The notes under the pieces: model-generated
What the model saw: only the letters and a program-made list of their open reading frames with translations
Database searches by the model: none
Told to the model about the DNA's origin: nothing
Assembly: GCF_025127995.1 (NCBI RefSeq)
Contig: NZ_JAHLYP010000038.1
Span: 62,001 to 126,000, forward strand
Direction of reading: 5' to 3'
Origin: Synechococcus sp. CS-1332
Lineage (GTDB): Bacteria; Cyanobacteriota; Cyanobacteriia; PCC-6307; Cyanobiaceae
Length of the DNA: 64,000 nucleotides
In this document: positions 1 to 64,000 of the stretch, one piece after another
How positions within the stretch are numbered: position 1 is the stretch's first letter
Layout of the letters: each line of letters opens with the position of its first letter
Made by a program: the position numbers and the translations under genes

Positions 1-242
1 CGGGAGCCCTCGCAGATTCCCTCCCAGGCGCCGGCGGCGGTGCCACCAGCTTCCGACACGATCCACACCAGGTGATGGCGACCGTCCGCCAGCTTCGTGA
101 CGACGGCCCGGCCGGGCTTGCTGGGGGCCACGTAGTCCCAGGTGCCGAGCGCCGCCTCACAGGGTGGTGTCGCCGGGGCTGCCCAGGAGGGCGTTGAGCC
201 CAGCGTCAGAACCATTGCCGCAGTGAGCAGTCGGCGTCGCAT
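1..242 (-). CDS. Secreted protein of unknown function, N-terminal part only
   Basis: The gene runs off the left edge of the window, so only its first 80 codons are visible. The reading frame opens at ATG 242 with a basic tip (MRRRLL) followed by a hydrophobic stretch and SWA/A, a good Sec signal peptide of about 21-22 residues. The mature part starts AAPATPPCEAALGTWDY and carries two visible cysteines. I do not recognise the family. It is divergent from the channel gene that starts about 125 bases to the right, and both could share that intergenic region for promoters. Confidence 0.6.
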   Translation of the reverse strand, partial: MRRRLLTAAMVLTLGSTPSWAAPATPPCEAALGTWDYVAPSKPGRAVVTKLADGRHHLVWIVSEAGGTAAGAWEGICEGS

Positions 243-367
243 GGGCAGCTCCAGAGATGGCTGGCGTCCAGGGGGACTGTAGGGGCGGTCGTCCGTGCAG
301 CGACCCGCCGCGGACAGCATCACCCCGCCCCCTCGGGCTAGAAGGAAGCAACGGCGGAGCACAAGGG

Positions 368-1792
368 GTGGAACTCGAGCGTCTTCAGAAGCTGTTCACG
401 GCCCCGCTGTTGCCCCTGGGCCGCCAGAGCTTCTCCCTGCTCTGGATCGTGGAGGTGCTGCTGCTGCTGCTGGCCGTGAGCCTGGCGGCGCGGGGGTTGA
501 AGCGGTTGCTGGCCGGACGGGTGCTGCGCTGGTTCTCCCTGCCGGAAGGGCGGCGCGAGGCGGTGGCCACCCTCCTCTCCATGGGGCTGGCAGCCCTGGG
601 CTATGTGGTGGTGGCCCAAGGGATGGGGCTCGACATCGGCGCCCTCGCCGTGATTTTCGGGGCCCTGGGGGTGGGCATCGGCTTCGGGCTGCAGGAGCTC
701 ACCCGCAACCTCACCAGTGGCCTCACCCTGCTGATGGAGGGGAAGCTGAAGGTGGGCGACCAGATCGAGTTCGGCGACACCAGCGGCTTCATCCGGGAGA
801 TCTCGATCCGCTCCACCGTGATCCGCACCTTCCAGGGCGCCGAGATCGTGGTGCCCAATTCGGCCATCACCAATGCGCCGGTGAAGAACCTCAGCTACCT
901 GAGCTCCGATGGCCGGGTGGATGTGGAGGTGACGGTGGCCCACGGCAGCGACCCTCTGGCCGTGACCGAGGTGCTGCTGGAAGCGGCCCTGGCCGAACCG
1001 ACGGTGCTGGCCGATCCGCCGCCGAAGGTGCTGCTGCATGGGCTCCAGGGCCAGGGGATGGCGTTTGAGCTCTGGGCCTGGACCTCGGCGATTCACGCCA
1101 GCCTCAGCCTGCGGAGTTCTCTGAACTACGCGATCGAGCAGGGGCTGCGCGAGCGCCGCATCGAACTGGCCGGGTCGCGCCAGCAGATCCAGCTGCTCTC
1201 TTCCCGGCGCGCCGCGGAAGAGGACGGAGCCGCCCCGGACTGGCGCCCCCTGCGGACGTCCCTGCCCGACCATCCCTGCTACAGCGGCATGGATGATCGG
1301 CGCCTGCGGGAACTGGTGGGCAGCGGCGCCCGCCGTCTGGTGCCCGCCGGGACGGTGCTGGTGCGGCAGGGTGATGAGGGACGCTCCTTCCATCTGGTGC
1401 TGAGCGGCGCGGTGGATGCGATCCACGAAACCGACCGGGTGAGCCGCAAGCTGTTCACCTTCACTGCCGGGGAATTCTTCGGCGAATTGCCGCTGCTGCT
1501 GCAGGTGCCCTACCCCACCACCATGGTGGCGGCCGAGGACACGACGCTGTTCGTGGTGCCCAGCGGCAGCTTCCGCGCCCTGCTGGCTTCACGGCCCGAG
1601 TTCGCCGACAACGTCGCCCGGGAGGTGGCCCGCCGCAGCGACGTGCTGCGCAGCTACGAAGACTGCCTGCGCCAGCGCGGCCTTCTCGACGATGCCGACA
1701 TGGGCCATCCCCTGCAGTGGTTCCGCGAGCGGCTGCGGCGGGTGCTGGCCGGACGCCCGGCGATGGCCTCGGTGGAAACGGAGGCCGGCTGA
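368..1792 (+). CDS. MscS-family channel with C-terminal cyclic-nucleotide-binding-like domain
   Basis: This is a small-conductance mechanosensitive channel of the inner membrane fused to a CRP-like regulatory domain. Counting from GTG 368, hydrophobic helices lie near residues 24-48, 64-88 and 91-116. The last holds the glycine- and alanine-rich pore helix and the MscS signature (GFGLQELTRNLTSGL, then EGKLKVGDQIEF). The MscS beta and alpha-beta vestibule follows to about 270. Residues about 310-410 form a cNMP-type beta-barrel with RQGDEG and FGELPLLL. The arginine expected in the phosphate-binding cassette is replaced by tyrosine (QVPYPTT), so nucleotide binding is doubtful. An in-frame ATG at 257 exists, but its extra 37 residues are proline- and glycine-rich and not family-like, so I prefer GTG 368. 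Confidence 0.85.
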   Translation: MELERLQKLFTAPLLPLGRQSFSLLWIVEVLLLLLAVSLAARGLKRLLAGRVLRWFSLPEGRREAVATLLSMGLAALGYVVVAQGMGLDIGALAVIFGALGVGIGFGLQELTRNLTSGLTLLMEGKLKVGDQIEFGDTSGFIREISIRSTVIRTFQGAEIVVPNSAITNAPVKNLSYLSSDGRVDVEVTVAHGSDPLAVTEVLLEAALAEPTVLADPPPKVLLHGLQGQGMAFELWAWTSAIHASLSLRSSLNYAIEQGLRERRIELAGSRQQIQLLSSRRAAEEDGAAPDWRPLRTSLPDHPCYSGMDDRRLRELVGSGARRLVPAGTVLVRQGDEGRSFHLVLSGAVDAIHETDRVSRKLFTFTAGEFFGELPLLLQVPYPTTMVAAEDTTLFVVPSGSFRALLASRPEFADNVAREVARRSDVLRSYEDCLRQRGLLDDADMGHPLQWFRERLRRVLAGRPAMASVETEAG

Positions 1793-1808
1793 GCGGTCAG
1801 GCCGAACG

Positions 1809-2602
1809 CTACGCCAGGTGGACATCGGGCCTGCGGCGCACGTCGAGCCGGTCGGGATCGGGGAACCGGGCCGGGTCGCGATTGGCGGCCGCGAACATCA
1901 GGTACACCAGCTGGCCCTTGCGGATCGGCCGGCCGCCGATCGTCAGATCCTCCCCCGCTTCCCGGTACATGAGCTGCACGGTTCCGTCGTAGCGGAGGAA
2001 CTCCTCGATCGCGTTGGCCATCAGGGATGGGTCGTCAAGGAGCAGCTGCAGCTGCTCGGGGTGGCGCAGCAGGCTCAACAGATCGTCGCCGGGCGACGCC
2101 CGCCGTCTGGCGAATTCCGCGCCAAAGAACGCGGTCAGCTCGTGGGTGCTCTGCAACGCCCGCTGGTACTGCTTGGCGCTCACGGCGGAGGGATCGGTGC
2201 CGAAGATCGCGGAGAAGTCGTCGGACCAGCACTTCAGCCGATCCAGAAGCTCGGCAACCAGCGCTTCAACAGTCGGCGCAGGGCGTCCACGTCCCGTGGC
2301 GTGAACGCCTTGGCGACCAGGGCACGGAGCCGATGGTGACGCTTCGGGTTGGTGATGTTCATCTGGGCCCCGATGAGCTCGAAAGGGGGCTGCAGTTCGG
2401 GGCGCACGGCGCGTTATCCCATGCCGCCGGCGCGATCGGAGCGCAGCCGGGGGTCGTGCGTCGCCGCCACCAAGTCGTCGAAGCACGTCAGCACCTAGGC
2501 CCCGAACGGTTCATGCCAGTGGACCGGTTCGGTCCGCCGCAACTCGGCGTAGGTCGGGTAAGGATCGACCAGCATCGCCGGGCTGAACAGGGCTGTCGTC
2601 AT
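1809..2602 (-). pseudogene. Cytochrome P450, degraded and truncated
   Basis: Translation from ATG 2602 gives a clear P450 N-terminus (LVDPYPTYAELRRTEPVHW). It is broken by an in-frame TAG at 2495-2497 and a TAA at 2414-2416. Between them and after them P450 sequence continues (INPKRHHRLRALVAKAFTP type, read as ITNPKRHHRLRALV). A frameshift near 2270 moves the rest into another frame, which resumes with the K-helix region (EEFLRYDGTVQL) and the FPDPDRLDVRR segment. It ends at a TAG at 1809-1811, just before the heme-binding cysteine loop, which is missing. With two stops, one frameshift and no heme ligand it cannot make an active enzyme. Base composition is host-like, unlike the island to its right. 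Confidence 0.85.
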
Positions 2603-2654
2603 GGTTGAGGACACACACGGATGACGGTATCGAGATCTCCCCGATGTTGCCTGG

Positions 2655-3071
2655 TCAACTTGGAATGACGCCGAGCTGCTGAAGCATCCCGTAGGTATCC
2701 ACCATGATCCAGTCTTCCTCAATCTTGCCGTCGGCAAGTCGGTAGATCGCCTGACCGGATACGCAGACTCGCTTGTTGGTTGGTGGAATTCCGTTGAATT
2801 CTCCTCGGTGGGTTCCTTCGGCAGACCACCTTAGGGAGACTCGGTCTGCTTCTCCGAACAGATCGTGTACCTGCATGTGAAGGTCGGGAAAAGCCGCTAC
2901 GAGCGCACCGATGTAGGCCTTGGCGGCTTCTGGTCCATTCGCAAGATTCGGAGCCGATGGATCGTGCATGGTGAAGTTGGCCGAGCAAAGCTCATCGATC
3001 ACTGCGTAATGGCGCCCATTCCATCCTTCGGATATGAGTCGTCGGACGATGTTCTTGTTTCCCTCTGGCAT
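2655..3071 (-). CDS. SnoaL-like polyketide cyclase family protein
   Basis: A 138-residue protein of the SnoaL/NTF2-like fold (ester cyclase type). Family features are the N-terminal helix with NIVRRLISEGWNG, then YAVIDELCSANFTMHDPS, AFPDLHMQVHDLFGEADRVSLRWSAEGTHRGEF and GIPPTNKRVCVSG. The C-terminal strand reads GKIEEDWIMVDTYGMLQQLG. Members act as small-molecule cyclases, isomerases or hydrolases, and the substrate cannot be told from sequence. I chose ATG 3071 because AAGGAG sits about 9 bases upstream (3081-3086); a longer start at 3101 is possible. It is the last open gene of the low-G+C minus-strand island. No attC was found after its stop, so whether it is still a complete cassette is uncertain. 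Confidence 0.8.
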   Translation of the reverse strand: MPEGNKNIVRRLISEGWNGRHYAVIDELCSANFTMHDPSAPNLANGPEAAKAYIGALVAAFPDLHMQVHDLFGEADRVSLRWSAEGTHRGEFNGIPPTNKRVCVSGQAIYRLADGKIEEDWIMVDTYGMLQQLGVIPS

Positions 3072-3171
3072 GTGGCTGTACTCCTTTAGGGCATTGGACA
3101 TGCGGTTCTCGTCTTGGCGGATGAACTGTATACTGCACAGCCGCTTGTCTGTTCGATCGACATGTTGGACA

Positions 3172-3672
3172 TCAACGGACAATGTCTAGAGTATCGAGAT
3201 TCTTCGTGAATATCACGCGGTCTTCAGCTTCCCCGTCATAGCCCACAGCAACGGGAACGCCGTCGATCTTGAAATCGGATTCAAGGAGCGAGAATCCCAT
3301 GCGACGGTGGAAGGCAATCGAGTTGCGATTGACCGGAGCGGTCACGCAATGCACTGTGCGACAGCCAAGCGAGGCAGCCCTGGCAAAGAAACGCTCATAG
3401 AGGAGGCGTCCCAACCCCTCTCCACGTCGTGCCGGATGCACACCGAGAAAATGGACATAGGCCTGGTCGGGATAGGTCTGCGAAACGAACCCGATGAGGA
3501 ACGCAACGACCTGACCATCGACTACGGCGGTGAAGCTGGTAGACCTGAAGTGGACGAAGAAGAGTTTGGGAAGCATTTCGGCCATGGGCCGACCACCCCA
3601 CCATTCATCAACGACCGAGATGATCGGTTGATAGTCGTCCGGCTCTACATGGCGGATGACAACCTCGTTCAT
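3172..3672 (-). CDS. GNAT-family N-acetyltransferase
   Basis: A 166-residue single-domain GNAT acetyltransferase, using acetyl-CoA and an unknown amine acceptor. Motif A is complete: VHFLGVHPARRGEGLG at residues 73-88, with the pyrophosphate-binding RRGEGLG at 82-88. It is followed by the motif B region NRNSIAFHRRMGFSLLES. ATG 3672 is preceded by GAGGGGGAAGCT, a strong ribosome-binding site; an upstream in-frame start at 3735 would encode attC-like DNA and is rejected. The gene probably occupies the fourth cassette from attI. GNATs are among the commonest integron cargo, but nothing here shows an antibiotic substrate. Confidence 0.85.
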   Translation of the reverse strand: MNEVVIRHVEPDDYQPIISVVDEWWGGRPMAEMLPKLFFVHFRSTSFTAVVDGQVVAFLIGFVSQTYPDQAYVHFLGVHPARRGEGLGRLLYERFFARAASLGCRTVHCVTAPVNRNSIAFHRRMGFSLLESDFKIDGVPVAVGYDGEAEDRVIFTKNLDTLDIVR

Positions 3673-3696
3673 AGCTTCCCCCTCAGCAGACAGTAC

Positions 3697-3825
3697 GCTC
3701 GACGGTCGAGTTAAGCCGCCGGAGCAGGCGTGCATTGCTTGGCCACGTATGGAAATTGACAGAATGGGCCTGAAGCGGAAAGATATTGCAGACCATGGCC
3801 GGTCAGCTTGAGCGAGGTGTTAGGC
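3697..3825 (-). repeat. Candidate attC recombination site (degenerate)
   Basis: It follows the stop of the membrane-protein gene. On the minus strand a GCCTAAC box (3825-3819) is followed by CTCAAGCTGACCGG. About 90 bases later comes CCGGCGGCTTAACTCGA and a GTCGAGC box at 3703-3697. The CCGG and GCTT blocks of the two arms are complementary, and GGCTTAACTC resembles the inner arm of many attC sites. The distal box departs from GTTRRRY at its third base. The length of about 129 bases is within the range of long attC sites. Confidence 0.5.
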
Positions 3826-3829
3826 GTCA

Positions 3830-4153
3830 CTACGCGCCATTCGGTTCCCGCCTAAAGAACAATCGAGCGACTAAAAAGGTTCCGACGATACAGTTCGCGA
3901 CCAGCACAAGGTAGAAGAGGAGGAGGACAAGGAACCAGACAGGGTGGTCTGAGAAGTGGATAGTGCTACTAGCGGGACCAAAGTTTCTGCCCGGGGTGTT
4001 AATCTGTTCCGTCATGACGAAGCGGTAGAGGCCAAAGGCAAGCCCTGCACAAGCTGCCGTAAAGACGGGGACAAGAACAATCCTGCCTATCCACATCGCC
4101 CATTTCTTGTATCTAGGCATTGGGGCAGGACTTGTGTGTTCTATCGGATTCAT
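3830..4153 (-). CDS. Small two-helix membrane protein of unknown function
   Basis: A 107-residue protein that I do not recognise. Two hydrophobic segments are clear: about residues 20-46 (WIGRIVLVPVFTAACAGLAF and following) and about 70-98 (PVWFLVLLLFYLVLVANCIV and following). They are separated by a polar loop with TEQINTPGRNFGPASSTIHF, and the tail is basic (ARLFFRREPNGA). It starts at ATG 4153; the stop lies four bases before an attC-type GCCTAAC box. Position and composition make it the third cassette of the array. Integron arrays often carry small membrane proteins without homologues, and no function is proposed. Confidence 0.65.
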   Translation of the reverse strand: MNPIEHTSPAPMPRYKKWAMWIGRIVLVPVFTAACAGLAFGLYRFVMTEQINTPGRNFGPASSTIHFSDHPVWFLVLLLFYLVLVANCIVGTFLVARLFFRREPNGA

Positions 4154-4254
4154 GGTGCTTGCTGCTTCTACGAGGTCTCGATGGTGCTGGTGTCAACAGA
4201 AGCCAGGGGATCTCGCGTTTCGTGGTGTTTGCTGTTCTGCGGTTCCTGGCGGTG

Positions 4255-4281
4255 GCCCAACAGCGGCAGCCGTTGTTAGGC
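4255..4281 (-). repeat. Short hairpin with attC-type end boxes
   Basis: On the minus strand GCCTAAC at 4281-4275, which contains the stop codon of the GNAT gene, is followed after 13 bases by GTTGGGC at 4261-4255. Both fit the integron core-site consensus. The 27 bases fold on themselves: GCCTAACA pairs with TGTTGGGC and an inner CGG pairs with CCG. It is much shorter than a normal attC, so it may be a deleted attC whose ends survive, or a terminator-like hairpin that looks similar. Confidence 0.45.
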
Positions 4282-4767
4282 AGCACCGGCGAGAGAGCGT
4301 GAAAAGATCACCTTTGAATCCCCCTCAGCATAGAAATCTGGGATGCGGCCTCGCTCTTCATATCCGCGCTTCAGGTAAAAGTTCCGGGCTCGCGCCAAAG
4401 GTGCCTGGTCGCTTGTCTCAATAACGATGACACGCGCACCCAATGCTGCCGCGTCTCGCTCGATGTTTGAAAGAATGGCTTGGCCGACACCGTCGCCATG
4501 ATAACTGGGACTTACGCCGATCCACCACACGTTCCACACCGTCTCGGCATAGGGGTCTGGCGCATAGTACGACCACCCAATGGCTGGGCCGTCGCGAGAC
4601 TCGCGACAAGCCACAACAGTATGCCCCTCGGGCAGCTCCCCAGCAGCTAGGGAATCCAGAACTCCACCCAACAGGCCTTCTGCGTCCTCGGCCGTGAATA
4701 ATCCGGTGCTCACGGCTAAGCCAAGCAATACCTCTCTCTCATGCTCTTGAATGGGGCCGATGATCAC
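4276..4767 (-). CDS. GNAT-family N-acetyltransferase
   Basis: A 163-residue GNAT protein. Motif A is WWIGVSPSYHGDGVGQAIL (about residues 81-99) with the acetyl-CoA pyrophosphate loop HGDGVG. The C-terminal part ARNFYLKRGYEERGRIPDFY is the usual motif B region. GTG 4767 is preceded by AGAGG at a suitable distance. A longer frame to ATG 4845 would start inside the neighbouring attC and is rejected. The stop codon TAA is part of a GCCTAAC core box, as is common in cassette genes. It is the second cassette from the attI-like site. The acceptor is unknown. Confidence 0.85.
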   Translation of the reverse strand: MIIGPIQEHEREVLLGLAVSTGLFTAEDAEGLLGGVLDSLAAGELPEGHTVVACRESRDGPAIGWSYYAPDPYAETVWNVWWIGVSPSYHGDGVGQAILSNIERDAAALGARVIVIETSDQAPLARARNFYLKRGYEERGRIPDFYAEGDSKVIFSRSLAGAA

Positions 4768-4793
4768 TTGATTGCCTCTGTTGTGGTCTTGCC

Positions 4794-4877
4794 GCCTAAC
4801 GTTCGCAACTACCGGAAGCAGATAATCTTTGCTGGCCCCCAGCATACTTAAAGTTCCGGTGCATTGCGGTTGTTAGG
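4794..4877 (-). repeat. attC site of the first integron cassette
   Basis: The 84 bases begin on plus with GCCTAAC (4794-4800) and end with its exact complement GTTAGGC (4871-4877). Inside, CGCAA pairs with TTGCG and CCGGAA pairs with TTCCGG, separated by short unpaired bases and a central loop of about 40 bases. This is the two-arm imperfect palindrome expected of attC. The hydrolase gene reads into it: its last residues (NNRNAPEL) and stop are encoded by the right arm. Confidence 0.8.
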
Positions 4878-5753
4878 CGCGAGGGCAAAAAAATCTAATA
4901 GTGCTTCACAGAACTTTTCTGGTGCATCTTGTTGCACCCAGTGTGATGCTCCATCAATGGCGCGGAAGATTGCACCAGGAATCTCTTGAGCTAATTGCTT
5001 ACCATCTTCTGATTTCTGCCAAGGGTCATCCATCCCCCATAAAATCATCGTCTGAGCACAGATATCTCTATGACGATCGACGAGTGCCATGGTCTGGTTG
5101 GCATTGAGCGCAGAAGCATTTCGAATCAAACTCAGCTTGCCTTCCTCACTGGCCCAAGGAGCAATGATACCTTGCCGAAACTCATGGGTAAGCTGGTTTG
5201 GATTGGAAAGCCCTGCTGCGAGACTTTCTTCGAGCGCCTTGACTAAATCTGAGATCGGACGATTCTTCCATCTTAAAGCGTGCCCAAAGTCAAGCATGTC
5301 ATCGTCGAATCGGTCGTAGCAGACCGAATTTGAAACAACAAGACGATTTACGTAATCTCGGTGTTCAATTGCCAGAATGAGAGCAACCGCGCCACCAGTG
5401 TCGTGCCCGACAACATCCACACACTCTAATTTGAGCGCTGATAGAAGGGCGGTAATCATACATGCTTGATCTTGAAAGGACCGATCGAAGCGATCGCGGC
5501 GATCAGACCATCCATGCCCTAAAAAGTCTGGAGCCAAAATCCGATATCCAGCATCTACCAATGGTGGGATAACTGCATGATAGAGATATCCCCATGTCGG
5601 GATTCCATGCATCAGTAGAATCGTGCCTCGCTGAGCTTCGCCTACATCGAGATATCTTACAAAAACAGGGATGTGGGCAACTTGACCAGCGGGCAGAAGA
5701 ATCTCTTGCTGCGCAGCTCTAAAGTTCTCCCAAATACTCCAATCACTGACCAC
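4848..5753 (-). CDS. Alpha/beta-hydrolase, haloalkane dehalogenase or epoxide hydrolase type
   Basis: A 301-residue alpha/beta-hydrolase. LLMHGIPTWGYLYH (residues 47-59) is the oxyanion HGxP segment, close to the HGNPTWSYLWR of haloalkane dehalogenases. VVGHDTGGAVAL (114-124) holds the nucleophile Asp118; an aspartate there marks the dehalogenase/epoxide-hydrolase branch rather than esterases. LWGMDDPW (238-245) supplies the acid and GASHWVQQDAPE (268-279) the histidine, His271. The halide-stabilising residue in the HGxP strand is Ile instead of Asn or His, so dehalogenation is not assured. The start is GTG 5753 with AAGGAG upstream. The C-terminal peptide is encoded by attC DNA. It is the first cassette, beside the attI-like site, where expression is normally strongest. 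Confidence 0.82.
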   Translation of the reverse strand: MVSDWSIWENFRAAQQEILLPAGQVAHIPVFVRYLDVGEAQRGTILLMHGIPTWGYLYHAVIPPLVDAGYRILAPDFLGHGWSDRRDRFDRSFQDQACMITALLSALKLECVDVVGHDTGGAVALILAIEHRDYVNRLVVSNSVCYDRFDDDMLDFGHALRWKNRPISDLVKALEESLAAGLSNPNQLTHEFRQGIIAPWASEEGKLSLIRNASALNANQTMALVDRHRDICAQTMILWGMDDPWQKSEDGKQLAQEIPGAIFRAIDGASHWVQQDAPEKFCEALLDFFALAPNNRNAPEL

Positions 5754-5775
5754 TGGTTTCTATCACTCCTTAATC

Positions 5776-5880
5776 GGTTGTCAGCCTAACTTGTTTTTAG
5801 GTGGTTTCCGTGAACACCTCTTGGCGCCCAGTCCATTCCGTGAACCACAGGACAACAGCCTGCAGCGATGGCTGACAACC
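5776..5880. repeat. 11-bp inverted repeat flanking the attI-like site
   Basis: GGTTGTCAGCC at 5776-5786 has an exact inverted copy GGCTGACAACC at 5870-5880. The left copy overlaps the cassette boundary GTTAGGC and the first bases of cassette 1. The two CCGTGAA direct repeats lie between the arms. A further palindrome, TTCACGG-AC-CCGTGAA, follows at 5929-5944 next to the stop of the fusion gene. It could be a remnant of an inverted cassette end or part of the site architecture. Confidence 0.5.
5784..5845 (-). other. attI-like integron insertion site
   Basis: On the minus strand positions 5801-5784 read CCTAAAAACAAGTTAGGC, which almost matches the end of class 1 attI1 as I remember it (CCTAAAACAAAGTTAGGC). 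It contains the paired inverted core boxes of a simple site. Upstream on the same strand are two perfect 10-bp direct repeats, GTTCACGGAA at 5845-5836 and 5815-5806, spaced 30 bases apart like the integrase-binding direct repeats of attI1. Cassette genes start immediately downstream. The similarity is from memory and was not aligned. Confidence 0.65.
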
Positions 5881-5948
5881 GCACGGGAGACGCCGTTAAA
5901 TCTTTTTTCAACAGGATCGTTGCCGTTGTTCACGGACCCGTGAATCCC

Positions 5949-8267
5949 TCACGTCTCCAGCAGCATCTTCGAGAGATTCGGCAGGCCTGCCCCCTGGTGA
6001 TACCGGTCGCGCTGGAGATCGGTGCAGTGCTCGAGCAGGATCCTCTTCACCCGGTCGGGATAGCCGATGAATTCGGTGCGCACCGAGAGGAACGCGGCCA
6101 GCAGTCCGGAGATGTGCGGCGCCGCCATGCTCGTGCCGGAGAGGGCCACATACAGTTCATCGAGGCTCTTGCCCTTGCCGCTACTCCGGCACGAAAGGAT
6201 CCGCTCCCCCGGGCCCACCACGTCGGGCTTGATGCGGCCATCGGCGGTGGGACCCCGTGAGGAGAAGTAGGAGGTGCCGTAGCGGTGCGGCTGGGTTGGA
6301 TGCACCGATCCGACGGCGATCGCCTCTTCCAGGTTGGCCGGATCCCCGATCGAGAGATCGAAGGAGCGGGTGGTGCTCAGGCCGTCCACCACGATGTCGC
6401 CGCTGCCCTCGTTGCCAGCCGCAAGCACCACCAGAACACCCTGGCGCACCAACCGCAGCAGAGAGGCGCACAGCGGTGAATCGCCGCAGCCGAAGCTGGC
6501 CGGATCGAACGACCCCCCCAGACTCAGATTCACCCCCTGGATCGTCAGGCGCCGTCCGTCCTGGTTCTGCTTCCAGATGTGATCGATCGCCTTGATGATC
6601 CAGGCGTCGTAGCCGCTGCCGTTGTCGGCCAGCACTTTGTAGCTCACGATCCGGGCCCGGGGCGCCATCGCCAGCATGTCTTGGCCGCCCTCGCCGCCAA
6701 CTGACAGCATCCCGCCGGCAATGATCCCTGCCACATGGGTGCCGTGGCCGTTGGCATCGTTGCCGCTGCCGCCCCGCACGGCCCCCCGGGCAGTGCAGTC
6801 CCAGTCGGCGGCCACCGTTCCCTTCGCTGCGAAGGCCGTGTTGTTGAAATGGGGATGGTGGCTGTCGATGCCCGTGTCCAGCACCGCCCAGGTGATCCCC
6901 TGGCCGCAGGCGTTGTAGCCCAGCTGGGCCGTCCGGGCCTGCACCGTGTGGATCGAATCGTGCATCAGCGCCCGCTTGCGGCTGTTGCCGAACAGGCGAT
7001 ACACCGCCGGGGCGTCGCTGCCGTACTGCTGTCCCAGCGCGGCCGCCAGCCGTTCCACCTCGGCCCTGGTCAGGTTCGCCGCCACATAGCGGTCCAGCTG
7101 ATCCTCCAGGGCGATCGTGTCGGCGGTGATCGGCTTTCTGAGCACGTTGCGGTGGATCCAGGTGAGCACCGCTGACCTGGCCGTCTCAAGCGAATCGCCC
7201 GGCTCAGCAGCTTCCGCTGAGCCGTCCAGCAGCTCGATCAGCACGGGCACCCTGGCGGTGGCCTCAATATCCAGCGCCTCGCTCAGGCTGCGTGTCACCG
7301 TGATCGGACTCACTGGCTGGAAGCGTGAGCGATCCAGCGCCGCCAGCACCGTCTCCTGGGTGGACCTTCGCGCCAGGTAGCCACTGGCGGAGTGGGCCTT
7401 GCTGGGCGGCCACACCATGCCCTGCAAGCGTTCATCGACGATCTTCGGCTTGCCGGCGGTGCCGTACTCGTCGGCCAGGCTCTGGTCCAGGCAGACGATG
7501 TCACCGTCCTGGGCGATGTTCACCCAGCGCTTCACACCGGCGGGGATCGGCAGCGTCTTTTTCCCGTGCCACTTCTGCAGCACGTCGGTCACCTGGGGCA
7601 GTCCCAGGGGTGAGCCGATCGTGACGTAAAGATCCACCGGTACCGCGGCGCCTAGCTCCATCAGCGCCTGGTACGTGACCATGCTCCCCTGGCTGTGGCC
7701 GATCACCACGAAGGGCCCCCCGCCGGTGCTGATCCGGTCCTTCATCGTCTGCACCATCCGCTCGCGTTTCGCCTTGTTGAACAGGAAGTCGTTCACATCT
7801 GCCATGAACGCCTCGGTGAACATTGCCGTCACCGGACTCCACAGCCCTTTGGCTTCCACCGAGCGCGCCGCGGGCCCCCCCATCGGTGCCCCCCTGTGCG
7901 CCGCCGTCTGGGCGGCCGCCTCCAGTTGCTGCCTCAGCGCGGCCACGAACGCCTCCGACTCGGTCGGTGCGTCGCTCTGCTGGATCGAGACGGCCAGCAG
8001 GTCCGCCGCTGCCCACTGCAGGGTGGCCCGGTCCTCGCCGATGGCCCGGGTGGAGACCCCCGCGGGTTGCGGGTAACGCTCCCGGTCCACCCAGTAGGCC
8101 ATGCGGGTGCGCTCCCCCTGGTTGGTGCCGAACAGGGCGTGGTCCCACTCCGAGCGCAGCACCCCCTCGGCGGGCATGTTGGAGATGCCGTGGCAGTAGA
8201 TGACCGTGCGGGCCTGCCCCCGCGGGCGGGATGTGATGGTTGCGGAAGCTTTCTTCGGGGCGGTCAT
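5949..8267 (-). CDS. Esterase-subtilisin (S8 peptidase) fusion protein
   Basis: A 772-residue two-enzyme protein with no signal peptide. Residues about 20-300 are an alpha/beta-hydrolase: VIYCHGISN, nucleophile elbow VVIGHSQGSMV with Ser192, IGSPLG, an acid near QDGDIV (254-256) and His292 in KAHSASGYL. A helical linker follows to about 430. Residues about 440-770 are a subtilase with the complete triad: Asp464 (AVLDTGIDSHHPHF), His508 (NGHGTHVAGIIAGG) and Ser713 (SGTSMAAPHISG), plus the oxyanion Asn619 (AAGNEGSG). The serine-peptidase part is confident. The esterase substrate is unknown. Lacking an export signal, it probably acts in the cytoplasm. It borders the cassette array but has host-like composition. 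Confidence 0.85.
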   Translation of the reverse strand: MTAPKKASATITSRPRGQARTVIYCHGISNMPAEGVLRSEWDHALFGTNQGERTRMAYWVDRERYPQPAGVSTRAIGEDRATLQWAAADLLAVSIQQSDAPTESEAFVAALRQQLEAAAQTAAHRGAPMGGPAARSVEAKGLWSPVTAMFTEAFMADVNDFLFNKAKRERMVQTMKDRISTGGGPFVVIGHSQGSMVTYQALMELGAAVPVDLYVTIGSPLGLPQVTDVLQKWHGKKTLPIPAGVKRWVNIAQDGDIVCLDQSLADEYGTAGKPKIVDERLQGMVWPPSKAHSASGYLARRSTQETVLAALDRSRFQPVSPITVTRSLSEALDIEATARVPVLIELLDGSAEAAEPGDSLETARSAVLTWIHRNVLRKPITADTIALEDQLDRYVAANLTRAEVERLAAALGQQYGSDAPAVYRLFGNSRKRALMHDSIHTVQARTAQLGYNACGQGITWAVLDTGIDSHHPHFNNTAFAAKGTVAADWDCTARGAVRGGSGNDANGHGTHVAGIIAGGMLSVGGEGGQDMLAMAPRARIVSYKVLADNGSGYDAWIIKAIDHIWKQNQDGRRLTIQGVNLSLGGSFDPASFGCGDSPLCASLLRLVRQGVLVVLAAGNEGSGDIVVDGLSTTRSFDLSIGDPANLEEAIAVGSVHPTQPHRYGTSYFSSRGPTADGRIKPDVVGPGERILSCRSSGKGKSLDELYVALSGTSMAAPHISGLLAAFLSVRTEFIGYPDRVKRILLEHCTDLQRDRYHQGAGLPNLSKMLLET

Positions 8268-8372
8268 GGCGTCACGCAGGGGAGCGAAACCGATCCCCAG
8301 CCCTAGCCAGCCCAGCCGCCGGTGGCCCCTGGCGCGCCGCCGGTGTCATCGTTCTTGAGCCTGGCCCCGACC

Positions 8373-9098
8373 ATGACCCTGCTGCTCGCCCTCCTGGCCC
8401 TGATCCTGCTGCTGGATCTGGTGGTGGTCGTGGTGCTGCTGCCGTCGTTGCTGATCCGTGGACTGCTGGCGCGCCTGGCTCCGGATGTGGTCTTCTGCGG
8501 CCGGGGGCGGCAAATGCGGCTGGCCCTCAGCATTGACGACGGCCCCAGCGGCGCCGGATCGGAGGCCCTGCTGGACCTGCTGCGGGAACTCCAGGTGCCG
8601 GCCACCTTCTTCCTGATCGGTTCCCACCTGGAACGCGACCACCGCTTCGCGCGCCGGGCCCTGCAGCAGGGCCACGACCTCGGCAACCACCTCTGGTGCG
8701 ACGAACGTTCCGCCGCCCTGGCGCCGGCCGCCTTCCAGCAGCAGCTGGCCGACACCGAACGGGCGATCGCCCGGGCCGCCGCCCCCGCCCAGCTGTGCTG
8801 GCGCTGGTTCCGCCCCGGTGGCGGCTGGTTCCACCGGGCCATGCTCGACGCCCTCGCGGCCCGCTCCTACCGACTGGTGCTGGGGTCGATCTTCCCCTGG
8901 GACACCCTGCGGCCTCCCCTCTGGTTCGTGCGCCTGTTCGTGCGGCTCAATGCCCACCCCGGCGGGATCCTGGTGCTGCACGACACCCCGGCCCTCAGCG
9001 GCCGCACCCTGGAGACCCTGCGCTGCATCGTTCCTGAGCTGCGTCAGCGCGGCTACCGCTTCGTGCCCCTGCAGGAGCTGCTCGATCCGGCTCCCTGA
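8373..9098 (+). CDS. Polysaccharide deacetylase (NodB domain) protein
   Basis: A carbohydrate esterase family 4-type enzyme anchored in the membrane. From ATG 8373 the first 25 residues are almost purely Leu, Val, Ala and Ile, a membrane anchor or uncleaved signal. The NodB motifs follow: [11 protein letters not shown] (catalytic and metal Asp pair), [20 protein letters not shown] (histidine motif), WFRPGGGWF and [11 protein letters not shown]. These are expected to remove acetyl groups from a polysaccharide such as peptidoglycan or an exopolymer. An upstream in-frame ATG at 8322 would add 17 polar residues before the anchor and is less likely. Confidence 0.8.
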
Positions 9099-9135
9099 GT
9101 GGGGCCTACGATCCGGGCCGTCCGCCCCCTGGGGA

Positions 9136-10164
9136 ATGCGCTTCAGCAGCCTGCTCACCCGGATCGGCGCCGTGCAGGACGGCAGCCCGCGGCACCTGGC
9201 AGGGGATCCGGAGATCTCGGGCGCCGAAGCGCTCGATCGCGCCGGCCCCGGCCAGCTGGCCTTCCTTGAGCCCGGCAACGCCCTGGCGGCGGCCCTCTCC
9301 GCCAGCGGTGCCGCCGCCCTGCTGCTGCCCCCCGATGCGGAGCTGCAGCAGCTGGCCAGCGAACGCGGCCTGGCCTGGGTGGCGCTTGCCAATCCCCGGC
9401 TCGGCTTCGCCGAGGCCCTCGCCGCCCTGCATCCGCCCACCCCCAAACCCCCGGGGCTCCACCCCAGCGCCGTGGTCGACCCCGGCGCCAGCGTCGCCGC
9501 CGAGGTGCATGTGGGCGCCCACGTTGTGATCGGCGCCGGTTGCGTCGTGGCCCGCGGCTGCGTGCTCCATCCCGGTGTCGTCCTGTATGAGGACGTTCAA
9601 CTGGGCGAGGGCTGCGAGATCCACGCCCAGGCGGTGCTCCACCCCGGCAGCCGCCTTGGCGCCGGTTGCGTTGTCCAGTCGCAGGCGGTGATCGGTGCCG
9701 AGGGTTTCGGCTTCGTGCCCACCGCTTCGGGGTGGGTGAAGATGCCCCAGACCGGCCAGGTGGTGCTCGAGGACGGCGTCGAGGTGGGCTGCGGCTCCAC
9801 CATCGACCGCCCCAGCGTCGGCGAGACGCGCATCGGCGCCGGCACCAAGATCGACAACCTGGTGCACGTGGGCCATGGCGTCGTCACAGGCCGTGGCTGT
9901 GCCCTGGCCGCCCAGGTGGGCATCGCCGGTGGCGCCGTGCTCGGCAACGGTGTGATCCTGGCCGGCCAGGTGGGGGTGGCCAACCGGGCCGTGATCGGCG
10001 ATCGGGCCATCGCCTCCTCCAAGTCCGGCATCCACGGCGAGATCGCCGCCGGAGAGGTGGTCAGCGGCTACCCCGCCATCCCCAACCGGCTCTGGCTGCG
10101 CTGCTCCGCCGTCTTCAACAAGCTGCCCGACATGGCCCGCACCCTGCGTCAGATGCAGAAGTAG
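9136..10164 (+). CDS. lpxD: UDP-3-O-acylglucosamine N-acyltransferase
   Basis: Adds the N-linked 3-hydroxyacyl chain in lipid A synthesis, cytoplasmic and trimeric. The 342-residue protein has the N-terminal uridine-binding domain (residues 1-100) and then a long run of hexapeptide repeats (about 108-300, of the [21 protein letters not shown] type) forming a left-handed beta-helix. His247 in [11 protein letters not shown] matches the catalytic histidine. The C-terminal [12 protein letters not shown] helix is also typical. ATG 9136 gives a family-like N-terminus. Its stop is 30 bases before leuB, so the two are probably cotranscribed. Confidence 0.93.
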
Positions 10165-10194
10165 CCTCGCCTGCTGAGCGGCCCCCCCTTCGCA

Positions 10195-11277
10195 ATGACC
10201 AGCTACAGGATCACCCTGCTTGCGGGGGACGGCATCGGTCCGGAGATCACCGCGGTGGCCCGCACCCTGCTGGAAGCGGTGAGCTGCCGCCATGGCTTCA
10301 GCCTCCAGTTCGATCCCCAGCCCGTCGGCGGCGCCGCCATCGACGCCACCGGTGAGCCCCTGCCGGCGAGCACCCTGGCAGCCTGCCGGGCCGCCGATGC
10401 GGTGCTGCTCGCCGCCATCGGTGCCCCCCGCTTCGATGCCCTGCCCCGTGAGCAGCGCCCCGAGAGCGGTCTGCTGGCCCTGCGCTCCGGCCTGGGCCTG
10501 TTCGCCAACCTGCGGCCCGTGAAGATCATCCCGGCCCTGGCCGGTGCCAGCAGCCTGCGGCCCGAGGTGATCGAAGGGGTGGATCTGCTGGTGGTGCGCG
10601 AACTCATCGGCGGCATCTACTTCGGCACCCCCAAGGGGCGCATCGAGGTGGATGGCGGCGTGCGGGCCTTCAATACGATGGTGTACACGGATCATGAGGT
10701 CGACCGCATCGCCCGGGTGGGCTTCCGGCTGGCGGCGGGCCGCCGCGGCCGGCTCTGCTCGGTCGACAAGGCCAACGTGCTCGATGTCAGCCAGCTGTGG
10801 CGCGACCGGGTGGAGGCGATCCACGCCGAGTTCCCCGCCGTCGAGCTCAGCCACATGTACGTCGACAATGCCGCCATGCAGCTGGTGCGCGAGCCACGCC
10901 AGTTCGACGTGCTGCTGACCAGCAACCTCTTCGGCGACATTCTCTCCGACGAGGCCGCCATGCTCACCGGCTCGATCGGCATGCTCCCCTCGGCCTCCCT
11001 CGGTTCCGAAGGCCCGGGCCTGTTCGAGCCGGTTCACGGCTCCGCCCCCGACATCGCCGGCCAGGACAAGGCCAACCCCATCGCCATGGTGCTCTCCGCC
11101 GCCATGCTGCTGCGGGTGGGCCTGCAGCAGGAGGCCGCCGCCGCCGACCTCGAGACCGCCGTCGACCGGGTGCTGGCCGCCGGCTACCGCACCGGTGACC
11201 TGCTGATGGGTGAGGGCTGCACCCTGGTGGGCTGCCGGGCCATGGGCGAGCAGCTGCTCGCAGCCCTGCCCGCCTGA
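10195..11277 (+). CDS. leuB: 3-isopropylmalate dehydrogenase
   Basis: Third step of leucine synthesis: oxidative decarboxylation of 3-isopropylmalate with NAD. The 360-residue protein begins [16 protein letters not shown]. It contains [11 protein letters not shown] (substrate-binding arginines), [31 protein letters not shown], and the metal-binding block [16 protein letters not shown] followed by [39 protein letters not shown] is the cofactor-binding region. Length and motifs are complete. It follows lpxD closely; phosphoribulokinase starts 81 bases downstream. Confidence 0.95.
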
Positions 11278-11358
11278 AGTCCCCCGTCAGGTAACGGTCG
11301 CGGGGGGAGGGGACCGGCGACCTGCCAAACTCACACCCTCCGAACCCCCCTTGCGTCG

Positions 11359-12261
11359 ATGTCGAAGCGTCACCCGGTCGTGGCAGTCACCGGTTCCTCG
11401 GGAGCCGGAACCAGCACCGTCAAGCGGGCCTTCGAGCACATCTTTTCCCGCGAGGGCATCATCCCGGCGGTGGTGGAAGGCGATAGCTTCCACCGCTTCG
11501 AGCGCGGCCCGATGAAGCAGGCGATGGCCGAGGCCCAGGCCCGTGGCGAGAACTTCTCCCACTTCGGCCCCGAGGCCAACATCTTCGACAAGCTCGAAGA
11601 GCTGTTCCGCACCTACAGCGAAACCGGCAGCGGCAACCGCCGCTACTACCTCCACTCGGTGGAGGAGGCGGCCGAGCACAACGCCCGCCTCGGCACCAGC
11701 CTGGAGCCCGGCCAGTTCACCCCCTGGGAACCGATCCCCGCGGACACCCAGCTCCTCTTCTATGAAGGCCTCCACGGCGGGGTGGTGGGCGACGGCTATG
11801 ACGTGGCCGGGATGGTGGATCTGCTGATCGGCGTGGTGCCGATCGCCAACCTGGAGTGGATCCAGAAGATCTCCCGCGACAACGCAGAGCGCGGCTACTC
11901 GGCCGAAGCGATCGTCGACACGATCCTGCGCCGCATGCCCGACTACATCAACCACATCTGCCCCCAGTTCAGCCTCACCGACATCAACTTCCAGCGGGTG
12001 CCCACGGTGGACACCTCCAACCCGTTCATCTGCCGCAATATCCCCAGCCCTGACGAGAGCTTCGTCATCATTCATTTCCGAAAGGGCGCCCGGGAGAAGT
12101 GGGGCATCGACTTCTCCTACCTGCTGCGCATGATCAACGGCTCCTTCATGTCGAGCCCCACCAGCATCGTGGTGAACGGCGGCAAGATGGGCTTCGCGAT
12201 GGAGATCATCCTCACTCCGATCATCCACAAGATGATCGAGGAGCAGAAGAAACTCAGCTGA
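11359..12261 (+). CDS. prk: Phosphoribulokinase, proteobacterial type
   Basis: Phosphorylates ribulose 5-phosphate to ribulose 1,5-bisphosphate. The 300-residue protein starts SKRHPVVAVTGSSGAGTST (P-loop at about residues 12-20). It has VVEGDSFHRFERGPM and the lysine/arginine-rich active-site segments. The P-loop form GSSGAGTSTVKRAFE, the short length and the absence of the CP12-responsive cysteine-spaced N-terminal region are features of the bacterial CbbP class. They do not match the GVAGDSGCGKST class that I associate with the main cyanobacterial and plant enzyme. A second prk elsewhere in the genome is therefore expected. The gene appears complete, with a start typical of the family. Confidence 0.88.
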   Translation: MSKRHPVVAVTGSSGAGTSTVKRAFEHIFSREGIIPAVVEGDSFHRFERGPMKQAMAEAQARGENFSHFGPEANIFDKLEELFRTYSETGSGNRRYYLHSVEEAAEHNARLGTSLEPGQFTPWEPIPADTQLLFYEGLHGGVVGDGYDVAGMVDLLIGVVPIANLEWIQKISRDNAERGYSAEAIVDTILRRMPDYINHICPQFSLTDINFQRVPTVDTSNPFICRNIPSPDESFVIIHFRKGAREKWGIDFSYLLRMINGSFMSSPTSIVVNGGKMGFAMEIILTPIIHKMIEEQKKLS

Positions 12262-12313
12262 AGATCAGTCTCTTGATCTTCCTTTCGGCCCTAAGATCTC
12301 CCGAAAGGAACCG

Positions 12314-12676
12314 GTGAATCCCATCACCGCCCAGCCCCCCACCATCACCCCATCCGGATCTGGCAGTCCCTCCTTCCAGATCCGCGGCGGGGAGTCCTCT
12401 GCGACCCCGTCCCAGGGCTCCCTGCGCCTCGATCGCATCAACAGCGCCGAGCTCCTGCGCCACGGGCGCCGCGTCTATTTCCGTTTCCTGGAGTCCTGCC
12501 CCACCGCTCCTGAGCCGTTGGGGGTGGTCCTTCTCGGCGCCGGCCCCCAGGGACGGGTGGTGTTCGAGGCGCCGATCCTCCTGCCGGAGGAGCAGTTCGT
12601 GCCGATGGACCTGCTGCGCCCCCGCTCGTCCCGGGGCCGCAGCGCCCGGGGGGGAACCAGCCGCCCGTTGCCATGA
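12314..12676 (+). CDS. Conserved small protein of unknown function
   Basis: A 120-residue protein that I cannot place in a named family. GTG 12314 is preceded by AAAGGA five bases upstream. The first 35 residues are Pro-, Ser- and Thr-rich. A compact core follows (LRLDRINSAELLRHGRRVYFRFLESC, then GVVLLGAGPQGRVVFEAPILLPEEQFVPMDLLRP split by a short loop). The tail is basic and Arg-, Gly- and Ser-rich. Its stop overlaps the ATG of the prepilin peptidase by four bases, so translation is probably coupled. No membrane segment is visible. Confidence 0.65.
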   Translation: MNPITAQPPTITPSGSGSPSFQIRGGESSATPSQGSLRLDRINSAELLRHGRRVYFRFLESCPTAPEPLGVVLLGAGPQGRVVFEAPILLPEEQFVPMDLLRPRSSRGRSARGGTSRPLP

Positions 12677-13524
12677 CCCCAGCCCCCCTCCTGTCGTCTG
12701 TTCTGCCGCTGTCCCTGCTGGCCCCCTTCGTGGCCCTGGCCGGTGCCTGCATCGGCAGCTTCCTGAACGTGGTGGTCTGGCGGTTGCCGCGGGAGGAGTC
12801 GCTGGTCTTTCCCGGCAGCCATTGCCCCCGCTGTGGCGCCTCCCTGGCCTGGTTCGAGAACCTGCCGCTGCTCAGCTGGCTGCTGCTGCGTGGCCGCTGC
12901 CGCCACTGCCAGGCCGCCATCGCCGTCCGCTACCCCCTGGTGGAGCTGCTCACCGCCGGCCTCTGGGTGGCGATGCTCTTCGCCCGACCCGCAGCCATGG
13001 GCCCCGATCCCAGCGCCTGGCTGCTGCTGGCGGCCGGTTGGCTACTGGCCAGCTGGCTGCTGCCCCTGGCCCTGATCGACCTCGACAGCCTCTGGCTGCC
13101 GGAACCCCTCTGCCGCTGGGGGGTTGTGTTGGGCCTTGCGGTCACCGCCGCCGTCGGCTTCCCGCAGGGGGCCGTGGTCGGCCGCACCCTGCTGTTCTCC
13201 CACCTGCTGGCCGTGGCCGCCGGCCTGCTGGGCTTCGAGGCCCTCAGCGCCCTGGCTGAGAAGGCGATGGGACGGCCGGCCCTGGGGCTGGGGGACGCCA
13301 AGCTGGCCGCCCTGATGGGGGCCTGGCTCGGACCGTTGGGGCTGGGCCTGGCCGTGAGCCTCTCTGTTCTCGGTGGGGCCCTGATCGGCGGGTTGGCCCG
13401 ACTCACCGGCCGGCTCGGCCGCCAGCAGCCCTTCCCTTTCGGGCCCTTTCTCGCCGCCGGTGCCCTGGCCGTCTGGATCGGTGGCCACGCCCCATGGCTG
13501 CGCCTGTGGGGTCTGGGTCTTTAA
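12673..13524 (+). CDS. pilD: Prepilin peptidase (type IV leader peptidase)
   Basis: A polytopic inner-membrane aspartyl protease that cleaves and N-methylates type IV prepilins. The 283-residue protein has the N-terminal GSFLNVVVWRLP signature. A cytoplasmic zinc-type domain carries CPRCG and CRHC cysteine pairs. Several membrane helices follow, with two catalytic aspartates in LIDLDSLWLP and GLGDAKLAALMG. All motifs are present. It implies type IV pili, used for DNA uptake or motility, although no pilin genes are in the window. The start overlaps the preceding small gene. Confidence 0.93.
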   Translation: MTPAPLLSSVLPLSLLAPFVALAGACIGSFLNVVVWRLPREESLVFPGSHCPRCGASLAWFENLPLLSWLLLRGRCRHCQAAIAVRYPLVELLTAGLWVAMLFARPAAMGPDPSAWLLLAAGWLLASWLLPLALIDLDSLWLPEPLCRWGVVLGLAVTAAVGFPQGAVVGRTLLFSHLLAVAAGLLGFEALSALAEKAMGRPALGLGDAKLAALMGAWLGPLGLGLAVSLSVLGGALIGGLARLTGRLGRQQPFPFGPFLAAGALAVWIGGHAPWLRLWGLGL

Positions 13525-13560
13525 TGACTGGTCTGCCTTCACCCTTGCTTCCGTCGCCCC

Positions 13561-14451
13561 ATGTCCCTGTTCGACTGGTTCGCCGATCGTCGCAAGAATG
13601 CTCCGGCCGTGCGGGCCAGCAAAGGGCCTGAAGCCGACGAGGGGGATGGCCTCTGGAGCAAGTGCGCCGAATGCGGCCTGGTGGTCTACCGCAAGGATCT
13701 GATCGCCAATGCCAGCGTCTGCAAGGGCTGCGGCCACCATCACCGCATCGACAGCAGGGAGCGCATCCGCCTGATCGCGGATGAGGGCAGCTTCGAACCC
13801 ATCGATGCCGATCTGGCCCCCACCGATCCCCTGGCCTTCAAGGACCGCCGCAGCTATGCCGACCGGTTGCGGGACACCCAGCGGGCCACGGGCCTGCGGG
13901 ATGCGGTGATCACCGGCCTCTGCCGTCTGGAGGGCATGCCCCTGGCCCTGGGGGTGATGGATTTCCGCTTCATGGGCGGTTCGATGGGCTCGGTGGTGGG
14001 CGAGAAGCTCACCCGGCTGGTGGAACTGGCCACCGCCCGCCGCTACCCGTTGGTGATCGTCTGCGCTTCCGGCGGCGCCCGCATGCAGGAGGGGATGCTC
14101 AGCCTGATGCAGATGGCCAAGGTGTCCGGTGCCCTGCAGCGCCACCGCAGCACGGAGCTGCTCTACCTGCCCCTGCTCACCCACCCCACCACCGGTGGGG
14201 TCACCGCCAGCTTCGCCATGCTGGGCGACCTGATCCTGGCCGAGCCCAAGGCCATGATCGCCTTCGCCGGCCGCCGGGTGATTGAGCAGACCCTGGGCGA
14301 AAAGCTGCCCGATGGCTTCCAGACTGCCGAGTACCTCCAGGACCACGGCTTCGTGGACACGATCGTGCCCCGGCCCGAGCTGCGCGGCACCCTGGCCACC
14401 CTGCTGCGGCTGCACGGCAGCGTGCGCCCGGCCCTGTCAGTGGCGCCATGA
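13561..14451 (+). CDS. accD: Acetyl-CoA carboxylase carboxyltransferase beta subunit
   Basis: The beta subunit of carboxyltransferase, which with AccA moves the carboxyl group from biotin to acetyl-CoA to make malonyl-CoA for fatty acid synthesis. The 296-residue protein has the N-terminal zinc ribbon ([14 protein letters not shown], then [11 protein letters not shown]). The crotonase-like core holds [44 protein letters not shown] and [10 protein letters not shown]. Length and order are typical. The stop overlaps the start of the next small secreted protein by four bases. Confidence 0.95.
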
Positions 14452-14867
14452 GGGGCGCCGTCCGGCTGCTCGCCGCCCTGCTGGTGCTCGCCCTCTGGCT
14501 CGCCGCCCCCGTCGCCACCTGGGCCGGTCCGGTCGACTGGCAGGAGGTGGAGGCCAGTCCTGAGGGCCGGCAGTGGTGGGACTCCGGCAGCCTCCGCTTC
14601 GATCGCGAGGGTCGCCTCTCGGTGCTCAGCCGCTTCCAGCCCGCCGCCGCCGACGATGCGGCCGAGGGCGATCGCCCCCCCGTCGGCCAGCTGTACGTGA
14701 TGCAGCTCGATTGCGACGAGGAGCTCTACCGGGACACGTCCGTCAACGGCCTGCCCCACTGGGGCGCCCCCTGGCAGGCCGCCGCCGGCGACAACCTCAC
14801 GATCCGGGTGCTGCACGCCGCCTGCACGGCCGCCCGCCTCCCCCAGAACAGCGATGCGACGGCCTGA
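14448..14867 (+). CDS. Secreted conserved hypothetical protein
   Basis: A 139-residue exported protein. Residues 1-26 are a Sec signal peptide with a long Leu/Ala core ending [10 protein letters not shown]. The mature part begins [35 protein letters not shown] and contains two cysteines ([10 protein letters not shown] and HAACTAA), which may form a disulfide in the periplasm or lumen. Many cyanobacterial genomes carry short proteins of this layout, but I do not know a function. The ATG overlaps the end of accD and the 3' end overlaps the next gene by 14 bases, so it sits in a translationally coupled set. Confidence 0.72.
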
Positions 14868-15948
14868 CGCCCCCCTGCGGGTCGCCGTCGCCGGCCTCGG
14901 CTTCGGTGAGAAGGTGATCCTGCCGGCCCTGCGCGACTGCCCGGGCACCGAACCGGTGGTCCTCTGGCATCCCCGCCCCGAGCGGGCCGCCGCCGCCGGT
15001 CAGGCGGCCGATCTGCCCGCTGTTCACGACTTCGCCGCTCTGCTGGCCAATCCGGCCGTGGAGGCGGTGGTGATCGCCACCCCGCCTGAGCCCCGCTTCG
15101 CCCTGGCCAGAGCGGCCCTGGAGGCCGGCAAGCACCTGCTGCTGGAGAAGCCGGTGGCGCTGAACGCCGGCCAGGTGGAGGAGCTGCAGCGCCTTGCTAT
15201 CGAACGGGGCCTGGTGGCGGCGGTCGACTTCGAATACCGGGCCGTGCCCCATGTCCAGCAGCTGGCGGCCCTGGTCGCCGAGGGGGTGCTGGGGGATCCG
15301 TGGCTGGTGAAGTTCGACTGGCTGATGTCCAGCCGCGCCGATCCCCACCGCCCCCACACCTGGTATTCCCAGGCGGCGGCCGGCGGCGGTGTGCTCGGTG
15401 CTCTCGGCACCCACGCCTTCGACACCCTGCACTGGTTGATCGGCCCCAGCCGGGGACTCAGCGCCCGGCTGAGCACCGCCATCAGCGAGCGGCCCATCCC
15501 CGGCTCCGGTTCCATGGGAGCCGTGGATGCCGAAGACAGTGCCCTGATCCAGCTCGACCTTGAAGACCACCGGGGCCGGCCCGTCCCCGCCCAGCTGACC
15601 CTCTCCTCCGTGGCCCGGGGCGGACGGGGCTACTGGATCGAGCTCTACGGCAGCGAGGCCACCCTGGTGCTGGGCTCCAGCAACCAGGCCGACTACGTGC
15701 ACGGCATGCAGCTGTGGATGGCGCGGCCGGGCGAAGCCCTGCGGCCCCTGTCGGCCGACCCGGCCCTGGCCTACGACCGCACCTGGGAGGACGGCCGCAT
15801 CGCCCCGGTTCGGCGGCTGCTGGGCTGGTGGTCGCAGGCGGTGCGCCAGCGCCGGCCGATGGTGCCCGGACTGGCCGAGGCGGTGACCAGTCAGCGCTGC
15901 TGCGACTGGGCCCGTTCAGGCGAAGGAACCCTGATGGGCATCCCCTAG
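14854..15948 (+). CDS. Gfo/Idh/MocA-family oxidoreductase
   Basis: A 364-residue NAD(P)-dependent sugar or inositol dehydrogenase-like protein. The N-terminal Rossmann fold reads LRVAVAGLGFGEKVILPAL (residues 8-26). DFAALLANPAVEAVVIATPP and HLLLEKPVALN follow; EKP is the family's catalytic lysine motif. The C-terminal half has the usual beta-sheet domain with GGGVLGALGTHAFDTLHWLIG. The substrate is not predictable. It overlaps the preceding secreted-protein gene by 14 bases, and a G+C hairpin follows before the aldolase gene. Confidence 0.9.
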   Translation: MRRPDAPLRVAVAGLGFGEKVILPALRDCPGTEPVVLWHPRPERAAAAGQAADLPAVHDFAALLANPAVEAVVIATPPEPRFALARAALEAGKHLLLEKPVALNAGQVEELQRLAIERGLVAAVDFEYRAVPHVQQLAALVAEGVLGDPWLVKFDWLMSSRADPHRPHTWYSQAAAGGGVLGALGTHAFDTLHWLIGPSRGLSARLSTAISERPIPGSGSMGAVDAEDSALIQLDLEDHRGRPVPAQLTLSSVARGGRGYWIELYGSEATLVLGSSNQADYVHGMQLWMARPGEALRPLSADPALAYDRTWEDGRIAPVRRLLGWWSQAVRQRRPMVPGLAEAVTSQRCCDWARSGEGTLMGIP

Positions 15949-15964
15949 ACTCCCCGTCAGACCC

Positions 15965-15981
15965 GGCGGGACGACCCCGCC
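15965..15981 (+). terminator. Possible weak terminator hairpin
   Basis: GGCGGG at 15965-15970 and CCCGCC at 15976-15981 can pair across a five-base loop, 17 bases after the oxidoreductase stop. There is no clear T-run after it, so it may only reduce read-through into fba or stabilise the transcript. Confidence 0.3.
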
Positions 15982-16041
15982 AGCCGTCCTTCGACCACGG
16001 TTCTCCGCAACCGTACCCACCCAAAAACCGCGAGATTTCCC

Positions 16042-17115
16042 ATGGCGCTCGTACCGCTTCGTCTGCTGCTTGATCACGCCGCAGAAAACGGCTACGGCAT
16101 TCCTGCCTTCAACGTCAACAACCTGGAGCAGGTGCAATCGATCATGGAGGCTGCCTACGAAACCGACAGCCCGGTGATCCTGCAGGCCTCCCGTGGCGCC
16201 CGTCAGTACGCCGGTGAAAGCTTTCTGCGCCACCTGATCCTGGCCGCGGTGGAAACCTATCCCGACATCCCGGTGGTGATGCACCAGGACCACGGCAACA
16301 GCCCCGCCACCTGCTACGGCGCCGCTGCCAACGGCTTCACCTCGGTGATGATGGACGGCTCCCTTGAGGCCGACGCCAAGACCCCCGCCAGCTACGACTA
16401 CAACGTGGCCGTCACCAAGGAAGTGGTGGATGTGGCCCACGCCATCGGCGTGAGTGTGGAAGGCGAACTGGGTTGCCTGGGTTCTTTGGAAACCGGCAAG
16501 GGTGAAGCCGAGGATGGCCACGGCTTCGAAGGCTCCCTCGACCACTCCCAGCTCCTCACCGACCCCGCCGAGGCGGCCGACTTCGTCGCCAAGACCAAGG
16601 TGGATGCCCTGGCCATCGCCATCGGCACCAGCCACGGCGCCTACAAGTTCACCCGCAAGCCCACCGGCGAAGTGCTGGCCATCTCCCGGATCGCCGAGAT
16701 CCACAAGGCCATCCCCAACACCCACCTGGTGATGCACGGTTCCAGCTCCGTTCCCCAGGAATGGCTGGACATGATCAACAAGTACGGCGGTGCCATCCCC
16801 GAGACCTACGGCGTTCCCGTCGAGGAGATCCAGGAAGGCATCCGCAACGGCGTGCGCAAGGTCAACATCGACACCGACAACCGCCTCGCCTTCACCGCCG
16901 CCGTGCGTGAAGCCGCTGCCAAGGATCCCTCCAACTTCGATCCCCGCCACTTCAACAAGCCCGCCCGGGCCTACATGAAGAAGGTCTGCCTCGACCGTTA
17001 CCAGCAGTTCTGGTGTGCCGGCAACGCCAGCAAGATCAAGCAGCGCGACATCAACTACTACGCCGCCCTCTACGCCAAGGGTGCCCTGGATCCCAAGACC
17101 GCCGTGGCCGCCTGA
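16042..17115 (+). CDS. fba: Class II fructose-bisphosphate aldolase
   Basis: A zinc-dependent aldolase serving both the Calvin cycle (including sedoheptulose bisphosphate formation) and glycolysis. The 357-residue protein begins [27 protein letters not shown]. It has the metal ligands and catalytic residues in [39 protein letters not shown] and [11 protein letters not shown]. The internal segment [17 protein letters not shown] binds substrate phosphate. This length and these motifs match the CbbA-type aldolases of cyanobacteria and proteobacteria. A strong terminator follows 22 bases after the stop. Confidence 0.95.
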
Positions 17116-17137
17116 TCGGCGTCCCGCAAACCTTGCT

Positions 17138-17163
17138 TCGGGGGGCCTTGGCCCCCTTTTTTC
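17138..17163 (+). terminator. Rho-independent terminator after fba
   Basis: GGGGGCC at about 17140-17146 pairs with GGCCCCC at about 17149-17155 around a TT loop and is followed directly by TTTTTT. It ends the aldolase transcript just before the convergent UPF0182 gene. Confidence 0.85.
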
Positions 17164-17170
17164 ATGGCGC

Positions 17171-20029
17171 TCAAGGCAGGGGCAGGCTGGCGGCGGGGGC
17201 GCCGCCCTCTTTGTCGGTGGGCGCCTCGTCCACAAGCCGTTCGAGGGCACGGCGCAGGTTGCGCTCCATCACGAAGCGCCTGCCGTCGGTGACCACCACC
17301 CGCACAAGGCTGGGTAGGTCGTTGCTCTTGGACTGCAGGTAGATCGGCTCCACGTAGAGGAGACCCTCGCCCACCGGCAACACCAGCAAATTGCCGCGGA
17401 ACAGCCGTGAGCCCAGCCGGTTCCAGAGACCGAACTGGAAACTGATCGTTGGGTCCTGATCGATCAGGGCGGTGATCTGCTGGGGGCCGAGCAGCAGCCG
17501 TTGCTGGGGGAAGCGCACCAGCTTCAGCTCGCCGTAGTGGGGCGGATCGTTGCGGGCCGCTAGCCAGCCCACCAGGTTGGAGCGCCGCAGGGGGGTGAAG
17601 GGCAGCAACAGCACGAACTCGGAGCGTTTCTGGCCGGGTAACTGGAGGGTGAGGTGGTAAGGCGAGACCTGCACGCTGCTTTCGCCGTAGATCTCGGTAG
17701 GCACCGACCAGACGTCGTCGCCGTTGTAGAAGGTGCGCACGTCGGTGACGTGGTAGCGCAGCAGACGCTCCGCCTGGATGTCGAACTGGCTCTTGGGCAC
17801 CCGGATATGGGCGAGCAGGGCCTTCGGCATGGCCGAAAGCGGTCGGAACAGTTCGGGAAAGGCGCGGATCCAGGTGCGCAGCACCGGATCTTTGGCGTCG
17901 TTCACGTAGAACCAGAGTCGGCCGTCGTGGGCATCCACCACCGCCTTCACCGGGTTGCGGAAATAGCGCAGTCCCTGCGGATTGGGATCGCTGTAGGGAT
18001 AGGAGCGGCTGGTGGTGAAGCCATCCAGGAGCCAGTACTGGTACTGCTCCGGCCGGTAGCCCGCACTGCCGGCCACCCGCGCCGTGACCAGGTAGGGCTG
18101 GCTTTCAAAACGCAGGAACGGCGCCAGGGCCGTCAGGCGTTGGTTCACCTGTCGCCGCAGCAGCAGCAGCGATCGGTCTGTGAAGGACCCGGTGAACAGC
18201 AGTCGCGCTTCGCGCAGGTAGATCGCGGCCGCCAGCCGGTTGAGGGGATGGGCCAGGGAGATGCCCCGGGTACCGGTGTAGTGGGTGTAAACGTTCAGTT
18301 CCCCCTCCGGATAGGAGAACTCCTTCACCTTGGTGGGGGCGATCGCGTAGGGGGAGGGGCCTGAGGCGAAGTAAAGGCTCGGGCTACCCACCGGCAGGGC
18401 GGCCCGGGCGTCCTTGTCAGTGATGCCCAGTTCCGGGAGGCCCTGCACCCGGCCGCTGCTGCCCAGGTCCTTGACGAAGAACAGGGGCAGGCCGTCGGCG
18501 CCGATGGCATTCACCGGCGAGACGGTGAAGCCGTGGCCGTTGGTGAACACCAGGTGGCGGTTCAGCCAGGTGCGCGAGCCGGGGGGAAGGGCGCTGCTGT
18601 CCAGCTCCCGGGCCGAGATCAGCACCTGCTGGGAGCCGTCGCGGGCCGACTTGCCCTGGAGCGGGTAGCGATCCACCGCCGCCGAAGGGAAGGTGTAGTA
18701 CAGCCGCAGTTGCTGCAGCTGGCGGTTGGCGGCCAGCAGGGGCTGGCTGTCCCAGAGGCGGATGTTGGCCAGGGTGCCGGGGGCCTTGGCCAGGTCCGCC
18801 TTCGTGAGACCCTGGCGGGGTTCCAGCCGGAGGGTGCGAACATTCTCCAGCCCGAAGGCACGGCGGGTGGCCCGGATGCTGCGCTCCAGGTAGGGGGTTT
18901 CCACCGCCAGCTCCCGGGGCTGCACCCAGAAGCGCTGGGCCAGGGGCGCCAACACCCATTCGCTGATGGGCACCAGCACGGCCGTGCCGGCCAGGGGAAT
19001 CAGGGCGCCGCGGCGCAGCCAGCCCCGGGGCAGGGGCACCAGCAGGGCGAAGGCCGTCAGCAGCAGCAGCACGGCGAACAGCAGCCGCAGCGGCAGGCGC
19101 ACGTTCAGGTCCACGTATCCAGCCCCCGAGGCCACGCCGCTGCCCTGCACCATCAGATCAAAGGGCGCCAGGGCGTTGCTGAGCGCCAACACGACGGCCA
19201 GCGCCGCCACCTGGGGTTGCAGCACCTGCTGCTGGGCCTTGCTGAGGCCATCGAAACGCAGATCCGACAGGCTGCGGCCCTTGCCGATGGTGAGCAGCAG
19301 ACAGGCCGCCAGCCCCACTAGGCCCTGGGCGAGAAGCACGCTCAGCAGCAGGCGCAGGGCCGGCAGGCGTAGCACCGTGAAGGAGAGATCGAAACCGGTG
19401 AGTGGATCCCCTTCGCCGAAGGGTGTGGCCAGCAGGGCCGGCAACCACAGGCTCCAGCCCCGTGCCACCGCCGTGGCCGAGCCCGCCAGGGCGGCCGCCA
19501 GGGTGATGCGCAGGGTGGTGTGGGGCCAGAGCAGCAGCGGCAGCAACAGACCGCCCGCCAGAGCTGCCACCAGCAGGGGCGGCAGATCCCGGAGCACGGA
19601 GAAGCCGGTGATCACATCGCCATTGAAGGGGTTGGCGATCAGTCCCCTGGCCTGCACCATCAGATAGCTCAGGCCGCCGGCCAGCAGCAGCACCAGGCCG
19701 ATCAGCACCACCACCAGGGCGCCGTTCTCCAGCCGCAGCATCGGCTCCGTGGGCCTGGGTGCCTCGGCGCCCTGCTCCCGTAGACGCCAGCAGCGCTGCA
19801 GCTGGGCAAGTTGCAAAGCCGAGCCCAGGCCGAAAACCAACGCGAAGGCCGAGATCTGCAGCATCCAGCGCCGCAACAGGATTCCCTGGACGTCGAACTG
19901 GGTGAACCAGAGCCACTCAATGCCCAGCCGCGCTGCCGCCCAGAGGGCCAGCAGCAACCCGAAGGCGATGGCAAGGCCGGCGGCGAGGCGTGGCCCAACG
20001 CGGGCCGGCTGAGGGGAGAGATCGGGCAC
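17171..20029 (-). CDS. UPF0182 family large membrane protein
   Basis: A very large integral membrane protein of the UPF0182 (COG1615) family, about 950 residues, function unknown. Seven or so hydrophobic segments fill the first third (from GLAIAFGLLLALWAAARL to LLFAVLLLLTAFALLVPL). A long extracytoplasmic region follows, rich in Tyr, Arg and Pro, with IRATRRAFGLENV, FPSAAVDRYPLQGKS, YFASGPSPYAI and GLRYFRNPVKAVVDAHDG. The last motif is characteristic of the family. Both candidate starts are GTG (20083 and 20029). I prefer 20029 because conserved sequence begins soon after it. It is divergent from thrC. Confidence 0.85.
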   Translation of the reverse strand: MPDLSPQPARVGPRLAAGLAIAFGLLLALWAAARLGIEWLWFTQFDVQGILLRRWMLQISAFALVFGLGSALQLAQLQRCWRLREQGAEAPRPTEPMLRLENGALVVVLIGLVLLLAGGLSYLMVQARGLIANPFNGDVITGFSVLRDLPPLLVAALAGGLLLPLLLWPHTTLRITLAAALAGSATAVARGWSLWLPALLATPFGEGDPLTGFDLSFTVLRLPALRLLLSVLLAQGLVGLAACLLLTIGKGRSLSDLRFDGLSKAQQQVLQPQVAALAVVLALSNALAPFDLMVQGSGVASGAGYVDLNVRLPLRLLFAVLLLLTAFALLVPLPRGWLRRGALIPLAGTAVLVPISEWVLAPLAQRFWVQPRELAVETPYLERSIRATRRAFGLENVRTLRLEPRQGLTKADLAKAPGTLANIRLWDSQPLLAANRQLQQLRLYYTFPSAAVDRYPLQGKSARDGSQQVLISARELDSSALPPGSRTWLNRHLVFTNGHGFTVSPVNAIGADGLPLFFVKDLGSSGRVQGLPELGITDKDARAALPVGSPSLYFASGPSPYAIAPTKVKEFSYPEGELNVYTHYTGTRGISLAHPLNRLAAAIYLREARLLFTGSFTDRSLLLLRRQVNQRLTALAPFLRFESQPYLVTARVAGSAGYRPEQYQYWLLDGFTTSRSYPYSDPNPQGLRYFRNPVKAVVDAHDGRLWFYVNDAKDPVLRTWIRAFPELFRPLSAMPKALLAHIRVPKSQFDIQAERLLRYHVTDVRTFYNGDDVWSVPTEIYGESSVQVSPYHLTLQLPGQKRSEFVLLLPFTPLRRSNLVGWLAARNDPPHYGELKLVRFPQQRLLLGPQQITALIDQDPTISFQFGLWNRLGSRLFRGNLLVLPVGEGLLYVEPIYLQSKSNDLPSLVRVVVTDGRRFVMERNLRRALERLVDEAPTDKEGGAPAASLPLP

Positions 20030-20203
20030 ATGCGGAGCGTAGGCAGAACCCTGCGACCGACAAGGTGCAGGGCCCAGGGCCACCCATCCGGTCGCCGCGA
20101 CGACAGGATCAAGACGGCAGGATCACGGTGGCAGACGCAATACCCGATCTAAGAGATCGGCATTAAAGGCAGCCGTTAGCCACCGCTGTTAGCGTTCCCC
20201 CCA

Positions 20204-21499
20204 GTGACAGGGACCGCCTTGACCGCCACCCTTTCCCGCTCCACCTTCACGGGCCTGCGCTGCAAGGAATGCGGTCATCCCTACGAGGCCACGGCCCGTC
20301 ACGTCTGCGAAGACGTCTGCTTCGGCCCGCTTGAGGTGGTCTACGACTACGACGCCATCCGCAGCCGGGTCAGCCGCGCCACCATCGAGGCCGGCCCCAC
20401 CTCCATCTGGCGCTACCGCGAATTCCTGCCCGTCGAAGGCGACCCCATCGACGTGGGCACCGGCTTCACCCCCCTGCTCAAGGCCGATCGTCTGGCCAGG
20501 CGCCTCGGCCTTTCTTCGCTCTACATCAAGAACGACGGCGTCAACATGCCGACGCTGTCCTTCAAGGACCGCGTTGTTTCGGTGGCCCTCACCCGGGCCC
20601 GTGAGCTGGGCTTCACCACCGTCAGCTGCGCCTCCACCGGCAACCTGGCCAACTCCACCGCCGCCATCGCCGCCCACGCCGGCCTGGAGTGCTGCGTCTT
20701 CATCCCCAGTGATCTTGAACTGGGCAAGGTGCTGGGCACCCTCGTCTACAACCCCACCCTGATGGCGGTGAAGGGCAACTACGACCAAGTCAACCGTCTC
20801 TGCTCCGAGGTGGCCAACACCTACGGCTGGGGCTTCGTCAACATCAATCTGCGTCCCTATTACTCCGAGGGCTCCAAGACCCTCGGCTATGAGGTGATCG
20901 AGCAGCTGGGCTGGCAGCTTCCCGACCACATCGTCGCCCCCCTGGCCTCCGGCTCCCTGTTCACCAAGATCCGCAAGGGCTTTGATGAGTTCATCAAGGT
21001 GGGCCTCGTTGAGGAGAAGCCCGTGCGCTTCAGTGGCGCCCAGGCCGAAGGCTGCTCGCCCATCGCCCAGGCCTTTGCCGCCGGCCGCGATTTCATCACC
21101 CCGGTGAAGCCGAACACCATCGCCAAGTCGATCGCCATCGGCAACCCAGCCGACGGCCCCTATGCCATCGACATCGCCAACCGCACCGGTGGCACCATCG
21201 CGGCGGTCACCGATGAGGAGATCATCGACGGCATCAAGCTGCTGGCCGAGATGGAGGGGGTGTTCACCGAGACCGCCGGCGGCACCACCATCGCCGTTCT
21301 CAAGAAGCTGGTGGAACAGGGCAAGATCGACCCCTCGGAAACCACCGTCGCCTACATCACCGGCAACGGCCTCAAGACCACCGAAGCGATCGCCTCCTGC
21401 ATCGGCGCTCCCTACACCATCGAGCCGCAGCTCGCCAGTTTCAATGCCGCCTGGGCGGAGTCCCAGGCCTCCCATGGGAGCAAGGCTGCTCCGGCCTGA
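20204..21499 (+). CDS. thrC: Threonine synthase
   Basis: A PLP enzyme converting O-phosphohomoserine to threonine. The 431-residue protein has an N-terminal zinc-like cysteine pair (LRCKECGHPYEA) and the PLP lysine Lys121 in MPTLSFKDRVVSVAL. Further markers are the glycine loop in ASTGNLANSTAAIAAHAGL and the typical YYSEGSKTLGYEVIEQLGW segment. The start is GTG 20204. The next gene, a MoaD/ThiS-like protein, begins 49 bases downstream, a pairing that suggests a link between this PLP enzyme family and sulfur-carrier chemistry. Confidence 0.93.
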   Translation: MTGTALTATLSRSTFTGLRCKECGHPYEATARHVCEDVCFGPLEVVYDYDAIRSRVSRATIEAGPTSIWRYREFLPVEGDPIDVGTGFTPLLKADRLARRLGLSSLYIKNDGVNMPTLSFKDRVVSVALTRARELGFTTVSCASTGNLANSTAAIAAHAGLECCVFIPSDLELGKVLGTLVYNPTLMAVKGNYDQVNRLCSEVANTYGWGFVNINLRPYYSEGSKTLGYEVIEQLGWQLPDHIVAPLASGSLFTKIRKGFDEFIKVGLVEEKPVRFSGAQAEGCSPIAQAFAAGRDFITPVKPNTIAKSIAIGNPADGPYAIDIANRTGGTIAAVTDEEIIDGIKLLAEMEGVFTETAGGTTIAVLKKLVEQGKIDPSETTVAYITGNGLKTTEAIASCIGAPYTIEPQLASFNAAWAESQASHGSKAAPA

Positions 21500-21547
21500 C
21501 CTGAAGACGCCCGTTTCCCTTCCTTTCCTGCCCCACCGACGCTTTCC

Positions 21548-21823
21548 ATGGCCATCCAGGTTCTGATCCCCACCCCCCTGCAGAAGTTCAGCAACGACGA
21601 GGCCAGCGTCAGCCTGGAGGCCTCCAGCATCGACGGCCTGCTCCAGGCCCTTGAAGGCCGCTACCCAGGTATCCAGGCCCGTTTGTGTGACGAGAACGGC
21701 AAGCTTCGCCGTTTCCTCAACCTCTACGTGAACAGCGAGGACATCCGCTTCCTGGATAACCAGGCCACGGTGCTCAACGATGGCGACGAGGTGAGCATCG
21801 TTCCGGCCGTCGCTGGCGGCTGA
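21548..21823 (+). CDS. MoaD/ThiS-family sulfur-carrier-like protein
   Basis: A 91-residue beta-grasp protein ending in AVAGG, the double glycine that is adenylated and thiocarboxylated in ThiS, MoaD and CysO. Other family features are LIPTPLQKF at the start, [38 protein letters not shown] in the middle (read in two blocks) and [15 protein letters not shown] at the end. It follows thrC directly, which points to a CysO-like sulfur carrier rather than molybdopterin or thiamine synthesis. That assignment is inference from context. Confidence 0.85.
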
Positions 21824-21913
21824 GTCTGGATCGGGGATTCGGTCTTGCCAGGGGTGACCTCGCCGTTGGCAGTTCAAATTCCATAGGCTTTTCTACCCAT
21901 CTGCTTCCCTCCC

Positions 21914-22912
21914 ATGGAACCGATCCAGGCCCCCAGCCCCACGGTTCCTGCTGGAAGCAGCGGCGCCCCCCACGACTGGCTGTCGGCTGGGCTCTATTTC
22001 GACTACCGCCAGGCTGCCAATCCGGTGCGGCCGGGGCTGACCGAGCCGATCCGTTACCACCAGTGGGGCGCCGAGCTCCATGGCCAGGGACCGACGGCGG
22101 TGTTGCCCCTCGACCTGAGCGGCGCCCTCGGCTGTGAGGGGCCTGCCACCAGCCCTGGCCTGGCGGCCCACTTCCTGCGCCTGCTGCCGGGTGAGGGGCT
22201 CAAGGCGGCGGCGCCGGCCACCAGCTCTCTCTTTTATGTGCTGCGCGGTGCCGGCAGGCTCGAGCGTCCGGCTGATGCCCTTAGTAGTCCGCTGAGCCTG
22301 AGCTGGGCCCAGGGCGATCTGTTCGTTCTGCCCACCGGAGCCGATCCCCTCCTGCATGCCACCGAGGAGAGCGTTCTGTACTGGGTGCATGACGCCCCTC
22401 TGCTGCGCTACCTGGGGGTGGTGCCCGCCAGCCCTCGCTTCCGTGCCGTTCACTATCCGGCCGCCCGCCAGGAGGAGGCCCTGCAGCACCTGCTGGCCGA
22501 CCCCAGCGCCGCCCGATCCAACCGGCTGAGCATCCTGCTGGCCCACGCCGATCTCCCCGCCACCCGCACCGTGACCCACACCCTCTGGGCCATGCTCGGG
22601 GTGGTCCCCGATGGGGCCGTCCAGCCGCCCCACCGGCACCAGTCGGTGGCCCTCGATCTGATCATCGACTGCGACCCCGGCTGCTACAGCCTGGTGGGCA
22701 CCGAGCTCCGCGCCGACGGCACCATCCTCAATCCCACCCGCATCGACTGGGAGCCGGGGGGCGCCTTCATTACCCCGCCCGGCCACTGGCATTCCCATGG
22801 GAATGAAAGCGGCCGGATGGCAAGGCTGCTGCCGATTCAGGACGCCGGCCTACACACCCACCTGCGCAGCCTCGACATCCGCTTTGCCTCCGGCCTGGGC
22901 GGCGAGGGCTGA
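21914..22912 (+). CDS. Bicupin protein
   Basis: A 332-residue protein with two cupin-like barrels. The N-terminal one lies at about residues 85-150 (LFYVLRGAGRLER, then WAQGDLFVLPTG). The C-terminal one is at about 225-305 (VQPPHRHQSVALDLIID, then PGGAFITPPGHWHSHGNES). The second barrel has PHRHQ and HWHSHGN, the histidine pattern expected for a metal site, so an iron-dependent oxygenase or sugar-binding role is possible. The gentisate dioxygenase group is the closest general layout. Its last 63 bases overlap the end of the convergent ftsH. Confidence 0.7.
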   Translation: MEPIQAPSPTVPAGSSGAPHDWLSAGLYFDYRQAANPVRPGLTEPIRYHQWGAELHGQGPTAVLPLDLSGALGCEGPATSPGLAAHFLRLLPGEGLKAAAPATSSLFYVLRGAGRLERPADALSSPLSLSWAQGDLFVLPTGADPLLHATEESVLYWVHDAPLLRYLGVVPASPRFRAVHYPAARQEEALQHLLADPSAARSNRLSILLAHADLPATRTVTHTLWAMLGVVPDGAVQPPHRHQSVALDLIIDCDPGCYSLVGTELRADGTILNPTRIDWEPGGAFITPPGHWHSHGNESGRMARLLPIQDAGLHTHLRSLDIRFASGLGGEG

Positions 22913-24721
22913 GCCGACAGAGGCCTCGTAGGACTCCACCAGGGCGCGGAAGCTGTCGCCGTCGATGGTTTCCATCTCGATCAGCCGGTTGACCAGCTCA
23001 TCGAGCAACTCACGGCGGGGCGTCAGCACCTCCACGGCCCTGTCCAAGGCCTCGTTCGCCAGACGACGGACCTGCTCATCGATGCGATTACCCGTCCGCA
23101 CCGAGGTGTGGGGACTGGAGCGGATCCAGTCGCGGCCTAAAAACACCTCCTCCCCCTCCTCCTCGAGGGCGAAGTGGCCGAGGCTGGAGAAGCCGTATCG
23201 CATCACCATGTCGCGGCAGATGCGCCGCACCAGTTGCAGGTCGCTGCTGGCTCCCTGGGTCACCTCGCTGGGGCCGAAGACCACCAGCTCGGCAGCCCGG
23301 CCGCCGAGGGCCACCACCAGCCGGGCACGGAGATAGGCCTTGCTGATCAGCCCGGAATCGAGGATGTCCTCATCGGGCATGGTGCGAGCGAAACCCCCCA
23401 CGCCACCGGCCCTGGGCAGCAGGGTCACCTTGTCGAGCTTGTCGGCGTGGGGCACCAGGGTGGTGAGCAGGGCGTGGCCGATTTCGTGGTAGGCGATCAG
23501 GCGCTTCTTGGCGCTGTCCTGGAGCGGGGCGGCGGACAGTCCCATGGTGATGCGCTCAAGGGCATCGCCGATGGCCTGGTCGTCCACCTGGCTCTTCTGA
23601 CGCCGCGCTGTGAGGATGGCTGCCTCATTGAGCAGGTTGGCCAGGTCGGCGCCGGAAAAGCCGGGGGTGCGGCGGGCCCAGTCGGCCATCGACACCTCTT
23701 CGGCCAGGGGCCTGGTGCGGGCGTGGACCGAGAGGATCTCTTCTCGCCCTGCGCGATCCGGCAGATCGACGCTGATGCGGCGATCGAAACGGCCGGGCCG
23801 CAGCAGGGCCGTGTCCAGCACGTCGAGGCGGTTGGTGGCGGCCAGCAGGATGACCCCGGAGTTGTCCTCGAAGCCGTCCATTTCGGTCAGCAGCTGGTTG
23901 AGCGTCTGCTCCCGTTCGTCGTTACCGCCGCCGATCCCAGCCCCCCGTTGGCGTCCTACCGCATCGATCTCATCGATGAAGATGATGCAGGGAGCCTTGG
24001 CCTTCGCCTGGCGGAACAGATCCCGGACCCGGCTGGCGCCCACTCCTACGAACATCTCGACGAACTCGGTGGCGGCCATCGAGAAAAAGGGCACACCGGC
24101 CTCACCGGCAATGGCGCGTGCCAGGAGGGTCTTGCCGGTACCGGGGGGACCCACCAGCAGCACACCTTTGGGGATGCGGGCGCCGATGGAGGTGAACCGT
24201 TCGGGGGTTTTGAGGAAGGTCACCACCTCCTGGAGCTCTTCTTTGGCCTCGACGATGCCGGCGACGTCCTCAAAGCGTGTCGTGATCGCGCCTTCCTCCT
24301 GCAGACGGGGCTGGCTGCGGCCGAATCCCATCGCCTTGTTAGCCACCTGGGCAGATCGCCGCACCAGCAGAACCAGACCTGCGATCAGCAGGGCCACCAG
24401 CAGACCGTTGGTCACCAGCCCCGCCATGGCGTCGTCGCGCCGTTCGTCCCGGACCGTCAGGGGCACCCTGGCCTGTTCGGCGGTGCGCAGCAGTTGCTGG
24501 TTGTCGCTGAAGACCGCCACCTGGCGGCTGCGGCCGTCCTGGAAGGTCGCCGTCACCACCCGCTGGGTGGGAGAGAGTTCCAGGCTTTTCACCTTTCCGG
24601 CTCCGATGTCCCGCAGCAGCTGGCTGTAGGAGGGGGCGGAGGACGTCTGGCCCCCGAGGCTGAAGCCCGGTTGCACCGGTGGGGCTGGTTTGGCCGGCTC
24701 CGGAGGAGAACTGCTGCTCAC
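22850..24721 (-). CDS. ftsH: FtsH-family ATP-dependent zinc metalloprotease
   Basis: A membrane AAA protease; in cyanobacteria FtsH complexes degrade damaged photosystem II D1 protein among others. The 623-residue protein has Walker A GPPGTGKT (191-198), Walker [13 protein letters not shown], the arginine-finger region [10 protein letters not shown] and the zinc motif HEIGH (412-416). Family members normally have two N-terminal membrane helices; here only one is visible (about 101-121), and the first 30 residues are Ser- and Pro-rich. The start is GTG 24721. It is divergent from rpmF and overlaps the bicupin gene at its 3' end. Confidence 0.93.
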
Positions 24722-24813
24722 AGGCCTGGCATCCTTATCAGAAGTTGACTGTAGCGATTTGACGAAAGGCGAGTCGGCGGCGCAGGATCATCGTTTGACA
24801 ACGAGATAGCAGG

Positions 24814-24996
24814 ATGGCGGTACCCAAGAAGAAAACTTCCAAAGGCAAGCGCAACCAGCGCCACGCCCATTGGAAGGCCAAGGCCGGTGTGGCGGCCCAG
24901 AAGGCCATGTCGCTGGGCAAGGCCGTCCTGAGCGGACGTGCCCAGGGCTTCGTCTATCCGATCGCTGAAGACGCTGAAGCCGGCGAAGAAAGCTGA
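24814..24996 (+). CDS. rpmF: 50S ribosomal protein L32
   Basis: A 60-residue ribosomal protein with the diagnostic start [20 protein letters not shown]. Its basic N-terminal half binds 23S rRNA. The C-terminal [21 protein letters not shown] is acidic, as in other cyanobacterial L32. The four-cysteine zinc site of some L32 proteins is absent, so this is a cysteine-free type. The 3' end overlaps the convergent glycerate kinase by about 43 bases. Confidence 0.95.
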
Positions 24997-25895
24997 GTCT
25001 CCAGGGGGCGGCAACGCCTCCTGCCATCGAGGATCACGCCGCCCTCCAGCACCAGGGATGGGTCCTGCCTCAGCAGCGGGTCCTGGTAGAGGGCTGGGGG
25101 GAGCGAACGGAGTGTGGCCCGCACCAGGCCATCAAGCTGGTCGGCCCTGAGCCAGCCCCCTCCCGCTCGCCGTTGTCGGGCCTCGGCCTGGACGCGCCAG
25201 CGTCTTGGCAGATGCCAGCGTTCCGGACGCAGCAGCCAGAGGCCGTCGCAAGCGCTCCAGAGCTCCCCGTAGCTCGTCAGATGGTGGTCCCAAATGGGCA
25301 GCCATTCCCGTTCTGGGCCTGTCAGGTGATCGAGTCCGATACCGCTTCGCAGGCGAGCATCCAGGGCCACCGTCCCGAGTGACCGGCAGCCCATCAACCA
25401 GCCTTCGATCACCAGCGCGTCCGCGGGCTGTTCTCGCCAGCCGGCCCGTTCCCCTTCGCCTTCGCCCAGGGTCTTGTCGAAGCGGGGCAGCCGCAGTGGG
25501 CCCCCGGCACGCCAGGTCCGCAGCGCCGTCAGCAGCAGCGGCAGGTCGTGGCTGCCGGGCGGGACACGGCTGACGCCGAAGGGATTGCCCGCCAGCAGAT
25601 GGCGTCGTTGCTCGGCGGGGAGGTAGAGGTCGTCGATGGAAGCCACCACGAGCCGTAGGCCGGCCTGGGCGGCGAGGCGCTCCAGGGCCCGGCCGAGGCT
25701 GGTCTTGCCGGCACCCACCGGTCCATTCAGGGCCAGGACTGGTCGTCGTTGGGCCGCTTGGCTGCCCAGGAGGCCTTCGAGCCTCCGCAGCAGCGGCAAG
25801 CCAAGGTGCCGCAGCACAGAGGGGTGCACCGGACCCAGGTCGCCGGCCTCCTCCAGGCGCCGCTCCCAGGCGTCCGCCGCCGGCTCAGGTCCCAA
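24954..25895 (-). CDS. glyK: Glycerate 3-kinase
   Basis: Phosphorylates D-glycerate to 3-phosphoglycerate, the last step of photorespiratory glycolate salvage. The P-loop reads [18 protein letters not shown]. It is followed by [52 protein letters not shown] and VIEGWLMG, the typical order for the plant/cyanobacterial GLYK family. The C-terminus has QDPLL and PSLVLEG. Start codons in this frame are TTG; 25895 overlaps the ycf20 stop, and a TTG at 25934 is possible. Probably cotranscribed with ycf20 and the HAD gene upstream. Confidence 0.88.
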
Positions 25896-26232
25896 GCTTG
25901 AAGGCCTCCAGCACGATCGCGTAGGTGGCGCCAATGCGGAGGTTGTCGATGATCACCCACCCGAGGCTGGGCTCTGCGCCCACCAGGCGGCTGCGCAGCC
26001 GAACCACCGTTTCCAGAACCAGCAGCATGGCGAGCACCACGGCCGGCCGTCCCCCAGGAGCGCTGAAGAGGAGCAGGGTGGTGAGGTTCTGACCGGCGAA
26101 GAATCCCAGCAGCAGGGCCAGGGCGGCCAGGCTGCCAGTCCGCCAGCTGCGACGCACCAGGCCGGCCACCCGCCCCCCCAACCGGCTGATCAGTCCCTGA
26201 AAACGGGTGCGCTGCACGGGGAGGCGGGTCAT
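25885..26232 (-). CDS. ycf20: Ycf20-like protein (DUF565)
   Basis: A 115-residue membrane protein of the DUF565/Ycf20 family, shared by cyanobacteria and plastids. Plant Ycf20 homologues affect non-photochemical quenching. The N-terminal signature is VQRTRFQGLISRLGGRVAGL. Two hydrophobic helices (LAALALLLGFFAGQNLTTLL and AVVLAMLLVLETVV) and the characteristic C-terminus [20 protein letters not shown] follow. ATG 26232 overlaps the TGA of the HAD gene (ATGA), and its stop overlaps the start of glycerate kinase, so the three are tightly coupled. Confidence 0.85.
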   Translation of the reverse strand: MTRLPVQRTRFQGLISRLGGRVAGLVRRSWRTGSLAALALLLGFFAGQNLTTLLLFSAPGGRPAVVLAMLLVLETVVRLRSRLVGAEPSLGWVIIDNLRIGATYAIVLEAFKLGT

Positions 26233-26990
26233 GGCGGATCGAGCAGGCGCTGCAACCACGACAGCGTCACCTGGGGGCCGGGGCAAGCCGGCCCCTTGCG
26301 CACGACGATCGTGCCTTCGGATTCGTCCAGGTTCTCCACCACGGCCCGGGCGGCGCTGAAGGCGCTGGCCGGTTGCTCCCGGGTCGCCACACTCAGGCAG
26401 ACAAGGCAGGGCAGGCCGGCGCCGCTGGCGGCCGCCAGGCCGGCCGGGGAGTCCTCCAGCACCAGGACCCCCTGAGCACCGGACTCCAGGCGCTGCAGGG
26501 CCAGCCGGTAGGCCTCCGGATCGGGCTTCTTGCGTTCCACCTCCTCGCCGCAGATCCAGAAGTCGAAGGCTCCGGCCACCCCGGGCGGTGCGCCTTCGAG
26601 CAGGGAGGTCACGGCGCTGCGGCTACTGGTGGTGACGATCGCCTGCCGCAGGCCTGCGGCGGCGGCGGCCAGCACCAGCCGGCCCACCCCTGGCCGGAGG
26701 GCCAGCCCGCCCTGGCGCACCAGATCGGTGTAGAGGGCCTGCTTGTGGCGTTGCAGGTCGGCCACTCGACCCGGCTCGGGCGAGCGGCCTTCCACCTGCT
26801 CCAGGTAACCGGTGATCCGTTCGCGGCCGCCACTCACCGCCAGCAACCTGGCGTAGGTGGGGCGGTCCCACCGCCAAGGCAGACCGGCAGCCGCGAAACT
26901 GCGGTTGAACGCCACCCTGTGGCCTTCAAACTCCGTTTCGGCCAGGGTGCCATCCACGTCCCAAAGCAGGGCCGTCAGGGCCGGGGCCAT
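26229..26990 (-). CDS. HAD-superfamily phosphatase, CbbY type
   Basis: A 253-residue haloacid dehalogenase-type phosphatase. Motif I is LLWDVDGTLAETE with Asp11 and Asp13. The cap region has RRWDRPTYARLL-like sequence (read WRWDRPTYARLLAVSGGRE). Motif II is VTTSSR, motif III KKPDPEAY and motif IV VLEDSPAGLAAASGAG. This layout matches CbbY-like sugar-phosphate phosphatases; plant and bacterial CbbY removes the Rubisco inhibitor xylulose bisphosphate. The neighbour glycerate kinase supports a role near carbon fixation, but the substrate is inferred. Start ATG 26990. Confidence 0.85.
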   Translation of the reverse strand: MAPALTALLWDVDGTLAETEFEGHRVAFNRSFAAAGLPWRWDRPTYARLLAVSGGRERITGYLEQVEGRSPEPGRVADLQRHKQALYTDLVRQGGLALRPGVGRLVLAAAAAGLRQAIVTTSSRSAVTSLLEGAPPGVAGAFDFWICGEEVERKKPDPEAYRLALQRLESGAQGVLVLEDSPAGLAAASGAGLPCLVCLSVATREQPASAFSAARAVVENLDESEGTIVVRKGPACPGPQVTLSWLQRLLDPP

Positions 26991-27078
26991 CGGATGCCAC
27001 ACGTGTTGCCATTGCAAGGCTAGGGGGTGCGACGCGCAGCCCCGCCTCCCACAATGCGGAGGCCCCGCCCGCCGATCG

Positions 27079-28995
27079 TTGCTCCCTGCTGTCGACGAGC
27101 GACGCTGGCTGCTGCCCACGCCGCTGGGCGGGGCTGAGTCTTCAGACGTTTCCGGGGATCCTGGTGGCGTGCTGCCCGATGAACTGCTGGCGATCCTCCG
27201 GCGTCGCGGCCTGCTGACGGGGGCGGCGGTGCACCAGTTGCTTGAACCCGAGGCCGCCCCTGATCCTGACGCCCATTTCCCTGGCCTGGCGATGGCTGTC
27301 GAGCGACTGGTGCGTTGCTGCCAGATGGCCGAGCCGGTGGCCATCTGCGGCGACTACGACGCCGATGGCATGACCAGCACCGCCCTGCTGGTGGGGGTGC
27401 TGCAGCGCCTCGGCGCCCTGCCCCGGGCCGCCATCCCGAGCCGCATGGAGGACGGGTACGGCCTCAACGCCGCCATGGTGGAGCGGCTGGCGGCCGAGGG
27501 GGTGCGGCTGCTGATCACCGTCGACAACGGGGTGGCTGCCACCGAGGCCCTTGAGCGCGCCGCCGCCCTTGCGGTGGAGGTGATCCTCACCGACCACCAC
27601 ACCCTGCCGCCCCAGCTGCCACCGCATCTGGCCCTGCTTCACCCGGCCGTCACCCCAGAAGGTTCCCCCTACCGGGGCCTGGCGGGCGTCGGGCTGGCCC
27701 ATGTTCTGGCCACCGCCCTCTGCCGCAGGTTGAACAACCGCCAGGGGCTGGAGATCGCCCTCAACCTGTTCTGCATCGGCACCATCGCCGACATGGCGCC
27801 GCTTCAGGGGGTGAACCGCCGCCTGCTGCTCGATGGCCTGCCTCTCCTGGGCCACAGCCCCCTGCCCGGTCTGCAGGCCCTGCGCCAACTGGCGGGCCTG
27901 GAGAAGCACCGGGTTGATGCGGAGGCGGTGGGCTTCCAGCTGGCCCCCCGCATCAATGCCGTGGGCCGGCTGGGGGACCCCCAGCTGGTGGTCGACCTGC
28001 TCACCACGGAGGATCCGGAGCGGGCTTTGGAGCTGGCCCGCTCCTGTGAAGCCCTCAACCGCCAGCGGCGGGAACTCTGCAGTGCGATCGAGGCGGAGGC
28101 TTTAGCCCTGCTGGAGGCCGATGGTCCCCAGCGGCCCGCCTTCCTGTTGCTGGCCCAGGGCCATTGGCACCACGGCGTCATTGGCATCGTCGCCTCCCGG
28201 CTGGTGGAGCGATTCGGCCGTCCGGTGGCGCTGCTGGCGGCGGAAGGGGGCGGTCGTCTGCGGGCGTCGGTGCGAGCGCCGAAGGGCTTCGCCGTGGATG
28301 CGGCCCTGACCGCCTGCGCCGAGCTGCTGGAGCGCTATGGCGGCCATCCGGCCGCCGGGGGCTTCACGGTGCGGGCTGAGAACGTGGCCGCCCTGCAGGA
28401 ACGCCTCGATGCTCTGGCCGGCACCTGGCTGGAGGCGGGGGGGGATGGGCGCGCCGTGGAGCCCGAGGCCCTGCTGCGGCTGGAGCGCATCGACCGGGAG
28501 TTCTGGCATCAGCTGCAACGGCTGGCCCCCTTCGGCATCGGCCACCCCACACCCCTGTTCTGGACCAGTCGCTGTCAGGTGGTGGAGCAGAAGCTGTTGC
28601 GTGGTGGCCACCTGCAACTGCAGCTGGCCCAGGGGGAGGCGAGGCTGCGGGCGATCGCCTGGCGCTGGCAGGGACCCAGCCAGTGGTCCGGGCCGGTGGA
28701 TGTGGCCTTCCGGCTGCGGCGCGATGACTGGCAGGGGGTGGAACGGTTCCAGCTGGAACTGGAGGCGATCCGCTGCAGCGGCGGCGACGGGGTGGTCCTG
28801 CAGCGGAGGGATCGCACCTACTGGTGCCGGCGCCAGGGCGACACCCTGGTGATCACCAACGCCGCCGGCGAGGAGCTGCGCTCGGCCATTCACCCGGTCT
28901 CCGGCGCCCCCACCGCTTCTGAGGATCCCCACCACCCCTACGTGCAGGGGTTGCTGCGGGAGGCGGCCATGGCCCTGGGGATGGCGGAAGGATGA
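27079..28995 (+). CDS. recJ: Single-stranded-DNA-specific exonuclease RecJ
   Basis: A 5'-3' exonuclease for recombination and mismatch repair. The DHH phosphoesterase core contains VAICGDYDADGMTSTALLVG, LLITVDNGVAA and EVILTDHHTLPP, all with the manganese-binding Asp/His residues. The DHHA1 domain has HGVIGIVASRLVERFGRPV and RYGGHPAAGGF. An OB-fold (FGIGHPTPLFWTSRCQV) ends the protein. The frame is open well upstream but no good ATG is present. TTG 27079 gives an N-terminus of family type (ERRWLLPTPLGG), so the start is uncertain. The stop overlaps the ClC gene start. Confidence 0.9.
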   Translation: MLPAVDERRWLLPTPLGGAESSDVSGDPGGVLPDELLAILRRRGLLTGAAVHQLLEPEAAPDPDAHFPGLAMAVERLVRCCQMAEPVAICGDYDADGMTSTALLVGVLQRLGALPRAAIPSRMEDGYGLNAAMVERLAAEGVRLLITVDNGVAATEALERAAALAVEVILTDHHTLPPQLPPHLALLHPAVTPEGSPYRGLAGVGLAHVLATALCRRLNNRQGLEIALNLFCIGTIADMAPLQGVNRRLLLDGLPLLGHSPLPGLQALRQLAGLEKHRVDAEAVGFQLAPRINAVGRLGDPQLVVDLLTTEDPERALELARSCEALNRQRRELCSAIEAEALALLEADGPQRPAFLLLAQGHWHHGVIGIVASRLVERFGRPVALLAAEGGGRLRASVRAPKGFAVDAALTACAELLERYGGHPAAGGFTVRAENVAALQERLDALAGTWLEAGGDGRAVEPEALLRLERIDREFWHQLQRLAPFGIGHPTPLFWTSRCQVVEQKLLRGGHLQLQLAQGEARLRAIAWRWQGPSQWSGPVDVAFRLRRDDWQGVERFQLELEAIRCSGGDGVVLQRRDRTYWCRRQGDTLVITNAAGEELRSAIHPVSGAPTASEDPHHPYVQGLLREAAMALGMAEG

Positions 28996-30437
28996 GCCGC
29001 CACCACAGCCGCCAGAACGTCGGCCTGCTGCGTTCCCTGGCCCAGCTGACGCTGCTGGGGGGCCTGGTGGGGCTGACCTGCTGGCCCCTCAACCGCATCG
29101 ACCTGCTCCAGGACCGGTTGCTCTCCACCCTGCCGGCGTTCAGCGGCGGCGCCTGGAGCGCCGCAGGGTGGCTGCTGGCCCTGGCGCCGATCCCCTTGGT
29201 GCCGCTGCTGCTCTGGTTCCAGCAGGGCCCCTGGCGTCGCGGCGCCGGCTCTGGCATCCCCCAGGTGATGCTCTGCCTGGAGGATCCCCACCGCGGCGCC
29301 CAGCTGCTGGGCGCCGCCCCCACGGGGGAACGGCTGGGGCTCTGGACCGTGGCCAGCCTGGCCCTGCTGCCTCTGGGCCGCGAGGGCCCTGTGGTGGAGG
29401 TGGGCGCCTCGGTGGGTCAGGCCCTGCTGAAACGCTGGCCAGGGCTACTGCACCGGGCCAGCCGGGGCCATCTGCTGGCCGGTGCGGCCGGTGCCGGCCT
29501 GGCTGGCGGCTTTAACACCCCCCTGATGGGGGTGATCTTCGTGGTGGAGGAGCTCACCGGCAGCTTCCAGCAGCGGCTGGTGTGGCCGGCCCTGGTGCTG
29601 GCGAGCGCGGCGGCGCTGGTGAGCAACCTGGGCGGCCAGCCGATGTTCGCCCTGGGGATCAATGCCAGCCCAGTGACGGAACTCGACCAGCTGCTGTGGG
29701 CGATCCCGATCGGCCTCGGCGGGGGTTTGCTGGGCGGCGGCTTCGCCTGGCTGCTGGTGCGGGCCACGGCCCTGATCACCCCCAGCGCCCGTCGTCAGCC
29801 CTTGCGCATCGGCTTGGCTGCTGGGTTGGCGTTGGCCCTGATGGCGCTGCTCACTGGCGGCGCCAGTGGCGGTGATGGGGAGGCGTTGATGCACCTGGTC
29901 CTCGACCAGGACGCCGACACGACGCTCGACTGGAACTGGGTCGCCCTGCTCGCCTCACGGCTGCTCGGCCCGGTGCTGGCCCTGTCGGCGGGAATTCCCG
30001 GCGGGCTGATCGATCCGGCCTTTGCCCTGGGGGGAGTGTTCGGAGCGGGGGTCGTGCGGGCGCTGTCAGGTGACCCCCACCTGGGCCTGGCCCTGGGGAT
30101 GGCGGCTGGGCTGGCAGGAGCCACCCAGCTTCCAGTGATGACGGTTGCCTTCGCCATCCGCATGGCGGGCGATCAGCAACTCCTGCCAGGCCTGGTGGCG
30201 GCCGCTGCGATCGCTGCCTACACCGGCCAGGCGATTCAGGGCCGGCCGGTGTATCACGCCCTGGCCGAGCTTCTGATGGCCGACGGCTCAGAGGGCGCCG
30301 CGCCGGTAGTAAAGGATGAAGATCACGGCCGGACCGGCCAGGGTGATCAGGGCCAGGGCTCCGAAGTTGGAGATGAGATGGAAGTCGATACCCATGGGAC
30401 GACAGCTGGCGAAGGGGACGATCGGCTTGGAGTGTAG
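28992..30437 (+). CDS. ClC-family chloride channel or transporter
   Basis: A polytopic membrane protein with the ClC selectivity-filter motifs: [22 protein letters not shown] (gating glutamate), [17 protein letters not shown] and [19 protein letters not shown]. The glutamate in GREGP is needed for gating or proton coupling. The C-terminal about 45 residues (from GSEGAAPVV on) are polar and unlike the family. They arise because the frame runs through the antisense of psb30. No CBS domains are present. The start ATGA overlaps the end of recJ. Confidence 0.88.
30288..30395 (-). CDS. psb30: Photosystem II protein Psb30 (Ycf12)
   Basis: A 35-residue single-helix subunit of photosystem [22 protein letters not shown] followed by [15 protein letters not shown]. 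One hydrophobic helix (about residues 10-29) ends in GPAVIF and a basic RRG-AL tail, the signature of Ycf12/Psb30. It stabilises PSII in cyanobacteria. The gene lies entirely on the opposite strand inside the 3' end of the ClC reading frame. Its upstream region (30396-30516) is shared divergently with the YkgJ-like gene. Confidence 0.88.
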
Positions 30438-30516
30438 GTCGCCTGCAGGCGTCTTCCAGGCACGGGCCTTGCGGCCGTGATGGGTTGTGATGGCTGACGC
30501 CGGCCGTGGGGTGTGA

Positions 30517-30903
30517 GTGAATGGGACAAGCCGTTTCGCTCCGTTGCCCCGATCCGAGCACTGGCATTGCATCAGCGGCTGCGGCTCCTGCTGCCGTCTC
30601 GATCCGGCCCTCAGGGGGGACGCGATCGAGGCCCTCAATCCTGACCAGCAACAGCTCTACCTCTCAATGGTGGGTGAGGACGGGTGGTGCCGCCACTTCG
30701 ACACCGGCTCCCGTCGCTGCCGCATCTATGCGGAGCGGCCCGACTTCTGCCGGGTGGATCAGCTGGTCTCCCTGTTCGGCCAGCCCGGCGACGATCCCGA
30801 GGCCCTGGCCATCGCCTCCTGCAAGCAGCAGATCCGTGCCGAGCTGGGGGGCCGCCACACCGTGATGCACCGTTTTCTGGGGGCGATCCGTCAGCCGACA
30901 TGA
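30517..30903 (+). CDS. YkgJ-family cysteine-cluster protein
   Basis: A 128-residue cytoplasmic protein of the zinc/iron-chelating CxxCxxCC type. Cysteines are arranged as CISGCGSCC near residue 20, GWCRHF, RRCRIY, DFCRV and ASC, matching the YkgJ/UPF0153 pattern. The role of the family is unknown; a bound metal or Fe-S cluster is expected. GTG 30517 is used. The stop overlaps the start of the first GDT1-like gene (ATGA), so coupling is likely. Confidence 0.85.
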
Positions 30904-31238
30904 GCAGCAATCCCGACGCCCCGGTCGCCTCCAGCTGGGTCACGGTGTTCCTCAGCACCGCCACCACCGTGTTCCTGGCGGAACTGGGCGACAAGACCCA
31001 GCTGGCTGCCCTGCTGCTGTCGGCCCAGTCGGGCCGCCCGTTCACGGTGTTCGTGGGGGCCTCGCTGGCCCTGATCTGCTCCAGCCTGGTGGGGGTGCTT
31101 CTGGGTCGCTGGCTCTCCACCGTCATGCCCGCCCACCAGCTTGAACGGGCTGCGGGGGTCCTGATGGTGGCCCTCGGGCTGTGGCTCGGCCGCCAGGCGG
31201 TGCTGAACCTGGCGCCGCTGCAATTGCTCAACTCCTGA
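30900..31238 (+). CDS. GDT1/UPF0016 family half-size transporter, first subunit
   Basis: A 112-residue membrane protein with one copy of the ELGDKTQLA cation-binding motif and three hydrophobic segments. Full-length GDT1/TMEM165/Mnx proteins contain two such repeats and export Mn or transport Ca. Here the two repeats are separate genes, and the partner begins eight bases downstream. The two products are expected to pair in the membrane, and a manganese-export role would suit a photosynthetic cell. Which cation is moved is inferred from the family. Confidence 0.88.
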   Translation: MSSNPDAPVASSWVTVFLSTATTVFLAELGDKTQLAALLLSAQSGRPFTVFVGASLALICSSLVGVLLGRWLSTVMPAHQLERAAGVLMVALGLWLGRQAVLNLAPLQLLNS

Positions 31239-31245
31239 GATCCCC

Positions 31246-31554
31246 ATGCCGTTTGCCCTGCTCGCCTCCACCTTCGCCACCGTCTTTCTGGCCGAGCTCG
31301 GCGACAAGACCCAGCTGGCCATCGTCAGCATCAGCGGCACCTCCAACCGGCCCGGAGCTGTCTTCGCCGGCAGTGCCACGGCGCTGGTGCTGGCCAGTCT
31401 GGTAGGGGCAGCGGCGGGTGGTTCCCTCTCCAGCGTGATCCCCACCGATGGCCTGCAACTGGCCGCCGCGGGAGGATTCCTGATCATCGGCAGCCGCCTG
31501 ATCCTCCGCTCCGGCGCGGAGAGCAGCAAGGACTCCGATACCCCCGCTCCTTAG
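31246..31554 (+). CDS. GDT1/UPF0016 family half-size transporter, second subunit
   Basis: A 102-residue protein, the second half of the split GDT1 transporter. It carries FATVFLAELGDKTQLAIVSI with the family motif and then ALVLASLVGAAAGGSLSSVI and LQLAAAGGFLIIGSRLIL as further helices. The tail is Ser-, Asp- and Lys-rich. It lies directly behind the first half-gene in the same direction, so both are made from one transcript. Confidence 0.88.
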   Translation: MPFALLASTFATVFLAELGDKTQLAIVSISGTSNRPGAVFAGSATALVLASLVGAAAGGSLSSVIPTDGLQLAAAGGFLIIGSRLILRSGAESSKDSDTPAP

Positions 31555-31700
31555 AGTCGCCGCATGACGTCCGCCGCGATGGCGAGCCTCCCCTCCGGCC
31601 ATCCAGCCGCCAGCGGGGCCGCCGAACCCCCGTCGTGCTCCGGCCCACTCTGGCCACCGCGCTGCTCCGGCAGCGCCATCCCCTGCGTAACCCCCATCCG

Positions 31701-34028
31701 ATGAAGTTCACGGTCGCCGATCTGCTCGACCACCTCTCCACGACCGATGCGGTGGCCCTCGCCAAGCTGGAGAAGTCGCTGGGTCTCACCACCAAGTCGT
31801 GCAAGCAGCAGTTGCGCATCGGCCTGGAGGCCCTGCAGCGTCTGGGGCTGGTGGAGGAGGACAGTGAAGGTCTGCGCGCCCGCGAGACCCCCGAGCTGAT
31901 CCCGGCCCGCCTGCGTTGCTCCAGCAAGGGGTTCTGTTTCGCCCTGCGGGAAGACGGCGGCGAGGACATCTACATCCGTGACCACCAGCTCAACCACGCC
32001 TGGAACGGTGACCGGGTGCTGGTCAGGATCACCCGTGAGGGGGGCCGGCGTCGCTCGCCGGAAGGGGGAGTCCAGTGCATCCTTGAGCGCCACACCCCCA
32101 GCCTGCTGGCCCAGGTCGAACGACAGGACGGGCAGCTCGTCGCCGTTCCCCTCGACGACAGGCTGCTGACCTCCGTGGCCTTGCCGGAGGACGACGCCGT
32201 CCACCTCGACCCCGCCGAGGAGGCGGTGGTGGAGGTGAAGATCGACCGCTTCCCGGTGGCCCAGTTCGGTCCGGCCGGCCATGTTGCCCGCAGCCTGCCG
32301 GTGCATGGCGGTGAGGCGGCCGACACCGATCTGCTGCTGGCCAAGCATCGCCTGCAGGAACGGCCCGCCTGCCCCCGGACGACCCTGAAGCAACCGGTCG
32401 CCAAGGGCCGTGCCGATCTGACGGCGTTGCCGACCCTGCTGCTGGAGGCCTGGGATGGCGCCGAGGCCCCCGCTCTGCCCGCCGTATCCCTGGAAGAGCG
32501 GGAGGGGGGCTGGCGTCTGTGGGTGCACAGCCCTGCCATCGCCGAACGGATCGGCATGGGCAACAGCCTCGACACCTGGTTGCGGGATCAGGGCGAGGCG
32601 ATCTGTCTCGGACGTCGCTGGCTCCCCCTGCTTCCCCCGGCCCTGGCCAAGGCCAGCGGCTTCCGCCCCGGTGAAAGCCAGGCAGCCGTTTCGGTGGCCC
32701 TGGAAATGGACGGCGAAGGAAAGCTTGAACACTTCCGCTTCAGCTTGAGCCAGATCACGCCCGCGGCCCGGGTCGACAGGGCTGCGATGCAGGCCCTGGC
32801 CGAGCGCAAGCCCAAGGCCCGCACGACGCCCGCCCCCCTGAAGGCGCTCAAGGATCACCTCCCCCTGCTGGAGCAGCTGGTCCAGCTGAGCGGATTGCTG
32901 CGCCAGCGGCGGCTGGCGGCGGGCTCGATCGATCTCGATCTGCCCATGCCTGCGATCGACAGCCTGGGCGACCTGCGCGTCCCCGCGCCGGAGGCGGCCC
33001 AGCAGGGCTGGCTGGTGGAGCTGCCCGTCGAGGATCCGGTGGCCATCCTGCGGGAGGCCGTCCTGGTGGCCCATCGGGCCCTGGGACGTCATCTGCTGGC
33101 CTTGGAGCTGCCAGCCCTGTTCGCCCTCAACCCGGCCCCTGAACCCACGGAGATCAACGACGTCGCCAAGGCGGCCCTGGCCCTTGATATCCCGATGGAG
33201 CTCAGCGCCGATGGCAATGCCAGTGCCGCCGAGCTGGCCGCCGTCTTCGCCGCCACCGACCGGGGCCGCCCCCTGCAGCAGCAACTGCGCGATGCCCTGA
33301 GGCCGGTGCAGCTGGCGGCCGAAGCCGGCGCCCATGCGGTGGCCGGTGAGGAGATCGCCGTGGCGCCCTGGTGTTCCCCGGGCCTGCACTACGCCGACCT
33401 CTGGAACCAGCAGTTGCTGGTGACCCTGCTGGTGGATGGCAAGGACCGGCCCAGTGTGCGCCACAAGATCAGCACCGATCTGGCCAGTGACACCTGCCAT
33501 GGCAGCACCGACTGGCCCCTGCTGACCCCCGGCCAGCTGGCCCCTTACCAGCAGAGCCTTGAACATGGTCTGGCCCAGCGCCTCAACGGCCGCAGCCGCT
33601 TCCTGCAGGAACTCCAGTCCGATGCCCTGGCCCTGGCCCAGGCCCGACACACCGAGCCCCTGGTCGGCCAGACCCTGCCTGGGGTGATCAGCGGCGTGCA
33701 GAGCTACGGCTTCTTCGTGGAGGTCCCCCCGTCCCAGGTGGAGGGACTGGTGCACGTCAGCTCCCTAAAGGACGACTGGTACGAGTACCGCTCCCGCCAG
33801 AACCGCCTGGTGGGCCGCAAGTTCCGACGCACCTACATGGTGGGGGATGGGGTGGATGTGGAGATCCAGAAGGTCGACGCCCTGCGCCATCAGATCGACC
33901 TGGCCGTGCTCCAGCCGGAGGCGTTTGAGCAGGACGGGGAGGACGAGGCCTCCGGCGCCCCAGACGACTCCGAGGCCCACGACCCAGCTGCAGACGGGGC
34001 TATGGCCCTGCCTGTGAGCGAAGGCTGA
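31701..34028 (+). CDS. RNase II/R-family (RNB) protein, apparently degenerate catalytic site
   Basis: A 775-residue protein with the layout of RNase II: an N-terminal helix-turn-helix and cold-shock-like region (RCSSKGFCFALREDGGEDIYI), an RNB-like core (GGWRLWVHSPAIAERIGMGNSLDTWLRDQ, read in two blocks) and a C-terminal S1 domain (GVISGVQSYGFFVEVPPSQVEGLVHVSSL, likewise). The catalytic DxxxxxDxDD run that should precede the LWVH strand is not visible; the place is taken by LEAWDGAEAPALPAV. The TSPIRRYADL motif is CSPGLHYADL. An active exonuclease is therefore doubtful, while RNA binding remains likely. ATG 31701 fits the N-terminal domain. Confidence 0.8.
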   Translation: MKFTVADLLDHLSTTDAVALAKLEKSLGLTTKSCKQQLRIGLEALQRLGLVEEDSEGLRARETPELIPARLRCSSKGFCFALREDGGEDIYIRDHQLNHAWNGDRVLVRITREGGRRRSPEGGVQCILERHTPSLLAQVERQDGQLVAVPLDDRLLTSVALPEDDAVHLDPAEEAVVEVKIDRFPVAQFGPAGHVARSLPVHGGEAADTDLLLAKHRLQERPACPRTTLKQPVAKGRADLTALPTLLLEAWDGAEAPALPAVSLEEREGGWRLWVHSPAIAERIGMGNSLDTWLRDQGEAICLGRRWLPLLPPALAKASGFRPGESQAAVSVALEMDGEGKLEHFRFSLSQITPAARVDRAAMQALAERKPKARTTPAPLKALKDHLPLLEQLVQLSGLLRQRRLAAGSIDLDLPMPAIDSLGDLRVPAPEAAQQGWLVELPVEDPVAILREAVLVAHRALGRHLLALELPALFALNPAPEPTEINDVAKAALALDIPMELSADGNASAAELAAVFAATDRGRPLQQQLRDALRPVQLAAEAGAHAVAGEEIAVAPWCSPGLHYADLWNQQLLVTLLVDGKDRPSVRHKISTDLASDTCHGSTDWPLLTPGQLAPYQQSLEHGLAQRLNGRSRFLQELQSDALALAQARHTEPLVGQTLPGVISGVQSYGFFVEVPPSQVEGLVHVSSLKDDWYEYRSRQNRLVGRKFRRTYMVGDGVDVEIQKVDALRHQIDLAVLQPEAFEQDGEDEASGAPDDSEAHDPAADGAMALPVSEG

Positions 34029-34035
34029 GCCACGG

Positions 34036-34686
34036 ATGGCGCCGTCCTCGCTTCCCGTGGTGCTGGCGGTATCAGGCGCCTCCGCCCAGCCCCTGGCGGA
34101 ACGGGCCCTGCAGCTGCTCCTTGAGGATGACCAGTCGGTCGAAATGGTGACCAGCCGTGGCGCCATTGGCGTCTGGCAGGCGGAGATGGGCCTGCGGGTG
34201 CCGTCGGAACCCGACGCCCAGGAGCGGTTCTGGCGTGAGCGCACCGGCTGCACGACCGGCCGGCTCCACTGCCATCGCTGGAACGACCAGGCCGCCGCCA
34301 TCGCCAGCGGCAGTTACCTCACCCGCGGCATGGTCATCCTGCCGGCCAGCATGGGAACGGTGGGGCGGATCGCCTCCGGAGTGGCCCTGGATCTGATCGA
34401 ACGGGCCGCCGATGTCCACCTCAAGGAGGCCCGGCCCCTGGTGATCGCGCCGAGGGAACTGCCCTGGAACCTGGTGCATCTGCGCAACCTCACCCGCCTG
34501 GCCGAGGCCGGGGCCCGCATCGCCCCCCCGGTGCCTGCCTGGTACCACCAGCCCACCACGATCGGTGAGATGGTGGATTTCCTGGTGATCCGCGTCTTCG
34601 ACACCCTCGGGCTTCAGCTGGGCTCCCTGCAGCGCTGGCAGGGGCCTGAGGCCCGTTCTTCGGCGGACGAAGCCTCCCCCCCCTGA
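34036..34686 (+). CDS. ubiX: Flavin prenyltransferase UbiX
   Basis: Makes the prenylated FMN cofactor used by UbiD-type decarboxylases. The 216-residue protein has LAVSGASAQPLAERAL (flavin and phosphate binding), the SGSYLTRGMVILPASMGTVG block with the SMGT loop, ARPLVIAPRELPWNLVHLRN and PPVPAWYHQPTTIGEMVDF. These are the conserved UbiX segments. It follows the RNB gene by seven bases in the same direction. A UbiD partner is not in the window. Confidence 0.93.
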   Translation: MAPSSLPVVLAVSGASAQPLAERALQLLLEDDQSVEMVTSRGAIGVWQAEMGLRVPSEPDAQERFWRERTGCTTGRLHCHRWNDQAAAIASGSYLTRGMVILPASMGTVGRIASGVALDLIERAADVHLKEARPLVIAPRELPWNLVHLRNLTRLAEAGARIAPPVPAWYHQPTTIGEMVDFLVIRVFDTLGLQLGSLQRWQGPEARSSADEASPP

Positions 34687-34697
34687 CGCTCCGGACC

Positions 34698-35252
34698 GTG
34701 TTGCACCGCCTGTTGCTGCTGCCCCTGTTGTCACCGTTGCTGGTGACCCTCCTGGTGGCGGCCCTCAACCCCAGACCCTCCCTGGCCCTGCGGCTGCTCA
34801 CCTGGCAGACCCCCGTTCTGCCGATCGGCCTCTGGATGGCCATCGCCGCCGGCGGTGGCGCGGCCTTGAGTGCCAGCGCCACGGCCCTGGCCCTGCGCCA
34901 GGGGGAGCGGCCACCCTTGCGCCGCACCGTCCGTCGCCGCGAGGGGCGGGATCGTGACACCTGGACACCCCCCTGGAGTGGCGATTCGGAAGCCCGCTCC
35001 ACCACAGCGCCTGCCTCGGCCCCTGCTTACACCGATCCATTCACGGCGGCTGCCCCTACCACGGCGCCCGCCGGCCCCAGCCGTGCCCCCGGCGAGCCGG
35101 CCCCCACGGTTTCGGTGCCCTACCGGGTACTGCACCGACCCGAGGGTGGCGCCCCCAGGCCCTTCCGTCCCGAACCGGCGACGGCGCCGCGCCCTGCGGC
35201 CGTGGCCACCGTTGAAGGGGATTGGGGCGAGAACGATGGCGAGGAGTGGTGA
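34698..35252 (+). CDS. Membrane protein with proline-rich tail, unknown function
   Basis: A 184-residue protein. Two hydrophobic segments occupy about residues 4-32 (LLLLPLLSPLLVTLLVAAL) and 40-65 (PIGLWMAIAAGGGAALSASA). The remainder is a low-complexity tail rich in Pro, Ala, Thr and Arg with a short acidic end (EGDWGENDGEEW). I do not recognise a family domain. It starts at GTG 34698, 12 bases after ubiX, and probably belongs to the same transcript. Confidence 0.65.
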   Translation: MLHRLLLLPLLSPLLVTLLVAALNPRPSLALRLLTWQTPVLPIGLWMAIAAGGGAALSASATALALRQGERPPLRRTVRRREGRDRDTWTPPWSGDSEARSTTAPASAPAYTDPFTAAAPTTAPAGPSRAPGEPAPTVSVPYRVLHRPEGGAPRPFRPEPATAPRPAAVATVEGDWGENDGEEW

Positions 35253-35329
35253 GTCCCATCGCCGCACAGACCTGAGACTTGAGGACGCTGCCTAAAGTTC
35301 CCGCACCATCGCGCCCAGGGATCGCTCCG

Positions 35330-35773
35330 GTGACCGAGACCCCCAGCAACACGCCCGATCCCGTCTCCACCCCGCCGGAGGCGAAGACAGCCGCGCCGAA
35401 GGCGAAGCCCCCAGCGCCAGAAGACAAGCCCTTCGACGCCTTCGTGCCGGAGCTGCTGCTGCCGGCCCTGATCAAAGAGATTGAGGCCTACGGCGGTCCG
35501 TCGCCCGAGCTGGTGTTCGAGCAGGGCCCCATGCCCGTGGTGGGGGCGGACTGCTGGATGGTCCGGGGCCGGCTTCCCGGCGAACGACGCTTCTGGCTCT
35601 GCTTCACCAAACCGGACATCAGTTCCGCCAAGACCATCGCCCTTACGGAAGGGGGGGGCAGCCCCAGCCTGCTGGAGTCGTTCCTGATCGATGAGAAGAA
35701 GACGACCCTCCAGCTGCTGGTGTCGCGGGTCGTGCAGCGGCTCAACGGCCAGAAGTGGCTCGGCCCCAACTAG
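35330..35773 (+). CDS. DUF2996-family protein
   Basis: A 147-residue cyanobacterial protein. The first 40 residues are Pro-, Ala- and Lys-rich and probably disordered. The conserved part follows: FVPELLLPALIKEIEAYG, DCWMVRGRLPGERRFWLCFTKPDISSAKTIAL (read in two blocks), and LLESFLIDEKKTTLQLLVSR before LVQRLNGQKWL-type ending. The family's function is not known to me. GTG 35330 is chosen because an upstream start would put translation into non-conserved sequence. Confidence 0.75.
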   Translation: MTETPSNTPDPVSTPPEAKTAAPKAKPPAPEDKPFDAFVPELLLPALIKEIEAYGGPSPELVFEQGPMPVVGADCWMVRGRLPGERRFWLCFTKPDISSAKTIALTEGGGSPSLLESFLIDEKKTTLQLLVSRVVQRLNGQKWLGPN

Positions 35774-35877
35774 GGTCTCTGACCTTTTCCTGGCTTCACA
35801 TCCGCGGCTTCACATCCGGACCGATCGCGGGGATCGATGCCTACGATGGCGGCCGAGCTCTCTGAACGTCCAGCGCG

Positions 35878-36969
35878 ATGGTGCCTCCCACCACCCAAGT
35901 CCCCACCGCCCCCCGGGTGGGCACCCCTGATTCCCCGGCCATCAAGGACCCGGTGAAGGACACGATCCTTACCCCGCGCTTCTACACCACGGATTTCGAC
36001 GCCATGGCGGCGATGGATCTGCGGCCCAACGAAGTGGAGCTGGAGGCCATCTGCGAGGAGTTCCGCAAGGATTACAACCGCCACCACTTCGTCCGCGACG
36101 GCCAGTTCGAAGGCGCCGCCGACAAGCTCGACCCCGAAACCCGCCAGGTGTTCGTCGAGTTCCTGGAGCAGAGCTGCACGTCGGAGTTCTCCGGTTTCCT
36201 GCTCTACAAGGAACTCAGCCGCCGCATCAAGGAGCGCAACCCCCTGCTGGCGGAATGCTTCGCCCATATGGCCCGTGATGAGGCCCGCCACGCCGGCTTC
36301 CTCAACAAGTCCATGGCCGACTTCGGCCTCCAGCTTGATCTGGGCTTCCTGACGGCCACCAAGGCCTACACCCACTTCCAGCCCAAATTCATCTTCTACG
36401 CCACCTATCTCTCCGAGAAGATTGGCTACTGGCGTTACATCGCCATCTACCGCCATCTGGAGCAGCACCCCGAAAGCAAGATCTTCCCGATCTTCAACTT
36501 CTTCGAGAACTGGTGCCAGGACGAGAACCGCCATGGCGACTTCTTCGATGCCCTGATGAAGGCCCAGCCAGACACGGTGCGTGGCTTCACGGCACGCCTC
36601 TGGTGCCGCTTCTTCCTGCTGGCCGTCTTCGCCACCATGTATGTGCGCGACGTGGCCCGCAAGGAGTTCTACGAGGCCCTCGGGCTCGATGCCCGCACCT
36701 ACGACAAGTACGTGATCGCCAAGACCAACGAAACTTCCGCCCGGGTGTTCCCCGTGGTCCTCAACGTCGAGCACCCCGAGTTCTACGAGCGGCTGGAGAA
36801 GCTGGTGCAGAACAACGCGGCCCTTGATCGGGCCGACCGTTCCGGCGCCCCGGCGCCGCTGCGTGCCCTGCGCAAGCTGCCCCACTGGGTCGGCAACGGT
36901 GTCCAGATGGCGCGCCTGTTCCTGATGGCCCCCATCCGCAGCGAGCGCTTCCAGCCCGCCGTGCGTTGA
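35878..36969 (+). CDS. acsF: Mg-protoporphyrin IX monomethyl ester cyclase, aerobic
   Basis: A diiron oxygenase that forms the isocyclic fifth ring of chlorophyll. The 363-residue protein shows [18 protein letters not shown], then [19 protein letters not shown] and [22 protein letters not shown], with the ExxH ligands of the diiron site. [22 protein letters not shown] supplies the second metal-ligand pair (read in two blocks). The length fits AcsF/ChlAI. It proves a chlorophyll-making, oxygen-tolerant host. An unlinked tldD-like gene follows. Confidence 0.95.
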
Positions 36970-37009
36970 GCTGAACCGCCAGAATCTTCTCAATTGTTCT
37001 CTTCGCCGC

Positions 37010-38470
37010 TTGGTCGTCTCCCCTCCCACCGGCACCCTTGCCGCCACCGAGCGGTCCGCCTCTCCGGCGGCCCTCGGTGACCCTGCCTGGCGCTCCGTTC
37101 TGGAACCCCTTCTGGCCGGTGGCCGATCGGCGGGGGCCGATCTTGTCGAAGTGTTCCTGGAGCGCTCCGACCACCTCGGCTTGCTCGCCGAGCAGGACGC
37201 CATCACCAGCGTCAGCCCCGCCTTCGGGGCTGGGGCGGGCCTGCGGGTGTTCCTGGGCGAGCGGGATGGCTTCGTGTCCACCAACGATCTGAGTGCCGCC
37301 GGCCTGCGGGCCGCCCTTGAGCAGGCGCTCGGCATGCTGGGGCTGGTGCTGCCGGTGCAAGCCGGTGGCCGCTTCGATGGCCTGCCGGAGCTGCGGGACT
37401 TCGCCGCCACCAAGGAGGGCTGGCTGCACTCCTGCCCCACCCTGGCCGAAGCCACGGGCCGGCTGCTGGAGGGCACCGACCGGCTCCAGGTCCATGGCCA
37501 GCATCTGCAGGTGCGCCGGGGCAGTTACGCCCGCGATTGGCAGGAAGTGCTGGTGGCCGCCAGTGATGGCACCTTCGCCCGCGATGTGCGCCTGCACCAG
37601 TCGGTGGGCCTCAACGTGCTGGCGGCCGACGGTGACCACCGGGCCAGCCTGGGGAAGCGCTACGGCACCTCCGACAGCCCCGACGACCTGCGCCAGTGGG
37701 ATGCGGAAGCGGCCGCCATCGATGTCTGCAGCAGCGCCGGCACCATGCTGCGGGCCGACTACGTCGAAGCCGGCCAGTTTCCGGTCGTGCTGGCCAACCG
37801 TTTCGGCGGCGTGATCTTCCACGAGGCCTGCGGCCACCTGCTGGAGACCACCCAGGTGGAGCGGGCCACCACCCCCTTCGCCGAGATGGTCGGCCAGCCC
37901 ATCGCCCACCCCTCCCTCACCGCCATCGATGAGGGCCACACCGCCGGCGCCTTCGGCTCCCTTTCGATGGACGACGAGGGCATGGAACCCCAACGCACGG
38001 TGCTGATCGAGAACGGCATCCTGCAGCGCTTCCTCAGCGACCGGGCCGGCGAACGCCGCACCGGACACCCCCGCACAGGCAGCGGCCGGCGCCAGAGCCA
38101 TGCCTTCGCTGCCGCCAGCCGTATGCGCAACACCTTCATCGCCGCTGGCCCGCACACCCCTGAGCAGTTGATCGCTTCCGTCGACCGGGGGCTCTACTGC
38201 AAGTCGATGGGCGGTGGCAGTGTCGGCCCAACGGGCCAGTTCAACTTCGCCGTTGAGGAGGGCTACCTGATCGAGAACGGCCGCCTCACCCGGCCGGTGA
38301 AGGGCGCCACCCTGATCGGGGATGCCAAGGAGGTGATGCCCAGGATTTCGATGTGTGCCAACGACCTCGAGCTGGCTGCCGGCTTCTGCGGCTCCGTCAG
38401 CGGCAGCATCTTCGTCACCGTGGGCCAGCCCCACATCAAGGTCGACACCATCACCGTGGGAGGACGCTGA
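37010..38470 (+). CDS. tldD: TldD-like zinc metalloprotease
   Basis: The catalytic half of the TldD/TldE protease, which unfolds and trims peptides such as microcin precursors. HEACGHLLE at residues 271-279 is the HExxxH zinc motif; downstream GSLSMDDEG and [13 protein letters not shown] are further family blocks. The 486-residue length is normal. The start is TTG 37010. It is followed two bases after its stop by tldE (PmbA), with which it forms a heterodimer. The natural substrate here is unknown. Confidence 0.93.
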
Positions 38471-38472
38471 CC

Positions 38473-39870
38473 ATGGAAAGCACCGAATCGCTCGCCGCCA
38501 GCCTCGATGCCGAAGTGTTGCGCCAACGGCTCGCCAGCCTGGCCCACGCCGAGGGCGTCAGGCGCTGGGATCTGGGCGCCTCCTGCAGCACCGACACCTC
38601 CGTGCAGGTCGACCGGGGCGAGGCCAAACAGATGAAGGGCGCCCAGCGCAGCGCCATCACCCTGAGGGTCTGGAACGACGACGGTCTGGTGGGCATCACC
38701 AGCACCTCCGACCTTTCCGATGCCGGCCTGGCCCGGGCCCTGGCCGGCGCCCGCGACGCCAGTGCCTACGGCAACGTCGATGAGATCCCCGACTTCTCCC
38801 CCCTTGCCACCGCCCCGCTGCCGGTGCTGGAGCAACCCCTCAGCACTCCACTGAGCATCCTCACCCTGCTCGACACCCTCAAGGAGGCGGAGCGTGACCT
38901 GCTCGGCCGCCATCCGGCCATCGGCACGGTTCCCTACAACGGCCTGGCCCAGCGCAGCAGCGACCGGCTCTACATCAACAGCGACGGCGCCTGCCGCCAG
39001 CAGCGGCTCAGCACCGCCTCTCTCTATCTCTACGCCCGAGCCGAAGAGGCGGGCCGCAAACCCCGCAGCAGCGGTGCGGTGCGGCTGGCCTATGGCGCCG
39101 CCGGTCTTGATGTGGCCGGCTGCGTGCAGGAGGCGGCGGAGCGCACCATCGCCCACCTTGATTACGCCCCCATCGCCACTGGCCGCTACACCTGCGTGTT
39201 CAGTCCGGAGGCTTTCCTCGATCTGATCGGCGCGTTCAGCAGCCTGTTCAATGCCCGTGCCGTGCTGGATGGTGTCAGCCTCAGCCGGCGCGAGTCCCTC
39301 GGCGAGCAACTCGCCGTCCCCTTCCTCTCCCTGCACGACAATGGCCTGCACCCGGCCAACGTGGGAGCGGCCGCCTTCGATGGGGAGGGCACCCCCACCC
39401 GTCGCCTGTCCCTGCTGGAAGGGGGGGTGCTGCGCCATTTTCTCCACTCAGAAGCCACGGCCAGGGCCTTCGGCGTCTCTCCCACCGGCCATGCGGGCCT
39501 GGGTGCCAAGGTCTCTGTGGGCCCCGACTGGTTCGAGATCGGCCCGACCCCCGGCAGCAGCGGGGGTGCCCCTGGACTGGATCGCTTCGCGGCCGGTGCC
39601 AGTGGCGATGAGCACGGCCTGGTGGTGATCGACTCCCTCTCGGCCCTCCATGCCGGCGTCAAGGCCAGCCAGGGTTCCTTCTCCCTCCCCTTCGACGGCT
39701 GGCTGGTGCAGAACGGTGCATCGCGCTCCATCGAGGCGGCCACCGTCGCTGGTGACATCCGCACTCTGCTCAAGGCCATCCTCGGCTTCGAGGGTCCGGC
39801 CAAGGTGACGCCTGACGGCCTCTGCCCCCACGTCTGGGTGGAGGGTCTCTCGATCACCGGCGACGCTTGA
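38473..39870 (+). CDS. tldE: TldE/PmbA-like protein, partner of TldD
   Basis: A 465-residue protein of the PmbA family, homologous to TldD but without the HExxxH zinc motif, as expected for the non-catalytic subunit. Recognisable parts are VQVDRGEAKQMKGAQRSAITLRVW (N-terminal, read in two blocks), the SLFNARAVLDGVSLSRRESLGEQ segment and the C-terminal VQNGASRSIEAATVAGD. ATG 38473 lies just after the tldD stop, and its own stop overlaps the TTG start of fmt, so tldD-tldE-fmt appear coupled. Confidence 0.93.
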   Translation: MESTESLAASLDAEVLRQRLASLAHAEGVRRWDLGASCSTDTSVQVDRGEAKQMKGAQRSAITLRVWNDDGLVGITSTSDLSDAGLARALAGARDASAYGNVDEIPDFSPLATAPLPVLEQPLSTPLSILTLLDTLKEAERDLLGRHPAIGTVPYNGLAQRSSDRLYINSDGACRQQRLSTASLYLYARAEEAGRKPRSSGAVRLAYGAAGLDVAGCVQEAAERTIAHLDYAPIATGRYTCVFSPEAFLDLIGAFSSLFNARAVLDGVSLSRRESLGEQLAVPFLSLHDNGLHPANVGAAAFDGEGTPTRRLSLLEGGVLRHFLHSEATARAFGVSPTGHAGLGAKVSVGPDWFEIGPTPGSSGGAPGLDRFAAGASGDEHGLVVIDSLSALHAGVKASQGSFSLPFDGWLVQNGASRSIEAATVAGDIRTLLKAILGFEGPAKVTPDGLCPHVWVEGLSITGDA

Positions 39871-40898
39871 GGATCCTGTTCTGGGGCACCCCGGCCTACG
39901 CCGTGGTCAGCCTCGACGCCCTGCAACAGGCCGGCCATGAGCTGGTGGGCGTGGTCAGTCAGCCCGACCGCCGTCGCGGGCGGGGCCAATCCCTGGTGGC
40001 CTCCGCTGTCAAGCAGCGGGCCCTGGAGTTGGGCCTGCCGGTGTTCACCCCCGAGCGGATCCGCCGGGATCTGGCCTGCCAGCAGGAGCTGGCGGACCTG
40101 GGTTCGGATCTCTCGGTGGTGGTGGCCTTCGGCCAGATCCTGCCGCCGGCCGTGCTGGCCCAGCCCCCCCTGGGCTGCTGGAACGGCCATGGCTCTGTGC
40201 TGCCCCGCTGGCGGGGAGCCGCGCCGATCCAGTGGGCCCTGCTGGAGGGGGACGCCGAAACCGGCGTCGGCATCATGGCGATGGAAGCGGGCCTCGACAC
40301 CGGCCCGGTGCTGCTGGAGCGGCGTCTGCCCATCCCCCTGTTGCAGAACGCCGGCCAACTGGGCGAGCGCCTGGCCCAGCTAACCGCCGAGCTGCTGGTG
40401 GAGGCCCTGCCGCGGATCCAGGCGGCGGGCCCCGGACCGGAGGCGGAGCGCCTTGCCCGTCTCGGGGTGCGGCCCCAGGCCGGCGACACCAGCCATGCCC
40501 GCCAGCTCAGCAAGGAGGATGCCCTGGTGCACTGGGACGCCTCCGCCCTGGCCATACACCGCCGGGTGATGGGGCTCCATCCCTACGCGTCCTGCCCCTG
40601 GGGGGAGGAACGGCTGAAGCTGCTGGCCACCGAACCCCTGGTGAGCCGCCTCGCCGACCAGCTCAGCCCTGTGGGGGCGGCCCTGGCGTCCCGCTGGGCC
40701 GACCAGGCCACGCCAGAGGTGGCCCCTGGCACCGTGCTTGAGCTTGTGGAGGGGCAGGGACTGGTGCTGGCCAGTGGCGGTTGCCCCGTGCTGCTGCGCC
40801 AGGCCCAGCTGCCGGGGCGCCGAAGCAGCGAGGGGCAGGCCCTGATCCAGCAACTGGGACTGGTTCCCGGTCAGTGCATCGGTGTAAATACCCCCTGA
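39867..40898 (+). CDS. fmt: Methionyl-tRNA formyltransferase
   Basis: Formylates initiator methionyl-tRNA using 10-formyltetrahydrofolate. The 343-residue protein starts MRILFWGTPAYAVVSLDAL. It carries the catalytic site segment GCWNGHGSVLPRWRGAAPIQ (Asn, His) and MAMEAGLDTGPVLL with the catalytic Asp. The C-terminal OB-like tRNA-binding domain begins near KEDALVHWDASALAIHRRVM. TTG 39867 overlaps the tldE stop. All family motifs are present. Confidence 0.94.
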   Translation: MRILFWGTPAYAVVSLDALQQAGHELVGVVSQPDRRRGRGQSLVASAVKQRALELGLPVFTPERIRRDLACQQELADLGSDLSVVVAFGQILPPAVLAQPPLGCWNGHGSVLPRWRGAAPIQWALLEGDAETGVGIMAMEAGLDTGPVLLERRLPIPLLQNAGQLGERLAQLTAELLVEALPRIQAAGPGPEAERLARLGVRPQAGDTSHARQLSKEDALVHWDASALAIHRRVMGLHPYASCPWGEERLKLLATEPLVSRLADQLSPVGAALASRWADQATPEVAPGTVLELVEGQGLVLASGGCPVLLRQAQLPGRRSSEGQALIQQLGLVPGQCIGVNTP

Positions 40899-40991
40899 GA
40901 GGCCTTTTCGGCAAGAGCTGTTGACGTTTTGTTTCCCTAGGTGCGTCTCAGTAATGGACGCGCGATCCAGGCGTTAGACCAAAACCAGTGA

Positions 40992-41204
40992 ATGGGTGCC
41001 AACGCCATGGCCAGTGACCTTTCCTTCGTCAACAGCACCGACTCGGGGTGCCAGATTTTCCGGGACCGGCTGGGGTGCTACGTGGTGAGCCATGCGCTCA
41101 GACCCGGTCAGCGTGCCGTTCGACCGACCCTGGCCGGCGCCTACGCGGCCTGCCAGGGGTGGGAGCCCCGCTCAACGGCAGAGACGGCCGCTGGGGGTGG
41201 ATGA
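40992..41204 (+). CDS. Small hypothetical protein
   Basis: A short open frame (ATG 40992 or ATG 41007, up to 70 residues) with DLSFVNSTDSGCQIFRDRLG and CYVVSHALRPGQRAVRP. It has two cysteines, no membrane segment and no family that I recognise. It follows a 93-base intergenic region after fmt containing TTGACG and T-rich sequence that could hold a promoter. A real small gene is plausible but not proven. Confidence 0.4.
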   Translation: MGANAMASDLSFVNSTDSGCQIFRDRLGCYVVSHALRPGQRAVRPTLAGAYAACQGWEPRSTAETAAGGG

Positions 41205-41239
41205 GACAGGGGGGACAGGCCGGTGCCCGAAGACCAGGC

Positions 41240-41449
41240 TCAGCCTCCAGTTCCACTGCTGGAGGTGAGCTCTTCGGGCTGGCGACGGTGCAATTCGTGC
41301 AGTCCCTCAAGTTGGTTGTGGACCGCCACCAGCTGATCACGGATGTGGCGGCTGTTGTCTATGCGCTCCAGGGCCAGCAGCATGCCCTCGATCTGCGCCT
41401 TGCAGTCGATCAGGACGCGGCATTGGGTGGATCCGGGTTCGTAGGGCAT
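41240..41449 (-). CDS. Small conserved helical protein
   Basis: A 69-residue protein, MPYEPGSTQCRVLIDCKAQI and then EGMLLALERIDNSRHIRDQL, predicted to be mostly helical, with the ending HELHRRQPEELTSSSGTGG. Two cysteines (positions 10 and 16) are close together. No domain is recognised. It lies between the DEAD-box helicase (same strand, upstream) and the small plus-strand gene, with a start ATG preceded by a purine-rich stretch. Confidence 0.5.
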   Translation of the reverse strand: MPYEPGSTQCRVLIDCKAQIEGMLLALERIDNSRHIRDQLVAVHNQLEGLHELHRRQPEELTSSSGTGG

Positions 41450-41538
41450 GACGGAAGGAGGCAGATCCTCAGTTCACCGTAGGGCGGCAGCGAAGGTTGT
41501 CACAACCATTGCCGTTCCCCCGCTGGGCGCTTGGTGGA

Positions 41539-42795
41539 TCAGCGGGAGCCGGTGCGGCGCCGGCTCCTCTCATGGCCCTGGCCCTGGCGGGACCCCTGGC
41601 TCCTGCGGCCCCGGCCGCCGCTCAGATCCAGCGGTGGGGCGGAGAGCACGGTGGGCTCGAAGCCCGACACCTCCTGGCGGGGCAGGGGGGAGCCGACCAG
41701 GCGTTCGATGGCCCGCAGCAGCTCATGCTCTTCGGCCGCCACCAGGGAAATCGCATGGCCGTTCTGGCCTGCCCGGCCGGTGCGGCCGATGCGGTGCACA
41801 TAGTCCTCAGCCACGTTGGGCAGATCGAGGTTGACCACGTGGGGCAGTTGGTGGATGTCGATGCCGCGGGCGGCGATGTCGGTGGCCACCAGCACCCGCA
41901 CCTCGCCGCTCTTGAACTCCGCCAGCGCCCGAGTGCGTGCCCCCTGGCTCTTGTTGCCGTGGATCGCCGCCGCCCCCAGCCCCTCCTTCTCGAGTCGCTC
42001 CGCCAGCCGGTTGGCGCCGTGCTTCGTGCGGGAGAAGACCAGCACCTGGCGCCAGTCGTTGCTGCGAATCAGATGGCTGAGCAGATCCCCCTTGCGGTCC
42101 ATATCGCAGGGATGGATCACCTGGTCGACCAGGGGTGTGGCCTGGTTCTCCGGACTGGCCTGCAGCTGCACCGGCTGATGCAGCAGGCCGGTTGCCAGTC
42201 GGCGGATCTCGCTGGAGAAGGTGGCGGAGAACAGCAGGTTCTGGCGCTTTGCCGGCAGCAGGGACAGGATCCGGCGGATGTCACGGATGAAGCCCATGTC
42301 GAGCATCCGATCGGCCTCATCCAGCACCAGGATCTCGACCCGGTCGAGCCGTAGGGCGTTCTGCTGGTGCAGGTCCATCAGTCGGCCGGGGGTGGCCACC
42401 AGCACGTCGGCGCCTTTGCGCAGCCGCTGCATCTGGGGGTTGGCACTCACCCCGCCGAAGACGACATCGGAGCGCAGGTCCAGGTAGCGGCCGTAGGCGG
42501 TGACGCTTTCGGCCACCTGGGCCGCCAGCTCCCGAGTGGGGGTCAGCACCAGGGCCCGCACGACACCCGCCCGGGCATGGGGGCCGTGGCGCAATCGCTC
42601 CAGCATCGGCAGGGTGAAACCGGCCGTCTTGCCGGTGCCTGTCTGGGCGGCGGCCATCACGTCATGGCCCGCCAGCACCGCTGGGATGCACTGCAGCTGG
42701 ATCGGGGATGGGCTGCTGTAGCCCTTGGCGGCCACGGCCTTGAGGATCGGTTCTGAGAGGCCCAGGACAGCAAAATCCGTCGCCAGGCCAGCCAC
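41539..42795 (-). CDS. DEAD-box ATP-dependent RNA helicase, RhlE type
   Basis: A 418-residue helicase of the DEAD-box family, used in ribosome assembly or cold-stress RNA remodelling. The Q motif is [19 protein letters not shown] and SPSPIQ; motif [10 protein letters not shown]; motif [13 protein letters not shown]; motif III SATFSSE; motif [12 protein letters not shown]; motif [12 protein letters not shown]. The C-terminal tail is Arg-, Gly- and Ser-rich and would bind RNA. All core motifs are intact. Confidence 0.93.
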
Positions 42796-42973
42796 CGGCG
42801 GGTTCAGGCCCGTGGCGGTGTGGCTGGGGGTGAGCGGCTCAGCGGAGGGGGAGGAACCGTTGCCGCTGGGTCGGTTCCGGATGACCTTGGCCTGGGGCCT
42901 GGAGGAAGGGGCGGTGATCGGGCGCGAAAACGGAGTGGGCCCCAGCCTAAGACCGGCTGGTGGCGCGCTCGCT

Positions 42974-43321
42974 TCAGCGGGGACTGCGGTGGCTGCAGAG
43001 CTCGCAGGGGCCCTCGGGCAGCACGGCGCAGCGCAGCAGCGGGCTGCGGGCGTTGAAATGGCAGTGGGGGTCGCCGATCACCCAGCGCCCCTCCCACCAG
43101 AGGGCATCGGCCGGTTGCTGCTGGGCCTTCACCTGCAGCGCCACGGACGCCAGTTCGTAGCAGCCCTGCCGCAGCCGGTAACGGTGGCGCCGCTGCAGTA
43201 CAAGGAAGCTGCGATCGCCCGTGGTCAGCCAGCGTCCGGGATGGGGGACATCGCTGAGGTTGTCGATCTCGATGGTGGTGATCAGCCGGTCCGAGTCGAT
43301 CTGGCGCAGTTCAATCCGCAT
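42974..43321 (-). CDS. DUF6464-type small protein
   Basis: A 115-residue protein: [48 protein letters not shown] (split), and a cysteine-containing end [20 protein letters not shown] and GPCELCSH. Five cysteines and histidines at the end could bind a metal. It resembles a cyanobacterial family of unknown function (DUF6464), an assignment made from memory. The start is 13 bases after the terC stop, so the two are probably cotranscribed. Confidence 0.65.
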
Positions 43322-43334
43322 GGTTCGGCGGTTC

Positions 43335-44120
43335 TCAGGCGTCGCCACCGCCCTGCTCGGGCAAGGGGGAGGCGGCCGTGCGCAGCGAAAAGCCCCAGGC
43401 GAACAGGGCGGCCACCACCAGCAGCAGGGCCCATTCCGGCACCTCCACGGCCGGCAGCAGCAGGCGCAGCAGCAGCCGCAGTCCCACCAGACCCACCGCC
43501 AGGTAACCGGCGGTTTCCAGATGGGGGAAGATCTCCAGCCAGCGCAGGAACAGCTCGGCCGTGAGCCGCAGGGCGATGATCCCGATCACTCCTCCAGCCA
43601 TCACCAGGGGAAGGCGGTCGGTGACTGCCACGGCCGCGGAGACGCTGTCAAGGGAGAAGGCCAGATCGGTGAGGGCCAGGGTGGCCACGATCGAGCCAAG
43701 GGAGGCCCCTTGGTGGGGATGGCCAGGCTCGTGGGGGTGGGCCTGGGTGGAGAGGGTTGTGTCCACCACCCCGATGTCTGCGTCGTCCTTGGCGTCGTCC
43801 TGGCCCAGCAGATGGCGCCCGCAGAGCCAGAGGAGATAGGCCGAAGCCAGCAACTGCAGAGGCCAGAAGTCGAGCACAAAGCTGGCCAGGGCGATCAGGC
43901 CCAACCGGAAGATCAAGGCGAGCACCAGGCCGAGATTCAGGGCCTGGCGTTGCCGTGCCGGATCGTGCAGCCGCCGGGAGATCGCCGCCAAGGCGATGGC
44001 GTTGTCGGCGGACAGTACCGCTTCAAGCCCCACCAGCAGGGGCAGCAGCAGCAGCACCTCTCCCCACTGGTCCGCCTGCTGCAGCAGGGGTGTGAGGCTC
44101 TCAACCGATTCCACTTCCAT
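43335..44120 (-). CDS. TerC-family integral membrane protein
   Basis: A 261-residue polytopic protein of the TerC/Alx family. It has LLLPLLVGLEAVLSADNAIALAA with the conserved acidic DNA motif. It continues with LALTDLAFSLDSVSAAVAVT, the second family signature with acidic residues in the membrane, and seven to eight hydrophobic helices. A histidine-rich loop (STQAHPHEPGHPHQG) sits between the halves and may sense or bind metal. Family members act in manganese efflux or in thylakoid assembly. Start ATG 44120. Confidence 0.88.
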   Translation of the reverse strand: MEVESVESLTPLLQQADQWGEVLLLLPLLVGLEAVLSADNAIALAAISRRLHDPARQRQALNLGLVLALIFRLGLIALASFVLDFWPLQLLASAYLLWLCGRHLLGQDDAKDDADIGVVDTTLSTQAHPHEPGHPHQGASLGSIVATLALTDLAFSLDSVSAAVAVTDRLPLVMAGGVIGIIALRLTAELFLRWLEIFPHLETAGYLAVGLVGLRLLLRLLLPAVEVPEWALLLVVAALFAWGFSLRTAASPLPEQGGGDA

Positions 44121-44195
44121 TCCTGGCGTTCTCTCGGCCCTGCCGCCTTCAAAGAGCCACTCTAGAAAGACCCACGGACCCTCCCAGCGCCTTCC

Positions 44196-46072
<1,877 letters not shown>

Positions 46073-46078
46073 GGCCCC

Positions 46079-46094
46079 GGGCCGGAGCCGGCCC
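46079..46094. terminator. Possible bidirectional hairpin between gap1 and convergent gene
   Basis: GGGCCGG at 46079-46085 pairs perfectly with CCGGCCC at 46088-46094 around AG. It sits between the stop of gap1 and that of the convergent metallopeptidase gene. No T-run follows on either strand, so termination would be weak or factor-dependent. Confidence 0.4.
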
Positions 46095-46976
46095 TCAACC
46101 CGTCGATCGGGTCCGGCAGTGGGTACGGACCAGGCTGGTGCCGATCTCGAGCTGTCGCTGGTTGGCGTAGGCCTCCCGCTCCAGGGCCTTCTCCCAGTCG
46201 GAGGCACCGGCATAGAGGGGATCATCGAGATGCAGCTGCAGCTCGGTGGGGACCTCCTGGCCCAGACCAAGCGTTCTGGGAACGGAGCGCAGGCCGCCGG
46301 TTGCACAGCTCTGGGCCACGTGGATGGCCTCGTGGTTGAGCACCTGGGCGAAGTCCACCGTTCCTTTCTCCACCACGGCGGGCTTGATCCTCAGGGTGCG
46401 GGCGGCGTGATCCCATTCCCCGGCGGCCCCGGCCTTCTTGGGCTCCACCAGCTGCACCTGCACGCCCACCTGCTCCAGTACGGCGAGCAGTTCGGCGATC
46501 GCCCGGCGCTTCTCGCCATGGTCCGGGGGGGAGTCGATCAGGGCCTGCAGCTCCGGCACCGAGAGCTCAGGTTCACCGGCCCGCCTGCGGTAGAGGAAGC
46601 GGGTGCCACCACCCGCCAGAGGCTCGGTGGTGGGGATCCACTGCTGGTCGGCCTCCTGGAGGTTCGCCAGCAGGCCGCCTTCCAGAAGGGCCATCGGCCG
46701 CAGGCGTGGATCGGGAGCTGGCTCGAAACGCTCCAGCAGCCGGGTGGTGACATCAGGGGCCTGCTCGGGCAGGCTGCCCACCTGCTCCAGCAAGCCGGGG
46801 AAGGCGGCCCCGCCCAGCACCAGCGCCGCCACGCCCAGGGCCAGCCCCCAGGCGCGCCCGTGGCGGGGCCTCGGCTCCAGCAGGTCGCCGCAGCGGCCGC
46901 AGCGGGGCACTCCCGTGAACGGTTGCTGCAGCCTCAAGGGCCGCTGGCGGCAGGTGGGACAGCGGAAGCGGGCCAT
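46095..46976 (-). CDS. Zinc-ribbon membrane protein with HExxH metallopeptidase motif
   Basis: A 293-residue protein from ATG 46976. An N-terminal zinc ribbon ([11 protein letters not shown], then [14 protein letters not shown]) is followed by one membrane helix ([19 protein letters not shown]). A soluble domain contains [16 protein letters not shown], in which HEAIH is an HExxH zinc-peptidase motif; downstream [12 protein letters not shown] could supply the third ligand glutamate. The family is unknown to me. A membrane-tethered metallopeptidase is a reasonable prediction, not a demonstrated function. Confidence 0.7.
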
Positions 46977-47050
46977 CGCAGGGCGAACCGACCCCCAGCA
47001 TGGACGCAAACGGGTTGCGAGGATCGCCACCGGTTCGATCCCACCTTGCG

Positions 47051-50000
47051 ATGCCCCTCCACGCCCTCGTTCGCCAGCTGCAGTCCGCCACCCTCACCGC
47101 TGAGGTGAGGGCGCGCTGCGAGCGGCCCGAGCGGCTGCGGCTGAGTGGGGCGGGACGGGCCGCGCGGGCCCTGGTGGCCAGCGCCCTGGCGGGTTCCAGC
47201 GAGGCCCCCCTGCTGGTGATCGTGCCCACCCTGGAGGAGGCGGGACGCTGGGCCTCCCTGCTGGAGCTGATGGGCTGGCCACTGTGTCAGCTCTATCCCA
47301 CCAGCGAGGGCTCCCCCTACGAACCCTTCGACCCCACCAGCGAGATCACCTGGGGCCAGCTGCAGGTGCTTGCCGAACTGGTGGGCGACGGGGAAGGCGC
47401 CCCAGCCGCCAGCATCCCAGCCGCCAGCGGTGGCCGCTTCGCCGTGGTGGCCACCGAGCGGGCTCTCCAGCCGCACCTGCCGCCGCCGCCGCTACTGGCG
47501 GCCCGTTGCCTGACCCTGCGCCGCGGCGACCGCCTGGATCTCGAGCAGCTGGCCCTCACCCTGGCCGGCCTGGGCTACGAGAAGGTTCCGACGATCGAGC
47601 AGGAGGGCACCTGGAGCCGCCGCGGTGACATCGTTGATGTGTTTCCGGTCAGCGCCGAGTTGCCGGTGCGGCTGGAGCTCTTTGGTGAAGACCTCGAGAA
47701 GCTGCGGGAGTTCGATCCGGCCACCCAACGCTCCCTCGATGTGGTCGAGCGGGTGCGCCTCACCCCCACCAGCTACGCCCCCCTGATCGCCGAGGCCCTG
47801 CGGGAGCGGATGCCTGACGGCCTGGAGCGACTGCTGGAGCCCGCCGCCCTCGACCAGCTGCTGGAGGGCGGCACGCCGGAGGGGATGCGGCGGCTGATGG
47901 GTCTGGCCTGGGAGCAGCCGGCGTCGTTACTCGACTACTTGCCGATCGCCACCTTGGTGGCGATCGATGAGCGGCGCCAGTGCCTGGCCCATGGCCAGCA
48001 GTGGTTCGACCATGCCGCCGACCACCACCGGGAGGTGGTGAATGCAACTGATGGCGACGAGGCCACCCCCCTGCCCCTGCCGGGCCTGCTGCACCGGCCG
48101 ATCGCGGCGGCCCTGGCGGACGTGGAGAGCTTCATGGGCTTCGATCTGGCGGAGCTGCACGAGAGCGACCGCCATCCCAACGACCTTGATCTGGCCAGCC
48201 GGCCGGTGCCGGCCCATCCCAACCAGTTCGGCCGCCTGGCGGAGCAGATCAAGGGGCACCTGCGCGAGAAGGCCCGGCCCTGGATTGTCTCCGCCCAGCC
48301 GTCAAGGGCTGTGGCGCTGCTGGAGGAGCACGACTGCGTCACCCGCTTCGTGCCCAACGCCCGCGACTTTCCTGCCATCGAGCGGCTGGTGGAGCAGGCC
48401 ACCCCGGTGGCGCTCAAGCTGCGCGGCACCGCCGAACTGGAGGGGTTCCAGCTGCCGGCCTGGAAGCTGGTGCTGTTCACCGACCGGGAGATCTTCGGCC
48501 AGCACAGCCTGGCCGCCGGGGGCTACGTGCGCCGACGCCGCAAGGCGGCCAGCCGCACGGTGGATCCCAACAAGATGCTCCCCGGCGACTTCGTGGTACA
48601 CCGCAACCACGGCATCGGCCGCTTCCTGAAGCTGGAGAAGCTGGCCATCGGCGGCGAGGCCCGCGACTACCTGGTGGTGCAGTACGCCGACGGCTTGCTT
48701 CGGGTGGCGGCCGACCAGCTGGGCAGCCTCGGCCGCTACCGGGCCAGCAGCGACAGCCCTCCCGAGCTGAACCGCATGGGCGGCACGGCCTGGACCAAGG
48801 CCAAGGAGCGGGCCCGCAAGGCTGTCGTCAAGGTGGCGATGGATCTGGTCAAGCTCTACGCCGAGCGCCACCAGGCGCCGGGCTTCGCCTTCCCCGCCGA
48901 TGGACCCTGGCAGAGCGAACTGGAGGATTCCTTCCCCTACGACCCCACACCCGACCAGCTCAAGGCGATCGTGGACGTCAAGCGCGACATGGAGCGGGAC
49001 CAGCCGATGGACCGCTTGGTGTGCGGCGATGTGGGCTTCGGCAAGACGGAAGTCGCGATCCGGGCCATCTTCAAGGCGGTCACCGCCGGCAAGCAGTGCG
49101 CCCTGCTGGCCCCCACCACCGTGCTGGCCCAGCAGCACTGGCGCACCCTCAGCGAGCGTTTCGCCCCCTACCCGCTCAAGGTGGCCTTGCTCAACCGCTT
49201 CCGCACCGCCGCTGAGCGCAAGACGATCCTCGAGAGCCTGGCCAGCGGCGCCACCGACGTGGTGGTGGGCACCCACCAGTTGCTCGGCAAGGGCACGGGT
49301 TTCCGCCAGCTGGGCCTGCTGGTGGTGGATGAGGAGCAGCGCTTCGGTGTCAATCAGAAGGAAAAGATCAAGGCGCTGCGCAAGGACGTCGACGTGTTGA
49401 CCCTCTCGGCCACGCCGATCCCCCGCACCCTCTACATGAGCCTCTCGGGCGTGCGGGAGATGAGTCTGATCACCACGCCGCCGCCGCTGCGGCGCCCGAT
49501 CAAGACCCACTTGGCCAGCCTCCATGAGGAGGCGGTGCGTAGCGCCATCCGCCAGGAACTCGACCGCGGCGGCCAGGTGTTCTACGTGGTGCCGCGGGTG
49601 GAGGGCATCGAGGAGGTGGCGGGCCAGCTGCGGGCGATGCTGCCGGGGCTGCGGTTGCAGGTGGCCCACGGCCAGATGCCGGAGGGGGAGCTGGAGAGCG
49701 CCATGGTGGCCTTCAATGCCGGCGAGGCCGACGTGATGCTCTGCACCACGATCATCGAGTCGGGCCTCGACATCCCCCGGGTGAACACGATCCTGGTGGA
49801 GGACGCCCACAAATTCGGTCTGGCCCAGCTGTACCAGCTGCGGGGCCGGGTGGGCCGCAGCGGTATCCAGGCCCATGCCTGGCTGTTTTATCCGGGCGAT
49901 GCCTCCTTGAGTGACGCAGCCCGCCAGAGGCTGCGGGCGATCCAGGAATTCGCCCAACTGGGCTCGGGCTACCAGCTGGCCATGCGCGACATGGAGATCC

Positions 50001-50659
50001 GCGGCGTCGGCAACTTGCTGGGGGTGGAGCAGAGCGGCCAGATGGAGGCGATCGGCTTCGATCTCTACATGGAGATGCTGCAGGACTGCCTGGCCGAGAT
50101 CCAGGGCCAGGACATTCCGGCGGTGGACGAGACCCAGATCGACCTGCCGGTGACGGCTTTCATCCCGGCCGACTGGATCACCGAGGCCGACGAGAAGATG
50201 GCCGCCTACCGGGCCGCCGCCGAGTGTGGCGGCAAGGCGGCCCTGGTGGAGCTGGCCGCCGGCTGGGCCGATCGCTACGGACCCATCCCGGCGCCGGTGC
50301 AGAGCCTGCTGCAGCTGATGGAACTGAAGCTGCTGGCGCGCCGCTGCGGCTTCTCGCGCATCAAACCGGAAAAACCCAACATCGCCCTGGAAACGCCGAT
50401 GGAGGAACCTGCCTTCCGCCGTCTGCGTCAGGCCCTGCCCCAGCACCTCCACGGCCGGTTGGTGTATCAGGGCGGCGCCGGCAGCACCGCCAAGGTGCTG
50501 GCCCGGGGCCTGGGCGCCCTGGGCCCCGCCCAGCAGCTGGAGCAGCTGATGGAGTGGCTCACGGCCATGGCCGGCCAGATCCCCGAGGCCGACGGGCTCA
50601 CCTCCGGCCAGCGCGCCGACGAGCAGAGCGCGAAGAACGCGGCGGTGCTGGTGGTGTGA
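47051..50659 (+). CDS. mfd: Transcription-repair coupling factor
   Basis: Mfd removes RNA polymerase stalled at DNA lesions and recruits UvrA. The 1,202-residue protein has the UvrB-homology region at the N-terminus (with [20 protein letters not shown]), a D2/D3 linker, and the RNA-polymerase-interaction domain [21 protein letters not shown] RecG-like helicase follows: [62 protein letters not shown] and the C-terminal ATPase RGRVGRSG. The TRCF domain ends it. Start ATG 47051 is preferred to 47000, which adds 17 unrelated residues. Confidence 0.95.
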
Positions 50660-50726
50660 AGGGGAAACGCTGGGGCTTGGGGCCTGGGGCGCTTCTTGCT
50701 AGCAGAGGGGCTGTTCCGCTTTACCG

Positions 50727-51968
50727 ATGATCGATCTCGCCAGCTACCGGCCCAAGGGCGACAAGCGGAACACGCCCTTCTTCGAGACGTTTCTGCCCCG
50801 GGTCTATGCCCGGCGGGCCAGCTCGGGGCTGGAGCAGGTGTTGGGGCCGATGGCCGCCCTCGTCATCCAGGTGGACCACGGCAACGGCCTGCCCTATCTG
50901 GCCGAGCTGGCGCTCACCGGCCCCTACCGCTACCAGGAGTGCTGGATCAACGCCACCCACCGCCTCTACCTGCTCAAGGGGGGCGAGGCCTTTCCGCGCC
51001 TGATCGTGCTGGAGCCGCTCTTCGATGATTTCGAGGATGAGGTCACGCGCTGGAACGCGATGTATCCCCTCTCGATCGACAAGCCCAACGCCCGCTACAT
51101 CGGCGAGATCTTCCAGGTGTCCTGCTGCCACGATCTGCGCGCCATCCTCGAACCCCAGAACATCCGTTTCGCCTATCCCGGGGAGACCGCCAACCCCTTC
51201 TATGCCTCTAAGCACCTCTGTTTCACGTTTCTTTCCGACTACACCTACAACCGGGTCGGTTATGTGGACCGGCCGCTCGATGGCCTGGCGGCCCTGGATC
51301 TGGGCGATCGGGTGCTGCTCGATGCGGACGCCCTGGCGCCCATCACCGAAGCCGCCCGATGCCACCGGGAGCACGGCCTGGAGGGCAAGATCCTGGGCAT
51401 CGATCACCTGGCCACCCGGGTCCTGGCCGGTGAACGGGAGGATGCCATCCTCGAATATCTGACGATGGTTCCCTACTACTACTGGGGCTCCTATGACATC
51501 GCCGAGATGAACTCTTCTACCAATGTCACGCGCCATCCCTCGGTGGGGGACGACAAGCTGTCCCCCGCCCGCGTCTTCACGGCCAACAACACCCCCTCCT
51601 ATCTCAACTCCCTGACCAACCTGCCCATGCCCACCGAAGACTTCGTGCGCAATTTCGGGCGGCGCATGCATCACATGGCCTATGAGGTGGTCGATGGCGA
51701 CAGCAACGGCGAGAAGAACGTTGATGTGGTGGTGCACACCCTGCGCGAGCTGGGCATCCCCTTTCTCGCCGACATGGTGGGGGAATGCGGTGACGAACCG
51801 AATCTGCGCCAGATCTTCTCGAGGAGCTCGCCCTATTCCCAGCTCATCACCGAGTACGTCGAACGCTGCCTGGGCTACGACGGCTTCTTCACCCGCGAGA
51901 ACGTGGCGGCCCTCACCGAGGCCGCGGGCCATGCGGAGCGCTACGAGCACGGCCACGTCTTCGACTGA
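50727..51968 (+). CDS. VOC-superfamily dioxygenase-like protein (HPPD-related)
   Basis: A 413-residue cytoplasmic protein. The second half resembles 4-hydroxyphenylpyruvate dioxygenase: KILGIDHLATRVLAGER with His227, GRRMHHMAYEVVDGD with His316, and the C-terminal LITEYVERCLGYDGFFTREN with Glu376. Together these form a His-His-Glu iron site. The N-terminal 190 residues (with INATHRLYLLKGGEAFPRL) are unlike HPPD. It is probably an Fe(II) dioxygenase acting on an aromatic or keto-acid substrate, but the substrate is unknown. It does not look like standard HPPD of tocopherol synthesis. Confidence 0.7.
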   Translation: MIDLASYRPKGDKRNTPFFETFLPRVYARRASSGLEQVLGPMAALVIQVDHGNGLPYLAELALTGPYRYQECWINATHRLYLLKGGEAFPRLIVLEPLFDDFEDEVTRWNAMYPLSIDKPNARYIGEIFQVSCCHDLRAILEPQNIRFAYPGETANPFYASKHLCFTFLSDYTYNRVGYVDRPLDGLAALDLGDRVLLDADALAPITEAARCHREHGLEGKILGIDHLATRVLAGEREDAILEYLTMVPYYYWGSYDIAEMNSSTNVTRHPSVGDDKLSPARVFTANNTPSYLNSLTNLPMPTEDFVRNFGRRMHHMAYEVVDGDSNGEKNVDVVVHTLRELGIPFLADMVGECGDEPNLRQIFSRSSPYSQLITEYVERCLGYDGFFTRENVAALTEAAGHAERYEHGHVFD

Positions 51969-52027
51969 ACGGGCCACAGGAATGAGAAGGAACGTTAAGA
52001 TGGCTACATCTTTCGTTACGTGGCCCC

Positions 52028-52195
52028 ATGGGTGAGCTGATCGAGGTCGCAGGCGCCACCCAGAATCCCCTGCTGCTGCCGGCCTTCCTGGGGGTCCTCG
52101 GCCTCGGTTTCTTTGCACTGTTCCAGTCCGGCGCCGGCAACAACGACGACGACGACTCCTCCCCCGGTGGCGGCCTGATGCAGCCGGTCGCCTGA
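52028..52195 (+). CDS. Small single-helix membrane protein
   Basis: A 55-residue open frame: MGELIEVAGATQNPLLLPAF, then LGVLGLGFFALFQSGAGNN, then four aspartates and SSPGGGLMQPVA. Residues about 14-33 form one hydrophobic helix, and the tail is acidic and glycine-rich. The start ATG follows a 5' leader (from about 51976) with an AT-rich stretch. It is short enough to be overlooked; composition and codon use are coding-like. No function is proposed, though single-helix proteins of this size are common in photosynthetic membranes. Confidence 0.55.
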   Translation: MGELIEVAGATQNPLLLPAFLGVLGLGFFALFQSGAGNNDDDDSSPGGGLMQPVA

Positions 52196-52205
52196 TCTCA
52201 GGGGC

Positions 52206-52427
52206 TCAGCTGTTCTCGCCGCTGGCCTGCGACCGTTTCCAGGCGGCTGGCATCAGCACCAGGAACAGCAGCCACCAGGCGCCAATCACCAGCGAGACCC
52301 CGGCGGTGATCCACCAGAGGTGCAGCACCAGCCAGCTCACTCCGACGATGCCCAACCCTGTGAGCAGGATGCTCCAGGGCTGACACCACCACGGCTTCAG
52401 TTGCCAGACCGATTCAGGAAGAGGCAA
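52206..52427 (-). CDS. Small membrane protein (DUF6737-like)
   Basis: A 73-residue protein with two adjacent hydrophobic helices (ILLTGLGIVGVSWLVLHLWW and AGVSLVIGAWWLLFLVLMP). It starts with ESVWQLKPWWCQPW and ends with a basic tail. It resembles a cyanobacterial small membrane family of unknown role (DUF6737), from memory. Its start lies two bases after the stop of the C-terminal processing protease, so it is likely cotranscribed. Confidence 0.65.
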   Translation of the reverse strand: MPLPESVWQLKPWWCQPWSILLTGLGIVGVSWLVLHLWWITAGVSLVIGAWWLLFLVLMPAAWKRSQASGENS

Positions 52428-52429
52428 CT

Positions 52430-53776
52430 TCAGGGTTTAGCAAGGGCCGCCGGCAGATTGGCACTGCCGGGCTGGAAGGCCTTCTGCAACACGGCGCTGG
52501 CCTGCATCTGCTTGCGCAGGGTGGATTCGGCCGCCCGGTACTGGCTGTCCCGGTTAGTGCCGATGTCTTCCAGTTTGAGGCGCTGCACCTCCTGCTCGGT
52601 CATCTTCACCGGCACGTCCGGGTTGATGCCGTGCTTGTGGATGTCCCGGTTGAGGGGTGTCAGGTACTTGGCGATGGTCACGGTCATGCCCGAGCCATCC
52701 GACAGGCCGCGCACCGACTGCACCAGTCCCTTGCCGAAGGTCTTCTGACCCACCAGCACGGCGCGATTGTTGTCCTGCAGCGCGCCGGAAAGGATTTCGC
52801 TGGCGCTGGCGGAACCCTCGTTGACCAGTACCACCATCGGTTTGGTGGTGAGGGCCTGGCCGGTGGCCCGCTTGACGTCCTGGATGCCATCGCGGGTCTT
52901 GGTGGAGACAATGATCCCTTCGTTGATCCACTGGCGGGCGATCTCAACGCTCGCCACCAGCAGACCGCCTGGATTGCTGCGCAGATCAAGCACGTAGCCC
53001 TGCACACCCTGAGACTCCAGGTCCCTCACCGCCGCCCGCATGTCCTTGGTAGCGGTGGCGCTGAACTGCTTCAGGCGGATGTAGCCGATCTTGGTGCCGT
53101 CGGGGGCGGTGTTGACCTGGTGGTTGACCGCGTGGATCTCGATCAGCTCCCGGGTGAGGGGGGTGTCGAGGTTCTGGCCCTTACGGCGCAGCACCAGATT
53201 CACCGTGGTGCCGGCCTTGCCGCGGATCAGCTTCACCGCGTCCTCGGTGCTCATCCCCTTGGTGCTCTTGCCGTCGATCGAGACGATGACGTCCTTGGGC
53301 TGCACACCAGCCCGCGAGGCCGGCGAGCCCTCGATCGGTGAAATCACCACCAGTTCCTTGGTCTCCTTGTCGACACTCAGCTGGATGCCCACCCCGGAAA
53401 GCTCGCCGGAGGTGTCGATCTGCATCTCCTTGAATTCCCGCGGATCCAGGAAACGGGTGTAGGGATCGTCGAGGGTGCCCAGCATGCCCCGGATGCCCTC
53501 GTAGGCATCTTTGGGGGTGCTGTAGCTCTTGGCCAGCACGCTGCGCCGCAGTTTGCGCCACTGGTCAGGCGTGTATTTACCCGTGGTGTCCAGGTAGTCG
53601 CGGAAGACGATCTGCCACGCCTGGTCCATCACCTCCTTGGGGCTGTCGCTGATCGACACGGTTCCCGTGGGGGCCAGCACCATGTCGCGCGCCATCACGG
53701 CGGTAGCGGCGCAGGCACCGAGACCAACCAGCACCACGACGGTGGCGCGAGCTCTTCCCATGGTGGGGATCCTCAA
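52430..53776 (-). CDS. ctp: C-terminal processing protease (S41 family)
   Basis: A 448-residue serine protease of the CtpA/CtpB type. A signal peptide (ATVVVLVGLGACAATAVMA) directs it to the periplasm or lumen. A PDZ domain covers about residues 120-190 (GVGIQLSVDKETKELVVISP, VQPKDVIVSIDGKSTKG). The S41 peptidase has GYIRLKQFSATATKDM, NEGSASASEILSGALQ with the catalytic serine, and QKTFGKGLVQ with the lysine. CtpA trims the D1 protein of photosystem II; which paralogue this is cannot be told. ATG 53761 is an alternative start. Confidence 0.92.
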   Translation of the reverse strand: MRIPTMGRARATVVVLVGLGACAATAVMARDMVLAPTGTVSISDSPKEVMDQAWQIVFRDYLDTTGKYTPDQWRKLRRSVLAKSYSTPKDAYEGIRGMLGTLDDPYTRFLDPREFKEMQIDTSGELSGVGIQLSVDKETKELVVISPIEGSPASRAGVQPKDVIVSIDGKSTKGMSTEDAVKLIRGKAGTTVNLVLRRKGQNLDTPLTRELIEIHAVNHQVNTAPDGTKIGYIRLKQFSATATKDMRAAVRDLESQGVQGYVLDLRSNPGGLLVASVEIARQWINEGIIVSTKTRDGIQDVKRATGQALTTKPMVVLVNEGSASASEILSGALQDNNRAVLVGQKTFGKGLVQSVRGLSDGSGMTVTIAKYLTPLNRDIHKHGINPDVPVKMTEQEVQRLKLEDIGTNRDSQYRAAESTLRKQMQASAVLQKAFQPGSANLPAALAKP

Positions 53777-53830
53777 GGAGTCTGAAATGTGGTTCCAACG
53801 TAGCGCCGTTGCCGGGGCAGGGCCCCCCGT

Positions 53831-55084
53831 TCAGGGGTCGACCCAGCGACCGTCCTCCTTGATCAGGGCGATCAGCGCCTCCACCCCCTCGGCTTCCGGC
53901 ACCCGGCGGATCTCCTCCCGCCCGCGATAGAGGGAAATCGTGCCAGGTGTCTTGCCCACGTAGCCGTAGTCGGCATCGGCCATCTCGCCGGGACCGTTGA
54001 CGATGCAACCCATCACGGCAATGTCGAGCCCTGTCAGGTGGGCGGTGGCGTTGCGCACCACGTGCAGAACCTCCTCAAGGTTGAACAGCGTGCGGCCGCA
54101 GCTGGGGCAGGCCACGTACTCCACCATCGTCTTGCGCAACCCCATGGCCTGCAGGATCGAATAACAGACGGGAATTTCTTTCTCCGGTGCCTCGGTGAGC
54201 GAGACCCGGATCGTGTCCCCCAGGCCCTCGGCCAGCAGGGTGGCGATGCCGGCGGTGCTCTTGATGCGGCCGTAGTCGCCGTCGCCAGCCTCGGTGACGC
54301 CCAGATGCAGGGGGTAGTGGAAGCCCTCGGCGTCCATGCGGAACGCCATCATCCGGTAGGCCGCCAGCATCACCGGGGCCCGTGACGCCTTCATCGACAC
54401 GACGATGTTGTGGAAGTCGAGCCGGTCGCAGATGCGGATGAATTCCATGGCGCTCTCCACCATCCCCAGGGGGGTGTCGCCGTAGGTGAACAGCATCCGT
54501 TCGGCCAGGGAGCCGTGGTTGACGCCGATGCGCAGGGCCTTGTCCTGCGCCTTGAGCAAGCTCACCAGCGGCTCAAGGGTGGTCTGGATGCGCTCGCCGA
54601 TGGCTGCCACCTCTTCGGCCGTGAACTCGGTACGGTTGGGATCAGGCTTGTCGAACACGTACAGGCCCGGATTGATCCGCACTTTGTCGACGTGCTGGGC
54701 CACCTCCAGGGCGATCTTCATGCCGTTGTGGTGCACGTCCGCCACCAGGGGCACCGGCTGGTAGCTGTCCTCCAGCCGCTGGCGGATCTCCTTCACTGCC
54801 TTGGCGTGGGCCAGGCTCGGCACGGTGAGGCGCACGATCTCGCAGCCCACCTCATGCAGCCGGCGGATGCCGGCGGTGGCCCCCTCCACGTCGAGGGTGT
54901 CCTCATTGATCATCGATTGGACCACCACGGGGTGCTCGCTGCCCACCCACATGGCGCCGACCCGGACGCTGCGGGTGGGCCGGCGACGGATCACCGTCTC
55001 GAAGCGGGGATCACTGGCCCAGTCGGCCGGTAGGGGGGAGGTCCCAGGGGCAGAGGTGGTGGGAGTGGCCAGGGTGCCGGTCAT
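53831..55084 (-). CDS. ispG: 4-hydroxy-3-methylbut-2-en-1-yl diphosphate synthase
   Basis: An Fe-S enzyme of the methylerythritol phosphate pathway, supplying isoprenoids for chlorophyll, carotenoids and quinones. The protein from ATG 55084 is 417 residues, with [20 protein letters not shown] near the start, [20 protein letters not shown] in the TIM barrel, and the [4Fe-4S] ligands in [15 protein letters not shown] and [20 protein letters not shown]. It has the one-step (non-inserted) form usual in bacteria and cyanobacteria. All ligands are present. Confidence 0.95.
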
Positions 55085-55114
55085 CTCGCGTGGGCCGGTG
55101 GTGGCCAAAGCCTG

Positions 55115-55783
55115 TCACAAAGTGGGCGGCGGCGGCGGCTGGTCCAGCTCCAGCCGCCGCTGCACCTCCTTGAGGTCCTGCCAGGTGAGCCATTTGGGGG
55201 AGCCCTGCTCCCGTGAGGGATTGCGCAGCAGATAGGAGGGATGGAACACCGGCATCACCCAGCGGCCCTGCCAGGGATGCCACTGGCCGCGCAGCCGGGA
55301 GATGCCCCCCTTGATGCCGAGCACCCCCTCCAGGGCCGTGGCACCGGTGAGCAGGAGGATGGCGGGATCCACGGCGGCGATCTGAACGGCCAGCCAGGGG
55401 GCGCAGGCCGCCATCTCCTGGGCCGTCGGTTTGCGGTTGTCCGGCGGGCGGCACTTCACCACGTTGCAGACGTAGGCGTACCGCTCGCTGTCCAGCCCCA
55501 CGCTGGCCAGCATCTGGTCGAGCAGCTGGCCGGCCCGCCCAACGAACGGCCGGCCGCTGGCGTCCTCCTGGGCCCCGGGCCCTTCGCCGATCACCATCAG
55601 CCTTGCCGCCGGATCGCCCCGGCTGATCACCACCTGCTGGCGGCCTGCGGCCAGACCACATCGCCGGCACTCCTGGCAGCTCCGTTGCAGTCCGTCCAGG
55701 CCGGGCGTATGGCCTGCGGCGAGCGCCTCACCCAGAAGGGACGGTTGCAGGGGGTCGCCGGCCATCGCGCCATTCTTGGCCAT
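55115..55783 (-). CDS. Uracil-DNA glycosylase, family 4
   Basis: A 222-residue Fe-S uracil-DNA glycosylase that removes deaminated cytosine from DNA. The cluster ligands are CQECRRC near residue 35 and later cysteines in VCNVVKCRPPDNRKP. The active-site motif GEGPGAQEDASGRPFVGRAG and the C-terminal VFHPSYLLRNPSRE match family 4 (UdgA type). The frame continues far upstream in antisense to the aminotransferase gene, but translation should begin near ATG 55783. It is followed by ispG on the other side. Confidence 0.9.
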   Translation of the reverse strand: MAKNGAMAGDPLQPSLLGEALAAGHTPGLDGLQRSCQECRRCGLAAGRQQVVISRGDPAARLMVIGEGPGAQEDASGRPFVGRAGQLLDQMLASVGLDSERYAYVCNVVKCRPPDNRKPTAQEMAACAPWLAVQIAAVDPAILLLTGATALEGVLGIKGGISRLRGQWHPWQGRWVMPVFHPSYLLRNPSREQGSPKWLTWQDLKEVQRRLELDQPPPPPTL

Positions 55784-55849
55784 GGCCGAGGGGCGTAGGG
55801 CAAGATGGCCGGATTGCCGAATCGCGCCCTCCAGACGCCGCTCACCGCC

Positions 55850-57028
55850 ATGCCGGCCCCGTTGTCGCTCTCCGCCCGGGCGCAGGCGTTGCAGCCATCG
55901 CTCACCCTCGCCATCACCGCCAAGGCCCGTGAGCTGCGCACAGGCGGCAAGGACATCTGCAGCCTCAGTGCCGGTGAGCCCGATTTCGATACGCCCGCCT
56001 TCATCCGCCAGGCGGCGTCTCAGGCCCTCGAGGCCGGCCACACCCGCTATGGACCGGTGGCCGGCGAACCGGAGCTGCGCCAGGCCATTGCCGCCAAACT
56101 GAGCCAGGAGAATGGCGTCCCCACCCGGGCCGACCAGGTGCTGGTGACCAACGGCGGCAAGCAGGCCCTCTACAACCTGTTTCAGGTTCTGCTCGATCCC
56201 GGGGACGAGGTGCTGCTGCCGGCGCCCTACTGGCTGAGCTACCCGGAAATGGCCCAGTTGGCCGGGGCCAGCGTCCGCTGCCTCACCACAGAGGCCAGCG
56301 GCGGCTTCCGCTTCAGCCCCGAGCAGCTGGAGGCGGCGATCACCCCCTCCAGCCGGCTGCTGGTGCTCAACAGCCCCTCCAATCCCACCGGCATGGTGCT
56401 CAGCCGCGCCGAACTGGAGGCGATCGCCGCCGTGCTGCGCCGCCATCCCGCCGTGGCGGTGGTGTGCGACGAGATCTACGAAATGCTGCTCTCCCCGGGT
56501 CACAAGCACCACAGCCTGGCGGCGCTGGCCCCCGATCTGGCCGAGCGGATCTTCATCGTCAATGGCTTTGCCAAGGGTTGGGCCATGACGGGCTGGCGCA
56601 TCGGCTGGCTGGCGGGGGCCCGCCATGTGGTGGCTGCCGCCAGCGCCCTGCAGAGCCAGAGCACCAGCAACGTCTGCACGTTCGCCCAGTACGGGGCCCT
56701 GGCGGCCATCAGCGGCTCGCGGGACTGCGTCAAGGAGATGGCGGCCGAGTTCAGCCGTCGGCGCGCCCGGCTCAGCGAAGGTCTGATGGCGATCCAGGGC
56801 CTGAACTTGCTGCCCCCCGAGGGGGCCTTCTATGCCTTCCCAGACGTGAGCGCCTGGGGCCTCGATTCGATGACCCTGTGCGGCCGGCTGTTGGAGGAGG
56901 TGGGACTGGCGGTGGTGCCCGGTGCCGCCTTCGGCGATGACCGCTGCATCCGCCTGTCCTGTGCGGCCTCCCCCGCCACGATCGACGACGGTCTGGAGCG
57001 GCTGCGGCGCTTCGGCGAGAGCCTCTGA
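55850..57028 (+). CDS. aspC: Class I aminotransferase (aspartate aminotransferase-like)
   Basis: A PLP enzyme of about 392 residues with LSARAQALQPSLTLAITAKA at the N-terminus. GEPDFDTPAFIRQAA and YGPVAGEPELRQAIA follow, then NGGKQALYNLFQVLLDPGDEV, NSPSNPTGMVLS and the PLP lysine in NGFAKGWAMTGWRIGWLAG. The arginine for the substrate alpha-carboxylate is in CIRLSCAAS. It is most like class Ib aspartate aminotransferases, which may also use prephenate. ATG 55850 fits the family better than ATG 55805. Confidence 0.9.
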   Translation: MPAPLSLSARAQALQPSLTLAITAKARELRTGGKDICSLSAGEPDFDTPAFIRQAASQALEAGHTRYGPVAGEPELRQAIAAKLSQENGVPTRADQVLVTNGGKQALYNLFQVLLDPGDEVLLPAPYWLSYPEMAQLAGASVRCLTTEASGGFRFSPEQLEAAITPSSRLLVLNSPSNPTGMVLSRAELEAIAAVLRRHPAVAVVCDEIYEMLLSPGHKHHSLAALAPDLAERIFIVNGFAKGWAMTGWRIGWLAGARHVVAAASALQSQSTSNVCTFAQYGALAAISGSRDCVKEMAAEFSRRRARLSEGLMAIQGLNLLPPEGAFYAFPDVSAWGLDSMTLCGRLLEEVGLAVVPGAAFGDDRCIRLSCAASPATIDDGLERLRRFGESL

Positions 57029-57072
57029 GCGCCCCGTCGGTGCTGAATGCTCGCCCCACGACGGGCTCACCG

Positions 57073-57744
57073 ATGCAGATCCCCAGGAAGCTGGTGGTGC
57101 TGGGGGACAGCGGGGTGTTCGGCTGGGGTGATCCGGAGCAGGGGGGCTGGTGCGAGCGCCTGCGCCGCCATTGGATGGACCTGCCCCAGGGGCCGGTGTT
57201 GTACGGCCTGGGGGTGCGCGGCGACGGCCTGGAGCGGCTGGCGGCCCGCGCCGAGGCTGAAGTGAGCCACCGGGGCGAGTTGCGCCGCCAGCGACCCCAG
57301 GGGATCCTGCTCTCGATCGGCCTCAACGACACGGCCAGGGTGGGGCGGCCCGACGGCCGGTTCCAGCTGGCGCCCGAGGCCTTCCTGTTCGGCCTGCAGC
57401 AGCTGTTGCCCCGGCTGCAGGCCATCGCGCCGGTGTTCGTGCTGGGCCTCACGCCGGTGGACGAGGCCGTGATGCCCTTCGCCGAGCTGCTGTGGTACGA
57501 CCTGGCCAGCGTGCGGCTCTACGAGGGCCTGCTGGAGGAAGCCTGCATGGAGGCGGATGTGTCATTCCTGCCCCTGCTCGATGGCCTGCTGGCCGACCCC
57601 CTCTGGCTGCAATGGCTGTGCAGCGACGGTCTGCATCTCAATGGCGACGGCCACGGCCAGCTCTACCGACGGCTTCGCTCCTGGAGCCCCCTGTTGCATT
57701 GGGCCGAGCTGGATCCCCACAGCAGCGTGACGGTGGCGCACTGA
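57073..57744 (+). CDS. SGNH/GDSL-type hydrolase
   Basis: A 223-residue hydrolase with the GDS block VLGDSGVFGWGDP (catalytic serine), block III glycine-asparagine pair in LSIGLNDTARVG and the catalytic Asp-His in CSDGLHLNGDGHGQL. These are the four SGNH signature residues. There is no signal peptide, so it is cytoplasmic. The substrate could be an acyl ester or carbohydrate ester. ATG 57073 is chosen; the upstream ATG 57040 adds eleven unrelated residues. Confidence 0.85.
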   Translation: MQIPRKLVVLGDSGVFGWGDPEQGGWCERLRRHWMDLPQGPVLYGLGVRGDGLERLAARAEAEVSHRGELRRQRPQGILLSIGLNDTARVGRPDGRFQLAPEAFLFGLQQLLPRLQAIAPVFVLGLTPVDEAVMPFAELLWYDLASVRLYEGLLEEACMEADVSFLPLLDGLLADPLWLQWLCSDGLHLNGDGHGQLYRRLRSWSPLLHWAELDPHSSVTVAH

Positions 57745-57750
57745 TCCCGG

Positions 57751-57792
57751 CTCACGCCTCACGCCTCACTCCTAACTCCTCACTGCTCACTG
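57751..57792. repeat. Short tandem heptamer repeat, six copies
   Basis: Six exact-period heptamers lie end to end: CTCACGC twice, CTCACTC, CTAACTC, and CTCACTG twice. They begin six bases after the SGNH hydrolase stop, in the non-coding gap before the sigma factor. This is like the short tandemly repeated repetitive (STRR) heptamers described from filamentous cyanobacteria. Confidence 0.7.
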
Positions 57793-57910
57793 CACCCAGC
57801 TGGCCTTGATGGCATCACCCGATCGGAGGAAGGGAACTCCTCCCATCCGGTGAACCTCCGCCGCCTGCCTGCGGCGACTCTGAAGAAACGGACCCTGCTG
57901 GAACACCTCC

Positions 57911-58906
57911 ATGGATCGCCCTCCGCCATCCCCCCCTCCACCGGCCCCCGCGCTGCTGGCGACCCGCCGGGCGCCCCAGCCAGACCTCTGCCTGGGCTGC
58001 CGTGAGATCCCTGAGGCGATCGTGGATCGCCGCACCCGCAATCGCCGCCGGCTCAAGGCCTTCGCCAACGCCACCGATCCAGAAAGCCGGCTGCATTGGC
58101 GCAACTTGCTGGTGGAGGACAACCTGCCGCTGGTGTACGCGATCGCCGGACGCCAGGGCGCCGACACTGGCCTGCCCTTCGAGGATCTGGCCCAGGTGGG
58201 CAGCCTTGGCCTGATCAGGGCCGTCGAAGCCTTCGATCCTGATCGCAACGTCAGCCTCAGCAGCTTCGCGGTGCCTTACATCCAGGGGGCGATGCGGCGG
58301 GAACGGCGGGATCGCCAGCCCATGGTGCGTCCGCCCCGGCCCCTTTGGGATCTGCACCAGCAGGTGCTCAGCCTCCAGGAAGCCCGCCGGCGCAAGGGAC
58401 TGGAGCCATTGCCGTCCGCTGCCCTCGCCGATCGGTTGGCCTGCGACCCGACCCGGCTCGAGGAAGCCCTGGGTGTCCACAGTGCCGCCAGGGTGCGCAG
58501 CCTGGATGCCCCCCTTGGCCAGGGTGGAGGCGATGCCGACGCGGCCGGCTGCCTGCTGGATCTGCTGGCGTCCCCCGCCGCTCCCGCTGGGGACGACGAG
58601 ATGGCAAGCGTCAGCGACGCCCGCAACGCCCAGGGTCAGTGGTTACGGCAGCAGCTGGCGGACCTTGATCCCCTGGAGCGGGAACTCCTGGTGGGCCGCA
58701 TCGATGTGGGTTGCACCTGGGTGGAGCTGGGCCGGAAACTCGGGATCCCGGCCCGCCAGGCCCAGCGCCGCTGCGACGCCGCCCGCGATCGCCTGCGCCG
58801 CGCCGCCCTCGCCTGGCGGCAGCAGGTCCTCAGCCCGCCCCAGGGGCCAGCCCGTGCACCAGACCCATGGCCAGCAGGGCCGCCAGCAGCGTCTGGAGCC
58901 CGTTGA
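57911..58906 (+). CDS. Alternative sigma-70 family RNA polymerase factor
   Basis: A 331-residue sigma factor. After a Pro-rich N-terminus, region 2 is clear: LLVEDNLPLVYAIAGRQGAD, LPFEDLAQVGSLGLIRAVEA and FDPDRNVSLSSFAVPYIQGA, ending MRRERRDRQ (core binding and -10 recognition). Region 3 follows. The C-terminal region 4 helix-turn-helix reads WVELGRKLGIPARQAQRR. No region 1.1 is present, so it is not the primary sigma factor. The last 77 bases overlap the convergent DUF92 gene. Its regulon is unknown. Confidence 0.85.
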   Translation: MDRPPPSPPPPAPALLATRRAPQPDLCLGCREIPEAIVDRRTRNRRRLKAFANATDPESRLHWRNLLVEDNLPLVYAIAGRQGADTGLPFEDLAQVGSLGLIRAVEAFDPDRNVSLSSFAVPYIQGAMRRERRDRQPMVRPPRPLWDLHQQVLSLQEARRRKGLEPLPSAALADRLACDPTRLEEALGVHSAARVRSLDAPLGQGGGDADAAGCLLDLLASPAAPAGDDEMASVSDARNAQGQWLRQQLADLDPLERELLVGRIDVGCTWVELGRKLGIPARQAQRRCDAARDRLRRAALAWRQQVLSPPQGPARAPDPWPAGPPAASGAR

Positions 58907-59591
58907 CCACTTCATTGCTGAGCCAGCCCCAGCGCTGCTGAAGGCTGGCTCCCACAACACTTTCGGCCAGTGTGGCCACCAGCCCGACGCCGCTGACCAG
59001 GAGCGCCAGAGGCCAGCCACTGATCATCCCGAGGACCATCATCGTCAGGGTCATCAGACCGCTGCCCACCAGGCTGGCGGCCGTGCCCTCCAAGCTGATG
59101 GCCCCCTCGGTGCCGGGCGGCACCGCCCTGAGACTGGTGATCAGCACAGTGTGGCGACCCCAGCGTTTACCGATCTCGCTGCCGAAGGTGTCACCGAGCT
59201 TGGCGGCGAAGCTGGCGGCGAACCCGGCCAGCAGCAGCGGCACCGCCGCCAGCGGGGCCCGGCAGGCCAGCAGGGCCAGCACGGTTCCCACCAGGGCCGA
59301 GCCCCAGACGTTCTCGGGACCCCGCCGGCCCTCGCGGGCCTCCGCCAGCCCCAGTTCCCGTTTGCGGCGGAAGCCGAGCTTGGTCACCAGGCTGCCCAGG
59401 GCCAGATAGGCGACCACCGCCAGCCAGCCACGCCAGCCCAGGCTCCCCCACAGCAGGGTGCCGAGCACCCCGGCATGCACCCAGCCCGCCCGCGTCAGCA
59501 GGGGCAGACGCTGGGCGACGGCGATCAGCAGCCCATTGATCACCAGGGCCGCTAGCCAGTGCAGGGGGTCCTGGGGCGGTAGCGACACCAT
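58830..59591 (-). CDS. DUF92 family membrane protein (phytyl phosphate kinase-like)
   Basis: A 253-residue polytopic membrane protein of the DUF92/TIGR00297 family. It contains the diagnostic RRGPENVWGSALVGTVLALL and AAKLGDTFGSEIGKRWGRH, then ISLEGTAASLVGSGLMTLT. Plant VTE6 in this family phosphorylates phytyl phosphate for tocopherol and phylloquinone synthesis, which suits a chlorophyll-recycling cyanobacterium. The specific activity is inferred from the family. ATG 59591 is used. It converges on the sigma factor gene. Confidence 0.82.
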   Translation of the reverse strand: MVSLPPQDPLHWLAALVINGLLIAVAQRLPLLTRAGWVHAGVLGTLLWGSLGWRGWLAVVAYLALGSLVTKLGFRRKRELGLAEAREGRRGPENVWGSALVGTVLALLACRAPLAAVPLLLAGFAASFAAKLGDTFGSEIGKRWGRHTVLITSLRAVPPGTEGAISLEGTAASLVGSGLMTLTMMVLGMISGWPLALLVSGVGLVATLAESVVGASLQQRWGWLSNEVVNGLQTLLAALLAMGLVHGLAPGAG

Positions 59592-59682
59592 GGTGGGCAC
59601 CCGACTGTGTTGCACAGATCTAAGCGAGCCGCCCCCTGGTACCGCCTTCGGCGGATAATCCCTGCATCCGGTGGTGCTCCGA

Positions 59683-60051
59683 ATGGTCTTCAAACGACCC
59701 AAGTTCTTCCTTGATCTGGGCGGCGGCGAAGGCAACGACCCCTCGGTGCTGGTGGCCCCCCCCATGGCCAAGGTCTCGCCCGAAACCACGGACGCCCCTC
59801 AGGCGGCCGAGGCCCAGACCAGCGTGGCAGCGGAGGCAGAAGTCTCCCTTCCCCCCGTCTCTGGCCTCACCACCGCCGAAGAGATCGCCGCCGAACTGGC
59901 TGCCGCCGAGGCGCTCCGGCCCGCTCCGACGATGGCCACCTTCGCCCCCGACTGCGTCACAGCCGGTGGTGCCACCCCGATGAAGCGCCGCACCCCCGGG
60001 GCCAACCTGGGCCTGTTCAAGGAGATGGCGGCCGGCATGATGCGCTCCTGA
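59683..60051 (+). CDS. Conserved picocyanobacterial-type hypothetical protein
   Basis: A 122-residue protein. A basic N-terminus (MVFKRPKFFLDLGGGEGND) is followed by a long Ala-, Glu-, Thr- and Pro-rich linker. A conserved-looking tail reads TMATFAPDCVTAGGATPMKR and RTPGANLGLFKEMAAGMMRS. No family is recognised. The start ATG 59683 is preferred to 59671. The last 35 bases overlap the convergent rsmE. Confidence 0.6.
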   Translation: MVFKRPKFFLDLGGGEGNDPSVLVAPPMAKVSPETTDAPQAAEAQTSVAAEAEVSLPPVSGLTTAEEIAAELAAAEALRPAPTMATFAPDCVTAGGATPMKRRTPGANLGLFKEMAAGMMRS

Positions 60052-60820
60052 GCGCCCGCCAGTCGGCCAGCACGGCCAGGCCGCCCACCGCGGCCGTGGC
60101 CGTGCGCAGGATCGATCCCCCCAGGCTGACGGGATGCCAGCCGGCTGCTTCGGCCCGTTCCTCCTCCTCGGGGCTCCAACCCCCTTCCGGACCGATCGCC
60201 AGCCGGATCCCGGCGGCGAGCTCGCTGTGGCTGGCCCCATCGGCCAGTTGCCGTAGCCGCTGGCTGCAGAGCGGCAGGGCGTCCCGGCGGGTGGTGGCCA
60301 GCAGGGCGATCCCAGTGGCCGGCCGGGCCAGCCAGGTCCCGGCTTCGCACGGGGATTCAAGCAGCGGCTGCCACAGCCGTTCGCACTGCTCGGTGGCCTC
60401 CCGCACGATCCCCCGCCAGCGATCGAGCGGGCAGCGCTCAGCGGCGGTGCCGCGCGCGGCCAGCAGGGGTTGCAGCCGGTCGGCGCCCAGTTCGGTGGCC
60501 ATGCGCCAGACCAGATCCGCCTCCCGCTTGGGCACGGCCATGGACAGCTCCAGGGATGGCGTGATCGGAGCCTCCTTGCGCAGGGGCGCCTGGGGGGCTT
60601 GCTCCAGCCGCAGCCGTCGCTCCGGTTCAAGCAGGGCCGTCCAGAGCTGGCCGACGCCATCGACCAGCGCCAACCGATCACCGGGCCGATAGCGCAGCAC
60701 CCGTTCCAGGTAGTGGCTTTCCTGGTCCTCCAAAATCAGACAGCGGCCATCGCCCCCCCGCTGGGCCAGGGCGGCGATCCGCTCCGGGGCGATCAGCAGC
60801 CGGCGCAACTCCCGCCCCAT
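60017..60820 (-). CDS. rsmE: 16S rRNA (uracil-1498-N3)-methyltransferase
   Basis: A SPOUT-class methyltransferase, 267 residues, acting on the small ribosomal subunit. RRLLIAPERIA and the PUA-like N-terminal domain with HYLERVLRYRPGDRLALVDG are followed by the knotted SPOUT core. This ends in AIGPEGGWSPEEEERAEAAG and SLGGSILRTATAAVGGLAVL, the AdoMet-binding trefoil knot. The stop overlaps the neighbouring hypothetical gene and the start abuts the DUF3531 gene. Confidence 0.93.
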   Translation of the reverse strand: MGRELRRLLIAPERIAALAQRGGDGRCLILEDQESHYLERVLRYRPGDRLALVDGVGQLWTALLEPERRLRLEQAPQAPLRKEAPITPSLELSMAVPKREADLVWRMATELGADRLQPLLAARGTAAERCPLDRWRGIVREATEQCERLWQPLLESPCEAGTWLARPATGIALLATTRRDALPLCSQRLRQLADGASHSELAAGIRLAIGPEGGWSPEEEERAEAAGWHPVSLGGSILRTATAAVGGLAVLADWRALRSASCRPPSP

Positions 60821-61266
60821 CAGTCCCTGGAGAACGGGCTGTCGGGTTCCTCCTCGATCGGCCAGTCCTCGTTCAGCCCGCCGATCACCAGCTCGGTGAT
60901 CTCCAGCACGTCATTGTCGAGCTGGCGCAGGGCGTTGATCAGCACATCAAGGGCCAGGGCATCGCTGGTGCCCAGGTCGACCCAGCACCGCGCCCAGTCG
61001 TCCTGATACTCCATCGGTCCCATGTTGTGCATCAGGGCCGGCAGGCAGCGCTCGGCGGTCTCGGTGTCGTAGGCGAGCCAGCCGAGATCCACGCCACCTT
61101 CATGGGTCTGCAGGTTCTCGGCGTTGAAGGCGCCCAGCTTGCCGAGGAAGAACCAGCTGTCGAAGGCCGTTTCCACATAGCCCCGCTCGGCGCCACCGGG
61201 CTGGTCGGTGAAGTGCATCCAGATCCAGCAGTTGAACGGATCCACCTCGCGAAATCGGACATCCAT
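60820..61266 (-). CDS. DUF3531-family protein
   Basis: A 148-residue protein conserved in cyanobacteria and plastid-bearing organisms: MDVRFREVDPFNCWIWMHFT, RGYVETAFDSWFFLGKLGAF and MHNMGPMEYQDDWARCWVDL. It ends in an acidic stretch (NEDWPIEEEPDS). No function is known to me. ATG 61266 gives the conserved N-terminus, and its stop overlaps the rsmE start by one base, so the genes are coupled. Confidence 0.8.
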   Translation of the reverse strand: MDVRFREVDPFNCWIWMHFTDQPGGAERGYVETAFDSWFFLGKLGAFNAENLQTHEGGVDLGWLAYDTETAERCLPALMHNMGPMEYQDDWARCWVDLGTSDALALDVLINALRQLDNDVLEITELVIGGLNEDWPIEEEPDSPFSRD

Positions 61267-61346
61267 GGGGGAAGGGGGCAAATGGCGCGCATGTCCCCCC
61301 ATCCAACACGCTCCACCGCCGCAGCGCCGGACGGCATGCTGGTGCC

Positions 61347-62000
61347 ATGCTCGATGTCCTTGGTCTGCGGTACCACCCCGCCACGGCGCCGGCGCCGGTG
61401 CTGGCGGACGTGTCGTTGCAGCTGACGGTGGGAGCCCCGGCCCTGGTGGCCGGCCGCAGCGGCAGCGGCAAGACGACGCTGCTGGAGGTGATCTGCGGCC
61501 TGGCTGAAGCTGAGGCCGGTCGCTTCCTCTGGCAGGGCGAGGCCCTCAACAGCCGCCAGCGCCGCTGGCTGTGCGGCCTGGTGTTCCAGTTCCCGGAACG
61601 CCACTTCCTCGGCCTGACGGTGGGTCAGGAACTGAAGCTGGGCCAGCGCCGCCTCACCGCCGAGAAGGCCGAGGCCGTCCTGCAGCAGGTGGGCCTCGGC
61701 AACCTCTCCCTGCAGCAGGCGCCGGAGCGCCTCAGCGGCGGCCAGCAGCGCCGTCTGGCCCTGGCGGTCCAGCTGGTGCGTGAGGCCCGGGTGCTGTTGC
61801 TGGATGAGCCCACCGCCGGCCTCGATTGGACCGTGCGGGAGGAGGTGCTCCAGCTGCTCGGGGAGCTGGCCAGGGAACGGGCCCTGCTGGTGGTCACCCA
61901 CGAACCCGAACTGTTCCGGGGCGTCATCGAGCGGGGCTGGCGGCTCGAGCAGGGAACCCTGAGGCCCCTGGAAGTGTTGCGATCCAGCTCCTTACGATGA
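61347..62000 (+). CDS. ABC transporter ATP-binding protein
   Basis: A 217-residue stand-alone ATPase. Walker [17 protein letters not shown], the Q-loop [20 protein letters not shown], the signature [16 protein letters not shown], Walker [13 protein letters not shown] and the switch histidine VTHEPELF are all present. The FQFPExHFLG Q-loop resembles that of ECF-type (cobalt/vitamin) importers and a plastid ABC ATPase. No membrane partner is nearby, so the cargo is unknown. Confidence 0.88.
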
Positions 62001-62025
62001 CCATCGGATCGCACGGGATGAGTTG

Positions 62026-62943
62026 ATGGCGGATCGCATGCTGAGGGCCACCGGTGCCGGCGGCGGCATCCGCTTGGTGGCGGTCACCACCACGTCAGCC
62101 AGCCGTCAGGCCAGCGAGCGGCACGGGCTCTCCTTCCTCACGACGGCCCTTCTGGGCCGGGCCATGACGGCCGCCCTGTTGCTGGCCAGCTCGATGAAGG
62201 TGGCCCATGGTCGGGTCAATCTGCGCATCCAGTCCGACGGCCCCCTGCGCGGCCTGATGGTGGACGCGGGCCGGGATGGCACCGTGCGGGGCTACGTGGG
62301 CCGGCCGGAGCTGGAGCTGGATCTGTTGACCGATGCGGACGGTGGCCACCGGTTCGACTTCCGCCGCGCCACCGGCACCGGTTACCTGCACGTGGTGCGG
62401 GACCGGGGCCAGGGGGAACCCTTCAGCAGCACCGTGGAGCTGGTGAGTGGCGGCATCGGTGAAGACGTGGCCTCCTATCTGCTCCACTCGGAGCAGACCC
62501 CTTCGGCCCTGTTCGTCGGGGAGACGATCGACAGCACCGGCGTGCGCTGTGCCGGGGGGGTGCTGGTGCAGGTGCTGCCGAAGGCGGCGCGGGAACCGGC
62601 TCTGGTGGCGCTACTGGAGGAGCGCTGCCGGGAAATCACTGGATTCAGCGATCGGCTCGCCGCCAATGCCGACCAACTCCATGCCCTGTTCGAGGACATC
62701 TTCCCGGACCTCGATCCCCAGCCCCTCGGTGTGGGCTCCGTCGAGCAGCCCGTTCAGTTCCACTGCCCCTGCAGCCGCTATCGCAGCGTCAGTGCCCTCA
62801 AGCTGCTGGGCCGTGATGAACTCACCGCCATGCTGGACGAGGACGGTCAGGCGGAACTGACCTGCCATTTCTGCAATGAGGTGTATCGGGTGGAGGCCGC
62901 TGAGTTGCAGGAGCTGATTGATGAGCTGGCCCCTGTGGTCTGA
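62026..62943 (+). CDS. hslO: Redox-regulated chaperone Hsp33
   Basis: A 305-residue holdase activated by oxidation. The N-terminal domain starts [20 protein letters not shown]. The zinc-binding redox switch has four cysteines: [14 protein letters not shown] (CxC) and [13 protein letters not shown] (CxxC), typical of Hsp33. ATG 62026 is used; a TTG at 62023 is possible. It protects proteins under oxidative stress, which fits an oxygenic phototroph. A strong hairpin follows the stop. Confidence 0.94.
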
Positions 62944-62946
62944 GCC

Positions 62947-62983
62947 CTGCTGATCGCCTAAGCAGAACTCAGGCGATCAGCAG
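62947..62983. terminator. Perfect 13-bp hairpin between hslO and convergent gene
   Basis: CTGCTGATCGCCT at 62947-62959 pairs perfectly with AGGCGATCAGCAG at 62971-62983 around an 11-base loop. It begins three bases after the hslO stop and covers the end of the convergent CPP1-like gene, so it can act as a bidirectional terminator, though without a long T-run. Confidence 0.6.
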
Positions 62984-63655
62984 AGCGCCCAGCAACAGCA
63001 GCAGGATGGCTGGGATGCTCTGGAGCTGCAGGGTGTTGATCGGCAGGGACTGGCTGAGGGAAGCTCCCAGCCCACCAGCCAGCAGACCGCCAAGGACCAG
63101 ACCCAGGCAGAGAAGCGCGAAGGACCAGCCCACCGCCCCCAGGAAACGCCCATGGCGCCGCTGCAGGTTGAGCACGGTGACCCCGGTGGCCAGCGCCGTC
63201 AAGAGTTCGGGGGCGGCCCCGGGCATCAGCACGAGCAGCACCAGCAGCACCCCATCGGCCGCCAGAGGAAACCAGAGGTCCCGGCCGCTGGCCAGCTGCA
63301 GCTGGGGCAGGGAGAAGCTGGGTCGGGGAAGGCGTGAGGGGGGAAGCTGGGGCAGGCTCGGCAGGGCGGAGAGTGCCGGACGGCTCGGAGGCGGGGACGC
63401 CTGCTCCCTCTGGGAGGCCGAGCGGGCGGCGCTGCTGACCCTGCCCTGCTGGCGTTCCTTCAGCCGATCCATCAGCACCGCGTCGTAGGCCGACTCAATG
63501 CGAGAACGAACCAACGGATCATCACCGGCCTCTCCCAGCCGAGCCAACTTGGCCTCCTGGACCGTGTCGAAGGAGGCATCAGGGGCGACCCCGAGCCGCT
63601 CGTACGGATCGGAAGCGTCAGGGGACGGTTGGGGCTGGGCAGATCCTTGGTTCAT
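62969..63655 (-). CDS. CPP1-like chaperone protein (DUF3353)
   Basis: A 228-residue protein with a J-domain-like N-terminus (DPYERLGVAPDASFDTVQEA, ESAYDAVLMDRLKERQQGRV). A Pro-rich linker and then three or four C-terminal membrane helices follow (LVLLVLMPGAAPELLTALAT, VGWSFALLCLGLVLGGLLAG, LQSIPAILLLLLGALLI). This is the layout of plant CPP1, the chaperone-like protein of protochlorophyllide oxidoreductase (POR). In cyanobacteria it may stabilise a chlorophyll-synthesis enzyme. The assignment rests on domain order. Confidence 0.82.
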   Translation of the reverse strand: MNQGSAQPQPSPDASDPYERLGVAPDASFDTVQEAKLARLGEAGDDPLVRSRIESAYDAVLMDRLKERQQGRVSSAARSASQREQASPPPSRPALSALPSLPQLPPSRLPRPSFSLPQLQLASGRDLWFPLAADGVLLVLLVLMPGAAPELLTALATGVTVLNLQRRHGRFLGAVGWSFALLCLGLVLGGLLAGGLGASLSQSLPINTLQLQSIPAILLLLLGALLIA

Positions 63656-63679
63656 GCCATCGAGCGTATCGAGGCGAGG

Positions 63680-63961
63680 CTAAAAAAGCGGTTCGCTGCG
63701 GTGATATCCCGCTTCCTGTTGCAGTCGGCGCGTGCAGGCCTCGGCCTCCTCAATAGCCAGCGAACGGCGCCGTTTGAGCAGAGGCATCTGGGGAGGCAGG
63801 TGGCTGCCTTCGCGCATCTCCACTGCCCCTTGCGAGGGCTGGAAACTGACGTAATCACTGCCCCCGTCGCTGCGGGGACGCACCAGCCAGAGCGGGAGTG
63901 GCGTCACGGATCGAGGCATCGCTGTGACCGTCCGTTGCGGCGTGACGAATTGTTGCTTCAT
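63680..63961 (-). CDS. DUF1651-like small protein
   Basis: A 93-residue protein: MKQQFVTPQRTVTAMPRSVT, PLWLVRPRSDGGSDYVSFQP and MPLLKRRRSLAIEEAEACTR. The pattern of a WL..-P start, a middle beta strand, RRRxLxxEEA and a C-terminal aromatic recalls the picocyanobacterial DUF1651 family, by memory only. It lies 24 bases upstream of the CPP1-like gene on the same strand. Only 39 bases remain to the window edge. Confidence 0.5.
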   Translation of the reverse strand: MKQQFVTPQRTVTAMPRSVTPLPLWLVRPRSDGGSDYVSFQPSQGAVEMREGSHLPPQMPLLKRRRSLAIEEAEACTRRLQQEAGYHRSEPLF

Positions 63962-64000
63962 TCTGCCCCCTCTGATCGCCTGACGCGAGGGAGGGTTCCC

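Follow-up and report, generated by a model that had tools for sequence, protein, structure and literature searches.

The inverted repeat at positions 4794 to 4878 of the window, the whole stretch of 64,000 nucleotides of Synechococcus sp. CS-1332 that was analysed, is quite probably the attC of the leading cassette of an array with an orphan attI at its start, one of a family of attI platforms that lie at several loci and share a cassette pool. Taken alone, it is an ordinary attC; more interesting is that its array is attached to an attI with no integrase beside it. Features that can be read from the DNA are the attC, the attI family, the lack of an adjacent intI, loci that are conserved while their cassettes differ, cassette boundaries at GTT and the conservation of the attI boxes. 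From these features we infer that IntI may act in trans, that the platforms may be active at present, and that they may have originated by duplication followed by loss of intI.

An attC that overlaps the end of a hydrolase gene

The attC of the hydrolase cassette lies on the minus strand, is 85 bp long (R'' at 4878-4872, R' at 4800-4794) and has a variable terminal region of about 37 nt. An earlier note on this DNA had placed it at 4794-4877, which located the site correctly and set its right end one base short of the true end at 4878. The 7-bp ends are, as had been proposed, exact complements (GCCTAAC at 4794-4800 and GTTAGGC at 4872-4878, 7/7 pairs), and the inner arm blocks CGCAA/TTGCG and CCGGAA/TTCCGG pair within the R boxes, with unpaired bases between them that are distributed asymmetrically (1 versus 2). 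Both R boxes fit the consensus RYYYAAC / GTTRRRY and are complementary. DNA folding of 4794-4878 yielded -23.0 kcal/mol for the plus strand and -23.7 kcal/mol for the minus strand (z-scores of -4.94 and -4.43), and 0 of 200 shuffled sequences were as stable. The core boxes stand opposite each other in the folds of both strands, the arrangement on which the earlier reading depended.

Scoring with an attC covariance model, which the earlier note had proposed as a check, gave 26.4 bits (E 3e-5 in 64 kb) with a model built from 26 other attC sites of relatives and of the other contigs of the same genome, 4794-4878 being excluded. In the alignment of these 26 sites on the attC fold, the covariation score was 0.487 compared with 0.139 in shuffles, and 90.6% of the cells were paired compared with 30-44% when the alignment was slid. 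The score of 26.4 bits was obtained on the minus strand and only 13.5 bits on the plus strand, which indicates that the cassettes are read on the minus strand. The flanking genes are also both on the minus strand, which makes it the top strand of the attC and leaves the plus strand as the recombinogenic bottom one. The folded bottom strand displays the opposed R boxes, the inner arms, the unpaired spacer and the terminal loop, with one base unpaired at L' and two at L'', a net L'' excess of 1 where 2 is usual. An excess of unpaired bases on the L'' side over the L' side is the known polarity of attC sites. The structure, the covariance score and the orientation back the attC reading, as do the placement of the site between two cassette genes and the fact that other parts of the genome carry intI and attI; on these sequence features 4794-4878 is a genuine integron cassette site, for which recombination by IntI is predicted.

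A mechanical scan found no comparable element elsewhere in the 64-kb window, and an Rfam search of the window returned no matches. An exact-core pattern with a spacer of 40-70 skipped 4794-4878, the spacer of which is 71, and matched only a site on contig C57. Sites of the attC type are already known from cyanobacteria (PMC8352920).

The first cassette gene (4848-5753, minus strand) encodes a haloalkane-dehalogenase-like alpha/beta hydrolase of 301 amino acids, and its last nine codons and stop codon lie within the attC. The overlap and the position of the stop agree with the earlier note, which had counted eight residues inside the site instead of the nine found here, PNNRNAPEL. On the minus strand the gene ends GCG CCT AAC AAC CGC AAT GCA CCG GAA CTT TAA, the attC contributing in frame from CCT onward. 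Such gene-attC overlap is, as had been pointed out, common among cassettes. No close homologue of the hydrolase was detected in 291 other cyanobacterial genomes (E 1e-60), and it was not found in viral contigs. Plasmid homologues were all below 60% identity, the best listed being 30-38%, and the alignments of the best-scoring ones mostly stop at about residue 290 of 301, as would be expected if the attC furnished the tail. The hydrolase borrows an attC stretch as its C-terminal coding sequence.

The window array and the orphan attI family

All further genes of the array are likewise on the minus strand. The second cassette gene encodes a GNAT acetyltransferase (4276-4767, inferred GTG start), and the attC of its cassette is reduced to an R'' box, GCCTAAC at 4275-4281 (minus strand), which is fused with the leader belonging to the following cassette; no other part of that attC is left. 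A 27-bp match at 4255-4281 was considered as a collapsed attC and rejected, because comparison with genome G017 showed that only the R'' box is attC-derived. The third cassette gene (3830-4153) encodes a small membrane protein that is kept at the corresponding locus of G005 and G017, and is followed by a degenerate attC of 129 bp (3697-3825, minus strand; 23.4 bits, E 2.2e-4). Beyond it are another GNAT acetyltransferase gene (3172-3672) and, in the distal ancestral part of the array, a SnoaL-like gene (2655-3101), both with inferred starts. At the distal end of the array, a cytochrome P450 gene (about 1809-2602) is split into separate frames by frameshifts, and this region is found at the same locus in relatives. 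No IntI homologue is present within the 64-kb window, the nearest intI genes being on other contigs. With 4794-4878 and the degenerate 3697-3825 the array holds two attC sites and no nearby intI, as a CALIN does (at least two attC sites), and it lacks the intI adjacent to attI that defines a complete integron.

Upstream of the hydrolase lies an orphan attI of 165 bp (5784-5949, minus strand), bordered by the stop codon of the host gene, an S8 subtilase (5949-8267, minus strand) that anchors the locus in at least eight other genomes of the genus. Between the crossover core GTTAGGC (5790-5784) and the subtilase stop codon, the module contains three boxes, GGGTCCGTGAACAACGG, GTGGTTCACGGAA and GTGTTCACGGAAACC, with box 1 at about 5920-5947, box 2 at about 5830-5848 and box 3 at about 5801-5817. 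It matched a sequence profile, R1, with 84.5 bits (E 1.1e-23), and R1 found exactly five places in the CS-1332 genome (the window and contigs C39, C18, C29 and C50) with E-values no worse than about 1e-23, and no further match reached an E-value under 0.07. The C39 copy lies 18 bp past an intI fragment, and in eight relatives (G002, G003, G007, G011, G012, G017, G022 and G023) the module lies 15-21 bp past an intact intI; therefore, the module is the attI of the integron of this group, and the window attI is homologous to the site just downstream of the relatives' intact intI.

Within the genus, an R1 match was present in all 25 genomes searched, CS-1332 included. There were 103 matches at E ≤ 1e-6, 91 of them without intI within 2 kb, although most of the genomes are drafts and some apparent orphans near contig ends could adjoin an unseen intI. 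The closed 3.34-Mb genome of G022 has ten R1 matches (E ≤ 1e-3) and one intI. Across the family, 47 of 201 genomes and 14 of 59 genera had matches at E ≤ 1e-5. Fifteen genomes belonging to other families within the class gave no match.

Among 48 orphan modules that were retrieved, 36 had an attC on the same strand within 4 kb downstream. Around these 48 modules, 53 attC sites were downstream, 2 upstream and 0 on the opposite strand, figures to be read with the fact that attC seeds were taken in the attI orientation only, which favours same-strand detection. No attC was detected at the other 12 modules, three of which had almost no sequence covered. In CS-1332 itself, the six attI loci accounted for 15 of 18 attC matches; these matches did not include 4794-4878, apparently because scoring covered only 150 first-look candidates. 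Many orphan modules retain a few codons resembling the end of intI, and longer C-terminal intI remnants precede four attI copies, which suggests that the orphan modules descend from intI-attI units that lost intI.

Other sites were noted in the same genome. A strong attC (71.9 bits) at 39081-39172 of contig C34 (L222, about 3082-3173) has no recognisable attI of the R1 family nearby, and isolated attC-like sites occur at C19:1525 and C57:7520. At the orphan attI of contig C18 (L087, about 4600-5760), the cassettes resemble toxin-antitoxin pairs (HicAB-like and RelE-like), as judged by eye.

Cassette turnover, sharing and integrases

The order subtilase-attI was found in eight other genomes (G002, G003, G005, G007, G008, G011, G012 and G017), with the attI worn down in some of them, and the first cassettes at this locus differ between species. 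More generally, attI copies keep the same chromosomal spots across species and their cassettes differ. In G017 other cassettes come first and homology restarts at window position 4276, directly after a G017 attC; G005 has an extra segment where the window has the attC at 3697-3825, and in G012 homology restarts at window position 3091. These varied downstream sequences, together with the absence of the hydrolase from 291 genomes, make the hydrolase and the first GNAT gene look like the newest cassettes of the array.

Cassettes are also shared between loci. Genome G003 carries an identical 133-bp cassette without an ORF at its intI-linked attI and at one orphan attI, and CS-1332 has copies of it on contigs C47 and C29 (90%). 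The same mini-cassette, with a clear attC, was seen in first position at several attI sites, both intI-linked and orphan (L003 at about 10704-10844, L088 at about 5612-5751, L176, L180 and L169). The first cassette on contig C39 is that of an orphan attI in G022 (91.5% over 840 bp), ending AGC^GTTAGC. The shared cassette blocks start and stop exactly at the GTT crossover, so that cassettes are inserted at GTT, as is expected of an attI.

A 2,470-bp insert located exactly at the GTT of four G022 attI sites (L155, L156, L159 and L163; 99.9-100% identical) was considered as a cassette and rejected. It encodes a Y2 transposase and a tyrosine recombinase and is an IS91-family element, and it was therefore left out of the evidence for IntI activity. 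This element appears to target attI. The start of a similar element was observed at the attI of Synechococcus sp. SynAce01 (L023).

An intact intI (441 bits) with attC-bearing cassettes beside it is located on contig C47 of CS-1332. The cognate intI of the window attI type is intact in relatives and truncated in CS-1332, where contig C39 retains only a C-terminal fragment (2595-3002, L004), most of the N-terminal half being gone. A match to the flank upstream of the G022 intI suggests that C39 is the G022 intI locus with an internal deletion. Contig C39 begins with a stretch (1-320, L004) in which its first bases recur in inverted orientation, possibly an assembly artefact. Because the cognate intI is truncated, activity in this species would need the divergent IntI of C47, which adjoins a divergent attI, and the window array may now be frozen. 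The closest named IntI proteins, those of Synechococcus sp. 1G10 (90%) and BSA11S (86%), mark the host as a picocyanobacterium.

Explanations for the array and its meaning

IntI encoded elsewhere would recombine the folded attC bottom strand, here the plus strand, with the GTT of attI, resulting in cassette uptake. The platforms are probably duplicated intI-attI units in which intI was lost and attI was kept, and attI platforms at several chromosomal loci would draw on a common cassette pool. One IntI acting in trans on many attI sites would be the simplest reading.

The main competing explanation, possible although on balance unlikely, is that the array is an ordinary CALIN, a static remnant of a degraded integron in which intI was lost and the attI is a dead relic. 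The intI remnants at four loci are in line with that explanation. So are the truncated cognate intI, the degenerate attC of the window array and the loss of the GTT core in the orthologous attI of G007, G003 and G005, which, together with the deletion of another attC of the array, also count against a live array. However, identity across nine species at the subtilase locus is 85.5% in the attI boxes and 54% in the spacers, a difference not reached in any of 20,000 permutations. This conservation argues against simple decay, without separating a recombination function from a promoter function. The differing first cassettes at this locus and the identical cassettes at intI-linked and orphan attI sites in G003 also speak against a static relic.

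The remaining alternatives are much less probable. It is improbable that the module represents a transposable element or a repeat, such as an IS91-related end, carrying cassette-like DNA: the IS91-family element at four G022 attI sites demonstrates that attI-linked transposons exist, but the modules occur directly downstream of intact intI, have attC cassettes after them and lie at orthologous loci, and the window contains no transposase. Random secondary sites (attG) that took up cassettes via IntI and resemble attI only incidentally are rated lower still. Sites of the attG kind have been described (PMC12901181) and insertion off target has been proposed as one way in which CALINs arise (PMC8618304), but the 165-bp three-box module common to orphan and intI-linked attI, with E-values down to 1e-31, extends far beyond a short attG core. 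Least credible of all is that the hairpin serves the hydrolase gene as a transcription terminator or is an inverted repeat that arose there by chance; it does overlap the end of that gene, but it has long arms with unpaired bases, a large loop, no T-run and consensus R boxes, and it scores 26.4 bits in one orientation.

A typical integron has a single attI near its integrase gene; attI sites outside class 1 are poorly described, and IntegronFinder detects attI only for class 1 (PMC9024848), so that arrays at orphan attI would be called plain CALINs or missed. The system described here shares with sedentary chromosomal integrons the IntI family (TIGR02249), an attI beside intI, attC sites with R boxes, extrahelical bases and covarying arms, and GTT cassette boundaries, but in it each genome carries several attI platforms, the majority of which lack an intI. 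In Xanthomonas, CALINs are known from conserved loci, and mobilisation in trans is said to be possible for them (PMC12444791). Both there and here attC cassettes lie away from intI at chromosomal loci kept between species, whereas each array described here begins with an attI that can be recognised, is conserved and is a homologue of the intI-linked one. Copies of attI away from the usual place are also known from the Delta-attI-type gene cassettes of class 1 and class 2 integrons (PMC12901181), but in those, attI pieces replace the attC downstream of a gene within one array, and here whole attI modules start separate arrays. No reports of multiple or orphan attI, of attI at conserved CALIN loci or of picocyanobacterial integrons were found in the open-access literature.

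In conclusion, we give about even chances to a distributed integron in Cyanobiaceae-type picocyanobacteria, in which a single integrase would serve many attI platforms at conserved loci, each selected for and refilled from a shared pool, allowing cassette capture and expression at many places at once. The attI profile turns integrase-less cassette clusters of picocyanobacteria from unexplained CALINs into addressable platforms and makes the action of IntI in trans on dispersed attI directly testable. The dispersed attI sites point to a path of gene acquisition in abundant freshwater phototrophs that has drawn little attention.

Follow-up and report, generated by a model that had tools for sequence, protein, structure and literature searches.

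Zam, the cyanobacterial acetazolamide-resistance protein, whose deletion confers resistance to acetazolamide, is described as a member of the RNase II/R family with a degenerate, poorly conserved active site and with its conservation concentrated in the OB domains (PMC9145284, 2022). According to the same study, the first cold-shock domain (CSD1) of Zam from Synechococcus PCC 7002 carries two invariant, redox-active and essential cysteines, C73 and C79, and changing either one to serine phenocopies a zam deletion: growth is slower, phycocyanin is lower and the PSI:PSII ratio is altered. Purified PCC 7002 Zam is stated there to have neither nuclease nor RNA-binding activity (the data of this test are not displayed, and aggregation is given as a caveat), and its authors propose that Zam activates RNase E under redox control. 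In a review, by comparison, Alr1240 of Anabaena is said to degrade unstructured RNA and to enhance RNase E (PMC10989914). PMC9145284 takes the RNase E-binding Anabaena protein for Zam, and so apparently equates Alr1240 with it, yet calls Zam proteins non-functional nucleases; as these two sources describe it, there is a conflict between an active Alr1240 and a Zam that cannot cut RNA. Because activity is reported for Alr1240, not every Zam need be dead. Outside bacteria, a related history is described for Ssd1, where in fungi the cold-shock domains stay and the nuclease sites are lost repeatedly (PMC8097288).

We compare with this background a gene on the plus strand of the window (the whole stretch of 64,000 nucleotides of DNA that was analysed), which runs from an ATG at 31701 to a stop ending at 34028 and encodes a degenerate RNase II/R-family protein of 775 aa. 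A longer version starting from a GTG at 31635 is unlikely since the 48 relatives listed share the start point (MKF or MTF ...), and a promoter and terminator scan gave results at chance level. Pfam places a first cold-shock/OB domain (OB_RNB, the CSD1 of Zam) at residues 70-125 (31908..32075, E 3e-18), an RNB domain at residues 237-577 (32409..33431, E 1e-42) and an S1 domain at residues 654-736 (33660..33908, E 3e-10). The RNB match, at 146.6 bits against a gathering score of 29.3, puts the protein in the superfamily. The Pfam CSD2 profile matches two stretches, the better of which (88-130) overlaps OB_RNB, so we locate the second cold-shock domain from the strands of the predicted model, not from Pfam. 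At about 770 aa, and with cold-shock, RNB and S1 domains, the window protein has the build of Zam. Judged by its sequence, it belongs with cyanobacterial Zam as an orthologue, and is a pseudo-exoribonuclease akin to RNase R. This assignment is based on the architecture, the cysteine numbering and a family that spans the class, with Sll1910 and A1543 compared by published description; because the cysteines sit at exactly 73 and 79 and the other features are shared, we file the protein as Zam, taking the name from PMC9145284.

The identity of the catalytic residues of E. coli RNase II is established knowledge, and we use it to read the active site of the window protein from an alignment with RNase II and RNase R of strain MG1655. 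(PMC9145284 restates these residues in part.) The four catalytic aspartates D201, D207, D209 and D210 of RNase II correspond to E249, P257, L259 and P260, all within a loop at residues 246-262 (LLLEAWDGAEAPALPAV, 32436..32486), so that Glu249, at the D201 position, is the sole acid left at the four sites. R500 corresponds to L562, in a motif (residues 559-567, 33375..33401) that now reads SPGLHYADL, with CSPGLHY in place of TSPIRRY; Y253 and Y313 have become C302 and R360. No second D-x-D-D or other catalytic cluster was found in the protein by alignment, by motif listing or by inspecting the translation by eye. The first-pass annotation, which had described an RNase II-like protein lacking the Asp cluster and the arginines of TSPIRRYADL, is borne out by this alignment in both respects, with the added detail that an acid persists at D201. 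Since the same degenerate pattern recurs across the window's family, it is no isolated slip or sequencing error. The annotation's further suggestion that the protein is non-catalytic is well supported by this sequence and by what is described for its orthologues (PMC9145284).

The fold has survived the loss of the site. An AlphaFold2 model built from an alignment of 49 sequences (mean pLDDT 87.5, pTM 0.85) has a predicted RNase R-like fold, and its best structural matches are RNase R of M. genitalium (7dcy, Z 37.0 over 613 residues, 4.2 A) and of E. coli (5xgu, Z 35.9 over 598 residues, 3.3 A). RNase II (Z 29.0-33.5 for the E. coli structures), Dis3, Dis3L2 and yeast Ssd1 (7am1, Z 30.5 over 604 residues, 4.2 A) also match. 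The sequence comparison points the same way. The top PDB sequence matches are the RNases R of B. subtilis and E. coli (we take 8cdu, one of these RNase R entries, to be from B. subtilis), and against a Zam profile E. coli RNase R scores 350.9 bits and RNase II 106.1 bits. The window protein does not qualify as an RNase R itself: it scores 207.5 bits with the NCBIfam RNase R model TIGR02063, whose cut-off is 597.85, and has E, P, L, P and L where RNase R and RNase II have the Asp cluster and R500.

If Zam is dead as a nuclease, does the genome hold a working relative? The first-pass annotation had proposed looking for an intact RNase R paralogue. An intact paralogue is indeed present, and it is of the RNase II type: a search for RNB domains in the window's genome returned no RNase R and exactly one other match, Rnb (L001), whose catalytic residues are complete (TIDDEDTRDIDDG and TSPIRRYND). 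This protein shares the RNB domain with Zam but reaches only 120.3 bits with the Zam profile. In 28 chosen genomes of the window's family, the Rnb paralogues have acids at all four catalytic positions in every case (22 with four Asp and six with Glu at D207), and SP(I/L)RRY is present in all 28. The six with Glu are L298-L303 (from G148, G088, G049, G115, G064 and G040), and the open frames of L300-L303 are short, at about 400-440 aa. RNase E is also encoded in the window's genome.

To place the window protein among its relatives we survey 40 genomes near the window, 146 genomes of Cyanobacteriia and the best 80 of 547 named relatives, the last being close relatives only. The 255 loci include 254 with a match, of which 251 are Zam-type once Rnb and two E. 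coli controls are set aside; these give 234 distinct proteins, a few of them partial. The window's family (f1) contributes 107 rows, which include 69 named loci and same-genus loci assigned by similarity. Zam is found in 144 of the 146 Cyanobacteriia genomes, where the weakest of the best matches to the Zam profile stands at about E 1e-76. The family has a name and a literature already, and the earlier description of it as conserved in picocyanobacteria was too narrow. The two remaining genomes, G026 and G092, give weak matches only (2e-27 and 3e-29), at a level such as Rnb gives, and were left out of the residue survey together with G058, for which the position of the gene was missing, and G078, where the gene is split over two contigs. 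In G092, a nearly complete Cyanobacteriia genome on a single contig of 4.2 Mb, no Zam-type match is seen. Nearby, Zam-type matches occur in 39 of the 40 genomes (our own included), although some of these are fragmentary or divided; in the fortieth, G026, the match is weak and confined to the RNB domain. Two side observations belong here: 61 of 116 genomes of the phylum lack an RNB match, the 20 listed lying outside the class, and a contig titled as a Bifidobacterium breve MAG (L046, CALPNT020000003.1) carries a picocyanobacterial zam at 72% identity, so that its title or binning looks wrong.

Quantitative inspection of the four catalytic positions reveals that, as far as sequence can tell, loss of the site in Zam is graded. 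Among the 234 proteins, 162 have no Asp at these positions, 17 have one, 28 have two, 27 have three and none has four; counting Asp and Glu together, the numbers are 92, 71, 43, 28 and, again, zero. High Pfam RNB scores (up to 351 bits) had suggested that intact-site Zams might exist in other cyanobacteria, and this candidate is rejected, since all four acids are present in 0/234. The remaining site residues follow the same gradient: R500, Tyr or Phe at Y253 and Tyr at Y313 occur together in 27/27 three-Asp, 26/28 two-Asp and 8/162 no-Asp Zams, with R500 itself kept in 15/162 of the last group. The three-Asp rows come from f23 (15/15), f12 (10/14), f17 (1/1) and f9 (1/1). Asp at D207 is seen in one row (L164) and Glu there in 18, and the deep-branching families f13, f16 and f4 have one Asp in 1/17 rows and otherwise none. 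At the far end of this range lies the window's family, with 105 of 107 rows lacking any Asp and 66 of 107 having no acid at any of the four positions. A FastTree tree, in which the 26 f1 rows form one clade, needs nine changes at D201, three at D207, ten at D209, five at D210 and nine at R500, the outgroup included. We do not read an order of losses from this tree, which has long branches and a split outgroup and places our own Rnb beside the window's family, surely an artefact.

One could suppose that the window protein is instead a working exonuclease with a rearranged site, in which the neighbouring E249, D252 and E255 bind the metal. Glu249 does align with D201, there are further acids in the same loop, and the review PMC10989914 describes Alr1240 as active. 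With D209, D210 and R500 replaced by L, P and L, and with most of the family free of acids at the four positions, we regard this as very improbable. Such a gradient would leave room for residual activity in certain Zams and for its absence in that of the window, which may reconcile the published accounts.

Now we consider the part of the protein that has been kept. C73 and C79, which lie in the CSSKGFC loop (L12 loop, 31917..31937), are both present in 225 of the 234 Zams, the window protein among them. The nine exceptions are L030 (C79G), L089 (C73S, with C79 and C126 retained) and seven rows of f16 (L250-L255 and L233, from six genomes) that lack both cysteines. These f16 proteins amount to a naturally occurring test for the redox model; their loss of both cysteines may be one event, and because of them the redox switch is not universal. 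A third cysteine of CSD1, C126 (codon at 32076..32078), is fixed in the window's family only: it is found in 107/107 rows there and in 0/127 elsewhere, where the residue is mostly Leu (109). It falls in a predicted strand of the model (121-129), and seven Zam rows compared around this position do not differ in length there. Because the tree unites the window's family in one clade, C126 has a single origin. The domain has a mean identity of 0.75 over 16 diverse rows of the family, and the persistence of C126 within it suggests constraint. The graded-loss survey and C126 as a family-specific third CSD1 cysteine are among the additions made here.

Conservation is uneven along the protein. Across 15 rows from the class, mean identity is 0.68 for CSD1, 0.64 for S1 and 0.33 for RNB, and for a diverse set of 16 rows from the window's family it is 0.40 for RNB, 0.38 for the N-terminus and 0.36 for the RNB-S1 linker, so that RNB is not the fastest part there: the N-terminus and the linker are equally variable. 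We estimate dN/dS by simple counting, with dS close to saturation for pairs that are further apart. Against eight relatives, the ratio is 0 to 0.06 for CSD1 (residues 66-140), 0 to 0.13 for S1 (residues 651-740) and 0.09-0.36 for RNB, and by these measures CSD1 and S1 appear as the slowest-evolving parts of Zam. In six of six genomes the RNB domain of Zam (0.09-0.26) has a lower ratio than that of Rnb: the Zam/Rnb pairs are 0.097/0.262, 0.099/0.151, 0.094/0.133, 0.176/0.245, 0.254/0.370 and 0.257/0.272, the last nearly equal. On these ratios, the dead RNB shell is under purifying selection, kept rather than left to drift freely. This bears on the idea that zam is functionless in this lineage and decaying toward loss, for which one could cite an active site more degraded than in many other families. 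We find that idea scarcely credible: over the whole gene dN/dS is 0.08 in comparison with three near relatives and 0.14-0.32 with five that are further away, values that argue against a pseudogene, and both the gene (in all but one of the nearby genomes) and its neighbourhood are conserved.

That neighbourhood has its own regularity. Downstream of zam, at a distance of 7 bp and on the same strand, lies a ubiX-family flavin prenyltransferase gene (34036..34686, plus strand; TIGR00421 149.3 bits, cut-off 108.9), followed by a DUF2996 gene and acsF, for the Mg-protoporphyrin IX monomethyl ester cyclase (35878..36969, plus strand; TIGR02029 491.5 bits), an order (35279-36969 for these two genes) that follows zam-ubiX in f11 as well as in the window's family. 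Immediately upstream lies a pair of neighbouring GDT1 (cation/proton antiporter) genes, each of half size (30870-31554), one of which, GDT1b, is kept in 82/84 loci of the window's family. We sample 205 loci together with 5 kb, 3 kb or about 1.5 kb of flanking sequence, which is shorter where a contig ends. ubiX is near zam in 136/205 of them, and in each case it follows zam on the same strand at no more than 375 bp, with 75/84 in the window's family and 61/121 elsewhere; it is absent in f25 (14/14), f22 (14/14), f4 (6/6), f18 (5/5), f13 (4/4), f16 (6/7) and seven single-locus families. acsF is downstream in 71/205 loci (the window's family and f11), a count in which the short-flank loci could hardly reveal it. 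UbiX has a role in plastoquinone synthesis, and the gene order offers the suggestion of a link between zam and the supply of plastoquinone and chlorophyll. In the literature searched we did not find the zam-ubiX pair in print, and the full text of PMC9145284 mentions neither ubiX nor an operon.

What, then, might such a protein do? In the window protein the sequence points to lost catalytic residues within a kept RNase R-like shell, together with kept CSD1 and S1 domains and cysteine pair. For its orthologues, a redox-active pair needed in vivo and a deletion that lowers phycocyanin and alters PSI:PSII are described (PMC9145284), and the protein of Anabaena that is taken to be Zam is described as binding and boosting RNase E (PMC10989914; PMC9145284). 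We think it probable that the window's Zam is a redox-switched pseudonuclease scaffold that acts on RNase E and RNA turnover. Oxidation and reduction of C73 and C79, in a CSD1 loop that would face the RNA, would switch docking to RNase E, to RNA or to both; the RNB domain would serve as scaffold rather than enzyme, and mRNA turnover would thereby track the photosynthetic redox state. The RNase E step is inferred from the literature and goes back to one Anabaena study as relayed by the review PMC10989914. Several observations count against the scaffold: purified PCC 7002 Zam is described as not binding RNA (PMC9145284), Alr1240 is said to degrade RNA (PMC10989914), and f16 has neither cysteine.

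The first of these also touches the claim, made at first pass, of an RNA-binding factor, which is plausible from CSD1 and S1 but sits badly with that purified protein, its aggregation caveat noted. It weighs, too, on a second reading, that Zam is a free RNA-binding regulator like yeast Ssd1, whose CSD1 and S1 domains would bind chosen mRNAs and alter their translation or stability without RNase E. Ssd1 has a similar build and evolutionary pattern, with a dead RNB and conserved cold-shock domains (PMC8097288), it is among the structural matches of the model, and CSD1 and S1 are the conserved parts of Zam; the fold, however, does not single Ssd1 out, with RNase R better and E. coli RNase II similar. 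We give this second reading a real, if less than even, chance. Returning to the redox-switched scaffold, we note that the Zam literature searched yielded no experiments on any protein of the window's family.

We offer one broader scenario tentatively, and hold it to be rather doubtful. A regulatory role independent of the nuclease would have come first, and the nuclease would then have been lost stepwise and repeatedly, as in Ssd1. Zams with three Asp and R500 may still cut RNA; in picocyanobacteria the site would have been erased and C126 would have rewired the redox switch, with zam-ubiX (and in part acsF) tying RNA turnover to the supply of plastoquinone and chlorophyll. If this is true, RNA-cutting three-Asp Zams would reconcile the activity of Alr1240 with a "dead" Zam. 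Zam matters as a bacterial pseudonuclease with known phenotypes that may connect photosynthetic redox state to RNA turnover, and the survey supplies testable handles: three-Asp against no-Asp Zams, the lineage-specific C126 and the conserved zam-ubiX pair. The observation that began this work is real and largely explained already by the published work on Zam; our additions to it are modest and testable.

Set beside the known systems, the window protein stands closest to Zam of Synechocystis PCC 6803 (Sll1910) and Synechococcus PCC 7002 (A1543) as they are described: it has the same architecture and degenerate RNB site, the cysteines of CSD1 bear numbers identical to those of PCC 7002 Zam, and an intact Rnb is encoded alongside Zam elsewhere in the genome. 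It differs from them, again by description, in that nearly the whole site, along with R500, is gone from its family, where C126 is a third fixed cysteine of CSD1. With RNase R of E. coli, B. subtilis and M. genitalium it shares fold and domain order but not the Asp cluster and R500, and its C-terminal tail is acidic where that of E. coli RNase R is Lys-rich. As for yeast Ssd1, we know of no redox cysteine pair in it, and it belongs to a different branch of the RNase II family; the sequence and fold of Zam point to RNase R. The evolutionary parallel between Zam and Ssd1 (of the inactive Dis3L2 branch) is nevertheless a close one, drawn by analogy: both appear to be pseudonucleases of the RNase II family in which cold-shock domains are conserved and activity has been lost repeatedly (PMC8097288).
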